Virus record (IMG/VR): IMGVR_UViG_3300037339_000081
Coordinates: 1-37,604 of that record
Direction: 5' to 3' (one strand)
DNA: 37,604 nucleotides
Source of the DNA: a virus
Position 1 is the first letter of the stretch; every line of letters begins with the position of its first letter. Made by a program: the position numbers and the translations under genes. Below the pieces are notes generated by a model, which was given only the letters and a program-made list of their open reading frames with translations, was not told the DNA's origin and made no database searches. This document shows positions 1-37,604 of the stretch, piece by piece.

Positions 1-821
1 CGCCGACGACGCGGGCGTACATCATCCGCACGTCGGACAATCCTTTCCTGCCCTCGTCCTACATCGACGACAGCAAGGCGAGGCTCGGCACCGACGAGGC
101 GATCAGCGAGAAGCTCGAAGGCGTGCGCACGGCGCGCGGTGGGCGAGTCTATGCCCGCTTCGCCCGGCAGACGCACGCTGTCGCGCCGGCCGTGGTCAAG
201 CCTGGCAGGGGCAGGCTTGCCGTCGGGTGCGACTTCAACGTGCGCGCCATGCAGTGGGTCGTGGCCGAGATCGACGACGACAGGAGAGTGGCGCACATCG
301 TCGGCGAGGTCTGCAAAGACGGCGGCACGACGACGGACGAGCACGCTGAGCGCGTGGCTGCATGGATCGGGCGCTACCTAGAGCGCACGCGCGGGCGGCG
401 CTACTCGCGCGACGAGATCGCGAAGATGCGGATCAGCGCCTACGTCGACGCCAGCGGCACGGCGCTCAAGTCGACGTCGTCGCTGTCTGACGTGCACCTG
501 CTGCTTCAGGCGGGCTTTCGGCCGGTGCATGGGTCGCGCAACCCGCCGGTCAGGGATCGCGTGAACACGTTGAATTGCCTGTTCCGCGACCGCAGGATCA
601 CCGTCGACGGCGAGGCGTGCCCGACGCTGATTAAGGCGCTTGAAACGCAGGCTTACGACAAGAGCGGCGAGCCTGAGAAGAAGACCGGCGCCGCCGACGT
701 CAGCCACATCGTCGACGCGCTCGGGTATCTCGCGCACTGGCAGTGGCCCGTCGACCGGCCGGGCGTGGCGTCGACGGTGCGCGCGTCAAGCATGGTCGAC
801 GAGTGGGGCGCCGTTGGGTAG
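1..821 (+). CDS. terL: Terminase large subunit, C-terminal part (partial at window start)
   Basis: This is the nuclease half of the DNA-packaging motor; the reading frame is open from base 3 to the stop at 819-821. It continues the gene that runs off the other end of the window at 37604, which supplies the ATPase half. Joined at the repeated junction the protein is about 445 residues, normal for TerL. The RNase H-like nuclease domain shows GCDFN with its Asp (about residue 250 of the joined protein), a YVDASG strand, and near the C terminus HIVDALGYL with a likely metal-binding Asp. Bases 1-146 differ from the matching copy at 37332-37477 mostly at third codon positions and change only about three amino acids, so both copies are functional strain variants. 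The 50-bp gap after the stop carries a possible promoter. Confidence 0.9.
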   Translation, partial: PTTRAYIIRTSDNPFLPSSYIDDSKARLGTDEAISEKLEGVRTARGGRVYARFARQTHAVAPAVVKPGRGRLAVGCDFNVRAMQWVVAEIDDDRRVAHIVGEVCKDGGTTTDEHAERVAAWIGRYLERTRGRRYSRDEIAKMRISAYVDASGTALKSTSSLSDVHLLLQAGFRPVHGSRNPPVRDRVNTLNCLFRDRRITVDGEACPTLIKALETQAYDKSGEPEKKTGAADVSHIVDALGYLAHWQWPVDRPGVASTVRASSMVDEWGAVG

Positions 822-832
822 CCTTGACGGCC

Positions 833-846
833 TGCGCTTACATAAC
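833..846 (+). promoter_or_regulatory. Shared intergenic 14-mer TGCGCTTACATAAC upstream of portal
   Basis: The 14-mer lies in the short gap between terminase and portal, ending 25 bases before the portal ATG. The identical 14-mer recurs at 3771-3784 ahead of the scaffold gene, and a related TGCTACATAA is at 11861-11870. TACATA could act as a -10-like element, with TAGGCT at 860-865 as a weak Shine-Dalgarno or an alternative -10 (CTTACA at 837-842, 17-base spacer). The function is inferred only from recurrence and position. Confidence 0.45.
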
Positions 847-871
847 CGCCGCAGCGTGGTAGGCTTGGCGC

Positions 872-2419
872 ATGCTCACGCTGAACGCCGCATCCGACGC
901 CATGATCGAGCAGATCCGAGAAGACGCCGGGGTGTGGACGCCCGATCAGCTGTCCGATTTGCTGACCATCGGTCGACGCCAGCGCGCCGCAGACTACGAC
1001 GTCGTCGTCGCTGGGCTGGCGCGGCGGTACAGCGGCGATCAGCAGATCATTGTGCGCGAGGCGATGCGCAAGGCCTACCCGCGCACCGGCGACAAGATGC
1101 CGATCGACCCAATCAACTGGCTGCGCTTCTTCGCGCGACAGGACTCCGGCGTCTACATGACGCCAGCGACGCGCGCCCTCGTCGACGTGGCGACGGGCGA
1201 GCAACTGGCCGAGGACGACCCGCGCGCCGAAGCCTTTGCCGACGCGCTTGAAGACCTTGCGCTCGACGTCGTCATGCCTGAGGTCGAGCGTCGCGCGGCC
1301 ACGGGCGTGCGGGCTTCTGCGGTGCTCGTGGGCTGGCGCAAGGTCGCCGACGAGCAGGAGCCCGTGGCGCACATCTACTGGCCCCACGACGTCGTCACCA
1401 TCGCGCATCCATCGGCGCCAGACGAGGACGAGGCGTTTTGGTTTGTCGCGTTGCGGCAGGCGACGGAGCAGACCGCTTCGTCGTCGCCGGTGTGGTGGGT
1501 CTGGTCGCGTGAATTCGTCGAGGATGCGCAAGGCAACGTCGCGTCGTTCTCGCCGTGGTCGCATCGTCGCGTGAGCGAGGACGGCAAGGTGCAGACGGCG
1601 TCGGAGTCGTATCCTGGCATCCTGCCCGTCGCGTTCCTTCGCACGGAGCCGGGCAATGGCGGCTGGTGGCCTGCGCCCGATCGCGACGTGTCGGTCAACG
1701 TCGACACGCTAAACGTGTCGCGATCGAATCGGCAGCACGTCGTCAACATGCAAGCGCACGCGCAGGCGGTCTACAGCGGCACCATGCGCGAGACGAGCGA
1801 GCTCGTCGGCGGTCCCGACGCGGTGATCCACGTCGGCAACGGCGAGGTCCTGCAATACCTGACGCCAAGCGCCGACCATGCCGCGATCCAGATTAGCGCC
1901 ACGCGCGACTTGCAAGAGCTCGGCGTCTCGCGCGGCAACAGCCCCGACGCCTACGCCGTCGAGCCTGGCGCGCCACAGTCGGGCGTGTCGCGGTTGATCG
2001 CGAACGCGCCGCATGACCAACGCATCTCCGAGATGCGCCCGATCTTCATCGACTTCGAGGAATCGGAGCTCCTACCGATCGTGCTCGACGTGCTCACGCA
2101 CTTCTCGCCCGAAGCGCCCGCGTCGTTTGAGGGCGTCTACCCCGTCGTCACGATGGGCACGGCGAAGGTCTACGAGGACGACGCGGCGAAGACGCAGCGC
2201 GTGCTTGACCTGCTGACTGCCAAGATCATCGACGAGGCCGACGCGCGCGTCATGCTTGGCCTGTCGTCGTCGCGCGACGATGCGCTGGCGTACCTCGCGC
2301 AGAAGCAGCAGGCCGCGGCACCTGCGACGCGCCTCGCTGGCGTGGTCGCTGGCCCGTCGCCGTTTACGGCGCCGCGTGAGACGTCTGCCGGCGCCGCAGT
2401 GACCGAGGCCGAAGAGTGA
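872..2419 (+). CDS. Portal protein
   Basis: This 515-residue protein is the likely dodecameric portal through which DNA is packaged and to which the tail joins. It is called from position directly after terminase and before a MuF-like gene, from its size, and from portal-like features: a mixed alpha/beta N-terminal part and a C-terminal helical region with the phrase DEADARVMLGL near residue 455, as in many portal C termini (residue selection for protease or lattice position is not visible). No enzyme motif is present. The ATG at 872 is preceded by TAGG eight bases upstream. The next gene starts at a GTG overlapping this stop (GTGA), so the two are translationally coupled. Family assignment comes from pattern memory and context, not a search. 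Confidence 0.75.
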   Translation: MLTLNAASDAMIEQIREDAGVWTPDQLSDLLTIGRRQRAADYDVVVAGLARRYSGDQQIIVREAMRKAYPRTGDKMPIDPINWLRFFARQDSGVYMTPATRALVDVATGEQLAEDDPRAEAFADALEDLALDVVMPEVERRAATGVRASAVLVGWRKVADEQEPVAHIYWPHDVVTIAHPSAPDEDEAFWFVALRQATEQTASSSPVWWVWSREFVEDAQGNVASFSPWSHRRVSEDGKVQTASESYPGILPVAFLRTEPGNGGWWPAPDRDVSVNVDTLNVSRSNRQHVVNMQAHAQAVYSGTMRETSELVGGPDAVIHVGNGEVLQYLTPSADHAAIQISATRDLQELGVSRGNSPDAYAVEPGAPQSGVSRLIANAPHDQRISEMRPIFIDFEESELLPIVLDVLTHFSPEAPASFEGVYPVVTMGTAKVYEDDAAKTQRVLDLLTAKIIDEADARVMLGLSSSRDDALAYLAQKQQAAAPATRLAGVVAGPSPFTAPRETSAGAAVTEAEE

Positions 2420-3255
2420 GCGGCGCAGACGCGGCTGGCCCCGTCGCCGACAGCGCGATCGCGGACCTGCGCGCGGTGCGCGATGGCTTGCAGCGCGATC
2501 TGCTGCGGGTGCTGCTGCAACTCGACACCGAGCCTGGGGAGGATTCGCTTGTCCGACGACAGGGACAAACCGCCGTCGCCGTCTATCGACAAGTCGAGCG
2601 ACGTCTGGCGTCGCTGGGCGATGAAATTGCGAGCGTCGCGGGCGCGCGTGCTGTCGAGGCGGTTGCGGCGGTCGTCGGCGCACCTCCGTCGACGCTACCC
2701 CTCGACGTCAGAGCCGAGCTAGACCAGATCGTGAACGGCCAGATCGGCGACGTCGTCGCCGTCTTCCGCGCCGCAAACGACGAGATCCGCCAAGCCGTCG
2801 CGCGCGGCATCACGACGGGCGGCAGTCTCGCCGATCTTGTGTCGGCGGTGTCCGATCGGATGGACGTCACCTTTCGCCAAGCGCAGGCCGCGGTGGATGC
2901 GGCGGTCATGGCCGCTGGTCGGCGCGCCGTCGTCTCGATCGCGCTTGACGTCGAGGAAGACACCGACGAGCAGATGGTCTTCGTCTACGTCGGGCCGCGC
3001 GACGCGAAGAATCGGCCTTTCTGCCGTCAATGGGTCGGCAAGGCTGTGGTCGACCCGCGCAAGCTCGACAACGGACAAGACCTGCCCGTCGAGGACTACT
3101 GCGGCGGGTACAATTGCCGCCACTCGTGGGCGCCTACGCCGATCCCGCTCGCCATCGAGAACGGGTATCGCATTTACGACGAGACGGGGGCCGACGTGAC
3201 CGACAGCTTCCGCGCGCGTATGCTTGAGGCATCTACCGTCGTCGACGTGGAGTGA
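2416..3255 (+). CDS. MuF-like minor head protein
   Basis: A 279-residue protein of the phage Mu gpF-like head morphogenesis group, which sits inside the capsid near the portal. The C-terminal third has the family's hallmark Cys/His cluster: RPFCRQWVGK around residue 200, then DYCGGYNCRHSWAP about 30 residues later. The N-terminal two thirds are predicted helical. The start is the GTG at 2416, overlapping the portal stop by four bases. The end of this gene overlaps no alternative start; the next gene begins at the ATG at 3260, five bases after the stop. The role is inferred from motif and synteny (portal, MuF, scaffold, capsid). Confidence 0.75.
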   Translation: MSGADAAGPVADSAIADLRAVRDGLQRDLLRVLLQLDTEPGEDSLVRRQGQTAVAVYRQVERRLASLGDEIASVAGARAVEAVAAVVGAPPSTLPLDVRAELDQIVNGQIGDVVAVFRAANDEIRQAVARGITTGGSLADLVSAVSDRMDVTFRQAQAAVDAAVMAAGRRAVVSIALDVEEDTDEQMVFVYVGPRDAKNRPFCRQWVGKAVVDPRKLDNGQDLPVEDYCGGYNCRHSWAPTPIPLAIENGYRIYDETGADVTDSFRARMLEASTVVDVE

Positions 3256-3259
3256 CGTC

Positions 3260-3760
3260 ATGGGCATCGAGATCACAAAGCGTGGGCGCATGCCGAAATT
3301 CAACGCCGAGGGGATCGCACGCGAGATCCAACGATTCGCACCTGGTGCCATTATCGAGCGCACCGGGCGCGGGCTTGACCTCAAGGGCAAGCCGTTTGCT
3401 GCCTACTCGCCGCGCTACCGTAATCGGCTCAAGCGCATGGGCGAAGACCCTAAGGTCGACCTGCGCCTGTCGGGTGGCTTGCTCAATTCGGTCAAGGCGC
3501 GCGACGCGCTGCTGCGCGCCGACTCGGTCGAGGTCACGATCGCACCCGACACCGGCACGTCGCCGGTGTGGAAGGCAAAGGCGGGCGGCAAGCGCCGCGA
3601 GCAGGGCAAGCGGTCGGCTAAGCAGTCGCCGCCGCACAACATCGTCGGATATTGGCTGCACTTCGGCTCGCCGACGATGCGCGCGCGCCCGTGGATGGGC
3701 CTCGACCCGACGCAGGAAGAGTATTTGCGCAAGCGCATCGCGGCGATCATGTGGAAGTGA
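3260..3760 (+). CDS. Virion morphogenesis (Mu gpG / HK97 gp10-like) protein
   Basis: A basic 166-residue protein. The central phrase RTGRGLDLKGKPFAAYSPRY followed by DLRLSGGLLNSVK resembles the phage virion morphogenesis or tail-completion family (Mu gpG / HK97 gp10 type), in which 'L.LTG.L..S' precedes a C-terminal beta region. Its location between the MuF-like gene and the scaffold fits a head or neck assembly role. The ATG at 3260 is preferred over the in-frame upstream start at 3224 because that one would overlap the MuF gene by 30 bases, while 3260 follows GGAG (3249-3252) at normal spacing. Confidence is moderate because the family is divergent. Confidence 0.55.
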   Translation: MGIEITKRGRMPKFNAEGIAREIQRFAPGAIIERTGRGLDLKGKPFAAYSPRYRNRLKRMGEDPKVDLRLSGGLLNSVKARDALLRADSVEVTIAPDTGTSPVWKAKAGGKRREQGKRSAKQSPPHNIVGYWLHFGSPTMRARPWMGLDPTQEEYLRKRIAAIMWK

Positions 3761-3770
3761 CCACCCGCGT

Positions 3771-3798
3771 TGCGCTTACATAACGACCGCTGTAGGAT
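3771..3798 (+). promoter_or_regulatory. Candidate promoter ahead of scaffold/capsid genes
   Basis: The 14-mer TGCGCTTACATAAC (3771-3784) is identical to the one before the portal gene. A sigma70-like reading is TTGCGC (3770-3775), 17 bases, TAGGAT (3793-3798); TAGGA may alternatively serve as the Shine-Dalgarno for the ATG at 3805. A dedicated promoter here would help drive abundant scaffold and capsid synthesis. This is a prediction from sequence only. Confidence 0.45.
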
Positions 3799-3804
3799 CA
3801 AAGC

Positions 3805-4482
3805 ATGACGACCACCTCCGCCCCTGAGGGCGCGCCTGTCTCCCCCGCGCCGGCCGATGCCGGCAGCAACGCTTCGCCGGCCGTCGACGCCGTCGAGGAC
3901 CTTGCCGCACTGCGCGCCGCCGCCGCCGAATTGGCCGCGCTGAAGGCTGAGGGCGCCGCTGCGCGCAAGGCTGACCGCGACGCGCGCAAGCGTGCACAGG
4001 AAGAGGCCGAGAAGGCTGGCGAGCTCGCCAAGGCCCTCGACGCCGCGAAGTCTCGCCTTGCGGAGCTTGAGGCCGTCGAGCCCATGGCACAACGCTGGCG
4101 CGCCCATGAAGAGGCCGAGGTCAAGCGCCTCGACGCTGAAGCCGCCGCGCTGCCCGACGCCGTGCGCGCGCTGTACGCCGATGCGCGCGACGTCGAAGCC
4201 AAGAGCAAGATCCTCGCTGCCTTCCGCGCGGCTGGTGGCTCGACGGCGCCGGCCAAGTCAGTGGCCTCGCCGCCCGCACTCGGCGCGCCGCCTGCCGTCA
4301 CCGTCGTCGACGTCGAAGCGGCGCTGGCCGACCCGACGGGCAAGCGGCTGGCTGAGATCAAGGCGCGCGACCCTGGCGCCGTGTCGCAGTTTTTCTCTTC
4401 GCTGCTGGGCAAGCGTGCCGGCAGCACTTCCCTTGGCGTCGGGCGGTTCTCTGCCCGCCCGACCAAGGCGCCGAACGCCTAA
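3805..4482 (+). CDS. Scaffolding protein (predicted)
   Basis: A 225-residue, Ala/Glu/Lys-rich protein. An acidic Ala/Pro-rich N terminus is followed by a long coiled coil at about residues 35-135 with many charged heptad-like repeats (for example KAEGAAARKADRDARKR), then a flexible linker and a compact basic C terminus. This composition, and the position immediately before the major capsid gene, is typical of phage scaffolds, which template procapsid assembly through a basic C-terminal hook and are then expelled or degraded. No protease domain is visible. The ATG at 3805 lies seven bases after TAGGA. Confidence 0.7.
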   Translation: MTTTSAPEGAPVSPAPADAGSNASPAVDAVEDLAALRAAAAELAALKAEGAAARKADRDARKRAQEEAEKAGELAKALDAAKSRLAELEAVEPMAQRWRAHEEAEVKRLDAEAAALPDAVRALYADARDVEAKSKILAAFRAAGGSTAPAKSVASPPALGAPPAVTVVDVEAALADPTGKRLAEIKARDPGAVSQFFSSLLGKRAGSTSLGVGRFSARPTKAPNA

Positions 4483-4512
4483 CGCGCTCACAGCGCCTGA
4501 AAGGACATCATT

Positions 4513-5520
4513 ATGGCCGTCTCTTCGTCCACCACCGTCGCCAACTGGCTCCTCTCCGAGGTTATGTCGCAGATCGCGCTTGACCCGCTCCGCGGCAAGT
4601 ACGTCCTGCTTCCCTTTCTCAATATGGCCGACATCAGCGGTCAGGCCACCAAGGTCCGCAAGATCCGCAAGAAGAACGCAATCGCCGCCGCTGTCGACGA
4701 CAGCGAGGGCGTTGCTTTCAGCAACCCGGCCACCCTTGGCGTCGCGTCGAATATCTCGATCACGCCGTCGACGAAGGTGCAGGGCGTTCAGCTCACCGCT
4801 GAAGCCATTGAGCTTGCGCTGCCGGGCGTGCCGCGCGCGCAGGTCGTGCAGGCCATCCAGTCGGGCAATCCCGGCGCGCTGCCGCTTGTCCGTGACGCGA
4901 TGGTCGAGATTCTGGAGTCGCATTACCTGCGCGCCGAAACCGACGCGCTGGCGCTTTTCTCGGGTCTGTCTGAGTCGGCGTCGTCCTCGGGTGCCAACCC
5001 GACTGCCGCGCCGCTGAGCTTCGCCACGCTGCTCGATGCGTTGATGAAGCTGCTCGACAACAACCCCGCGTCGGAAGACCTCGTCTACGTGCTCGACGAA
5101 GTCGGCGTCGGCGACCTGCGCACGCTGGCTGCCAGCGGCTCGGGCGCCGCGCTGTCGACGATCTTCTCGTCGGGCGTGGGCGATTTGGCGTTCTTCAACC
5201 ACCGCCCCGATGCGTCGCGCAACGGCTTCCGCGGCAGTTTCGCCGGCATCCCGATCTACGCCGCGAACAAGGCCGTCATGGCGACCGCGAACACCGGCGC
5301 GGCCGACCGCGTCGGCGCGCTGATCGTGGCTGGTCGTGGCGAGACGGGCGCGCCTGGCAGCGTCCGCGGCTTCGCCGAGATGACCGAGCGTTTCGAGCCG
5401 TCGCTGGGCTTTCAGTACGACCTTGCCGACGACACGCTGCTTGCGGTGGGTCGCTGGTGCTGGGCTGTCGGTGAGCACACCGACGAGCACGGCGTGAAGA
5501 TCATCTACGACAAGACCTGA
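4513..5520 (+). CDS. Major capsid protein
   Basis: A 335-residue protein, the likely HK97-fold shell subunit. Support comes from position after the scaffold, size, a strong AAAGGA Shine-Dalgarno (about 4499-4504) before the ATG, and a strong terminator directly after it, the usual arrangement for the most abundant virion protein. The sequence has a helix-rich centre (EAIELALPGV, LVRDAMVEILESHYLRAE; spine-helix-like) and a C-terminal beta-rich part ending in GRWCWAVGEHTDEHGVKIIYDKT-like strands. It contains the capsid-like phrase FRGSFAGIPIYAANK. The assignment rests on context and general pattern rather than a diagnostic motif. Confidence 0.8.
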   Translation: MAVSSSTTVANWLLSEVMSQIALDPLRGKYVLLPFLNMADISGQATKVRKIRKKNAIAAAVDDSEGVAFSNPATLGVASNISITPSTKVQGVQLTAEAIELALPGVPRAQVVQAIQSGNPGALPLVRDAMVEILESHYLRAETDALALFSGLSESASSSGANPTAAPLSFATLLDALMKLLDNNPASEDLVYVLDEVGVGDLRTLAASGSGAALSTIFSSGVGDLAFFNHRPDASRNGFRGSFAGIPIYAANKAVMATANTGAADRVGALIVAGRGETGAPGSVRGFAEMTERFEPSLGFQYDLADDTLLAVGRWCWAVGEHTDEHGVKIIYDKT

Positions 5521-5530
5521 GAATGACGAC

Positions 5531-5566
5531 GAGAGAAGGGGGCCACCCGGCCCCCTTCTCTCTTTG
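5531..5566 (+). terminator. Rho-independent terminator after the major capsid gene
   Basis: A perfect 14-bp stem GAGAGAAGGGGGCC / GGCCCCCTTCTCTC with loop ACCC (5545-5548) is followed by TTTGCTTT. It begins 11 bases after the capsid stop, so it should end most capsid transcripts and lower expression of the genes downstream. Confidence 0.85.
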
Positions 5567-5591
5567 CTTTCCCTCGATTGAGGCGCGACCG

Positions 5592-6050
5592 ATGAAGAGA
5601 ACAATCAAACTCCGCAGCATCAAAGACGTCCACGTCGTCGATTTTGTCGACGCGGGTATCACACGCGAAGGCGAGCCCACTGGCCAGCGTCAGGCGCTTG
5701 CGCGCGTGCTTGGCAAGAGGATCGAGGTCGACGGCAAGATGCTGCCCGTTTTCCTCGTCGACAGCGTCGGCGCGTGGGAGCTTCGCCCGACAGAGCGCCT
5801 CCCCGACGGCGACGAGTGGCAGCGATTTGAGGAAGACACAATCCGACGAGAGCATCCCGACCACATGATCAAGCGTTGGGAGGAAGCGCGCGCGAAATTC
5901 ATCGGCGCCAGCGTTGAGCGTCGACGTCAGGCAGAAATCCAGCTGGAGCAGCAGACCGGCGCCGAGGTAGCCAAGGGCATTCAAAGCATGGTAAAAGCCC
6001 TGGCGCAGCAAGCGGCGACGACGCCGACCAAGGGAGGCCAGCGTGTCTGA
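5592..6050 (+). CDS. Hypothetical protein, possibly head-associated
   Basis: I do not recognise this 152-residue protein. It has a beta-rich N-terminal half (MKRTIKLRSIKDVHVVDFVD) and a charged helical C-terminal half, likely coiled coil at about residues 95-140 (WEEARAKFIGASVERRRQAEIQ). The ATG at 5592 is chosen because the upstream in-frame start at 5523 would read through the terminator hairpin. The next small gene overlaps its end by eight bases. It lies between capsid and other structural genes, so a head-related or assembly role is inferred. Confidence 0.6.
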   Translation: MKRTIKLRSIKDVHVVDFVDAGITREGEPTGQRQALARVLGKRIEVDGKMLPVFLVDSVGAWELRPTERLPDGDEWQRFEEDTIRREHPDHMIKRWEEARAKFIGASVERRRQAEIQLEQQTGAEVAKGIQSMVKALAQQAATTPTKGGQRV

Positions 6051-6189
6051 CGTCAAGCCCGCCACCGTCGACAAAGCGGCGGAACAAATCAAGAAGAACA
6101 ACCCCTCAATCTCCTCGGAAAAAGCGCGAGCGATTGCCCGCGAATCCGCCGAGCGCATCAACCGCCAGCGCCGCGAAAGCGGCAAGTAA
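6043..6189 (+). CDS. Small basic hypothetical protein (48 aa)
   Basis: GTG at 6043 is preceded by a good Shine-Dalgarno AAGGGAGG (6030-6037), and the frame ends at TAA 6187-6189. The product is a 48-residue lysine/arginine/alanine-rich helical peptide (starts MSDVKPATVDKAAEQ, ends RRESGK). It overlaps the end of the preceding gene by eight bases and is followed after 12 bases by the next gene, so it fits a tightly packed operon. Function is unknown; many phages carry similar tiny helical proteins beside capsid genes. Confidence 0.6.
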   Translation: MSDVKPATVDKAAEQIKKNNPSISSEKARAIARESAERINRQRRESGK

Positions 6190-6201
6190 CAGGAGGATTC
6201 A

Positions 6202-6705
6202 ATGTCTCTCGCAGCATTCAACACCGGCGGCACGCCGATCGCTCTCGTCGCGCAGATCAACGACGGCACCGGCGAGACGATCACCGTCGCCGCCGCGGCC
6301 ACGCCGCAGGCCATCCTGAGCGCCACGCTTTACACGGCCGTGAAGAACAACAGTGGCAGCACCCTGTCCTTCGCCGGCACGACTGGCGTCGTCACCGTCG
6401 CGCAGCCCGCGGCGATCGGCGACTATGAGGTGCTTGCTGTCGTCGGCGACGGCATCGGCACGAACAGCGCCGTGATCGACGTCGAAATCTGGGCCAGCGT
6501 CGGCGGCGCCGCGAAGGCGCAGATCGGCACCGGCTCGCGCAAGACCGAGCTGGCGACGGCGTCGCGTATGGGCATGCCCGCCGCCTACGCCGTCTTCAGC
6601 CCCACCGCCGTCGGCGACACGGTCGAGGCGCGCGTGCGCGTCGGAACCAACGGCCACGCGCTCACGCTGCGTGACTTCTCGCTGATCGTCCGCAAGATCG
6701 GTTGA
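6202..6705 (+). CDS. Putative virion structural / capsid decoration protein
   Basis: A 167-residue, beta-rich, low-charge protein with Ala/Thr/Val/Gly runs. It has a strong Shine-Dalgarno, AGGAGG (6191-6196), before the ATG. It contains alternating hydrophobic strands (LYTAVKNNSGSTLSFAGTTGVV, VIDVEIWASVGG) and no catalytic motif. The pattern resembles immunoglobulin-like or jelly-roll virion proteins, and the location after the capsid gene suggests decoration or a head accessory. Family not recognised. Confidence 0.55.
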   Translation: MSLAAFNTGGTPIALVAQINDGTGETITVAAAATPQAILSATLYTAVKNNSGSTLSFAGTTGVVTVAQPAAIGDYEVLAVVGDGIGTNSAVIDVEIWASVGGAAKAQIGTGSRKTELATASRMGMPAAYAVFSPTAVGDTVEARVRVGTNGHALTLRDFSLIVRKIG

Positions 6706-6730
6706 ACCGAACTAGCCCGAGGGTGAATCA

Positions 6731-7132
6731 ATGAACCGCAAGATCCTTGTCTCCATTGTCGCCCTCGGGCTTCTCGTCGCTGGTGGCGTGCTGGCGTGGT
6801 CGCCGGGCGCCGTCGTCGAGGCCGTGCGCAACGGCGTTACGTCGGTCGGGCCGAGTTTCCCGCGTCATGAACGCGTTACCTGCGACACCACCGCTGGTGG
6901 CGTTGAAATCAAGCCGTCGGGCGGCTTGCAACTTGTCAGCTACGAATGCAAGAGCGCCGGCACCGTCTTCGTCGGCTCGACGACGGGCGCGGGCTCGGCG
7001 TTGACGACCGCAAACGGCGTGGAATTCGCCAGCGGCGACCGCTTCGGCTCCAACGTCCAGCGCCCCGAGCGGTGCATTGTCACCGCCGGGACGACGGTGC
7101 TGTCGTGCCGCTTTCTGGTGACCGCGTGGTGA
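6731..7132 (+). CDS. Exported or membrane-anchored Cys-containing protein
   Basis: A 133-residue protein with an N-terminal signal anchor: MNRK followed by about 20 hydrophobic residues (ILVSIVALGLLVAGGVLAW). The rest is a small beta domain with four Cys (RVTCD, YECKS, ERCIV, LSCRF), spaced as two likely disulphide pairs. Cys pairs behind a signal sequence suggest it works outside the cytoplasm. It overlaps the next gene by four bases (GTGA at 7129-7132). The same start pattern, MNR plus a hydrophobic stretch, recurs in the gene at 9312. Function unknown. Confidence 0.6.
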   Translation: MNRKILVSIVALGLLVAGGVLAWSPGAVVEAVRNGVTSVGPSFPRHERVTCDTTAGGVEIKPSGGLQLVSYECKSAGTVFVGSTTGAGSALTTANGVEFASGDRFGSNVQRPERCIVTAGTTVLSCRFLVTAW

Positions 7133-9315
7133 CCTCGCGAAAGCGCGCCAGATTCGTCGTGGCGCTCGCGCTGGCGTTCGCCGGTGCGTCGCGCGCGCAG
7201 TATGTGATCGGCGAAGAGGCGGGCATTCTAGGCGGCGAGCAGGGGTTTTTTCGCTCGCCCGTCTTTGGTGCAGTCGTCCCTTCGACAACTTTCGACCTCG
7301 TCGCTGGCGCCACCACGCCGAACGATTTGAGCGACTCGCTAATCGTCAATTCTGTCAGCATGGACCTCGTCCTGGCGTGCGACGCGCAGGGCGTGTCGGG
7401 CACGTCGTGGACCTGCCGCAATGCCGGCGGCCCCGTCACGCTCAGCGAGGCGGGCACGGGCACGTCGCCGTCGTCGATCATCAACACGCCGTTCCACGCG
7501 CACGACAGCACCGAACGCGGCGAGCTCTACGTCTCCACGGGCAAGCGCCACGACGCAGCGTCGTCGTCGGCGTTCGACTTGACCACCGAAGACCTCGTCA
7601 TCGAGTACGTCGGGAAGCAGGGCGTCAGCGGCAGCGTCATCGTCGACAAGGGTCTCGGCGGCACCGACGGCTGGCGTTTTGCTCAGTCGGGCACCGCGTC
7701 GCTGGCGTTCTCTTTGCGAACGGCCTCGACGACGACGGCAGTGGGTGGCCCGACGGGGCACGTCGCGTCCTTCCTTCACGGCCTCGCCTTCGTCGACCGC
7801 TCAGAGGCGTCAACCAACGGCGCAGTCCTCTACATCAACGGCGCCCCTGGCACCGGCGCAGACCTCAGCACACGGTCGGCGACGCTGACCAACGCCTCGA
7901 CGCTGGCCATCGGCGCCGCCAGCGCAGGCACGGCGAACAACGCCAACGTCATCAGCCTGCGCGTCTGGAAATGCGCGGCCTGCTTTGCGGGCGGCGCGAA
8001 CAACCCCGCCCAATGGGCGCCCATCGCTCGCGCTCGCGCTGCTGTCGCGTGGGGCATCGACCCGACGACGGCAGCGGGCACACGCGGCCCCACCACGCTG
8101 ACGCGCGCGACGACTGGCAACGTCGACGTCGTCGACGGCAGCGTTCGCCACCTGTACATGACCGGCAACGGAGCGCCCCGCGTAGCCCGCCGCACGCATA
8201 GCGCAGGCACCGTCGTCGCCGGCTACATGAGCGAGCCTGCGGTGTCGAACATCGCCCTGCAAAGCGAGACGCTGGGCACGACGTGGGCCGCGATCACCGT
8301 CGGGGACAACGTGCTGGCGAACGCGTTTGCGGGCGCCGATTTGACCGTCACCGGCGACAACATCGACGGCAACAACAGCAGCGCCGAGCACGGACTCCGG
8401 CAGTCGATCACCGTGACGGCGGCGACACACACCTTCAGCGCGTGGGCGAAGACCGGGGCGCAAAACTTCGTCGCGCTCCGCAACGCCACCATCGCCAACG
8501 GCGTCGCTTGGTTTGACGTGGCGACGTGCACGTCGTCGTCATGCGTCGTCGGCGAGGACTGCGCCGCTGCCGTCGACACGGTGCAAGCCGGAGTATTGCA
8601 GGCGCGCGCGCAGCGGTGGCCCGTCGACACCACGGGCGACGGCGTCGCCGACGTCGACCTCTGCCGTGTCAGCATCAGCTACACGGGCACGGTGGCGGCG
8701 CACGACCACGACCTGCTGTGTGCGCCGAGCGATGGCGTGCTCGCGTACACCGACGCCGACGCCACTGCCGACTGCGGTTTCTGGGGCGTGCGCGTTGAGG
8801 CGTTCCCGATGATGACGTCCTATCTGTCGACGACGACGGTGGCGACCGCACGCAACGCCGACGACGTGCGCTTTGACGGTGCCTCGCACTACACGGGATC
8901 GCCGTCGACGCTCGACACCGTCGTGCTCTGCCCGCCGCATAACACTGAAACCACGGCTACTTTTGCGAGCATCGGCACGGGCGCGGCCAATTATGCGCGT
9001 CTCGGCGTCGATGCTGCCAATGACCGCGCACTAGCCGAGGCGACGGTGACGACGCAGCAGTGGTCGATCATCGCTGGCAGCGGCGACGTGAGCGATGGTG
9101 CCTCCCATCGACTACGGCAGACCATGGCGACCAACGACATCGTCGCCTACTATGACGGCGCCAGCATCGGCACGGACACGTCGGCGACGCTGCCTTCTAC
9201 TGCGTCGTCATTCATCTACTTGGGCACGACGGGCTCGACGGCAGCGGCGTCTGCGTGTTTGCTGTCCCGTGTTCGCCTGTGGTCGAGCATCGTGACGCCT
9301 TCGGTGACCCCATGA
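7129..9315 (+). CDS. Secreted multi-domain lectin-like protein (LamG/CBM-like repeats)
   Basis: A 728-residue protein starting at the GTG that overlaps the previous stop. Residues 1-24 form a Sec-type signal peptide: basic VTSRKRAR, hydrophobic VVALALAFAGA, then SRA before Gln. The body contains three beta-sandwich segments: a concanavalin/LamG-like domain at about 120-285 (DLVIEYVGKQG, GAVLYINGAPG, VISLRVWKC), a carbohydrate-binding-like domain at about 370-580 (LRQSITVTAATHTFSAWAK, then WGVRVEAFPMMTSYLSTTTVATARNAD, a phrase typical of phage binding domains), and a second LamG-like domain at about 600-720. Many Cys are present. In most phages such domains are on virion fibres; a signal peptide is unusual, so it may act at the infected cell's surface. 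It ends in ATGA overlap with the next gene. Confidence 0.65.
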   Translation: MTSRKRARFVVALALAFAGASRAQYVIGEEAGILGGEQGFFRSPVFGAVVPSTTFDLVAGATTPNDLSDSLIVNSVSMDLVLACDAQGVSGTSWTCRNAGGPVTLSEAGTGTSPSSIINTPFHAHDSTERGELYVSTGKRHDAASSSAFDLTTEDLVIEYVGKQGVSGSVIVDKGLGGTDGWRFAQSGTASLAFSLRTASTTTAVGGPTGHVASFLHGLAFVDRSEASTNGAVLYINGAPGTGADLSTRSATLTNASTLAIGAASAGTANNANVISLRVWKCAACFAGGANNPAQWAPIARARAAVAWGIDPTTAAGTRGPTTLTRATTGNVDVVDGSVRHLYMTGNGAPRVARRTHSAGTVVAGYMSEPAVSNIALQSETLGTTWAAITVGDNVLANAFAGADLTVTGDNIDGNNSSAEHGLRQSITVTAATHTFSAWAKTGAQNFVALRNATIANGVAWFDVATCTSSSCVVGEDCAAAVDTVQAGVLQARAQRWPVDTTGDGVADVDLCRVSISYTGTVAAHDHDLLCAPSDGVLAYTDADATADCGFWGVRVEAFPMMTSYLSTTTVATARNADDVRFDGASHYTGSPSTLDTVVLCPPHNTETTATFASIGTGAANYARLGVDAANDRALAEATVTTQQWSIIAGSGDVSDGASHRLRQTMATNDIVAYYDGASIGTDTSATLPSTASSFIYLGTTGSTAAASACLLSRVRLWSSIVTPSVTP

Positions 9316-9833
9316 ACCGCTCTTTGGCTGCATTCCTCGTCGCTGTCGGCGGCACCGTCGCCGGTGGCTTCGCCCTTCTCTCGTCGTCGCTGTCTCCGTC
9401 GGGTCAGTATCTTGTCGAGTGTGCGCCCGACGACGGCGATTGCGTGCTCGTCACCGTGCCAGCGCAGGATCAATGCGCCGTGCTGCTTGAAGGCGGCGGC
9501 GATCGGCCGGGCGAAGTGTCGGGCCTTGACGGCGACGGCGCGCAAGCGGCGCGCGCGTTGTTTGCGATGCTGGAAACAAGCGCCATCAGCGGTTTTCGCA
9601 CGATCGTCGACGGTGCGGGCTGCAAGGTCGCGATCGCCCTTTCACGCGAGCAAGCGCGCACCTGGCGTGCTACACTCACGGGCGAGGCCGACGGCAGCGC
9701 CGTACAAGAGGCTGTCGCGATCCTCACTCCTGCCACCGCGACCGGCGTGCCGGTACAGTGGGGCGGCGCTCCCTCGCCCGAGGAACGGGTCGAGGCGTTC
9801 GATCTGTCAGCAGTCGACGCAGGGGTGCCGTAG
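9312..9833 (+). CDS. Membrane-anchored Cys-containing protein ahead of lysis genes
   Basis: A 173-residue protein whose ATG overlaps the preceding stop (ATGA). MNRSLAAFLVAVGGTVAGGFALL is an N-terminal signal anchor. The exported part has four Cys (VECAPDDGDCVLV, DQCAVLL, GAGCKVAI) and a helical segment near residues 75-90. It is beta/alpha mixed and has no enzyme motif that I recognise. Position just before the TM/coiled-coil and holin-like genes could mean a role in envelope disruption; similarity of the N terminus to the protein at 6731 suggests both are exported together. Function unknown. Confidence 0.6.
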   Translation: MNRSLAAFLVAVGGTVAGGFALLSSSLSPSGQYLVECAPDDGDCVLVTVPAQDQCAVLLEGGGDRPGEVSGLDGDGAQAARALFAMLETSAISGFRTIVDGAGCKVAIALSREQARTWRATLTGEADGSAVQEAVAILTPATATGVPVQWGGAPSPEERVEAFDLSAVDAGVP

Positions 9834-9835
9834 CC

Positions 9836-10075
9836 ATGGAGCAGATCGCCGCCGCTATCCTTTCGGCCGTTGCCGGCGCCGCTGCGGCGTGGGCCACGAC
9901 GCAAAGCCGCATCAAGCGGCTGGAAGAAGTGGCGACGGAGCTCAAGGCCGACAAGGCAAGTAAGGAAAGCCTCGACGCCGTGCGCTCTGCTGTCGATCGA
10001 CTGCGCGAAGATCTTGACAAGCGGTTTGACCGCTTGGAAGACGCAATCAAATCGATGGGGAAGCCGCATGCTTGA
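9836..10075 (+). CDS. TM plus coiled-coil protein (spanin- or holin-accessory-like)
   Basis: A 79-residue protein starting at the ATG at 9836, two bases after the previous stop. An N-terminal hydrophobic helix (about residues 4-21, IAAAILSAVAGAAAAWA) is followed by a strongly charged coiled coil (about 24-75, IKRLEEVATELKADKASKES onward). This one-TM plus periplasmic or cytoplasmic coil plan occurs in inner-membrane spanins and in holin-associated proteins. It overlaps the holin-like gene by eight bases. Its place in a lysis cassette is well supported; the exact role is not. Confidence 0.6.
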   Translation: MEQIAAAILSAVAGAAAAWATTQSRIKRLEEVATELKADKASKESLDAVRSAVDRLREDLDKRFDRLEDAIKSMGKPHA

Positions 10076-10289
10076 AAATATTCTTGTCGACGTCGCCAGC
10101 CCGCACACGCTGGCCAACATCGTCGCCGTGTTGCTGGCGCTCTTTGCCCGCGACGTCGTCGTGGGCGCGCTGCGCGCGCTGGCAAAGAAGGTCAAGGAAG
10201 ACCGCGATCCAAGCAACGATTGGCTGGCCGACGCCGCCCTCGTCGTCGTCAACGCCATTGAGCGCGTCAAGCTGCCGGGTCGCCGGTGA
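10068..10289 (+). CDS. Holin-like small membrane protein
   Basis: A 73-residue protein with one clear hydrophobic segment (residues about 13-37, TLANIVAVLLALFARDVVVGALRAL) followed by a charged, mostly helical C terminus (KKVKEDRDPSNDW). Holins are small membrane proteins that trigger lysis timing, and this gene lies directly before the endolysin gene, overlapping it by four bases (GTGA). Only one strong TM is evident, so class III holin or an accessory protein are both possible. Confidence 0.55.
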   Translation: MLENILVDVASPHTLANIVAVLLALFARDVVVGALRALAKKVKEDRDPSNDWLADAALVVVNAIERVKLPGRR

Positions 10290-10822
10290 GCTCGCGCTAC
10301 AAACAGGCCGATCCGCGCTGGTCGCAGACCACGCTGGGCCATGGCCCATCTACGATCGGGCGCTCGGGCTGCATGCTCGTGAGCCTGTGCGAGGCCGCGC
10401 GCATGCTGCGCGGCGTGGAGATGCCGCCGCCGCTCCTGAATGCGGCGGGCATTGAGCGCGGCGGGTTTCTGCATTCGATGGCGATCACAAAGGACCTAGG
10501 CGCCATGGCGGGGCTCGTCGTCGGCGACCCGATCAAGGGCGAGGAAACGTCGCTGCGCGGCGTGATCGGCGAGACGCTGCGCGGTGGCGGGCTTGTGATC
10601 GTGCACGTCGACCACACCGGCGACGCCTTCGGCGACCACTTCGTCGTCGTGCACGCTGAGAGCCACGACGCCAGCGGCAACAAGCGATTGACCTACGCCG
10701 ACCCAGCGACGGGCCGCGACGCTGAGCTTGACGCGGTTAACTTGACGGGCTCGACGGTGTGGGGGACACGCGTCAAGACCTATCGCGTGCGCAGCGTTCG
10801 GAGCGTCCACGCCGCGCAATAG
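10286..10822 (+). CDS. Endolysin, Cys-His peptidase (C39-like) type
   Basis: A 178-residue protein starting at the GTG overlapping the holin-like stop. The layout matches papain-like/C39-type peptidases used as endolysins: an N-terminal segment YKQADPRWSQTTLG, the catalytic Cys in GRSGCMLVSLCEAA (C29), the catalytic His in GDHFVVVHA (H118), and an Asp in TYADPATGR (about residue 138) completing the triad. It should cut peptide cross-links of peptidoglycan. No signal peptide or wall-binding domain is seen, which fits release by the adjacent holin. Confidence 0.75.
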   Translation: MSSRYKQADPRWSQTTLGHGPSTIGRSGCMLVSLCEAARMLRGVEMPPPLLNAAGIERGGFLHSMAITKDLGAMAGLVVGDPIKGEETSLRGVIGETLRGGGLVIVHVDHTGDAFGDHFVVVHAESHDASGNKRLTYADPATGRDAELDAVNLTGSTVWGTRVKTYRVRSVRSVHAAQ

Positions 10823-10830
10823 GGGGCAGC

Positions 10831-11628
10831 GTGACGACGAAGAAGAAGCCAGCGAAGGCGCAGGCCAAGGGGCTTACGCGCGCCGACGTCGAGCACGTCA
10901 TGGTGTGCAGCGACGTCCACGTCCCGTTTCATGACCCGTTCGCCTGGCGCGCGTTCTTGTTGCGCCTCGAGGACGCCAAGCCCGACCGCCTCGTCATCAA
11001 TGGCGACTTTGCCGATTTCCTGTCCGTGTCGCTGCACGAAGACGGGCAACCGGCGCCAGAATTTGCCGCTGAGGTCGAAGCCGTGCGCGCTGAGCTTTCC
11101 ACGCTGCGGCGGCTGATGGGCAAGCGCCCGATTCACTACGTTGAAGGCAACCACGAAAATCGCTATGCGCGGTACGTCAGCAAAAAGGCCCCGACGCTGC
11201 GCGGGCGCGAGACGTGGCAGTCGGCGCTGGGGCTCGTCGATTTAGCCATTGAAACGACGCCCTACGGCAAAGTTCACAAGATCGGGCACCTCGGTTTCAC
11301 GCACGGCGTCTACGCCGGCGACGCCTACGCGAAGCAGCACCTGCTGCGCTATGGCATGAGCCTAGTCATTGGGCACTGTCACCGCGCGCAAATCCACACG
11401 ATCCCCGTCGCCGGGCCTGAAGGCTCGCAGCATGTACGCGGTGGCTTCGGCATCCCGTGCTTGGCGCCCGTCGACGAGGCGCCGTACCTGAAGGGGCCGA
11501 CAGGATGGACGCAAGGCCATGGCGAGTTTTGGATCGAGCCCGCGTCTGGGCGTTTCACCGCCGACGTCGTCATCTACACCGGGCAACGTTTTTGGCGCGG
11601 GGGCAAGTGCTACGACGGGAGGGCATGA
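10831..11628 (+). CDS. Calcineurin-like metallophosphoesterase
   Basis: A 265-residue enzyme with the complete metallophosphoesterase motif set: SDVH (D28, H30), NGDFAD (D59), GNHEN (N107, H108), FTHG (H158) and GHCH (H182, H184). These residues bind two metal ions and hydrolyse phosphomono- or diesters; the substrate is not shown by the sequence. A basic Lys-rich N terminus precedes the fold. The GTG at 10831 follows GGGGGCAG (10823-10830) and lies eight bases after the endolysin stop. Phage members of this family are thought to act on nucleic acids or nucleotides; here it is unusually set between lysis and head-tail genes. Confidence 0.85.
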   Translation: MTTKKKPAKAQAKGLTRADVEHVMVCSDVHVPFHDPFAWRAFLLRLEDAKPDRLVINGDFADFLSVSLHEDGQPAPEFAAEVEAVRAELSTLRRLMGKRPIHYVEGNHENRYARYVSKKAPTLRGRETWQSALGLVDLAIETTPYGKVHKIGHLGFTHGVYAGDAYAKQHLLRYGMSLVIGHCHRAQIHTIPVAGPEGSQHVRGGFGIPCLAPVDEAPYLKGPTGWTQGHGEFWIEPASGRFTADVVIYTGQRFWRGGKCYDGRA

Positions 11629-11870
11629 TGGATCTGATCGACGTCATCGTGACGATCGTTGAATGCGTCGCCGTCGGCTTTGGCATGGAAGTCGGCGCCG
11701 TCGTGGCGAAGGTGCTGTCCGTGCGTCTGCTAAATGGGGCGTCGCCGGTCACTGTGCACGACGTGGACGACGAAGAGGATGAAGAGGAGAGCGAGAAGAA
11801 GAAGCGCCAGCGACGGGCCGCGCGCGGGTCGGGGGGGCCGTCGACACCCACCGGCGTTCGTGCTACATAA
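11625..11870 (+). CDS. Small membrane protein with acidic/basic tail
   Basis: An 81-residue protein whose ATG overlaps the phosphoesterase stop (ATGA at 11625-11628; a second in-frame ATG follows at once). Residues about 3-33 are hydrophobic (LIDVIVTIVECVAVGFG), then comes an acidic cluster DDEEDEEESE and a basic run KKKRQRRAAR. It could be a holin or anti-holin belonging to the lysis cassette, or a membrane-tethering factor. No family recognised. Confidence 0.55.
   Translation: MMDLIDVIVTIVECVAVGFGMEVGAVVAKVLSVRLLNGASPVTVHDVDDEEDEEESEKKKRQRRAARGSGGPSTPTGVRAT
11841..11870 (+). promoter_or_regulatory. Candidate promoter ahead of head-tail connector/tail genes
   Basis: TCGACA (11841-11846), 17 bases, TACATA (11864-11869). 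TGCTACATAA resembles the 14-mer found before the portal and scaffold genes. The next ATG is at 11877, so transcripts from here would be almost leaderless. It overlaps the end of the preceding gene. Weak evidence on its own; recurrence of TACATAA gives the support. Confidence 0.35.
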
Positions 11871-11876
11871 GTACCT

Positions 11877-12782
11877 ATGCTGCGCGTGCTGCTCAACTCG
11901 ACCGAGACGATTACGTCGTATCCTCGGCTCCACGCCGATACGGTGCTGACCTCGCACGTCGCCACCTCCGCCACCGCGCGCCGCGTTGGCCCTGGCGCCA
12001 GCGACGACCCAGCTGCCTACGTCGCGGCTACCGTCGATCCTATCAGCACGACGACGCAGGGCGCCCATCAAGAGGGCGACGATTCGGTTACGGTCGCGCA
12101 GGCGCAGACGTGGGTCGCCGGCCGGCGGTACCTGATCACGGACGCCACGCGCGGCGTCGAAATCGTCGTCGTCGCGTCAAAGTCGGGTAGCTCAACTGAA
12201 CTGTGGCTCGCCGAGCCGCTGATCAGCGACATCGGCAACAACTCCACAGTCCGGGGTATCGCCGTCTCGGTGGCGCTCACGGCGACGCAGACCAACACCG
12301 TCGGCGCCGGCTACGTCCTTTTTCGCGCGACCATCGACGGCGTGGTGCGGGAGTGGGAAGAGCCATTCCGCGTCGTCCGGCGCATCACGTCGGTCGCGCT
12401 GACGCCCACCCACCTCACGCAAGCCTTCCCGGTCGTGCGCAAACTGGCGAGCGCCACCGACACGACGCTGGAAGAGGCCATCAACGCCGCGTGGCATCAC
12501 CTCGTCGTGCCCGCGCTGGCAGCGCGTGGCGTACTCGATGAAGACATCATGACCGACGACGTCGTCGAGCCGATGCACGCGGCGGCGACGGTGCTGCACC
12601 TGGCGCGGCAGTGGCCGCAGGCATCGGCCGAGTATGTGACCCGACTTGAAGCCACCTACGAGCAAAGCAAGGCCACGACGTGGGATCGCATCGATTTCCT
12701 CACGGCGCCGCAGGATGCGGTCACACCTGACGCACCGAACCCGGGCACGCAAGGTCCGCGCTACGTCGGGATCACGCGATGA
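11877..12782 (+). CDS. Putative head-tail connector / neck protein
   Basis: A 301-residue protein. The N-terminal two thirds are beta-rich (GRRYLITDATRGVEIVVVAS, AGYVLFRATIDGVVREWEEPF) and the C-terminal third is helical (residues about 190-270, TLEEAINAAWHHLVVPAL, AAATVLHLARQWP), resembling the helical bundles of phage head-tail adaptors. It overlaps the next gene by four bases. Position before a tail-terminator-sized gene and the tail tube supports a connector role, but I do not recognise the family. Confidence 0.5.
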   Translation: MLRVLLNSTETITSYPRLHADTVLTSHVATSATARRVGPGASDDPAAYVAATVDPISTTTQGAHQEGDDSVTVAQAQTWVAGRRYLITDATRGVEIVVVASKSGSSTELWLAEPLISDIGNNSTVRGIAVSVALTATQTNTVGAGYVLFRATIDGVVREWEEPFRVVRRITSVALTPTHLTQAFPVVRKLASATDTTLEEAINAAWHHLVVPALAARGVLDEDIMTDDVVEPMHAAATVLHLARQWPQASAEYVTRLEATYEQSKATTWDRIDFLTAPQDAVTPDAPNPGTQGPRYVGITR

Positions 12783-13228
12783 GCTGGGCCGCTGCGCGCC
12801 CGGTGCTTGTGTCGATCGTCGGCGGCGTCGCCCCGACGGTGAAGCGGCAAGGCTTGCCTGCGAAGTTCAAGCACGACGACAACGGAGACGAAGCCAACCC
12901 GATCGGAGACTCGCGCCGCTACTGGCTGGCGCTCAAGAGTGGCAACGCGATCGGTCACGTCCAGCCGACGGCGACGCGCTACAAGATGGCGGTTGACGTC
13001 GTCGTGGAATACGTTGTTGACGTCGACAGCGCGACGATGGACCTTGCCATTGGAGAAGACGCGGTGGAGCTTATCCGCGCGCTCGCGTCGTCGTCCAACT
13101 GGCAACGCCCCACCTCGACCATTGTCGCTGTCTCGCCGGCCGGTGACAGCCTCGGGCCTTTCGTCGTCGAAGACGTCGAAGGCGGTAAGCGGCTGCGCAT
13201 CACCCTAGACGTGGAGATCTACCGATGA
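12779..13228 (+). CDS. Putative tail terminator / tail completion protein
   Basis: A 149-residue protein starting at the ATG overlapping the previous stop and itself overlapping the tail tube gene by four bases. Size, an alpha/beta pattern with VDVVVEYVVDVDSATMD and a final ITLDVEIYR strand, and position directly before the tail tube gene match tail terminator proteins (lambda gpU-type role), which cap the growing tail and join it to the head. No unique motif identifies it. Confidence 0.5.
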   Translation: MSWAAARPVLVSIVGGVAPTVKRQGLPAKFKHDDNGDEANPIGDSRRYWLALKSGNAIGHVQPTATRYKMAVDVVVEYVVDVDSATMDLAIGEDAVELIRALASSSNWQRPTSTIVAVSPAGDSLGPFVVEDVEGGKRLRITLDVEIYR

Positions 13229-14469
13229 CCGATATCAGCCGCCTTCAAACCCTCCGTTACGCGCTGCACACCAACACCACCACGTTCACCGGCACGCCTG
13301 GCACGCTGGTGCCCCTGCAAATCACGGACGAGGCGTCTTCGTTCTTGCCGCGCCAACGCACGCCGATTGACCGCTCGCTGCGGTCGCTGTCTGGTCGTCG
13401 CTTCGCGCATATCCGCGGCGCGCAGGACGTCGGCGACCTGACGGTCGCCACCGAGTTCAAGGGCGTGAACGGCAACACGGGCGCGGCTGTCGCCGATTGG
13501 GAAATGAAGATGGAGCAGGGCTACCTGCTCGCCTCGCTCTTCGGCGCGGTGGCGCCTGCGACGACGGGCGCGGCGCCGACGATTGCGGCCGCTGGCCACA
13601 CGCCAGCGTCGGGCATCGTGGCGTTCACCGCTGCGGCCAACGTGCAAAACGGCGCCGTGATCGGCTTCGCCACGGCGTCGGGCTTTCAGGTTGGACGCGT
13701 CGCTTCGGGCGGCGGCGCCGCGACTACGACGGTCACGCTGGACCATCCGTACACCGGCGCGCCCACGACGGCGGCGACGGTTTACCGCTTCGGCGTCTAC
13801 ACCGTAAGCGATAGCGTGACGTCGCACGTCCACGCGTTCTTTGCCGCTGAGGGCGAGGATTGGCGCCGCGACTACTTCGGCTGCGCGCCAATGTCGATGA
13901 ACATCGGAATCCCCAACACAGGCGCGCTTACAATGTCGTCGGTTTTCTCGCCGTCGACGTGGTCGGACGTTGCCGAAGCGAATCCCGCTTACGCCGACCC
14001 GACGGCGGGCAGTCCGATTGTGACCGACGGCGCGTACTTCCGGCTCGACGGCGTGGAGTACCTGCTGCGCAACGCGTCGATCACGTACAACTGCGCGACC
14101 GCCATCCGCGAGACGGCGTCGAAGACGAATGGGCGCCTTGGTGGCGTCTGCGGCACCGGCGACGGCAAGAGCTTCATGATCGAGGGCGAACTGTACATCG
14201 GCGACAACGCGGGCAACATTGGAGAAGCGCAGGACAACCTGGGCACGCCCACGCTGTCGGCGATGCTTGGCAGCGACGTCGCTGCGGGTCAGGTGTCGAC
14301 CGCGCGCGAGGTCGCCTTGCAGGTCGGCACCGAGATCGGCGGCTGCGTGTATGCGCTGCTACCGACCGCCGACTTCCGCGCGACGGTGCAGAACTCAGGC
14401 GCCTTCCCTGTCGTGCGCTTCCAAGCGATGGGCACCGGCGCGTTGCCTGCGGTCTTGGCGGTGGGCTAA
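13225..14469 (+). CDS. Major tail (tube) protein
   Basis: A 414-residue beta-rich protein. Features of phage tail tube proteins include an early DVGDLTVATEFKGVNGNTG segment, SFMIEGELYIGDNAGN near residue 315, and a surface-exposed Thr/Ala-rich inserted domain around residues 115-190, similar to Ig-like decorations of tube proteins. It lies between the tail-terminator candidate and the tail chaperones/tape measure, the usual place. It is larger than a minimal tube protein (about 150-250 residues), which fits the inserted domain. Confidence 0.65.
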   Translation: MTDISRLQTLRYALHTNTTTFTGTPGTLVPLQITDEASSFLPRQRTPIDRSLRSLSGRRFAHIRGAQDVGDLTVATEFKGVNGNTGAAVADWEMKMEQGYLLASLFGAVAPATTGAAPTIAAAGHTPASGIVAFTAAANVQNGAVIGFATASGFQVGRVASGGGAATTTVTLDHPYTGAPTTAATVYRFGVYTVSDSVTSHVHAFFAAEGEDWRRDYFGCAPMSMNIGIPNTGALTMSSVFSPSTWSDVAEANPAYADPTAGSPIVTDGAYFRLDGVEYLLRNASITYNCATAIRETASKTNGRLGGVCGTGDGKSFMIEGELYIGDNAGNIGEAQDNLGTPTLSAMLGSDVAAGQVSTAREVALQVGTEIGGCVYALLPTADFRATVQNSGAFPVVRFQAMGTGALPAVLAVG

Positions 14470-14472
14470 GCC

Positions 14473-15468
14473 GTGCCGTATTCGACGCAGCGAGGCACCG
14501 ACGGCGCCGAGCGGTACCGCATCCGAAAAGTGGATGCGCGCCTCGCTACGATCGAAGACGATTTAGACAGCGGCGTGATCGGCGGCGGTGGCGGCGGTGG
14601 CGCACCCACCGGCGCCGCCTACGTCACGATCGGCAGCAACGCGACGCTGACCGCTGAACGCGCGCTGACGCAGGGCAGCGGCATCGTGATCACCGATGCC
14701 GGTGCAAACAGCACCGTAACGATCTCCGCATCGGGCGACGCTGCCGACCTGACGTCGGGCACCCTGCCGGCGGCGCGAATGCCTGCTCTGACCGGCGACG
14801 TGACGACAACGGTTGGCACGGTGTCGACGTCGATCATTGCTGGCGCCGTAACGAACGCAAAACTGGCCGACGTGCCCACGGCGACATTTAAGGGCCGGAC
14901 GACCGCCGGCACTGGCGACCCCGAAGACCTGACGGCGACGCAGGCAACGGCGCTGCTCAATCTTTTCTCGTCGACGCTAAAGGGCCTTGTGCCGCTGTCG
15001 GGCGGCGGCACGACGAACTTCTTGCGCGCCGATGGGACGTGGGCGGCTCCCCTTGGCGGTGGCGGTGGCGGCGCCAACGTCGGCACTGCTACCATCGATT
15101 TTGGCGCGTTCCCCGGCGCGTCCCACGCCACGGTCGTCGTCACCGGGCAGGCCGCAATCGTCGCCGGCAGCGTCGTGCAAGCATGGATTCGCCCGGTGGC
15201 GACGGCAGACCATAGCGCCGACGAGCACATGCTTGAGACGCTGAAGGTCCATGCCGCCAACATCGTCGCCGGCATCGGGTTCACGGTGAACGCATTCAAC
15301 GCCGGCACCATCAACGAGCCCGACGTAGCCGCCGTGAGCCGAGACGCCGTTTCCCAGCAGGCTGCGCGACCCGGTGGTCGAGGTCAACAGAACGCGGCTG
15401 GCAGTGACAAAGGCGGCAAGGGCACCCGCATCTATGGGCAATGGACCATCGCATGGTCGTGGAGCTGA
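14473..15468 (+). CDS. Tail fibre-like structural protein
   Basis: A 331-residue protein starting at GTG 14473, three bases after the previous stop. After a short coiled coil (RYRIRKVDARLATIEDDLDSG) comes a run of glycines, then fibre-type repeats: TAERALTQGSGIVITDAGANS, LTGDVTTTVGTVSTSIIAGAV, NAKLADVPTATFKGRTTAGT, FLRADGTWAAP. These phrases are common in phage tail fibres. A second Gly run (about residues 197-203) leads to a C-terminal beta domain, the likely tip or binding part. It lies in the tail operon, unusually upstream of the tape measure. Confidence 0.7.
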   Translation: MPYSTQRGTDGAERYRIRKVDARLATIEDDLDSGVIGGGGGGGAPTGAAYVTIGSNATLTAERALTQGSGIVITDAGANSTVTISASGDAADLTSGTLPAARMPALTGDVTTTVGTVSTSIIAGAVTNAKLADVPTATFKGRTTAGTGDPEDLTATQATALLNLFSSTLKGLVPLSGGGTTNFLRADGTWAAPLGGGGGGANVGTATIDFGAFPGASHATVVVTGQAAIVAGSVVQAWIRPVATADHSADEHMLETLKVHAANIVAGIGFTVNAFNAGTINEPDVAAVSRDAVSQQAARPGGRGQQNAAGSDKGGKGTRIYGQWTIAWSWS

Positions 15469-15470
15469 CA

Positions 15471-15677
15471 ATGGCAGTGCTTTTCTCGTCGACGTCGCGC
15501 GATGACGCGCAGACCTATCAGGCCAGCATCGCCACCCAATGGCCGCTGGCTGAGGTGCGTCCCAATGGCGACGCATGGGAGGTCCACGATTTGCCAGAGG
15601 GTTACTTCGCAGGCGCGGTGTTCGACGCTATCGTCGATCGCGTCATCGAAAAACTGACCCAGCAACAGGGAGGATAA
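15471..15677 (+). CDS. Small hypothetical protein in tail operon (68 aa)
   Basis: A 68-residue protein (begins MAVLFSSTSRDDAQ). The ATG at 15471 is preferred: GGAG lies about seven bases upstream and the spacing to the fibre gene is two bases; an upstream in-frame ATG at 15441 would overlap the fibre gene. It is mixed alpha/beta and ends in a helix VFDAIVDRVIEKLTQQQGG. A tiny accessory or chaperone for the neighbouring fibre proteins is possible; function unknown. Confidence 0.55.
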   Translation: MAVLFSSTSRDDAQTYQASIATQWPLAEVRPNGDAWEVHDLPEGYFAGAVFDAIVDRVIEKLTQQQGG

Positions 15678-15680
15678 GGC

Positions 15681-16334
15681 ATGGCGATCCAGATTCAGGG
15701 CAACGGCGGGACAATCGCCGAGGTCGACGGTACCGGTTTCCGTGCGATGCGAATCAACCGGCGACCGATGGACTACGGCGCGCTGGGTAGCTACGCCGTC
15801 AGTGCTCGTACGGGCGTCATGGCTGCCGGCCTCGCAGTTAACAGCGAAATCTTCCAACTGCGATGGACGGACGCGACGCGGCTCTGCGCCATCACGTCGG
15901 TACACTGCTCTGGCGGCGGCGGCATTGTCGCCTTCGCGGCCGGCGTCACCGTCATGGAAGTGCTCACCGCGCGCTCGTGGACCGTCGCTGGAGCCGGCGG
16001 AACCGCAATCACGCTGACGACGAACAACAACAAGCTGCGCTCGTCGATGGGCACCAGCCTCGTCAACGACATGCGCGTAGCGTCGACCGCTGCTCTGACG
16101 GTGGGCACCAAGACACTTGATGCCCAGCCCATCGGCAGCATCGTCTCGTCGGTCGGCGTCACCGCCGGCACCCCGCTTTGGCCCGCTGCGCATCTGTACG
16201 AAATCAACGAGAACGACGGGCACCCCGTCATTCTTTCGGCCAACGAAGGCCTTGTCGTTCGCGCTACGGTCCCGGCAACGGGGACGTGGACGGCGAGCAT
16301 CGACGTGACCTGGATGGAGATGGCCGCGTACTGA
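15681..16334 (+). CDS. Virion-associated beta-rich protein (tail/fibre region)
   Basis: A 217-residue protein. The pattern MAIQIQGNGGTIAEVDG... YGALGSYAVSARTGVMAAGL...FQLRWTD...LYEINENDGHPVILSANEGLVVRATVPATGTW... recalls a protein common in environmental siphoviruses near tail fibre genes; I know it only as a hypothetical structural family. Beta strands dominate and no catalytic motif is seen. It follows the small 68-residue gene by three bases, with AGGGAGG about 10 bases before its ATG. Confidence 0.6.
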   Translation: MAIQIQGNGGTIAEVDGTGFRAMRINRRPMDYGALGSYAVSARTGVMAAGLAVNSEIFQLRWTDATRLCAITSVHCSGGGGIVAFAAGVTVMEVLTARSWTVAGAGGTAITLTTNNNKLRSSMGTSLVNDMRVASTAALTVGTKTLDAQPIGSIVSSVGVTAGTPLWPAAHLYEINENDGHPVILSANEGLVVRATVPATGTWTASIDVTWMEMAAY

Positions 16335-16366
16335 CACGCAAGCGGGTGACGTGCTAGACGGGACGC

Positions 16367-17017
16367 ATGCCCACGATCCTAATCTACCCTGGACAGCTTG
16401 GCGAACCGGCGCCGCTCCAAGCCGTGCTGCGCGAGGCGCACGAAGAAGCGCGCAAGGCACGCCAAGCCGAGATCGACGCGCGCACCAAGGCGCGCATTCC
16501 ACTCGACGACAGCACGCGCTGGCCTGACGTCGAGGAAGCCGTGTTGGCCGTGTCGCTGGCGCGCGACGCGCGCGACTCGGTCAAGGTGGCCGATCGCGCG
16601 CGGCGCTTGGTCGCGCTGACTGAGGGCAACGCGCTGGAGGCGCTTCCCGCGTACGAGCCCGCGCCTGAGCTCGACGGGATCGTGGCCACCATGCGCGTCG
16701 TCGACGACGCAACGCGCCGACTGTGGACCGCCAAGACGCAAGCGGCATGGATGGCCATCCGTGACGCCGTCAAGCACGACGAGGTGATGGCGCGCCGCGA
16801 AGCGTACGACCGGCTTGAGGCCGTGTACGAAGAGGTCATCGTCGGCGTCGTGGCGAAGCTGGATGGCCTGCAAGGCATGCGCGACACCGTGGCCGAGTCG
16901 ATGCCCGCGCTGCGTCTCGCCGGCCTGCTGGTGCCGCTACACACGGCGGCGCGGCACTTCCTTGAGCTCCCACCGGGAAAAGCCTTGCGCTGTGGGCAGC
17001 AACCGCCGTCGACCTGA
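16367..17017 (+). CDS. Tail assembly chaperone, zero-frame product (G-like)
   Basis: A 216-residue, mainly helical, charged protein located directly before the tape measure gene, the standard position of the lambda G/GT tail assembly chaperones. It contains EAHEEARKARQAEIDARTK and helices to residue 195. Near its end it carries the slippery heptamer GGGAAAA in correct register (ccG GGA AAA, 16975-16981), from which a -1 shift gives the longer product. The zero-frame stop is at 17015-17017. The role of such proteins is to bind the tape measure and recruit tube subunits. Confidence 0.7.
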   Translation: MPTILIYPGQLGEPAPLQAVLREAHEEARKARQAEIDARTKARIPLDDSTRWPDVEEAVLAVSLARDARDSVKVADRARRLVALTEGNALEALPAYEPAPELDGIVATMRVVDDATRRLWTAKTQAAWMAIRDAVKHDEVMARREAYDRLEAVYEEVIVGVVAKLDGLQGMRDTVAESMPALRLAGLLVPLHTAARHFLELPPGKALRCGQQPPST

Positions 17018-17346
17018 GCGAATTCGACTGCACGCGCTGCCCGGCGGCGCGGCGTCGGACCTTCGGGTGCCACGGTGGCGCGTCGATCGCCTTCTTCGCC
17101 AACACCGAGCACGAGACGCGCACCTGCCCACGGCGCCACCTGCTGACCCACCCCGACGTGACGGGGCCGCTGTCGCTGTGGCGCGCTTGTGAGGGCAAGC
17201 CTGGCGTCGAGGCGCTACGCGTGCTCAGTAGCCATACCGTCGACGCTTTCGCCGTGATAGACTCAGGGCGCGCGGCTAAGCTAACCGACGACGCGCGGCA
17301 GGCGAGCGAGCGGGCGAGCGCGCCGCCAGCGCCCGGCAGGAGGTGA
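16367..17346 (+). CDS. Tail assembly chaperone, -1 frameshift product (GT-like)
   Basis: If ribosomes slip back one base at 16975-16981, translation continues in the -1 frame from 16981 to the stop at 17344-17346, giving about 326 residues. The extension of about 121 residues has no stop and is Cys-rich (FDCTRCP, FGCHGG, ETRTCPRRH, WRACEGK), like a small metal-binding domain, with a helical C terminus. In lambda the G to GT shift is -1 at a GGGAAAG site; here the heptamer, register, gene order and an otherwise unexplained open frame up to three bases before the tape measure gene agree. No independent start with a good ribosome site is evident for the second frame. Confidence 0.75.
16975..16981 (+). 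other. Programmed -1 frameshift slippery heptamer GGGAAAA
   Basis: The heptamer fits X XXY YYZ with zero-frame codons GGA AAA re-pairing as GGG AAA after the shift. A weak hairpin is possible just downstream (TTG..CTG with CAG CAA, about 16985-17002). It sits 34 bases before the zero-frame stop. Confidence 0.75.
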
Positions 17347-17349
17347 CGC

Positions 17350-18786
17350 ATGACCACCGGGCAGACCATCGAGGCAAAGATCGTTGTTGACGCGAAACAG
17401 GCGACGGCCGAGGTCGAGAAGTTTACGGGCAAGCTGTCGGCGGTCGAGGAAAAAGCAAAGGCGTCGGGCTTTTCGCTTTCTAATCTGCAAGAGCAAGCCA
17501 AGGGGCTACAGTCAAAACTTGGGCCAGCGGCTGCGGCAATTTCAGGCGTCGCCGGCGCGCTGGGTGAAACCAACGGGGAAGCGGGCAAGGCCCTTGCGGC
17601 GATCGGGCAGGTCACCGCAGCCTTTGCAGCCGGTGGTCCGTTTGGCGCCGCAATGGCTGCGGGTACGTTCGCCGTCGATGCTTTTAGCAATGCGCTTGAA
17701 AAAAAGAACAGATTGCAGATGGCGGCGATTGACGCCGAATTCGCTCAGACCGACGCCATTACAAAAACCACACGAGAATTGCGACAGCAGGCTGCATCTT
17801 TGCGGCTGCAACTTGAGCCGCTCAGCCCGGCCGAAATCCGCAAGCAGGCGCAGGAGCGCATCAAAGAGATTGAGAAGCAGCGGATGCTGAACGCCGCGGA
17901 TGCTGAGTATGCAAGGCGCAACGACGCTGCCAAGGCAAAATCACTGCTTGATCAAAACAAGATCCTTGAAGACCAAAAGGAACTAATCTTTGAAATTGCC
18001 GACCTGCAAGCGCGCATGCTTGAACGTGGCGCACCGCGATCGTCTGGCGGTGCGCGCGCAGCCGCGCAAGCGGCTGGCTATGCGGGCGATCCAAGCCTGC
18101 GGTTTCTTGCCGAGTTTAAGAAACAGCGCGATCAGCGTGAGCGCGAAATGCGCGGCGAAGCCCTTGCTGCTGCCTTTGAGGATCGCGACGCGCTGATCGA
18201 GGCCGAAAAAGAAGCGCAGAAAGAACGCACACGGATTGCAAAAGAAGAGGCCGACAAGCGTGCGGCAATCGCTGAGGCTGAACAGGAGGCGCAAGTCGCC
18301 GCCCTGACCTCGCTGGCCAGCGGCGCCGCGTCGGCTGTGGGTCGCTTCGCCGCTGAGGCCGCCATGGGGCAAGAGGCGGCGCTGTCGACGCTGCTGTCGG
18401 CGGCGTCGCAGGCTGCTGGCGGGCAGATTGTGCTTGAGGGCGGCAAGGTGCTGTCGACGGGCATCGCTGGCGCGTTCGTGGGCAACCCGGCGGCGCCTGG
18501 TCAAATCGCCGGTGGCCTCGCGCTCGTCGCTGCTGGCACCGCTGTGCAGACCGGCGGGCCTGCTGCGGTGCAGTCGCTGCTGGGCATGGCTGGCGGCGGC
18601 GGTGGCGCAAGTGGCGCCGCGCGCGACCGTGGTGCGTCTCCGCGCTCGTCGCGTGGGGATAGCGGTGGCGGCGGGCCGCTCGTCGTGAATGTCTCCTACG
18701 GCGTCGGCGGGCCACTGCCTGAGGACACCGCGCGCGAGATTGCGCGCGCCATGAAAGCGGGCAACCGCCGCAGAGGTGCAGCGTGA
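17350..18786 (+). CDS. Tail tape measure protein
   Basis: A 478-residue protein preceded by a strong AGGAGGTGA Shine-Dalgarno. It has the tape-measure pattern: an N-terminal IVVDAKQATAEVEKFTGKLSAVEEKA segment, an Ala/Gly-rich hydrophobic stretch (about 55-115), a long charged helical middle (about 120-310), an Ala/Gly-rich hydrophobic region (about 315-415) and a Gly/Ser linker before NVSYGVGGPLPEDTAREIARAMKAG. At about 0.15 nm per residue the tail would be near 70 nm, short for a siphovirus. Codon choice between about 17690 and 18260 uses many AAA, AAG and GAA codons and is less GC-rich than its neighbours. No lysozyme or peptidase domain is seen. Confidence 0.8.
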   Translation: MTTGQTIEAKIVVDAKQATAEVEKFTGKLSAVEEKAKASGFSLSNLQEQAKGLQSKLGPAAAAISGVAGALGETNGEAGKALAAIGQVTAAFAAGGPFGAAMAAGTFAVDAFSNALEKKNRLQMAAIDAEFAQTDAITKTTRELRQQAASLRLQLEPLSPAEIRKQAQERIKEIEKQRMLNAADAEYARRNDAAKAKSLLDQNKILEDQKELIFEIADLQARMLERGAPRSSGGARAAAQAAGYAGDPSLRFLAEFKKQRDQREREMRGEALAAAFEDRDALIEAEKEAQKERTRIAKEEADKRAAIAEAEQEAQVAALTSLASGAASAVGRFAAEAAMGQEAALSTLLSAASQAAGGQIVLEGGKVLSTGIAGAFVGNPAAPGQIAGGLALVAAGTAVQTGGPAAVQSLLGMAGGGGGASGAARDRGASPRSSRGDSGGGGPLVVNVSYGVGGPLPEDTAREIARAMKAGNRRRGAA

Positions 18787-19589
18787 GCTATCCCGTGATG
18801 TTGGGCGCCGTCGTCATTCAGACGGGCGTCAACGACGTCCTGCGCTTCACCGAGGGCGCGAGCACGAACAACGCAACGCTTGCCGCTGGGACGTACTACC
18901 TGCGCGGCGACAGCGCGGCCGGTGACTTCCTGCCTGCGCTGGTGACGGCGCTGCAAAACGCGGGCGCATCGGCCAACACGTATTCAGCGACGGTAACGCG
19001 CAGCATTGACTCAGCGTCGGCGCACACCGCGATCGCGATCACGCGCCTGACCGGCGCCGACAACTTCGGCGTGCTGTGGGCCGACAACGCGACGACCTTT
19101 GATCAACTGCTGCTCGGGTTCTCGATCAACGACACGGTCAACGCGGCGGTCAAGATCTCCAACCAAGCTTGCGCAGCGGCGTGGATCGGCAACGACATTG
19201 CGCGCGAGATTGAGCCTGTCAGCGAGCGCGTGGTGGCTGTGCCGCGCGCAGCGTCGGGCAGGGTGCAGGGCGTGTCCCGCTCAGCGCGGATGCAGTCGTG
19301 GCGCCTCGGGCTGGCGTTCGTCGACGAGCGGCGCATGCTCACCGAAAACGCGCTGCAAGGCGCGCAGGACACGCTTGAGGGCTTCATGGAGCGATTTGGC
19401 GCGGGTGCGTCGCTTGAGCTCCACGAACAGCCGACCGTGACGGGCACGCTGCTGGCCGCGCTGTCGGCGTCGACGTTGGTGGACGTCGTGCATTTCTCTG
19501 AAGATGCGCTGTCGCGCTTCGAGCCCGCGCGCCTCGGCCCTGGCGTGCCGCTTTACTCGATCGACCTGCGCCTTCATGCGAGGGTGTGA
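18783..19589 (+). CDS. Putative distal tail / tail tip-associated protein
   Basis: A 268-residue protein starting at the GTG overlapping the tape measure stop. It follows the tape measure, where distal tail or adaptor proteins occur in siphoviruses. An N-terminal beta domain (GTYYLRGDSAAGDFLPALVTAL, AIAITRLTGADNFGVLW) is followed by a conserved-looking SRSARMQSWRLGLAFVDERR segment and a final strand YSIDLRLHARV. I do not recognise a named family. Confidence 0.55.
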   Translation: MSYPVMLGAVVIQTGVNDVLRFTEGASTNNATLAAGTYYLRGDSAAGDFLPALVTALQNAGASANTYSATVTRSIDSASAHTAIAITRLTGADNFGVLWADNATTFDQLLLGFSINDTVNAAVKISNQACAAAWIGNDIAREIEPVSERVVAVPRAASGRVQGVSRSARMQSWRLGLAFVDERRMLTENALQGAQDTLEGFMERFGAGASLELHEQPTVTGTLLAALSASTLVDVVHFSEDALSRFEPARLGPGVPLYSIDLRLHARV

Positions 19590-19592
19590 ACT

Positions 19593-21857
19593 GTGACTTT
19601 TTTTGCTGACCTGTCCGGCACCGACGCCCACGCAGACCTTGTGCTCGCGCTGCGCATTGAGGGCGTGCCGGTGGCGCTTGTTGAGCGCGCCATCCCCGCG
19701 GCGTCGGCGCCTGCGCTGTCGGGCTACACGCAATTCGTCGGCGTCACGCGCGTTGAAGAGGGCGAGGCGGCGCTTGACCTTGAGGAACGGCGCGAGATGG
19801 GCGCCACCCTCGACGTCGAGGTGCTCGACGACGACGCGGGCACGCTGTCAGCGTTGTTCGCAGTCAACACACGGCGCCGCACTTGGGCAAGCGCCGACGC
19901 GCTGGTGGGCGCCACCACGCTCACGGTGCAGTCGACGACGGGGCTGGCGAACGGGCAGACCATCTACAGCGACAGCGAGACGATCACGATCGGCACCGTC
20001 GCCAGCGGCACGAGTCTCACGGGCTGCACGCGCGGCGCCTTCGGGTCGACGGCCGCGGCGCTCTTTGGCGCCGCTGGCGACGGGGACGCCGTCTACACCG
20101 TGCCCCCGTCGTGGGTGGCTCGGCGTGCCTATTTGTACGGGTACACGCTGACCGCCGACGGGCGCGCCGACGAGCAATTGCTGGGCGTGTGGATCGTAGA
20201 CGAGGCGCCGCGCTGCACCGGTGACGGGCTGTGGTCGCTGCGCTTCGCTGGCGTGGCGCAAGAAATCTACGGGCGCTCCGTCGGTGTCGGCCTGCGCGAG
20301 GCGAAGCCGACCGGCGCTGTCACTTTCGGCACGTCAAGCGGGCGGCAGACGGCGACATTTACGGTCGACGACTCAACCGGCTTCCGTCTCGGCTCGCTTT
20401 TCCCGACTTATGTCTTGATCGAGTATGCCGGCGACGAGGGCAACACCGAATTTACGATCTGCGAATTGCAGGCGGTTGCGTTGCCGCCTGGCACGCAGAC
20501 GATCACGGTCTACCTTGACGGCACACCGTGGGCGCCAGCGCCGCGCACGACGAGCAACGGAGCCAGCAAACCCGCGTCGGCCATGCGCCCGATCGCGTTC
20601 GTCGGCGGCGGTCCGCAGGCGTTGCTTTACGTTCTAACCTCCAAGGAGGGCCAAGCCGCGACGTCGTTTGACCGCCTACCCGGCCGCGCGACGTCGAGCC
20701 CCTATAATGCGCCGTGGCGCCTTGGCGCGGGGCTGACCACCGCCGAAGTCGACACAGCGTCATTCAGCAATCTTTACGAGTCGCGGACGTCGATGATGAT
20801 CATCGACGACGAGCGCAGCGTGTCTGACCTGCTGCGCGAGTGGTGCTTGCTGAACGGAACGGCGACGCGGATCACGTCTGACGGCAAGCTGTCGACCTTC
20901 TCGCTGGCGCCGCAGCGGGTCGCGGCGACGACCATTGGCCCCGACGACGTGATCCCCGACTCACGCATCGAGGTGCATGCTGACGAGACGGCGCTGATGC
21001 CGCTGGCTCACGTCGAGTGTAGCTACAACCCCTTTACGCGTGACCACGGCGTCGAGCTCAACCTGATCGATACGTCGCTAGCCAAGCGGTACGCGCGCAA
21101 TCAAGCGCGGCGTGAGCTTGAATTCCGATCGATCGGGTGCAGCGACGGCGCAAACATCGATCCCGAAGCGCCGCCGTTCAGCCATCCTGCGGCGCTGCCC
21201 GCTGGCGAAATCGCGACCATCGCCGCCGACATTATGCGCGGCGACAACGGACTGGCGCGCCGCTACGTCTCGCTATCGTTGACGATGGCGCACCTTGACC
21301 TGCGCATCGGCGACGTCGTCACGCTGTCGCAGACGCTGCCCACGGCGTTCTCTACGTTGCCCGACCTGCGCGGCGGGACCATCGTGGGCAAGCGCGCGCG
21401 CGTCGTTGCTCGGCGCCCACGCTACGACTCTGGCCGCGTCGACGTGCGCCTGCTGATCCTCGACAACTTGCTCGTCGTCGCGCCGGCGGCGACGATCACC
21501 GTCGTCGTAGGAACGACGCTCACGCTGTCGACGACAGAGGAAGAAGTCTCCGGAGTGTTCGTGGCCAACGACTTCATCGCTGGCGCTGCGGTGCGCATCT
21601 ACGACGTCAGCGGCGCCGCCGTGCATTTGACCACCGTGTCGTCAATCCTGAGCAACACGCAACTCGTCGTGGCTGCCGCGCCGCCGTTCGCCATTCAGGC
21701 GGGCGTCGACTACATCGCGCTTTCGCCTGCTGCGTCGACCGTCGGCGGCACGTCGTTCAACGGCTACAGCATGACCGAGTTTGCGACGGTGACGAGCGAC
21801 GCGGGCACGATCACCGCGTCTAACAGCGAGGTCACGACCTCGCCGCGGTGGAGGTAG
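19593..21857 (+). CDS. Tail tip / baseplate hub protein
   Basis: A 754-residue protein starting at GTG 19593, three bases after the previous stop. It combines a beta-rich N-terminal region with a small Thr/Gly domain (about 95-160, ALVGATTLTVQSTTGLANGQTIYSDSETITIG; typical of virion beta inserts), a central part with SDLLREWCLLNGTATRITSDGKLSTFSLAP resembling tail hub (gp27-like) domains, and a C-terminal beta region. Size and place after the distal tail candidate support a tail-associated hub that binds the end of the tube. Confidence 0.65.
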   Translation: MTFFADLSGTDAHADLVLALRIEGVPVALVERAIPAASAPALSGYTQFVGVTRVEEGEAALDLEERREMGATLDVEVLDDDAGTLSALFAVNTRRRTWASADALVGATTLTVQSTTGLANGQTIYSDSETITIGTVASGTSLTGCTRGAFGSTAAALFGAAGDGDAVYTVPPSWVARRAYLYGYTLTADGRADEQLLGVWIVDEAPRCTGDGLWSLRFAGVAQEIYGRSVGVGLREAKPTGAVTFGTSSGRQTATFTVDDSTGFRLGSLFPTYVLIEYAGDEGNTEFTICELQAVALPPGTQTITVYLDGTPWAPAPRTTSNGASKPASAMRPIAFVGGGPQALLYVLTSKEGQAATSFDRLPGRATSSPYNAPWRLGAGLTTAEVDTASFSNLYESRTSMMIIDDERSVSDLLREWCLLNGTATRITSDGKLSTFSLAPQRVAATTIGPDDVIPDSRIEVHADETALMPLAHVECSYNPFTRDHGVELNLIDTSLAKRYARNQARRELEFRSIGCSDGANIDPEAPPFSHPAALPAGEIATIAADIMRGDNGLARRYVSLSLTMAHLDLRIGDVVTLSQTLPTAFSTLPDLRGGTIVGKRARVVARRPRYDSGRVDVRLLILDNLLVVAPAATITVVVGTTLTLSTTEEEVSGVFVANDFIAGAAVRIYDVSGAAVHLTTVSSILSNTQLVVAAAPPFAIQAGVDYIALSPAASTVGGTSFNGYSMTEFATVTSDAGTITASNSEVTTSPRWR

Positions 21858-21860
21858 CGC

Positions 21861-23186
21861 GTGGCACGCAAGAAGAGCGCATCGTTTGTGGGCTCACCCG
21901 TCGGTGACACGGTGCGCGACGCGTCGATCTTCGCCCGGTGGATCGGCAACGCCGCTGGCGACTTCCAACTGCTTTACGACCGCGTCACCGGCGAAAACGC
22001 GCACAGCCCCACCGACACCATCGACCACAGCGGCAACGGTCGCGGGTGCCCGTTGGCGCTGCCCATCGCGTCGCAGCAGATCGAGCGCAACCTGCGCATC
22101 GTGGGCGCGATCAATCAGGACGACTTTTTCATCATCCTCGTCCCTGTCTTCGGCGCGCCTGGCACGCAGACCCACGTCGTCGAGGTCGACACCACGCAAT
22201 TTGAAGACGACCAGATGACCGCCGAGGTCCGTGACTCGTCGTGGGCGCTCGTCTCTGGCCCCGTCGTCGGGCACCGGCCGGGCGGCGGGCGCGCCATGCG
22301 GTTCAAGGTGGCACTCGGGCAGGGCTGGCAATATCTCGCCGTCAAGAAGTACCTGCGCCACGACGACGTCGACCCGCTCGGCTACCTCAACGGCTGGCGC
22401 ATGTGGCCCGAATGGCTGGCGCCGGGCGACAGCAACGGCCTGACCGTCGTAGGCTCAGCGGCGGCGGGCAACAAGTTTGCGGCACAGTCGACGCTGACGC
22501 CCGCGACGGTGGCGCCGCAGGTCATCGACGACGCCATGGTCGCCGCCGACTCGCCGCTCGACCCGTGGGTGCTGACGCGCCTCAATCGCTTGTGGGGCAC
22601 GATGTGGGAGTACCTCACCGGCGCACCAGTGCCGGGCAACGAGACGATCACGACGACGACGACAAGAGACCACAGCCAATCCAGTTTCACGGCTGAGCCG
22701 CTGCTAGAGATGCCTGTAGCCAGCGTGGCGCTCGGGTGCATCAAAGAACGCAACGTCACGACCAAGTCAGACTTTGTCGGGACCATCGGCACAGGCTCAC
22801 CCATTGAAGGGCCGATCGATTGGGTGCGCTACCCGCAGACGGCGACGGGTACGATCGTCGTGTCGCAGGCGTCAATGTGGATGCCGCCGTTCGCCAACAC
22901 TTCGCCGACTAGCAACCTAGACGTCGTCGTCGTGATCTGCGACTACAACACCGGCGGCATCGGCGGGAACTGGCAAGCGCGACTCAGCAATCCGGGCGCC
23001 ACGTCGTCGTGGGCGACGTTTGCGCAGATCGGGTCAACGAACTTGTGGCGCGCGCTGATTTCGTCGGCTGGCTTCTTGTCGTCCAACGAGAACCAGATGG
23101 AAATCCAACTGCAAAACACCGTCGGCGGGTCGATCGTCGGGCAAGAGATCGTCGTGCTCGGCTACGGTCTCGCCTTCGACTTGTGA
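21861..23186 (+). CDS. Tail structural protein, function unknown
   Basis: A 441-residue protein starting at GTG 21861, three bases after the hub stop. It is beta-rich with many aromatics (YLNGWRMWPEWLAPGD, WLTRLNRLWGTMWEYL-like helix at about 235-255) and a Thr run near residue 268. The C-terminal part (about 290-440) reads as a beta sandwich. Likely a tail-tip or fibre component from its place in the operon. No family recognised. Confidence 0.55.
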   Translation: MARKKSASFVGSPVGDTVRDASIFARWIGNAAGDFQLLYDRVTGENAHSPTDTIDHSGNGRGCPLALPIASQQIERNLRIVGAINQDDFFIILVPVFGAPGTQTHVVEVDTTQFEDDQMTAEVRDSSWALVSGPVVGHRPGGGRAMRFKVALGQGWQYLAVKKYLRHDDVDPLGYLNGWRMWPEWLAPGDSNGLTVVGSAAAGNKFAAQSTLTPATVAPQVIDDAMVAADSPLDPWVLTRLNRLWGTMWEYLTGAPVPGNETITTTTTRDHSQSSFTAEPLLEMPVASVALGCIKERNVTTKSDFVGTIGTGSPIEGPIDWVRYPQTATGTIVVSQASMWMPPFANTSPTSNLDVVVVICDYNTGGIGGNWQARLSNPGATSSWATFAQIGSTNLWRALISSAGFLSSNENQMEIQLQNTVGGSIVGQEIVVLGYGLAFDL

Positions 23187-23193
23187 GGTAGGC

Positions 23194-23853
23194 ATGCCGC
23201 GTCCGATCACTCGCATCGTCTCGTCGTCGCCGGTGACGTACCTACAGCTTCGGACGCACGCGCCAGCGGTGGCGTCGATCGCTGAGTCGCTGGCTGGTCG
23301 CGTGCGCTACCTCTACGAGCTCGCCGCTGGCATCCCTGCCGTTGAGGCCGACGGCGTGGTCACGCCGCTCAATCCACAGGGCCGCGTGGGCGTCGATCGC
23401 AGCGGGCCACCGTGGGGCGACGCCTTGCAACATCCGATCTGGATTTGGGAGGGCACGCCAGCGAGCACAGGCATCTACGGCGAGAAGCCGATCGCGTCAT
23501 TCACCACTTCGGGCACGAAGGCGTCGGTGCGCGCGCGCCTGATGGTGCGACCGTTCCAAAGCGAACCGCTGGCGCCCTACTCGCTAGGGCGCCTGACGGT
23601 GCGCGGCATCCGCACAGCGGGCGCAGGCACGGCGACGGCGACGATCAGGACCTACGCCGGCACCGTCGCCGAAGACCCAGCGCGCACCGCTACGCTCACG
23701 ATGGCGTCTTCGGCGACGATGGCGTCGGCCAATGTCCTCATTCCCTTGGTACCTGGCTACGTCGAGCGCCTGATCGAAATCGAGGCCACGGCGTCGGTGG
23801 CCTTTTCGATTACCCATATGTCGATCAACCAGATCGTGCGCCGCTCGCACTGA
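23194..23853 (+). CDS. Tail structural protein at end of late operon
   Basis: A 219-residue protein, last gene of the rightward late operon. It is beta-rich with a helical N-terminal part (VASIAESLAGRVRYLYELAAGI) and a C-terminal sandwich-like region (VRARLMVRPFQSEPLAPYS, TATIRTYAGTVAED). It may pair with the preceding protein at the tail tip. Its 3' end overlaps the convergent minus-strand gene by 29 bases, and no clear terminator separates the two operons. Confidence 0.55.
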   Translation: MPRPITRIVSSSPVTYLQLRTHAPAVASIAESLAGRVRYLYELAAGIPAVEADGVVTPLNPQGRVGVDRSGPPWGDALQHPIWIWEGTPASTGIYGEKPIASFTTSGTKASVRARLMVRPFQSEPLAPYSLGRLTVRGIRTAGAGTATATIRTYAGTVAEDPARTATLTMASSATMASANVLIPLVPGYVERLIEIEATASVAFSITHMSINQIVRRSH

Positions 23854-24013
23854 CCGCCCGCTGCCGCTGGCGAGCCTCGCGCATCCGGCGCCGTTGCGTC
23901 GCTCGATAGCAGTCGAGGTCTCCGCACTGCGGGAGCACGCACGCAGCACCACGCGGGCCGCGCAGCATGACAATCCCGCACCACCAGCACCTGATCACTG
24001 GTGGGTCATCCAT
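23825..24013 (-). CDS. Small Cys-rich (zinc-finger-like) protein, 62 aa
   Basis: A 62-residue product (begins MDDPPVIRCWWCGIVM) with five Cys: CWWC near residues 9-12, then C25, C30 and C35 (AACVLPQCGDLDC), a likely zinc knuckle, followed by an Arg-rich tail (RATQRRRMREARQRQRA) that could bind nucleic acid. Its ATG (24011-24013) overlaps the end of the upstream gene by eight bases. It is the last gene of the leftward early operon and overlaps the tail gene's 3' end convergently. The predicted function is an inference from Cys pattern only. Confidence 0.45.
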   Translation of the reverse strand: MDDPPVIRCWWCGIVMLRGPRGAACVLPQCGDLDCYRATQRRRMREARQRQRAVSASGARSG

Positions 24014-24155
24014 CGCCGCCCCCGTGCTCGTCGTACCAGAGCGTGAGCCGATCGCGTCGGCGCCGCTCGTCGCGTCGGTCGAGGGCGAACAGCACGACGA
24101 TCGGCGCAATGCCAACCACCACGGCGACAAGGGCAAAGCACGCCACGCCGATCAT
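24006..24155 (-). CDS. Small membrane protein, 49 aa
   Basis: A 49-residue protein starting at the ATG complementary to 24153-24155. Residues 2-25 form one hydrophobic helix (GVACFALVAVVVGIAPIVVLFAL), followed by an Arg/Asp-rich tail (DRRDERRRRDRL). Overlaps the next gene by eight bases and the previous by four. Single-pass early membrane proteins in phages often serve superinfection exclusion or host takeover; nothing here proves which. Confidence 0.5.
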   Translation of the reverse strand: MIGVACFALVAVVVGIAPIVVLFALDRRDERRRRDRLTLWYDEHGGGDG

Positions 24156-24562
24156 GGCAGGACCTTGACGGCGACTTCGTAGAACTTTTCCAGTCCGTAC
24201 CTGCGCCGCTCGGTGTCGCTGAGCCATCGCAGTCTTCCGTCTTCAACCATGCGCTCAATTGTGTGCGCGTCGTAGTGCGCGGGGATGACCCAGCCCGCTT
24301 TGTCCGCGCGCTCAATGACCCGCGCTTCGGCGCGCTGGTCGAGCGCACGGCGCTTGCTGCGCGTCGAAAGGTCAACGGCGCGGTGGCAAACGCCGCACAT
24401 CGTCTTGCCCGCTTGGCGCGGCGACAGCGCGCATCGCGTGCACACTCCGGCCGCAGGTGCGGGCAGCGCGGGCACAAGCTCGGCCTCAAGGCACCGCACC
24501 GGCGCAGGCTTGTGCTGCTTCGGTCTGTCGTCGTCGAAGACGCCCATTGAAAACAAATCCAC
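24152..24562 (-). CDS. Zinc-ribbon protein, 136 aa
   Basis: GTG start at 24562 chosen because GGGAGG lies six bases upstream on the minus strand. Two CxxC pairs (C41/C44 and C56/C59, CTRC and CGVC) form a zinc ribbon. Downstream is a basic segment (STRSKRRALDQRAEARVIERAD) and a region HYDAHTIERMVEDGRLRWLSDTERRRYGLEKFY resembling a small winged-helix-like unit. A nucleic-acid-binding role is likely. One base separates it from the upstream regulator gene. No named family recognised. Confidence 0.55.
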   Translation of the reverse strand: MDLFSMGVFDDDRPKQHKPAPVRCLEAELVPALPAPAAGVCTRCALSPRQAGKTMCGVCHRAVDLSTRSKRRALDQRAEARVIERADKAGWVIPAHYDAHTIERMVEDGRLRWLSDTERRRYGLEKFYEVAVKVLP

Positions 24563-24563
24563 G

Positions 24564-24917
24564 TCACACCTCCCATGCCGGCGGCTCGGCGCCGGCATGC
24601 TGAAACACCGCCACCACAGCCTGGGCGCGCCATCGAGGGATGGCTAGCCGCTCGGTTTCCCACAGCGAGATCGTCGACTTGCTGGCGTGGATCGCAGTGG
24701 CCAGATCCTTCCCCGACCACCGCGCGCGCATCCGAGCGATGGCGAGCGCCTGACCGCTGCCCGACGGCAAAACCGGCAGACGCTTTGGGTCGGCGCGCAT
24801 GGCTTGGAGCTGCGCTAGCGCGCTGTGCAGGTTGCCGATCGCCGTCTCAATGGCGCGCAGGCGGTCGTCGATCGAAAGCGCCACCACTGGCGTCGTCGTC
24901 TTCATCTTCGCTGGCAT
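24564..24917 (-). CDS. XRE-type helix-turn-helix protein
   Basis: A 117-residue protein, start at the ATG complementary to 24915-24917, preceded by GGAGTGACG. An N-terminal coiled coil (about 17-42, IDDRLRAIETAIGNLHSALAQ) is followed by a helix-turn-helix (about 67-91: WSGKDLATAIHASKSTISLWETER), close to the Cro/CI consensus. The coil may allow dimer formation. As the second regulator in the leftward operon it could control late or early promoters, but no binding target can be assigned. Confidence 0.65.
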   Translation of the reverse strand: MPAKMKTTTPVVALSIDDRLRAIETAIGNLHSALAQLQAMRADPKRLPVLPSGSGQALAIARMRARWSGKDLATAIHASKSTISLWETERLAIPRWRAQAVVAVFQHAGAEPPAWEV

Positions 24918-24919
24918 CG

Positions 24920-25615
24920 TCACTCCGGAAACATCGTGGGGGTATGGCCACGGGCAAGGCGCGCGCGCGCGATTTCGTAGTGCTCGGGCTTCTCTTCCGC
25001 GCCGACGGCGCGCCTGCCTTCCATCACCGCCGCCAGCAGCGTCGTGCCGCTGCCCACGAACGGATCGCAGACGAGGTCGCCGGGGCGCGAGTAGTCGCGC
25101 ACGATCGAACGCATGAGGTCGATGGGCTTGGCGCCTGCGATCCCCGCGTCTTTTTCTGTCGGCGCTTCGTACGCGCCCGGCAAGCATCCCCACGTCGCAA
25201 ACTCTCGCGTGCGCGGGCGGCTTACCATGAGGTAAACGGCCCACGATGACGGCCCGTCACCAAGAAGCCGGGGGCGTTTCTGGATGATGGGCACGGCTGA
25301 AAACGCATAGCGCCCCGCATCATTCATCGTTTTCTTCCAGATAGGCGCCAAGTCGTCGTCAGTCATCGCCGCCATCCACCCGCGACACCGTGGCGCCCAC
25401 GATTTGACGAACGCGCGCACCTCGCTTGGCCTCATCGCATCGTAGGCAATCGCGGTTCTCGTCGCCTGCCCGGTCAACGTGCGTACCATTTGCTCTGCCT
25501 TGTTGTGCCCCCCATGCGTCCGCGCACTGTAGGGCGGATCGCAGATCACGGCGTCGACGGCGTCGACGTGTGCGAGCGCGTCTTGCCAGCGCCCGGCGTA
25601 CAATTGCGCGCTCAT
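24920..25615 (-). CDS. DNA methyltransferase, beta-class (N6-adenine or N4-cytosine)
   Basis: A 231-residue protein. Motif IV DPPY is at residues 26-29 and motif I DPFVGSGTT at 184-192; the order IV then I marks the beta class of amino-methyltransferases, with the target recognition region between. The start is the ATG at 25615, which overlaps the upstream gene's stop (ATGA). It likely modifies phage DNA against host restriction or affects regulation. No cognate endonuclease is in the window. The recognition sequence cannot be read from the protein. Confidence 0.85.
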   Translation of the reverse strand: MSAQLYAGRWQDALAHVDAVDAVICDPPYSARTHGGHNKAEQMVRTLTGQATRTAIAYDAMRPSEVRAFVKSWAPRCRGWMAAMTDDDLAPIWKKTMNDAGRYAFSAVPIIQKRPRLLGDGPSSWAVYLMVSRPRTREFATWGCLPGAYEAPTEKDAGIAGAKPIDLMRSIVRDYSRPGDLVCDPFVGSGTTLLAAVMEGRRAVGAEEKPEHYEIARARLARGHTPTMFPE

Positions 25616-25815
25616 GCGTTCCCCTTGTCGTCGAGGTGGTCGCGCAGGCGACGCAGCAAGGCGTTCGGCTGGTACCAATCGAAGATCGCGCCCGACTCGA
25701 TCGCCACGATGGTGGCGCGCACAGTCGCAAGGAGCGCGTCGCGCTCGGCGCCGAGCGCGGCGACCTCGCGCGCAAGATGCCCGACCACGTCGGGGGCTTC
25801 GGTGTCATGCAACAT
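25612..25815 (-). CDS. Small hypothetical coiled-coil protein, 67 aa
   Basis: A 67-residue helical protein (begins MLHDTEAPDVVGHLAREVAALGAERDAL). The ATG at 25815 is preferred to the one at 25824 because AAAGGA lies eight bases before 25815. It overlaps the nuclease gene upstream and the methyltransferase gene downstream. The heptad-like residues at about 10-45 suggest dimerisation. Function unknown. Confidence 0.55.
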   Translation of the reverse strand: MLHDTEAPDVVGHLAREVAALGAERDALLATVRATIVAIESGAIFDWYQPNALLRRLRDHLDDKGNA

Positions 25816-26572
25816 CGTCGTCATCCTTTGCGCTCGGCAAGCGGGCGTCTTTGCGCGCGTAGTACGCCGCGCGCGCAGCCTCGAACAAGCGCCAACCGGC
25901 GTCGAGCCTCTCGGGCGTCAAGTGCACCTCGTCGACGGCGTCACCGTCAACGCGCGCGTGAAACACGATGCCACCCATCATTGACGCCACAGCCGCCGGG
26001 CTCAGCGTCGTCTTCTGCGTCCACAGCCAGCGATAAGCGGCGAGCTGCGGCACGACCTCGTCCGCCACATGCTTTCCTGTTTTGAGATCGGCGATCCAGT
26101 ACCGCGGCGACGGGTCGACTTCGTCGGGCGCCGTGGCGCGCGTGACGACAAGGTCGAGCGTGCCAGCGAAGCCTTCGCCCGCGAGGCCGTGCGTCGATGC
26201 CCATTCGCTGGCGACGACGACGAAGCCGGCGCCCTCGATGTGGCGAATCACGCGCTGCGCGCAGGCGATGGCCTCGGGCGTCGCGTCCTCGGGCTGCGGC
26301 TCGCCAGCGTAGTGCGCTTCGACGCAGGCGTGCGCCATTGTCCCGGCGTCTGCTGCCTCCTGGCGTCGCTGAAACGGCGCCAGCCGGCCGCGCTCGACCG
26401 CAGCGGGCGACGGCATGCCTCCGTCGACGATCGCGCTTGCCGTGGCTTCTGCGGCCGTACGCGCCGCCCAATGCAGCAGCGCGGGCTTGTCGAGCACACC
26501 GAGAATCGTGGTCACGCCGGGAAGGCGTTTGCCGTTGGCGTCTTTGTATTGTCTGCGAGGTTTCTTCGTCAC
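25805..26572 (-). CDS. RecB/Cas4-like PD-(D/E)XK exonuclease
   Basis: A 255-residue nuclease with the full RecB-like signature: GTMAH (H81), SEW (E123), GTLD (D140), DLKTGK (D162 and K164) and QLAAY (Q176, Y180). Start at GTG 26572, preceded by GGGAGAGAC. In phages such nucleases act in recombination together with a RecA- or annealing-type ATPase; a Sak4-like ATPase is encoded further upstream in the same operon, so they may form a recombination pair. Motif match is strong; the partner link is inference. Confidence 0.8.
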   Translation of the reverse strand: MTKKPRRQYKDANGKRLPGVTTILGVLDKPALLHWAARTAAEATASAIVDGGMPSPAAVERGRLAPFQRRQEAADAGTMAHACVEAHYAGEPQPEDATPEAIACAQRVIRHIEGAGFVVVASEWASTHGLAGEGFAGTLDLVVTRATAPDEVDPSPRYWIADLKTGKHVADEVVPQLAAYRWLWTQKTTLSPAAVASMMGGIVFHARVDGDAVDEVHLTPERLDAGWRLFEAARAAYYARKDARLPSAKDDDDVA

Positions 26573-26721
26573 GTTGTCTCTCCCTTCATCTCTTGCCGAA
26601 CGAACGTCACCAGATCCTTGCCGCAACGGACGCGGATCATGATGGCTTCAGTGGTGCAGCCCTTGCGAAGCAGATCGGCGATGCGCTCGCGCTTGGCGGT
26701 GTCTTTCTTTCGGCCAGTCAC
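26569..26721 (-). CDS. Small helix-turn-helix-like protein, 50 aa
   Basis: A 50-residue basic protein starting at GTG 26721 (VTGRKKDTAKRERIADLLRK). The segment RIADLLRKGCTTEAIMIRVRCGKDLVTFVRQ reads as a helix-turn-helix. Its junctions on both sides share the same text: the upstream gene ends KGETT with GTG overlap, and so does this one. It probably binds DNA; which site is unknown. Confidence 0.5.
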   Translation of the reverse strand: MTGRKKDTAKRERIADLLRKGCTTEAIMIRVRCGKDLVTFVRQEMKGETT

Positions 26722-26996
26722 GTCGTCTCTCCCTTCGCTTTGGCAATGGCGGCGCGCACCTGCTTGCCGATAATTGTCGCCGTGTTCCTGCTCCATGTCG
26801 TCGCAGCTACCGCCTCGCACGCTGCCAGCAGGTCCGGCGCGGCGGCGATGAGGCGGGCGTCGGCGCTCTGCCTTTCGCCGCTGAGCCTGCGCACCTCCTC
26901 GTCAGCGGTGCCAACGAAAGCGACGATGCAGTCTGCTCCGTGCACGGTGTTCGCGCCGCTGAGGCCCCACGGTCCCGGTGTGTGCTTCGTCGTCAT
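26718..26996 (-). CDS. Widespread phage HTPGPW-family protein, 92 aa
   Basis: A 92-residue protein beginning MTTKHTPGPWGLSG and containing ADARLIAAAPDLLAACEAV, the hallmark of a very common small phage family of unknown function found in early regions. The ATG at 26996 overlaps the preceding stop (ATGA). Between the two conserved ends lies a beta-like VHGADCIVAFVGT segment. No enzymatic residues are known to me for the family. Confidence 0.7.
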   Translation of the reverse strand: MTTKHTPGPWGLSGANTVHGADCIVAFVGTADEEVRRLSGERQSADARLIAAAPDLLAACEAVAATTWSRNTATIIGKQVRAAIAKAKGETT

Positions 26997-27364
26997 TCGT
27001 CTTTCCACGTCAGCGCGATCTGCACCGCGTACTCTTTTGGCGCGCCTTTGCGCTGCTCGTAGCGCCACGCGATCGGCCCCTTGGGGCCGTCATCGACGCC
27101 AAAAAACGCGGCGACCTCGTCGCGGATCGACTTGAACGCGCCCGCAAGGTTGTCGTCGTCGAGCATGCGCGGCGCGATGCGCGCCAGCGTGCACGTCGTC
27201 GGTGGGCACGTCGGCTCAAGCGTCGGCCGTCGATGACAGTGCAGCACGGTCGCAACCACAGCGCGCTCTTTCTTCGCGCGCGCGGCGCGCCTGAACCAAT
27301 GCACGCGCGCGTTCAGCGCGGCGCCAAGGCGCATGCCTTCGATCGGGATCGTGATCGTCGTCAT
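26993..27364 (-). CDS. RusA-like / conserved phage protein with DDDNL motif
   Basis: A 123-residue protein starting at the ATG (27364) that overlaps the XRE gene's stop by four bases. It carries PRMLDDDNLAGAFKSIRDEVAAFFGVDDG, resembling the acidic active-site region of RusA-type Holliday junction resolvases (D.DN..K...D), then PIAWRYEQRKGAPKEYAVQI. Together with the recombination genes in the same operon this suggests branched-DNA processing. Some relatives are annotated only as hypothetical, so RusA activity is not certain. Confidence 0.55.
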   Translation of the reverse strand: MTTITIPIEGMRLGAALNARVHWFRRAARAKKERAVVATVLHCHRRPTLEPTCPPTTCTLARIAPRMLDDDNLAGAFKSIRDEVAAFFGVDDGPKGPIAWRYEQRKGAPKEYAVQIALTWKDE

Positions 27365-27603
27365 TCCCACACCCGCACACTGAGCGCCGGCGCAAGGTCG
27401 AACCCAAAAAGCGACGCCAGCCGTTCGCAGCAGCGGTCGTCGGGAACGCTACGCTCCTGCTCCCACAGGCATACCGCCTGGCGCGTCACGCCGCACGCGG
27501 TGGCGACGTGCGCGAGGGAGTAGTTTCGTGCGATGCGCAGCGCGGCGAGGCGTTCGCCGTCGAGCCTGATGCGGCGGGCGCCGCGGTATCTGTCGATCGT
27601 CAT
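27361..27603 (-). CDS. XRE/Cro-type transcriptional regulator, 80 aa
   Basis: An 80-residue protein with a clear helix-turn-helix (about residues 29-52, SLAHVATACGVTRQAVCLWEQE). ATG at 27603 follows TGAGGAC. It is just downstream of a predicted terminator, so it depends on read-through or on an unseen promoter. The small size and lack of an oligomerisation domain suggest a Cro-like role. It is a candidate for binding the palindrome in the early divergent control region, but this is untested. Confidence 0.7.
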   Translation of the reverse strand: MTIDRYRGARRIRLDGERLAALRIARNYSLAHVATACGVTRQAVCLWEQERSVPDDRCCERLASLFGFDLAPALSVRVWE

Positions 27604-27635
27604 AATGTCCTCAAGAAAGCGCCCCGACGTCACAA

Positions 27636-27665
27636 CCGAAAACCCGGCGACGGAATGCCGCCGGG
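27636..27665 (-). terminator. Rho-independent terminator in early leftward operon
   Basis: On the minus strand CCCGGCG (27665-27659) pairs with CGCCGGG (27649-27643) around a nine-base loop, then TTTTCGG follows. It lies 34 bases after the stop of the DUF669-like gene and splits the operon before the XRE regulator. The T tract is short, so termination may be partial. Confidence 0.6.
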
Positions 27666-27698
27666 GTGCCGCGCTCGGGGCAACACGCGGCGAGTCGT

Positions 27699-28223
27699 TC
27701 AGGTGTCGTGCATCTGGTCCTTGCGCTTTTGCAACCACGTCGGCGCCGCGCCGGGCTTCGGCGCGCCGGGCTTCAACGCCGCAGTAGCCTGGGGCTTCGG
27801 CGCCGACGCCGGCGACGGGTAACGCTTCAGCACCTTGTTGCGGTCGCCGAATCCATTCTTTCCGTCTTCGATCCCGACGTTGCCGTTGCACTCGCGCCCG
27901 ACGAATTCCGCGAGGTCGCCACCGCTGACGCCGTACGCGCGCGCGGCGATTGCAAGCTCCCTGCGGCCACGCGCCATGACCTCGCCGCGCTCGTGGGCAA
28001 CGACGTACTGCGACCAAATCTTGCGGCCCTTGCAGGCGCCGTCGGTGATCGTCTCCTCAATCTTCGCCAGCTTCGTCGATGCGTTGTTCCTGCTCGGCTC
28101 GACGCTGGCGCGCGTCACGACGAGGGGATACTCGCCGGCGGGCAGGAGGTCGGGCGTGGTGTCGATTTCCCCAAGGTCGAAGCCAAGGGCGGTGCTGCTG
28201 TCGTCGCTGGTCCAGTCGCTCAT
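27699..28223 (-). CDS. DUF669-like phage protein (ssDNA-binding-related)
   Basis: A 174-residue protein matching the pattern of the DUF669 family: DLLPAGEYPLVVTRASVE near residue 26, then CKGRKIWSQYVVAHE, RRELAIAARAYGVSG and GVEDG-like NGFGDRNKVLKRYP. These proteins occur in phage recombination/replication operons next to RecA-like ATPases and are often taken as single-strand DNA-binding-like; activity is not established here. The C terminus is Ala/Pro/Lys-rich, as in SSB tails but without an acidic tip. The ATG at 28223 follows AGAGGC. Confidence 0.65.
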   Translation of the reverse strand: MSDWTSDDSSTALGFDLGEIDTTPDLLPAGEYPLVVTRASVEPSRNNASTKLAKIEETITDGACKGRKIWSQYVVAHERGEVMARGRRELAIAARAYGVSGGDLAEFVGRECNGNVGIEDGKNGFGDRNKVLKRYPSPASAPKPQATAALKPGAPKPGAAPTWLQKRKDQMHDT

Positions 28224-28295
28224 GATCTGCCTCTGTCGTGATGCGGGCGCCTATCCCCCGCGTGTGGCTGGTAGCCCGTGACGTGGGCCAGTCGT

Positions 28296-28784
28296 TTATC
28301 CGCCGCCGTAGCCGTCGCCGAAGCCGCCGTAGCCGGAGCCGTCGCCGTAGCCGTCGCCGAAGCCGCCGTAGCCGGAGCCGTCGCCGTAGCCGTCGCCGAA
28401 GCCGCCGTAGCCGGAGCCGTCGCCGTAGCCGTCGCCGTAGCCGTCGCCGCCGCCGTAGCCGGAGCCGTCGCCGAAGCCGCCGCCGGAGCCGTAGCCGGAG
28501 CCGTCGCCGAAGCCGCCGCCGGAGCCGTAGCCGGAGCCGTCGCCGTAGCCGTAGCCGCCGCCGGAGCCGGAGCCGTCGCCGTAGCCGTAGCCGCCGCCGT
28601 AGCCGGAGCCGTAGCCGGAGCCGTCGCCGTAGCCGTAGCCGGAGCCGTCGCCGGAGCCGTAGCCGGAGCCGAAGCCGCCGCCGGAGCCGGAGCCGTCGCC
28701 GTAGCCGTAGCCGCCGCCGTAGCCGGAGCCGTAGCCGGAGCCGTCGCCGTAGCCGTAGCCGGAGCCGTCGCCGTCGCCGGTCAC
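28296..28784 (-). CDS. Gly-X repeat low-complexity protein, 162 aa
   Basis: Starts at GTG 28784, overlapping the preceding stop (GTGA), and ends at TAA 28296. After Val-Thr, nearly every second residue is Gly, and the other position is only Asp, Ser, Tyr, Gly or Phe, in units such as GDGSGYGYGDG. All alternate codons end in C, so the DNA is a hexamer array (GGC NNC). It contains three perfect copies of a 39-bp unit near the C terminus (about 28306-28422) and an exact 101-bp direct repeat 120 bp apart. No globular domain is possible. The protein lies in the early replication operon. Reading frames on the plus strand across the array are shadows. It resembles silk- or elastin-like sequences; function unknown. 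Confidence 0.6.
   Translation of the reverse strand: MTGDGDGSGYGYGDGSGYGSGYGGGYGYGDGSGSGGGFGSGYGSGDGSGYGYGDGSGYGSGYGGGYGYGDGSGSGGGYGYGDGSGYGSGGGFGDGSGYGSGGGFGDGSGYGGGDGYGDGYGDGSGYGGFGDGYGDGSGYGGFGDGYGDGSGYGGFGDGYGGG
28306..28422. repeat. Three tandem copies of a 39-bp unit in the Gly-X gene
   Basis: The plus-strand 39-bp unit runs from GCCGTAGCCGTCGCC to GCCGGAGCCGTC three times in a row with no mismatch that I see. It encodes DGSGYGGFGDGYG on the minus strand. Copy number is a likely site of length variation. Exact edges depend on the chosen phase. Confidence 0.75.
28553..28773. repeat. Exact 101-bp direct repeat, 120-bp period, in the Gly-X gene
   Basis: Bases 28553-28653 equal 28673-28773; the flanking bases 28552/28672 (T/A) and 28654/28774 (G/T) differ. 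This is a recent internal duplication within an already repetitive array and predicts slippage or recombination variants. Confidence 0.8.
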
Positions 28785-29074
28785 TTGCCCCACCGCGACC
28801 GCGTCAAGCTTTCGCGCGCGACGACAGAGCACGGGATGATTTCACACGCGCCGATGACCACGATTTCCGGCACCGGCAGGCTAATGCGCGTCCACTCCTG
28901 ATCCGCGCCACGCTGCGACAACTCCGACAGCGTGTTGGCGCCGCGCCATCGCCAAATTCGTCGCGCATCGGACAACGTCACCATGCCGCCGTCGCCGATG
29001 TTCTCCAGCGTGCCACCATGCACGCCAGCATCACGCGAACGCACAATCACAAATTGCTTTTCTTGCGGTTCCAT
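28781..29074 (-). CDS. Conserved phage protein, DUF6948-like
   Basis: A 97-residue protein. FVIVRSRDAGVHGGTLENI, ARRIWRWRGANTLSELSQRG and VPEIVVIGACEIIPCS match a small family widespread in phages that I know as DUF6948-like. Function not known. Start at ATG 29074 (MEPQEK) is preferred because AAAGGAAAGACA precedes it; an ATG at 29089 overlapping the previous stop is an alternative. It overlaps the Gly-X repeat gene by four bases (GTGA). Confidence 0.7.
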   Translation of the reverse strand: MEPQEKQFVIVRSRDAGVHGGTLENIGDGGMVTLSDARRIWRWRGANTLSELSQRGADQEWTRISLPVPEIVVIGACEIIPCSVVARESLTRSRWGK

Positions 29075-29085
29075 TGTCTTTCCTT

Positions 29086-29775
29086 TCATGCCTTGATCTT
29101 TGCCACGACCGCGCCGAGGTCGGCGCGCTCGTATGCATCCAGCCGACCGCTGCGATCCTTCGCCGTGCTCTTGCCATCGGCGGAGGTCAAGAGGTAGCGC
29201 GACGCCACCTTGCCGCCTGCACCGTCGTCCTCGTCGACGACGACGAGGCGAAAGACCTCGTCAAAGAGATAGGGGATCGACTCGCCGAGCTTCGCGCCTG
29301 GCATCCCGATCCCGTAGCTGACGCGCCCCGTCGCCTCGTCCTTCGTCGTCGACATTTTCGCCGAGAAGTAGACGCCGCACGCCAAGTCACGAAACGCGCG
29401 CATGATCCCCAGCATGCTGTCCTGAAGTGCGCCATACGCAGCGCGGGGGTCCTTGGTCTTTGCCTTTTCGGCGCTCAACACCACCTCAGCGATTTCGGAC
29501 ACACTGTCGAGCACGACCCACGCGTACGCGTCGGGCGCCGCCTTGAGCTCGCTGTAGACGGCGCGCAGCGTATCAAGCGACTGCACCTCGACGACGTCGG
29601 CGTCGATGTCGGCGCCGGCAAGCGAGAGCAGGCCAGCCTCGGCCGACAGGATCAGCAGCTTACCGGGCAGGCTTGCCGCAAGGCTGGTCTTGCCAACGCC
29701 TGGCGCGCCGTAAACGACGATTTTCGGTTGATTCTTGCCGATCGCGTCAGCAAGCGTGGTCTTTAAGATTCCCAT
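29086..29775 (-). CDS. RecA-like AAA ATPase (Sak4-type recombination protein)
   Basis: A 229-residue P-loop ATPase: Walker A GAPGVGKTS at residues 23-31 and Walker B WVVLDSVSE with D90. Size and sequence, including AEAGLLSL (after the first beta strand) and a central YGALQDSMLGIMRAFRDL, are like phage AAA_24/Sak4 proteins, RecA-core ATPases that promote strand annealing with an SSB. Its neighbours, a DUF669-like protein and RecB-like nuclease, support this. Start at ATG 29775 with GGGAG seven bases upstream. It may also help replication restart. Confidence 0.8.
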   Translation of the reverse strand: MGILKTTLADAIGKNQPKIVVYGAPGVGKTSLAASLPGKLLILSAEAGLLSLAGADIDADVVEVQSLDTLRAVYSELKAAPDAYAWVVLDSVSEIAEVVLSAEKAKTKDPRAAYGALQDSMLGIMRAFRDLACGVYFSAKMSTTKDEATGRVSYGIGMPGAKLGESIPYLFDEVFRLVVVDEDDGAGGKVASRYLLTSADGKSTAKDRSGRLDAYERADLGAVVAKIKA

Positions 29776-29777
29776 GA

Positions 29778-29954
29778 TCAAACTCCCTCGCCCACTCGGG
29801 CGTCCCTGCAGCCCTCAATCCATCCGTGCAGGTCGACGTAAATCGCCATCGCGTGCCAGCGATCGGGCTCGTCAGTCGCCGCCAGCAGGTCGGCGAGCAG
29901 CACCGACGTAGCGGCGTGCGCGAGTCGGCTGGTCTGGGCGTATTCGCGCTTCAC
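29778..29954 (-). CDS. Small hypothetical protein, 58 aa
   Basis: A 58-residue helical protein (VKREYAQTSRLAHAATSVLLADLLAATDEPDRWHAMAIYVDLHGW...) starting at GTG 29954 that overlaps the previous stop by four bases. No motif recognised. Separated from the ATPase gene by two bases, and may be co-translated with it. Confidence 0.5.
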   Translation of the reverse strand: MKREYAQTSRLAHAATSVLLADLLAATDEPDRWHAMAIYVDLHGWIEGCRDARVGEGV

Positions 29955-30061
29955 ACCGCACCGCCAATCGCGGTGAAGAAGATGTCGATCGCCATGCCGC
30001 GGCGCACGGCCTCGCGCAGGATGGCGCGGCGCATGATCGGGTGCAGGTTGGTCCAGCTCAT
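29951..30061 (-). CDS. Tiny hypothetical protein, 36 aa
   Basis: A 36-residue peptide (MSWTNLHPIMRRAILREAVRRGM...) starting at ATG 30061 with GGAGACCACA directly upstream, the same initiation text seen before other early genes. It ends in a hydrophobic stretch DIFFTAIGGAV. Function unknown; the good ribosome site and four-base overlap with the next gene support translation. Confidence 0.5.
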   Translation of the reverse strand: MSWTNLHPIMRRAILREAVRRGMAIDIFFTAIGGAV

Positions 30062-30093
30062 TGTGGTCTCCGCTGTCAAGGTGGCGTGTGAAA

Positions 30094-30288
30094 TCAGGCG
30101 ACAAACAACGCGACGCGGCTGCGCGAGACACGCACACTGCGGAGCATGCCGGCGCGCACGAGGCGACGGACGCGAGCGTAGCTGGCGCGATGACCGCGAC
30201 CGCTCCACTCATGGCGCACGACGTCCATCGTGCAGCAGCCGGGGTGTGCGCGCACAAAATCAACGACAGTCTGTTGGCGGTTCGTCAT
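30094..30288 (-). CDS. Small winged-helix-like DNA-binding protein, first gene of leftward operon
   Basis: A 64-residue basic protein (MTNRQQTVVDFVRAHPGCCTMDVVRHEWSGRGHRASYARVRRLVRAGML...) with helix, turn and strand spacing like a winged helix. ATG at 30288 is preceded by GGAGACCGCA. Being the first gene after the leftward promoter, it could be an early autoregulator of the divergent region. That role is inferred from position only. Confidence 0.55.
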   Translation of the reverse strand: MTNRQQTVVDFVRAHPGCCTMDVVRHEWSGRGHRASYARVRRLVRAGMLRSVRVSRSRVALFVA

Positions 30289-30336
30289 TGCGGTCTCCGT
30301 TGTTTGCGGCCGGCGCGCCGCGTGGGTGGTGAAGTC

Positions 30337-30365
30337 ATCCTACGCGTGATCTGCTGACGTGTCAA
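30337..30365 (-). promoter_or_regulatory. Leftward early promoter TTGACA-N17-TAGGAT
   Basis: On the minus strand the -35 TTGACA (30365-30360) matches the sigma70 consensus, then 17 bases, then -10 TAGGAT (30342-30337). Transcription would start near 30330, about 40 bases before the first ATG at 30288. The -35 overlaps the left arm of the palindrome at 30361-30378. Confidence 0.75.
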
Positions 30366-30378
30366 GCGTGCGCTTGAC
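30361..30378. promoter_or_regulatory. Palindromic operator candidate GTCAAGCG-TG-CGCTTGAC
   Basis: A perfect 8-bp inverted repeat with a 2-base centre. Each arm supplies most of the -35 hexamer of one of the two divergent early promoters, so a dimeric repressor or activator bound here would affect both at once. Half of it (12 bases) recurs at 36093-36104. Confidence 0.7.
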
Positions 30379-30402
30379 GAAAGTGCAGATCAGGGCTAAG
30401 GT
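30374..30402 (+). promoter_or_regulatory. Rightward early promoter TTGACG-N17-TAAGGT
   Basis: TTGACG (30374-30379), 17 bases, TAAGGT (30397-30402), sigma70-like. It reads toward the methyltransferase gene at 30456 and helicase and primase genes. Its -35 lies in the right arm of the palindrome shared with the leftward promoter. Confidence 0.65.
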
Positions 30403-30455
30403 GGCTTCAGGACGCGACGCGGAAACGGATCTGCGCGTGATCAAGAGGTGAGGTG

Positions 30456-31361
30456 ATGCGTGAGCTGGCTCTGTTCGCGGGCGCTGGTGGCGGGATACTC
30501 GGCGGGCACCTGCTCGGATGGCGCACCGTTTGCGCCGTCGAGCACGACGCCTATGCCGCAGGCGTACTTGTGGCTCGACAAAACGACGGCTGCTTGGCGC
30601 CGTTTCCCGTCTGGGATGACGTGTGCACCTTTAACGGACGACCGTGGCGAGGCGCTGTTGACGTCGTGTCTGGCGGCTTCCCGTGCCAGGACATCAGCAG
30701 CGCAGGAAAAGGCGCAGGGATCACCGGGGAGCGCAGCGGACTTTGGCGAGAGATGGCGCGAATCATTTCTGAAGTACGACCCCGATACGCGTTCGTGGAA
30801 AACTCACCGCTCCTTGTTCGACGAGGACTTGTTGTCGTCCTCGGTGACCTTGCCTCGCTGGGGTATGATGCGCGATGGGGTGTGCTGGGAGCTCACGACG
30901 TCGGAGCGCCACACAAGCGGGACCGCATTTGGATCGTTGCTGCCGACGCCTCAATCTGCGGATTGGAAGGGAGCGGTGTCCGCAACGGATTGCGCAGCTC
31001 GCCGTGTGCGGATGGGACAGACGAACTTGCCGGAGGCAATCGTGGAATCGTTGCGGATGTGGCCGACGCCAGTGGCCGATGGGGACCGCACGACGAACTA
31101 CGCCCAAGGCGGCACGTCGCTGGGGTTTGCGGTGCGGAACTTGTGGCCGACGCCAACAAGCAGCGAGCACAAGTACCGACTGCAGGGCAACAGCCAGCAA
31201 AGCAAGAGCCTGAACGGGCAGGCTGGTGGAAAGTTGAACCCAACGTGGGTCGAGTGGCTCATGGGGTGGCCGCTCGGGTGGACCGACTGCGCTGCATCGG
31301 CAATGGACAAGTACCAGCGGTGGCGGCGTTTGCATGGCGCGTGCTTGGGGGTGGCCGATGA
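30456..31361 (+). CDS. DNA cytosine-5 methyltransferase
   Basis: A 301-residue enzyme with the Dcm motif set: motif I LFAGAGGGILGG (residues 6-17), motif IV SGGFPCQDIS with catalytic C77, motif VI FVENSP (113-118), motif VIII GAPHKRDRIW (150-159) and motif X RLRCIGNGQVPAVAAFAW (near 277-294). Between VIII and X lies a variable recognition region with VADA repeats. ATG at 30456 follows AGAGGTGAGGTG; a GTG at 30453 is an alternative. It modifies DNA, probably against host restriction. A second long open frame with its own conserved motifs occupies the +1 frame across the whole gene. Its stop overlaps the helicase start (ATGA). Confidence 0.9.
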   Translation: MRELALFAGAGGGILGGHLLGWRTVCAVEHDAYAAGVLVARQNDGCLAPFPVWDDVCTFNGRPWRGAVDVVSGGFPCQDISSAGKGAGITGERSGLWREMARIISEVRPRYAFVENSPLLVRRGLVVVLGDLASLGYDARWGVLGAHDVGAPHKRDRIWIVAADASICGLEGSGVRNGLRSSPCADGTDELAGGNRGIVADVADASGRWGPHDELRPRRHVAGVCGAELVADANKQRAQVPTAGQQPAKQEPERAGWWKVEPNVGRVAHGVAARVDRLRCIGNGQVPAVAAFAWRVLGGGR

Positions 31362-31371
31362 AACTGCGTGA
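30460..31371 (+). CDS. Overprinted +1-frame protein within the cytosine methyltransferase gene
   Basis: A 303-residue frame starting at GTG 30460, four bases after the methyltransferase ATG and able to use the same ribosome site, ending ten bases past it. The protein begins MSWLCSRALVAGYSAGTC and carries strings I recall from a separate phage family of unknown function: FLKYDPDTRSWKT, TLPRWGMMRDG, several LPTP/WPTP repeats (LLPTPQSADWKG, MWPTPVADG, LWPTPTSSEH) and near the end GGKLNPTWVEWLMGWPLGW then MDKYQRW. GC-rich DNA gives long chance frames, so length is not evidence, but these strings are. Whether it is translated is untested. If real, one DNA segment encodes two proteins. Confidence 0.55.
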   Translation: MSWLCSRALVAGYSAGTCSDGAPFAPSSTTPMPQAYLWLDKTTAAWRRFPSGMTCAPLTDDRGEALLTSCLAASRARTSAAQEKAQGSPGSAADFGERWRESFLKYDPDTRSWKTHRSLFDEDLLSSSVTLPRWGMMRDGVCWELTTSERHTSGTAFGSLLPTPQSADWKGAVSATDCAARRVRMGQTNLPEAIVESLRMWPTPVADGDRTTNYAQGGTSLGFAVRNLWPTPTSSEHKYRLQGNSQQSKSLNGQAGGKLNPTWVEWLMGWPLGWTDCAASAMDKYQRWRRLHGACLGVADETA

Positions 31372-33070
31372 TTATCAGCAAGCCGCGGTGGACGCGGTGG
31401 TCAAGTATTGGGAGCGCGGCGGGCTCCACCCGCTCGTTGAGGTGCCCACCGGCGGCGGCAAGAGCGCGATCCTTGGCGCGCTTGCGCGCGTGGTCGTGCA
31501 GGACTGCGGCGGTCGCGTGGTGATCGCCACGCACCGGGCTGAGCTGATCGATCAGGACGCCGCAGCGTGCCGGCGCGTGTGGCCGCAGGCGCCGGTTGGC
31601 ATCTACAGCGCCGCGCTCGGACAGCGGCGCGTCAGCGACATTACCGTGTGTGGGGTGGCGAGCGTCGCAAAGCGCGCCGACGTTCTAGGGCGCGTCGACG
31701 TGCTGATTGTCGACGAGGCGCACCTGATCCCGGCCGAAGGGGATGGGCAGTATCAGACGTTGGTGCGTGGGCTGCGCGAGGCAAACCCCGCGCTGCGCAT
31801 CGTGGGGCTCACGGCGACGCCGTATCGGCTGTCGCAGGGCTACCTCACGCAAAATAGCGGGGCACTCTTCACATCGATCTGCTACCGCGTCGACGTGGCG
31901 AGCCTGATCGCGCAGGGGCACCTTGCGCCGCTGGTGACGGGCGCGGTCGGAGCGCAGATCGACACCGACGCGCTCGCCGTGCGCGCGGGTGAATTTGCTG
32001 CGCGCGACCTCGAGCTCGCGGCCGACGTGGCCAGCGTGACCGAGCACGTCGCCGATGACGTGGCTGCGGCGCTTCAGGCGGGCCGTACGTCGGCGCTGCT
32101 CTTTGGCGTGGGTGTCGCTCACGCGCACCACCTGGCCGAAGCCGTGCGCGATCGTGGCGTGTCCTGCGAGGTCATCGTGGGCGAGACCGAGCAGATGGTG
32201 CGTCAGGCGATCATCGGCCGCTTCCGTCGGCGGGAACTTCAGGCCATCGCATCGTGCGACGTCCTCACCACCGGCTTTGACGCGCCCGTCGTCGACACGC
32301 TGGCGGTCGTGCGCCCGACGTGTTCGGCGTCGCTATGGGTGCAGATGGTGGGCCGCGGCATGCGTCCCGCAGAGGGCAAGAGCGACTGCTTGGTGCTCGA
32401 TTACGGGGGGAACATCGCAAGACACGGCCCCGTCGACGACGTGCGGATCAAGGAGCGCAAGGGCGAGGGCGGCGGCGACGCGCCGGTGAAGACGTGCCCG
32501 AACTGCTGCGCGCAGTGCCCTGCGGGCGCGCGGACGTGCAGCGAGTGCGACGCCGAATTCCCGCCACCGGAGAAAAAGGCGAACGCGCGCGCGTCCGATC
32601 TGCCGGTGCTGTCGACCGGGTCGATCGACGGCACCAAGACGACGGAGACGGTGCACGACGTTGCGGAAGTGGCGTTCGTGCGGCACGACAAGAGGGGCGG
32701 CGGCACTCCTAGCTTGCGCGTCGATTACTACGCGCCCGCGGCGTCGGCGTCGGCAATCCCGACGAAGATTGCGAGCGAGTGGATCTGCATTGAACACGAG
32801 GGCTTTGCGCACGCGAAGGCGTGCGGCTGGTGGGCGCGCAACGTCAACACTCGCATGCCCGACACCGTCGACGAAGCGGTCGAACGCCTGCGCGCGGGCG
32901 AGATGCGCCGTGCTGAAGCGATCAAGACGAAACCCGATGGGGACTTCACGCGCGTTGTGGGTTTGCTGCTCGCGCGCGGGCGCGAGCCTGGCGAAGACGA
33001 CGACGTGACCGAGGCGCCGACGACGGCGCCGGTTGATCCTTTTGATGGCATCGACGATCTGCCGTTTTAA
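31358..33070 (+). CDS. SF2 DNA helicase (DEAH type) with zinc ribbon
   Basis: A 570-residue helicase. It has Walker A PTGGGKS (30-36), DEAH (119-122), TATP (152-155), TTGFDAP (304-310) and QMVGRGMRP (329-337). A zinc-binding cluster with six Cys (C380 to C397; CPNCCAQC and CSEC) follows the helicase core, then a C-terminal region with VALF-type strand VAFVRHD and an acidic tail (DPFDGIDDLPF), which may contact a replication or SSB-like partner. ATG at 31358 overlaps the methyltransferase stop. Likely acts in replication fork unwinding or recombination. Confidence 0.85.
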   Translation: MKLRDYQQAAVDAVVKYWERGGLHPLVEVPTGGGKSAILGALARVVVQDCGGRVVIATHRAELIDQDAAACRRVWPQAPVGIYSAALGQRRVSDITVCGVASVAKRADVLGRVDVLIVDEAHLIPAEGDGQYQTLVRGLREANPALRIVGLTATPYRLSQGYLTQNSGALFTSICYRVDVASLIAQGHLAPLVTGAVGAQIDTDALAVRAGEFAARDLELAADVASVTEHVADDVAAALQAGRTSALLFGVGVAHAHHLAEAVRDRGVSCEVIVGETEQMVRQAIIGRFRRRELQAIASCDVLTTGFDAPVVDTLAVVRPTCSASLWVQMVGRGMRPAEGKSDCLVLDYGGNIARHGPVDDVRIKERKGEGGGDAPVKTCPNCCAQCPAGARTCSECDAEFPPPEKKANARASDLPVLSTGSIDGTKTTETVHDVAEVAFVRHDKRGGGTPSLRVDYYAPAASASAIPTKIASEWICIEHEGFAHAKACGWWARNVNTRMPDTVDEAVERLRAGEMRRAEAIKTKPDGDFTRVVGLLLARGREPGEDDDVTEAPTTAPVDPFDGIDDLPF

Positions 33071-33073
33071 AGA

Positions 33074-33106
33074 CAACGCCCGCCGAGGGAGAGACGGCGG
33101 GCGTTG
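33074..33106 (+). terminator. Strong hairpin without T tract after helicase gene
   Basis: A perfect 12-bp stem CAACGCCCGCCG / CGGCGGGCGTTG around loop AGGGAGAGA, starting three bases after the helicase stop. No T run follows, so it may pause polymerase, stabilise the upstream mRNA 3' end, or act in attenuation rather than terminate. The primase operon lies downstream. Confidence 0.5.
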
Positions 33107-33130
33107 CAGGGTGTTGTCGGAGACCACGAC

Positions 33131-33202
33131 GTGACCGACGAAAAGAGCCTAGCCGTCGACACGACGACGTGCAAGGCACGAAAGAGGAGACCACGAAAAT
33201 GA
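33131..33202 (+). CDS. Tiny basic ORF before primase-helicase gene, 23 aa
   Basis: GTG 33131 is preceded by GGAGACCACGAC and the frame stops at TGA 33200-33202, overlapping the ATG of the next gene by four bases (ATGA). The 23-residue product (MTDEKSLAVDTTTCKARKRRPRK) is strongly basic at its C terminus. The good initiation text and overlap suggest a leader peptide that couples translation of the primase gene, or a genuine small protein. Confidence 0.4.
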   Translation: MTDEKSLAVDTTTCKARKRRPRK

Positions 33203-35484
33203 CGAACGTTGAAATTGCACTTGCGCTGGCCAAGCGCGGCTGGCCGGTGTTTCCTGTCGGCGCGAACAAGCGCCCGATAATCAAAGACTGGCCGAATAGA
33301 GCCAGCCTCGACGAGGGCGCCATTCAGGGGATGTGGCGCGGCTACCCATCGGCGCTGGTGGCGATTGTCACCGGGCGACGCAGCGGCGTCTTCATCGTCG
33401 ACGTCGACGCAGGCGACGACCACCCGATCCACGACAAGCTAGACCCCACGCTTGTCGTCGGAACACCACGCGGAGGGCGGCATTATTACTACTTGATGCC
33501 CCAAGGGCTCGACGACGACGACGTGCTGCGGAACACGCAGAAAGCAGATCGGTGCCTTGGCTTTGGCGACGTCGACACGCGCGGAAACGGCGGCTACGTC
33601 GTGGCGCCTGGCTGCGTCGTGGGCGAGGGCAAGGGATACGAGATCCTCGTCGACGTGCCGCCATTGCCGATGCCGTCGTGGGTGCTTGACGCGATGCGGG
33701 CTTACAAGCGCGCCAGCGTGGCGGCGCAGCGTGCGCTGGTCATGCCTGCGCGGCTTGACGATCGAAGCGTGGCGCTGCGCCGAGCTCGGGCCTACGCGGC
33801 GAAGATGCCGCCTGCGGTCAGCGGCAGCGGCGGGCACAACGCGACGATGGCGGTTGCGCGCGCGTGCGCTACGGGCTTCGGGCTGGCCGAGGGCGAGATC
33901 CTCGACGTGCTGCGCGAGTACAACGCGCGCTGCTCGCCGCCGTGGTCTGAGCGCGAGCTCGAGCACAAGGCGCGCGAGGCGGCGACGAAGCCCGACCCGA
34001 AAGGGAACTCGCCGGGGCACTTGCTCGCGTCGACGCTCGATGATCCGTTCCATGGCGCCGAGATCCACGGCGGCGGCGTGCTCGACCTTGCCGCGCTGTT
34101 ACCGACCGAAATGATCGCACCGGGCGCCGTGGGCGCCGTCGAGCGCCAGCGGAGGGAGTTCCGGCGACTGCCGGAGCGGGACGACGCGTTGACGTGGCGC
34201 CTGTACGACGAGGTCGTCGCGCTTGGCGGGCTGTGCGCGACGTTCCCGCAGTGGGTGATCGCTGGGTCGGACTACCCGCAGCCAGGGCTGACGCTAGGCG
34301 CGCTTGTCGCGCTGGGGTCTGCGATCTGCGGTCGGCGGTGGACCTACGACCGGGCGACGTCGGCTCAGATCGTGGTCAACGTGGCCGAGACGGCGTCAGG
34401 GAAAGGGCGCCCACAGCAGGCGGTGACGCAGGCACTCGGGCGATCGTGGGCGCGCCTGGTCGGGCCGAATGACCTTTCGTCCACCGTGTCGACAATCGCG
34501 CGGCTTGAGCAAGCGACCTACGAGGGTCACGCGCTGCTAATGGTGCTCGACGAGTACGGCCCGCGGCTCAAAAGCCTGTTCGACGGCCGGTCAGGGCACC
34601 AGAGAGACACCCGGTCACTGCTGCTCACGATGGCGACGACAGGGACGGGCACCTACGTCGCAGCTACCTCGATGGCGCGCGGTGGGCAGGATCGGACACT
34701 GATCGCGCCGTCGCTGTCGATCCTAGGGTCGTCGACGCCTGCGGCGCTGCACGACGCCGTCGGGCAGCTTGCGGTCGACGACGGTTTTTTGGGGCGTCAC
34801 CTGTGGTTTGAGGCGCTGTCGATGCTGCCGAAGCGCCAGCGGCCGGACCCGACGGCGCGCGACGTGCCGATCGCGGTGGCGGCAGCCATCGACGGGTGGA
34901 GGCAAGAGCATGACGAGTGGGTCAAGGCCAACCCCCATGGCGACACGGCCAAGGGTGACGCGATCCGCGTGTACGTGCCCGACGAAGTGCAAGACAGCGG
35001 GGGGATCGCGATCCTGGCTGACTACGGCGAGGACTGCGACGACCGGCGCCGAGTGCCGGTGGCGGGTGACGTCCCACCGGCGCTGCTCGGTCGGTGCGCC
35101 GAGCACGCGGGGCGCGTCGCGCTGGTCCTGGCCGTATTGCGCGCACAGCCAGGCGAGTGGCCCGTCGTGGACGAAGCCGTCGTCCTGTGCGCCATCGGCA
35201 TCGTCGAGGCCTCTGCGGGCATCGTGGCGCGCTCTCTGCGGGACCATCAGGCGCCACGGTGGGACGACGCGGCGGGGCAGGTCGCAGCAGTCGAGGCGGC
35301 GATCATGGCCTGCGCCGACGGCGACGGGTGGGCGAGTAAGTCGGAGGTGCTGCGAGCGTGCCGCAAGCTCCGCGCCGCCGACGTCGACGCGGCGTGTGAG
35401 CGCCTGCGCACCGAGGAGCGGCTCGAGGTCATGGCGCGGGCGACGAAGGGGCGATCTGCGGTGTGCTTGCGATTGCTGGCGTGA
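33199..35484 (+). CDS. Primase-polymerase with C-terminal helicase-like domain (DUF3987-like)
   Basis: A 761-residue fusion. The N-terminal domain is an archaeo-eukaryotic primase type: VFIVDVDAG with D68 and D70, GGRHYYY with H95, and GDVDTRGNGGYVVAPG (124-139). A linker leads to the second half, with AETASGKGRPQQ (near 400) and LLMVLDEYGPRL (near 450) as likely Walker A and B, the pattern of DUF3987 helicase-like proteins. It should prime and perhaps elongate DNA and help unwind at the phage origin. ATG at 33199 has AGAGGAGACC upstream. It ends the rightward early operon. Confidence 0.8.
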   Translation: MTNVEIALALAKRGWPVFPVGANKRPIIKDWPNRASLDEGAIQGMWRGYPSALVAIVTGRRSGVFIVDVDAGDDHPIHDKLDPTLVVGTPRGGRHYYYLMPQGLDDDDVLRNTQKADRCLGFGDVDTRGNGGYVVAPGCVVGEGKGYEILVDVPPLPMPSWVLDAMRAYKRASVAAQRALVMPARLDDRSVALRRARAYAAKMPPAVSGSGGHNATMAVARACATGFGLAEGEILDVLREYNARCSPPWSERELEHKAREAATKPDPKGNSPGHLLASTLDDPFHGAEIHGGGVLDLAALLPTEMIAPGAVGAVERQRREFRRLPERDDALTWRLYDEVVALGGLCATFPQWVIAGSDYPQPGLTLGALVALGSAICGRRWTYDRATSAQIVVNVAETASGKGRPQQAVTQALGRSWARLVGPNDLSSTVSTIARLEQATYEGHALLMVLDEYGPRLKSLFDGRSGHQRDTRSLLLTMATTGTGTYVAATSMARGGQDRTLIAPSLSILGSSTPAALHDAVGQLAVDDGFLGRHLWFEALSMLPKRQRPDPTARDVPIAVAAAIDGWRQEHDEWVKANPHGDTAKGDAIRVYVPDEVQDSGGIAILADYGEDCDDRRRVPVAGDVPPALLGRCAEHAGRVALVLAVLRAQPGEWPVVDEAVVLCAIGIVEASAGIVARSLRDHQAPRWDDAAGQVAAVEAAIMACADGDGWASKSEVLRACRKLRAADVDAACERLRTEERLEVMARATKGRSAVCLRLLA

Positions 35485-35596
35485 TCGAGTAGACTGAGCG
35501 TTGCCCGTTTCGATTTCCTGAACTTCTTGCCTTCTTTCCGAGGGGGTATAAGGGGAACGCGATCGAGATGGGTATAGGATCTGGATAGGAAGTTTG

Positions 35597-35621
35597 GGAT
35601 CTTGTCAGATCCTTGGACAAG
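35597..35621 (+). promoter_or_regulatory. Two mutually exclusive hairpins (possible attenuator)
   Basis: GGATCT-TGTC-AGATCC (35597-35612) and CTTGTC-AGATCCTTG-GACAAG (35601-35621) share bases, so only one can form at a time. A rho-independent terminator lies 25 bases downstream. Confidence 0.4.
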
Positions 35622-35645
35622 TGTTTTCTTTCGCTGACGCAGACT

Positions 35646-35675
35646 AAACCCGCCTACAGCGGCGGGTTTTTTCTT
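35646..35675 (+). terminator. Rho-independent terminator after the primase operon
   Basis: Stem AAACCCGCC / GGCGGGTTT with loop TACAGC and a following TTTCTT. A nine-bp stem, GC-rich with a T tract, ends the rightward early transcript. Confidence 0.85.
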
Positions 35676-35708
35676 GCCTATTCGCGCAAAGCATGAAACA
35701 ACGAACGA

Positions 35709-35999
35709 ATGAACGAACCAGCAATCCTAGCGGCTGAACCGTTGACGGCACGCAAAAAGAAAGAACTCGGATGCGCTGACGCAGCGGCAAAGATCGTCGG
35801 CTACTTGGCAAACGGCCCGGCGCCACGATCAGAAATCTTGCGGCGGTTCTACAGCGTCGGCTTGACCGCTGGCGTACTTGACGAAACGTGCCGCGGCCTG
35901 CTCGACGACGGGACGATCGCTGTCGACCGCGTGCGGTCAAAGGGGCGCCCGGCTCTCGTGATCCGATTAACCGACGAGGCGCGTGCGGCGCTGGCCTGA
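35709..35999 (+). CDS. Small winged-helix-like protein, 96 aa
   Basis: A 96-residue protein (MNEPAILAAEPLTARKKKELGCADAAAKIVGYLANGP...) with a helix-turn-helix-wing look at about residues 28-90 (SEILRRFYSVGLTAGVLDETCRGLLDDGTIAVDR and RPALVIRLTDEARAAL). It may regulate early-late switching. ATG at 35709 lacks a strong ribosome site and sits in a run of GAAC/GAAT repeats (35702-35719). It stands alone between two terminators, so it has its own transcription unit. Confidence 0.55.
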   Translation: MNEPAILAAEPLTARKKKELGCADAAAKIVGYLANGPAPRSEILRRFYSVGLTAGVLDETCRGLLDDGTIAVDRVRSKGRPALVIRLTDEARAALA

Positions 36000-36092
36000 C
36001 GCACCGTCCGGCGGGGCGGCGCATCGTTGGCGCGATCCTAGCGGTTGCGCGTGGCGCGCAACGTGACCCTAGGAGGCGGCGGGCGATCTGCG

Positions 36093-36104
36093 GTCAAGCG
36101 TGCG
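36093..36104. promoter_or_regulatory. Second copy of operator half-site GTCAAGCGTGCG
   Basis: The 12-mer equals bases 30361-30372 of the early palindrome, and both copies are preceded by GATCTGC. The right arm is imperfect here (GCCTTGCCTGACC). It may bind the same regulator ahead of the late region. Confidence 0.45.
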
Positions 36105-36159
36105 TGCCTTGCCTGACCCGCAAAGAAAAACCTTTTACCTTAAGCACTATTGAAGATCC

Positions 36160-36183
36160 GGCCCCCGAAAGGGGGCCTTTCGC
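36160..36183 (+). terminator. Rho-independent terminator after the winged-helix gene
   Basis: Stem GGCCCCC / GGGGGCC with tetraloop GAAA and following TTTCGCTT. It insulates the late control region from upstream transcription. Confidence 0.75.
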
Positions 36184-36238
36184 TTGCGCGTCGCCCGGTG
36201 GCGCGCTACACCTCGACGGCAAGCACGTACAGCGGTGG

Positions 36239-36263
36239 CGATGGGGGCATGGTGCCCCCGTCG
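36239..36263. promoter_or_regulatory. Strong inverted repeat before late genes
   Basis: GGGGGCA-TGG-TGCCCCC (36243-36259), extendable by A-T, G-C and a wobble pair to an 11-bp stem, followed by TCGTTTTGTG. Either a terminator with a weak T tract or an operator near the late promoter. Confidence 0.45.
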
Positions 36264-36318
36264 TCGTTTTGTGTGCTAAGCTGAGTCTGGTTTCAGAGAA
36301 AACAGGAAGCGTGCCAAC

Positions 36319-36621
36319 ATGGCGAAGTTTCAGAAAGGGCAGAGCGGCAACCCTTCCGGCCGCCCCAAGCTTCTGCCCGGCGTGATGACTCGCGCCGAGG
36401 CACTGTCGGCGCTGGCGAACCTGGTTCCGTCGGCGCTTGAGGCGTTGCAGGCGTGCCTCGTCAGCGATGACGAGAAGGTGCGCCTACGGGCGGCTGAGCT
36501 CGTCCTTGAGCGGCACTTGGGCAAGGTGAGCGAAGCGCAGCCTGTGCAGCAGGACGACGAGGGCAAGGTCGACACGGTGGACTTCGTGCCGGCGGTCGTG
36601 ACGACGACGGCGGCAGAATGA
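36319..36621 (+). CDS. Terminase small subunit-like protein (DUF5681-type N terminus)
   Basis: A 100-residue protein beginning MAKFQKGQSGNPSGRPK, the conserved start of DUF5681-type phage proteins often encoded just before the large terminase. The rest is helical (LSALANLVPSALEALQACL, KVRLRAAELVLERHL), compatible with the DNA-binding/oligomer part of a small terminase. ATG at 36319 follows AGGAAG. The functional call is inferred from synteny; it may instead be a separate accessory protein. Confidence 0.6.
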   Translation: MAKFQKGQSGNPSGRPKLLPGVMTRAEALSALANLVPSALEALQACLVSDDEKVRLRAAELVLERHLGKVSEAQPVQQDDEGKVDTVDFVPAVVTTTAAE

Positions 36622-36818
36622 CGCGCACAGACGGGATCGGGACCATCGTGCGCGGTGACGTGGTCGTGCTCGTGCTTGGCTCGACGCGGACGGAGATGAG
36701 CGCAGACGCCGCGCGCGCGGTGGCGACTCTGCTGCTGACCGGCGCAGATCTGGCCGAGGGCAGCGACGTCACCGAGCGCGACGACGACGAGCCGACGACG
36801 GGGCGAGGGGACGCGTGA
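36618..36818 (+). CDS. Small hypothetical protein between terminase genes, 66 aa
   Basis: A 66-residue protein (MTRTDGIGTIVRGDVVVLVLG...) that overlaps the upstream gene by four bases (ATGA) and the terminase GTG by four bases (GTGA). A short beta segment is followed by a helix (SADAARAVATLLLTGADLAE) and an acidic tail. Tight coupling on both sides suggests it is expressed with the packaging genes. Function unknown. Confidence 0.5.
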   Translation: MTRTDGIGTIVRGDVVVLVLGSTRTEMSADAARAVATLLLTGADLAEGSDVTERDDDEPTTGRGDA

Positions 36819-37604
36819 CGGGCGCGCGAGGCGTGGCCCAATTCGGGCAGCGTCACCTCGAAGTGCTGGCCGACCGTGGGCCGGGCGTGCGCGTGGTGTC
36901 GGGTGGGTATGGCTCGGGCAAGACGAGCTTGGGCGTCGCGTTCCTGCTCGACCTGGGGCTGCGTGAGGGCCACGCCGGCCCGATCCTCGGGTGCGAACCG
37001 ACCTACCCGATGGTGCGCGACGTGATGGAGAGATCGATTGCGGAGAACCTCGGCCGCTGGGGCGTGCCCTATCGGCACTGGAAGCAGGCCCATATTTTCG
37101 AGGTGGGCAGGGCGCGCAAGTTTGAGGTCTGGTGCCGCAGCCTCGACCGTCCGCGCTCGACGGAGGGGATCAACGCAATCGGGGCATGGATCGACGAGTG
37201 GGAGCTTTGCGACGTCGAGGCGCTCGTGCCCGCCATGCAGCGCGTGCGCGTCGGTGGCGCACTTGAGACGCTGCTGACCGGCACGCCCGAAGGCTACGGC
37301 CCTGCGTACGAGCTCATCCTCGCAAAGCCAAGCCCGACGACGCGCGCGTACGTAATCCGCACGCGCGACAACCCCTTCTTGCCCGCGTCCTACATCGACG
37401 ACAGCAAAGCGAGGCTCGGCACCGACGAGGCGATCTCTGAGAAGCTCGAGGGCGTGCGCACGGCGCGCGGTGGCCGCGTCTATGCCCGCTTCGCCCGGCA
37501 GACGCACGCTGTCGCGCCGGCCGTGGTCAAGCCTGGCAGGGGCAGGCTTGCCGTCGGGTGCGACTTCAACGTGCGCGCCATGCAGTGGGTCGTGGCCGAG
37601 ATCG
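36815..37604 (+). CDS. terL: Terminase large subunit, N-terminal part (partial at window end)
   Basis: This is the ATPase half of the packaging motor. Start GTG 36815 overlaps the previous stop. Walker A GGYGSGKT is at residues 30-37 and Walker B AWIDEWE with the catalytic acidic pair at 127-128, followed by a TLLTGTPEG coupling motif (152-160). The sequence past 37477 is identical to bases 147-273 of the window, which lead into the nuclease half at the window start. A frame joined at that point makes a full terminase of about 445 residues. Confidence 0.9.
   Translation, partial: MTGARGVAQFGQRHLEVLADRGPGVRVVSGGYGSGKTSLGVAFLLDLGLREGHAGPILGCEPTYPMVRDVMERSIAENLGRWGVPYRHWKQAHIFEVGRARKFEVWCRSLDRPRSTEGINAIGAWIDEWELCDVEALVPAMQRVRVGGALETLLTGTPEGYGPAYELILAKPSPTTRAYVIRTRDNPFLPASYIDDSKARLGTDEAISEKLEGVRTARGGRVYARFARQTHAVAPAVVKPGRGRLAVGCDFNVRAMQWVVAEI
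37332..37604. repeat. Terminal direct repeat equal to window start (circular closure)
   Basis: Bases 37332-37604 align with 1-273. The last 127 bases (37478-37604 and 147-273) are identical; the first 146 differ at about 19 places, mostly synonymous. The unit length is therefore about 37,331 bp. The exact 127-base overlap is typical of a de Bruijn-graph assembly at k = 127. Confidence 0.85.

Follow-up and report, generated by a model that had tools for sequence, protein, structure and literature searches.

Overlapping reading frames of a phage locus very likely encode the two chains of one C5-cytosine methyltransferase

The window analyzed in this study, a virus record, comprises 37,604 bases, and two open reading frames on its plus strand, alpha (30453-31361) and beta (30460-31371), overlap almost from end to end. 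Both frames are maintained as coding sequences, and beta has a conserved start codon of its own. We consider it highly likely that this segment encodes a two-polypeptide C5-cytosine methyltransferase (MTase) in which alpha catalyzes the reaction, beta provides target recognition and motif IX, and the assembled enzyme methylates the phage genome. Alpha, read in frame 0, would represent the large domain, which carries motifs I-VIII and X and is responsible for AdoMet binding and catalysis, and the independently started beta, read in the +1 frame, would represent the small domain, composed of target-recognizing PTP cassettes with motif IX behind them. Both chains would be synthesized from one mRNA and assemble into a single enzyme, whose methylation of the phage genome would most likely confer protection against restriction. 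The assembly of alpha and beta, the need for both chains, the role of the cassettes as recognition modules and the protection against restriction are what we infer from the results described below.

The locus has the following features:
30453..31361, plus strand: alpha, predicted catalytic subunit of a C5-cytosine DNA methyltransferase (PF00145, E 3.9e-30; phrog_363, E 9e-67; AlphaFold2 match to M.HhaI, Z 18-19)
30460..31371, plus strand: beta, +1-frame protein of 303 amino acids, proposed recognition/motif IX subunit (phrog_1008, E 2.3e-28; start and open frame conserved; C-terminal half homologous to single-gene MTase)
30445-30448 and 30450-30453, plus strand: putative tandem GAGG boxes, read from the sequence, located 7 nt before ATG 30456 and 6 nt before GTG 30460, respectively

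The positions of both reading frames agree with an earlier note on this DNA, which had described an MTase and an overprinted +1-frame protein. Alpha comprises 302 amino acids when started at GTG 30453 and 301 when started at ATG 30456. The beta start codon GTG 30460 is located 4 nt after this ATG, and beta ends 10 nt beyond the alpha stop codon. The single ribosome site that the note had assigned to both starts was replaced by the two GAGG boxes, each at its own distance from the respective start. The strings quoted from the two frames proved to be exact: EVRPRYAFVENS of alpha overlaps DPDTRSWKT of beta (30778-30804), GNGQVPAVAA overlaps MDKYQRW (31303-31323), and the VADA repeats of the enzyme are the WPTP repeats read one base earlier. 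Downstream of the locus, genes for a helicase and a primase are located. The helicase most likely begins with ATG 31358 (MKLRDYQQ...), and therefore positions 31358-31361 would be read in three frames, as the end of alpha, as part of beta and as the start of the helicase. Near 30 kb, the GC skew changes from about -0.07 to +0.13 (positions 28001-32000 examined), and gene direction flips at this turn from minus, represented by a Sak4-like gene (29086-29781), to plus.

The number of stop codons expected in a second frame was determined by permuting synonymous codons within each gene. In 200 permutations of the window MTase, the +1 frame contained on average 3.8 stops, and none of the permuted sequences was free of stops. 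In an unbiased set of 67 non-redundant relatives, which had been retrieved with the alpha protein alone, a single internal +1 stop was observed compared to 302 expected, and 66 of the 67 genes had none; the +2 frame of the same relatives contained 987 stops compared to 904 expected. When alpha was divided into four consecutive segments, 0, 0, 0, and 1 stops were found in the +1 frame, compared to 33, 41, 51, and 66 expected. Since this deficit extends over every segment of the catalytic domain, the N-terminal half of beta is maintained, too. As a control, three other genes of the window contained 11, 13, and 20 stops in their +1 frames (expected 11.8, 14.8, and 14.9), and five relatives lacking a nested beta contained 4-7 (expected 2.8-5.3). 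The permutations and the stop levels of these controls rule out a +1 frame that is open by chance.

The start codon of beta was present in all 62 relatives (58 ATG, 4 GTG), and in 52 of the 62 loci an ATG, GTG or TTG of alpha is positioned 4 nt 5' of it. A search of IMG/VR with the beta protein revealed at least 598 confirmed stretches; among the best 80 of these matches, nearly all were open in both frames over about 300 codons, at a locus GC content of 37-69%, and the third frame contained 6-28 stops per locus. Synonymous codons of alpha are frozen around the beta element NPTWVEWLMGWPLGWTD (identity 0.92 versus 0.33 expected), and they show an excess of identity also in the stretch around DPDTRSWKT. 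Full-length overprinting, as suggested in the earlier note, is thus strongly supported, and the constraint test in relatives that it had proposed revealed a +1 frame under purifying selection and almost devoid of stops. A few loci carry a lone stop, either in the alpha frame with beta intact (bacterial-genome copies L183, L197, L214, L234, and L237) or in the beta frame (L006/L101 and L094), perhaps as a consequence of decay or sequencing errors. A candidate for a stand-alone beta, found in Gallionella next to an MTase frame with nine stops (L236, 3001-3987), was rejected because one indel swaps both frames, so that the intact-looking ORF consists of the beta N-terminus followed by the alpha C-terminus. 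Each ORF of this locus is half alpha and half beta, as a result of either misassembly or gene decay.

To determine on which frame selection acts, changed codons were classified in pairs of relatives. For the variable region, DNA similarity was used to select the pairs, which avoids favoring beta. Synonymous and non-synonymous changes amounted to 6203 and 2767 in beta (69% synonymous), compared to 493 and 8599 in alpha (5%) and to 819 and 8436 in the third frame, which served as yardstick. With pairs selected by similarity of the alpha protein, the corresponding numbers were 7963 and 6556 for beta and 1148 and 13663 for alpha; pair counts of this kind are not independent events. The test was repeated with these two types of pairs because pairs selected by beta similarity would bias the result, and its direction remained unchanged. 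In the catalytic stretches (alpha residues 2-165), 52-71% of the changed alpha codons were synonymous, and few in beta. Selection in the variable region thus acts on beta and not on alpha, which is a new observation. As alpha owns the catalytic part and motif X and beta owns the variable region, alpha runs through a beta coding region back to its own motif X.

Alpha has the attributes of a C5-MTase, i.e., motifs I, IV (PCQ), VI (ENV/ENS), VIII, and X and a large AdoMet-binding domain, and altogether carries motifs I-VIII and X, of which the following were located:
30681..30689, plus strand: alpha motif IV, catalytic PCQ, with the Cys codon at 30684-30686 (P76 and C77 invariant, Q78 conserved to at least 90% in 61 relatives)
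30798..30806, plus strand: alpha motif VI, ENS (E115 conserved to at least 90%, N116 and S117 invariant in 61 relatives)
31299..31316, plus strand: alpha motif X, GNGQVP (residues conserved in relatives; 49% of changed codons synonymous in alpha versus 9% in beta)

In the AlphaFold2 model of alpha, motifs I-VIII and the motif X helix are arranged as in M.HhaI. Residues 184-282, at the place of the recognition domain, have a pLDDT below 50 and are unfolded in the model, and alpha lacks the small domain that provides TRD and motif IX within single-chain enzymes. We did not classify alpha as an ordinary single-chain MTase because this small domain is missing, as evident from the unfolded residues, from the low synonymous fraction in the variable region and from the motif IX-like text found in beta.

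In the C-terminal half of beta, PTP cassettes form an array, behind which LNPxWVEWLMGWPxGWTD is located. The elements of beta are:
30778..30804, plus strand: beta motif DPDTRSWKT, located on alpha motif VI (T115 invariant, W113 conserved to at least 90% in 63 relatives)
30940..31059, plus strand: beta cassette 1, LPTPQSADWKG... (cassette pattern)
31060..31143, plus strand: beta cassette 2, WPTPVADGDRTTNYAQGGTSLGFAVRNL (27 residues identical to a cassette of Geothrix campi, L207)
31144..31236, plus strand: beta cassette 3, WPTPTSSEHKYRLQGNSQQS... (cassette pattern)
31237..31287, plus strand: beta motif IX-like element, NPTWVEWLMGWPLGWTD (near invariant in beta; in a single-gene MTase, aligned with EWMMGWPAGW)

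The bases of the motif IX-like element, when read in alpha, encode the segment leading into motif X. In the mycobacteriophage proteins Aggie gp53 and Hamulus 68, the order LLPTPxAxD..., EWMMGWPAGWV..., and motif X is found in frame with a catalytic domain within a single gene. A profile of 63 beta proteins aligned to Hamulus 68 with an hhalign E-value of 2.8e-11 and a probability of 97, the alignment including the PTP cassettes and EWMMGWPAGW. By sequence comparison, this establishes the C-terminal half of beta as a homologue of the part of single-gene C5-MTases that comprises recognition region and motif IX, and beta very probably recognizes the target sequence. EWMMG or EWLMG was equated with motif IX by position, order, and the pattern MGxPxxW, because in a HMMER comparison with M.HhaI the single-gene MTase matched in its N-terminal half only. 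Beta gave no significant match in Pfam and NCBIfam, and PDB sequence searches with beta alone and as a profile led to chance-level matches only. Its AlphaFold2 model, folded without alpha, had a pLDDT of 58 and matched no PDB structure. The earlier note had attributed the +1-frame strings to a distinct phage family, which can be corrected, as they belong to the recognition/motif IX part of C5-MTases. The homologues outside the shadow of an intact MTase gene that it had proposed to look for were found as gene 41 of Orcanus, gene 80 of JaNo and the C-terminal halves of Aggie gp53 and Hamulus 68.

The 174 beta proteins analyzed contain one to four cassettes each, with a median length of 36 amino acids. 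The 368 cassettes represent about 146 types, 36 of which have at least three members; these counts are approximate because the boundaries were set by a simple pattern. Many types recur at differing positions and with differing neighbors, and 147 of the 174 arrays are distinct. Cassette 2 of the window and its counterpart in G. campi are 100% identical in amino acids and 83% in DNA, compared to 39% for the beta core, and the alpha texts differ at this place. 'WPTP' cassettes have been shuffled between distant phages, and the cassettes are probably recognition modules, as judged from position, selection, and shuffling. There is about an even chance that the beta frame serves as a modular, horizontally shuffled library for DNA recognition, by which phages would change the specificity of the split enzyme through exchange of cassettes of approximately 36 codons that have to remain open in two frames, with alpha reading through to motif X; the N-terminal half of beta would in that case have been added de novo over the catalytic domain.

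The two parts of the enzyme occur in a series of arrangements. Among actinophages, they are fused in Aggie gp53 and Hamulus 68, separate and without overlap in Arthrobacter phage Orcanus (genes 40 and 41), and overlapping by tens of bases in JaNo (79/80) and Phontbonne (79/78) and by several hundred bases in phiBT1; in the window they are nested. JaNo gene 80 (L281, 988-2265), annotated as hypothetical, is the recognition half, and in L086 (2802-3897) and many similar mycobacteriophage records adjacent overlapping 'DNA methylase' genes correspond to a single enzyme, with its catalytic half encoded by one gene and its recognition half by the other. A scan of bacterial genomes led to 376 confirmed stretches; the best 80 of these were mostly from Pseudomonas, Acinetobacter, and other Pseudomonadota, and 66 of the 80 had no stop in either frame across the match. 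A second, distant nested clade is present in Enterobacteriaceae (L259, L260, L262, L263, and L270) and comprises dcm-like methyltransferases with GQLNPAHSRWLMGFPPEW or similar text in the +1 frame. The +1 partner of this clade carries RWLMGFPPEW, and its beta relatives were found in 217 phage records. Full-length MTases with a shorter beta ORF nested in the +1 frame, containing WIEWLMGFP or WVEWLMGYP, are present in Spikelee (gene 77; L084) and Lacticaseibacillus phage R9.1 (L087), and belong to other host groups.

The layout of a split MTase in two frames is known but rare, common in phages, and mostly annotated as a single gene. In public annotation, alpha is retained for Acinetobacter phage ABMM1, and Pseudomonas phage phPA-G retains beta under the name 'hypothetical protein'; of the RefSeq and phage records examined, most retain alpha, and beta is retained in at least one. 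Genes that overlap extensively on the same strand of a cellular or phage genome are usually dismissed, and in most cases just one of the frames is annotated; here, hundreds of loci share a long overlap (about 300 codons), and both frames likely have a function. The series from fused via separate to nested genes points to a way in which overlaps of this kind may be formed or lost. Enzymes recorded as 'solitary phage C5-methyltransferases' may in many cases lack activity when cloned as alpha alone or codon-optimized.

The GC content of 67% thins out stop codons, and some other frames of the window are open over more than 200 codons, so that beta might be regarded as an untranslated shadow, open by chance through high GC content and the amino-acid order of the MTase. 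This is extremely improbable given one stop against 302 expected and a start codon in 62 of 62 loci, and the frame stays open at a GC content of 37-41%, too; the frozen synonymous codons, the predominance of synonymous beta changes in the variable region and the chance-level stops of non-nested relatives argue against it as well. Programmed frameshifting, in which translation starts with alpha and a +1 shift adds the recognition half to form a single chain like Aggie gp53, would fit the existence of fused single-frame relatives, and the short overlap in actinophages such as Phontbonne could be a shift site. We regard it as very improbable, as beta of the nested clade has its own start in 62 of 62 loci and is essentially free of stops from there, and the Orcanus genes are fully separate; moreover, the product would miss motif X because this motif is in frame 0.

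Alpha might also be complete alone and beta an independent inhibitor, regulator or anti-restriction factor. Although alpha has all catalytic residues and beta lacks a significant Pfam match, the homology of the beta C-terminal half to MTase sequence and the unfolded, non-conserved matching region of alpha make this improbable. A separate anti-restriction protein, which the earlier note had considered, is not indicated, even if protection of phage DNA by the assembled enzyme is quite possible; the suggestion of a 'built-in partner' made in the note is strongly supported. Finally, beta could be a partner subunit whose PTP cassettes are linkers, which is compatible with a two-chain MTase except for the recognition step. 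The weak prediction of the cassettes in the structure model would be in line with this possibility, but purifying selection on their amino acids, the re-use of about 146 types in varied positions and neighborhoods and their location where TRDs sit in C5-MTases render it rather unlikely.

The proposed two-chain enzyme can be compared with several known systems. The window proteins fall into PHROG 363 (alpha) and PHROG 1008 (beta), which are both labelled DNA methyltransferase, and these labels are silent on the two being frames of one locus. In the literature available, no phage MTases overlapping in another frame were found, and no biochemistry was found for the phage clade of the window. A DNA search for distant similarity in E. 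coli genomes, aimed at restriction-modification loci like that of M.EcoHK31I, revealed phage-type MTases only. The multispecific C5-MTases of Bacillus phages SPR, phi3T, and rho11 contain tandem short recognition modules between motifs VIII and IX that are exchanged by phages, and are single chains read in a single frame. In the window, tandem exchangeable cassettes were found, which may correspond to such modules if each of them recognizes DNA with a specificity of its own. In M.EcoHK31I (YGGCCR), reportedly described by Lee, Kam, and Shaw in 1995, the second gene is said to lie inside the first one in another frame and to encode a beta of about 176 amino acids that starts well inside alpha. 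The window beta likewise is an overlapping second ORF in another frame, but has 303 amino acids and overlaps nearly from end to end.

M.AquI (CYCGRG) is a two-subunit C5-MTase whose small subunit bears motifs IX and X (PMC3404938). As in the window, motif IX is separated from the chain that bears the catalytic motifs, but motif X is in alpha here, so that the window does not belong to the M.AquI type; phiBT1 and Phontbonne do, with motifs IX and X on the second polypeptide. In M.EcoHK31I, motif IX resides on a polypeptide separate from the one bearing motifs I-VIII and X, and the predicted TRD was placed on the larger subunit (PMC3404938). According to this description, the window pair has the same distribution of motifs, with motif IX assigned in the window by position, order, and pattern. 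The recognition region is placed on beta here and on the larger subunit in M.EcoHK31I (PMC3404938), which counts against the present explanation; by description, the window differs in that its variable region contains the PTP cassettes and evolves as a coding sequence of beta. The architecture is thus known from M.EcoHK31I, and new are the end-to-end overlap, the recognition region owned by beta, and the shuffled cassettes.
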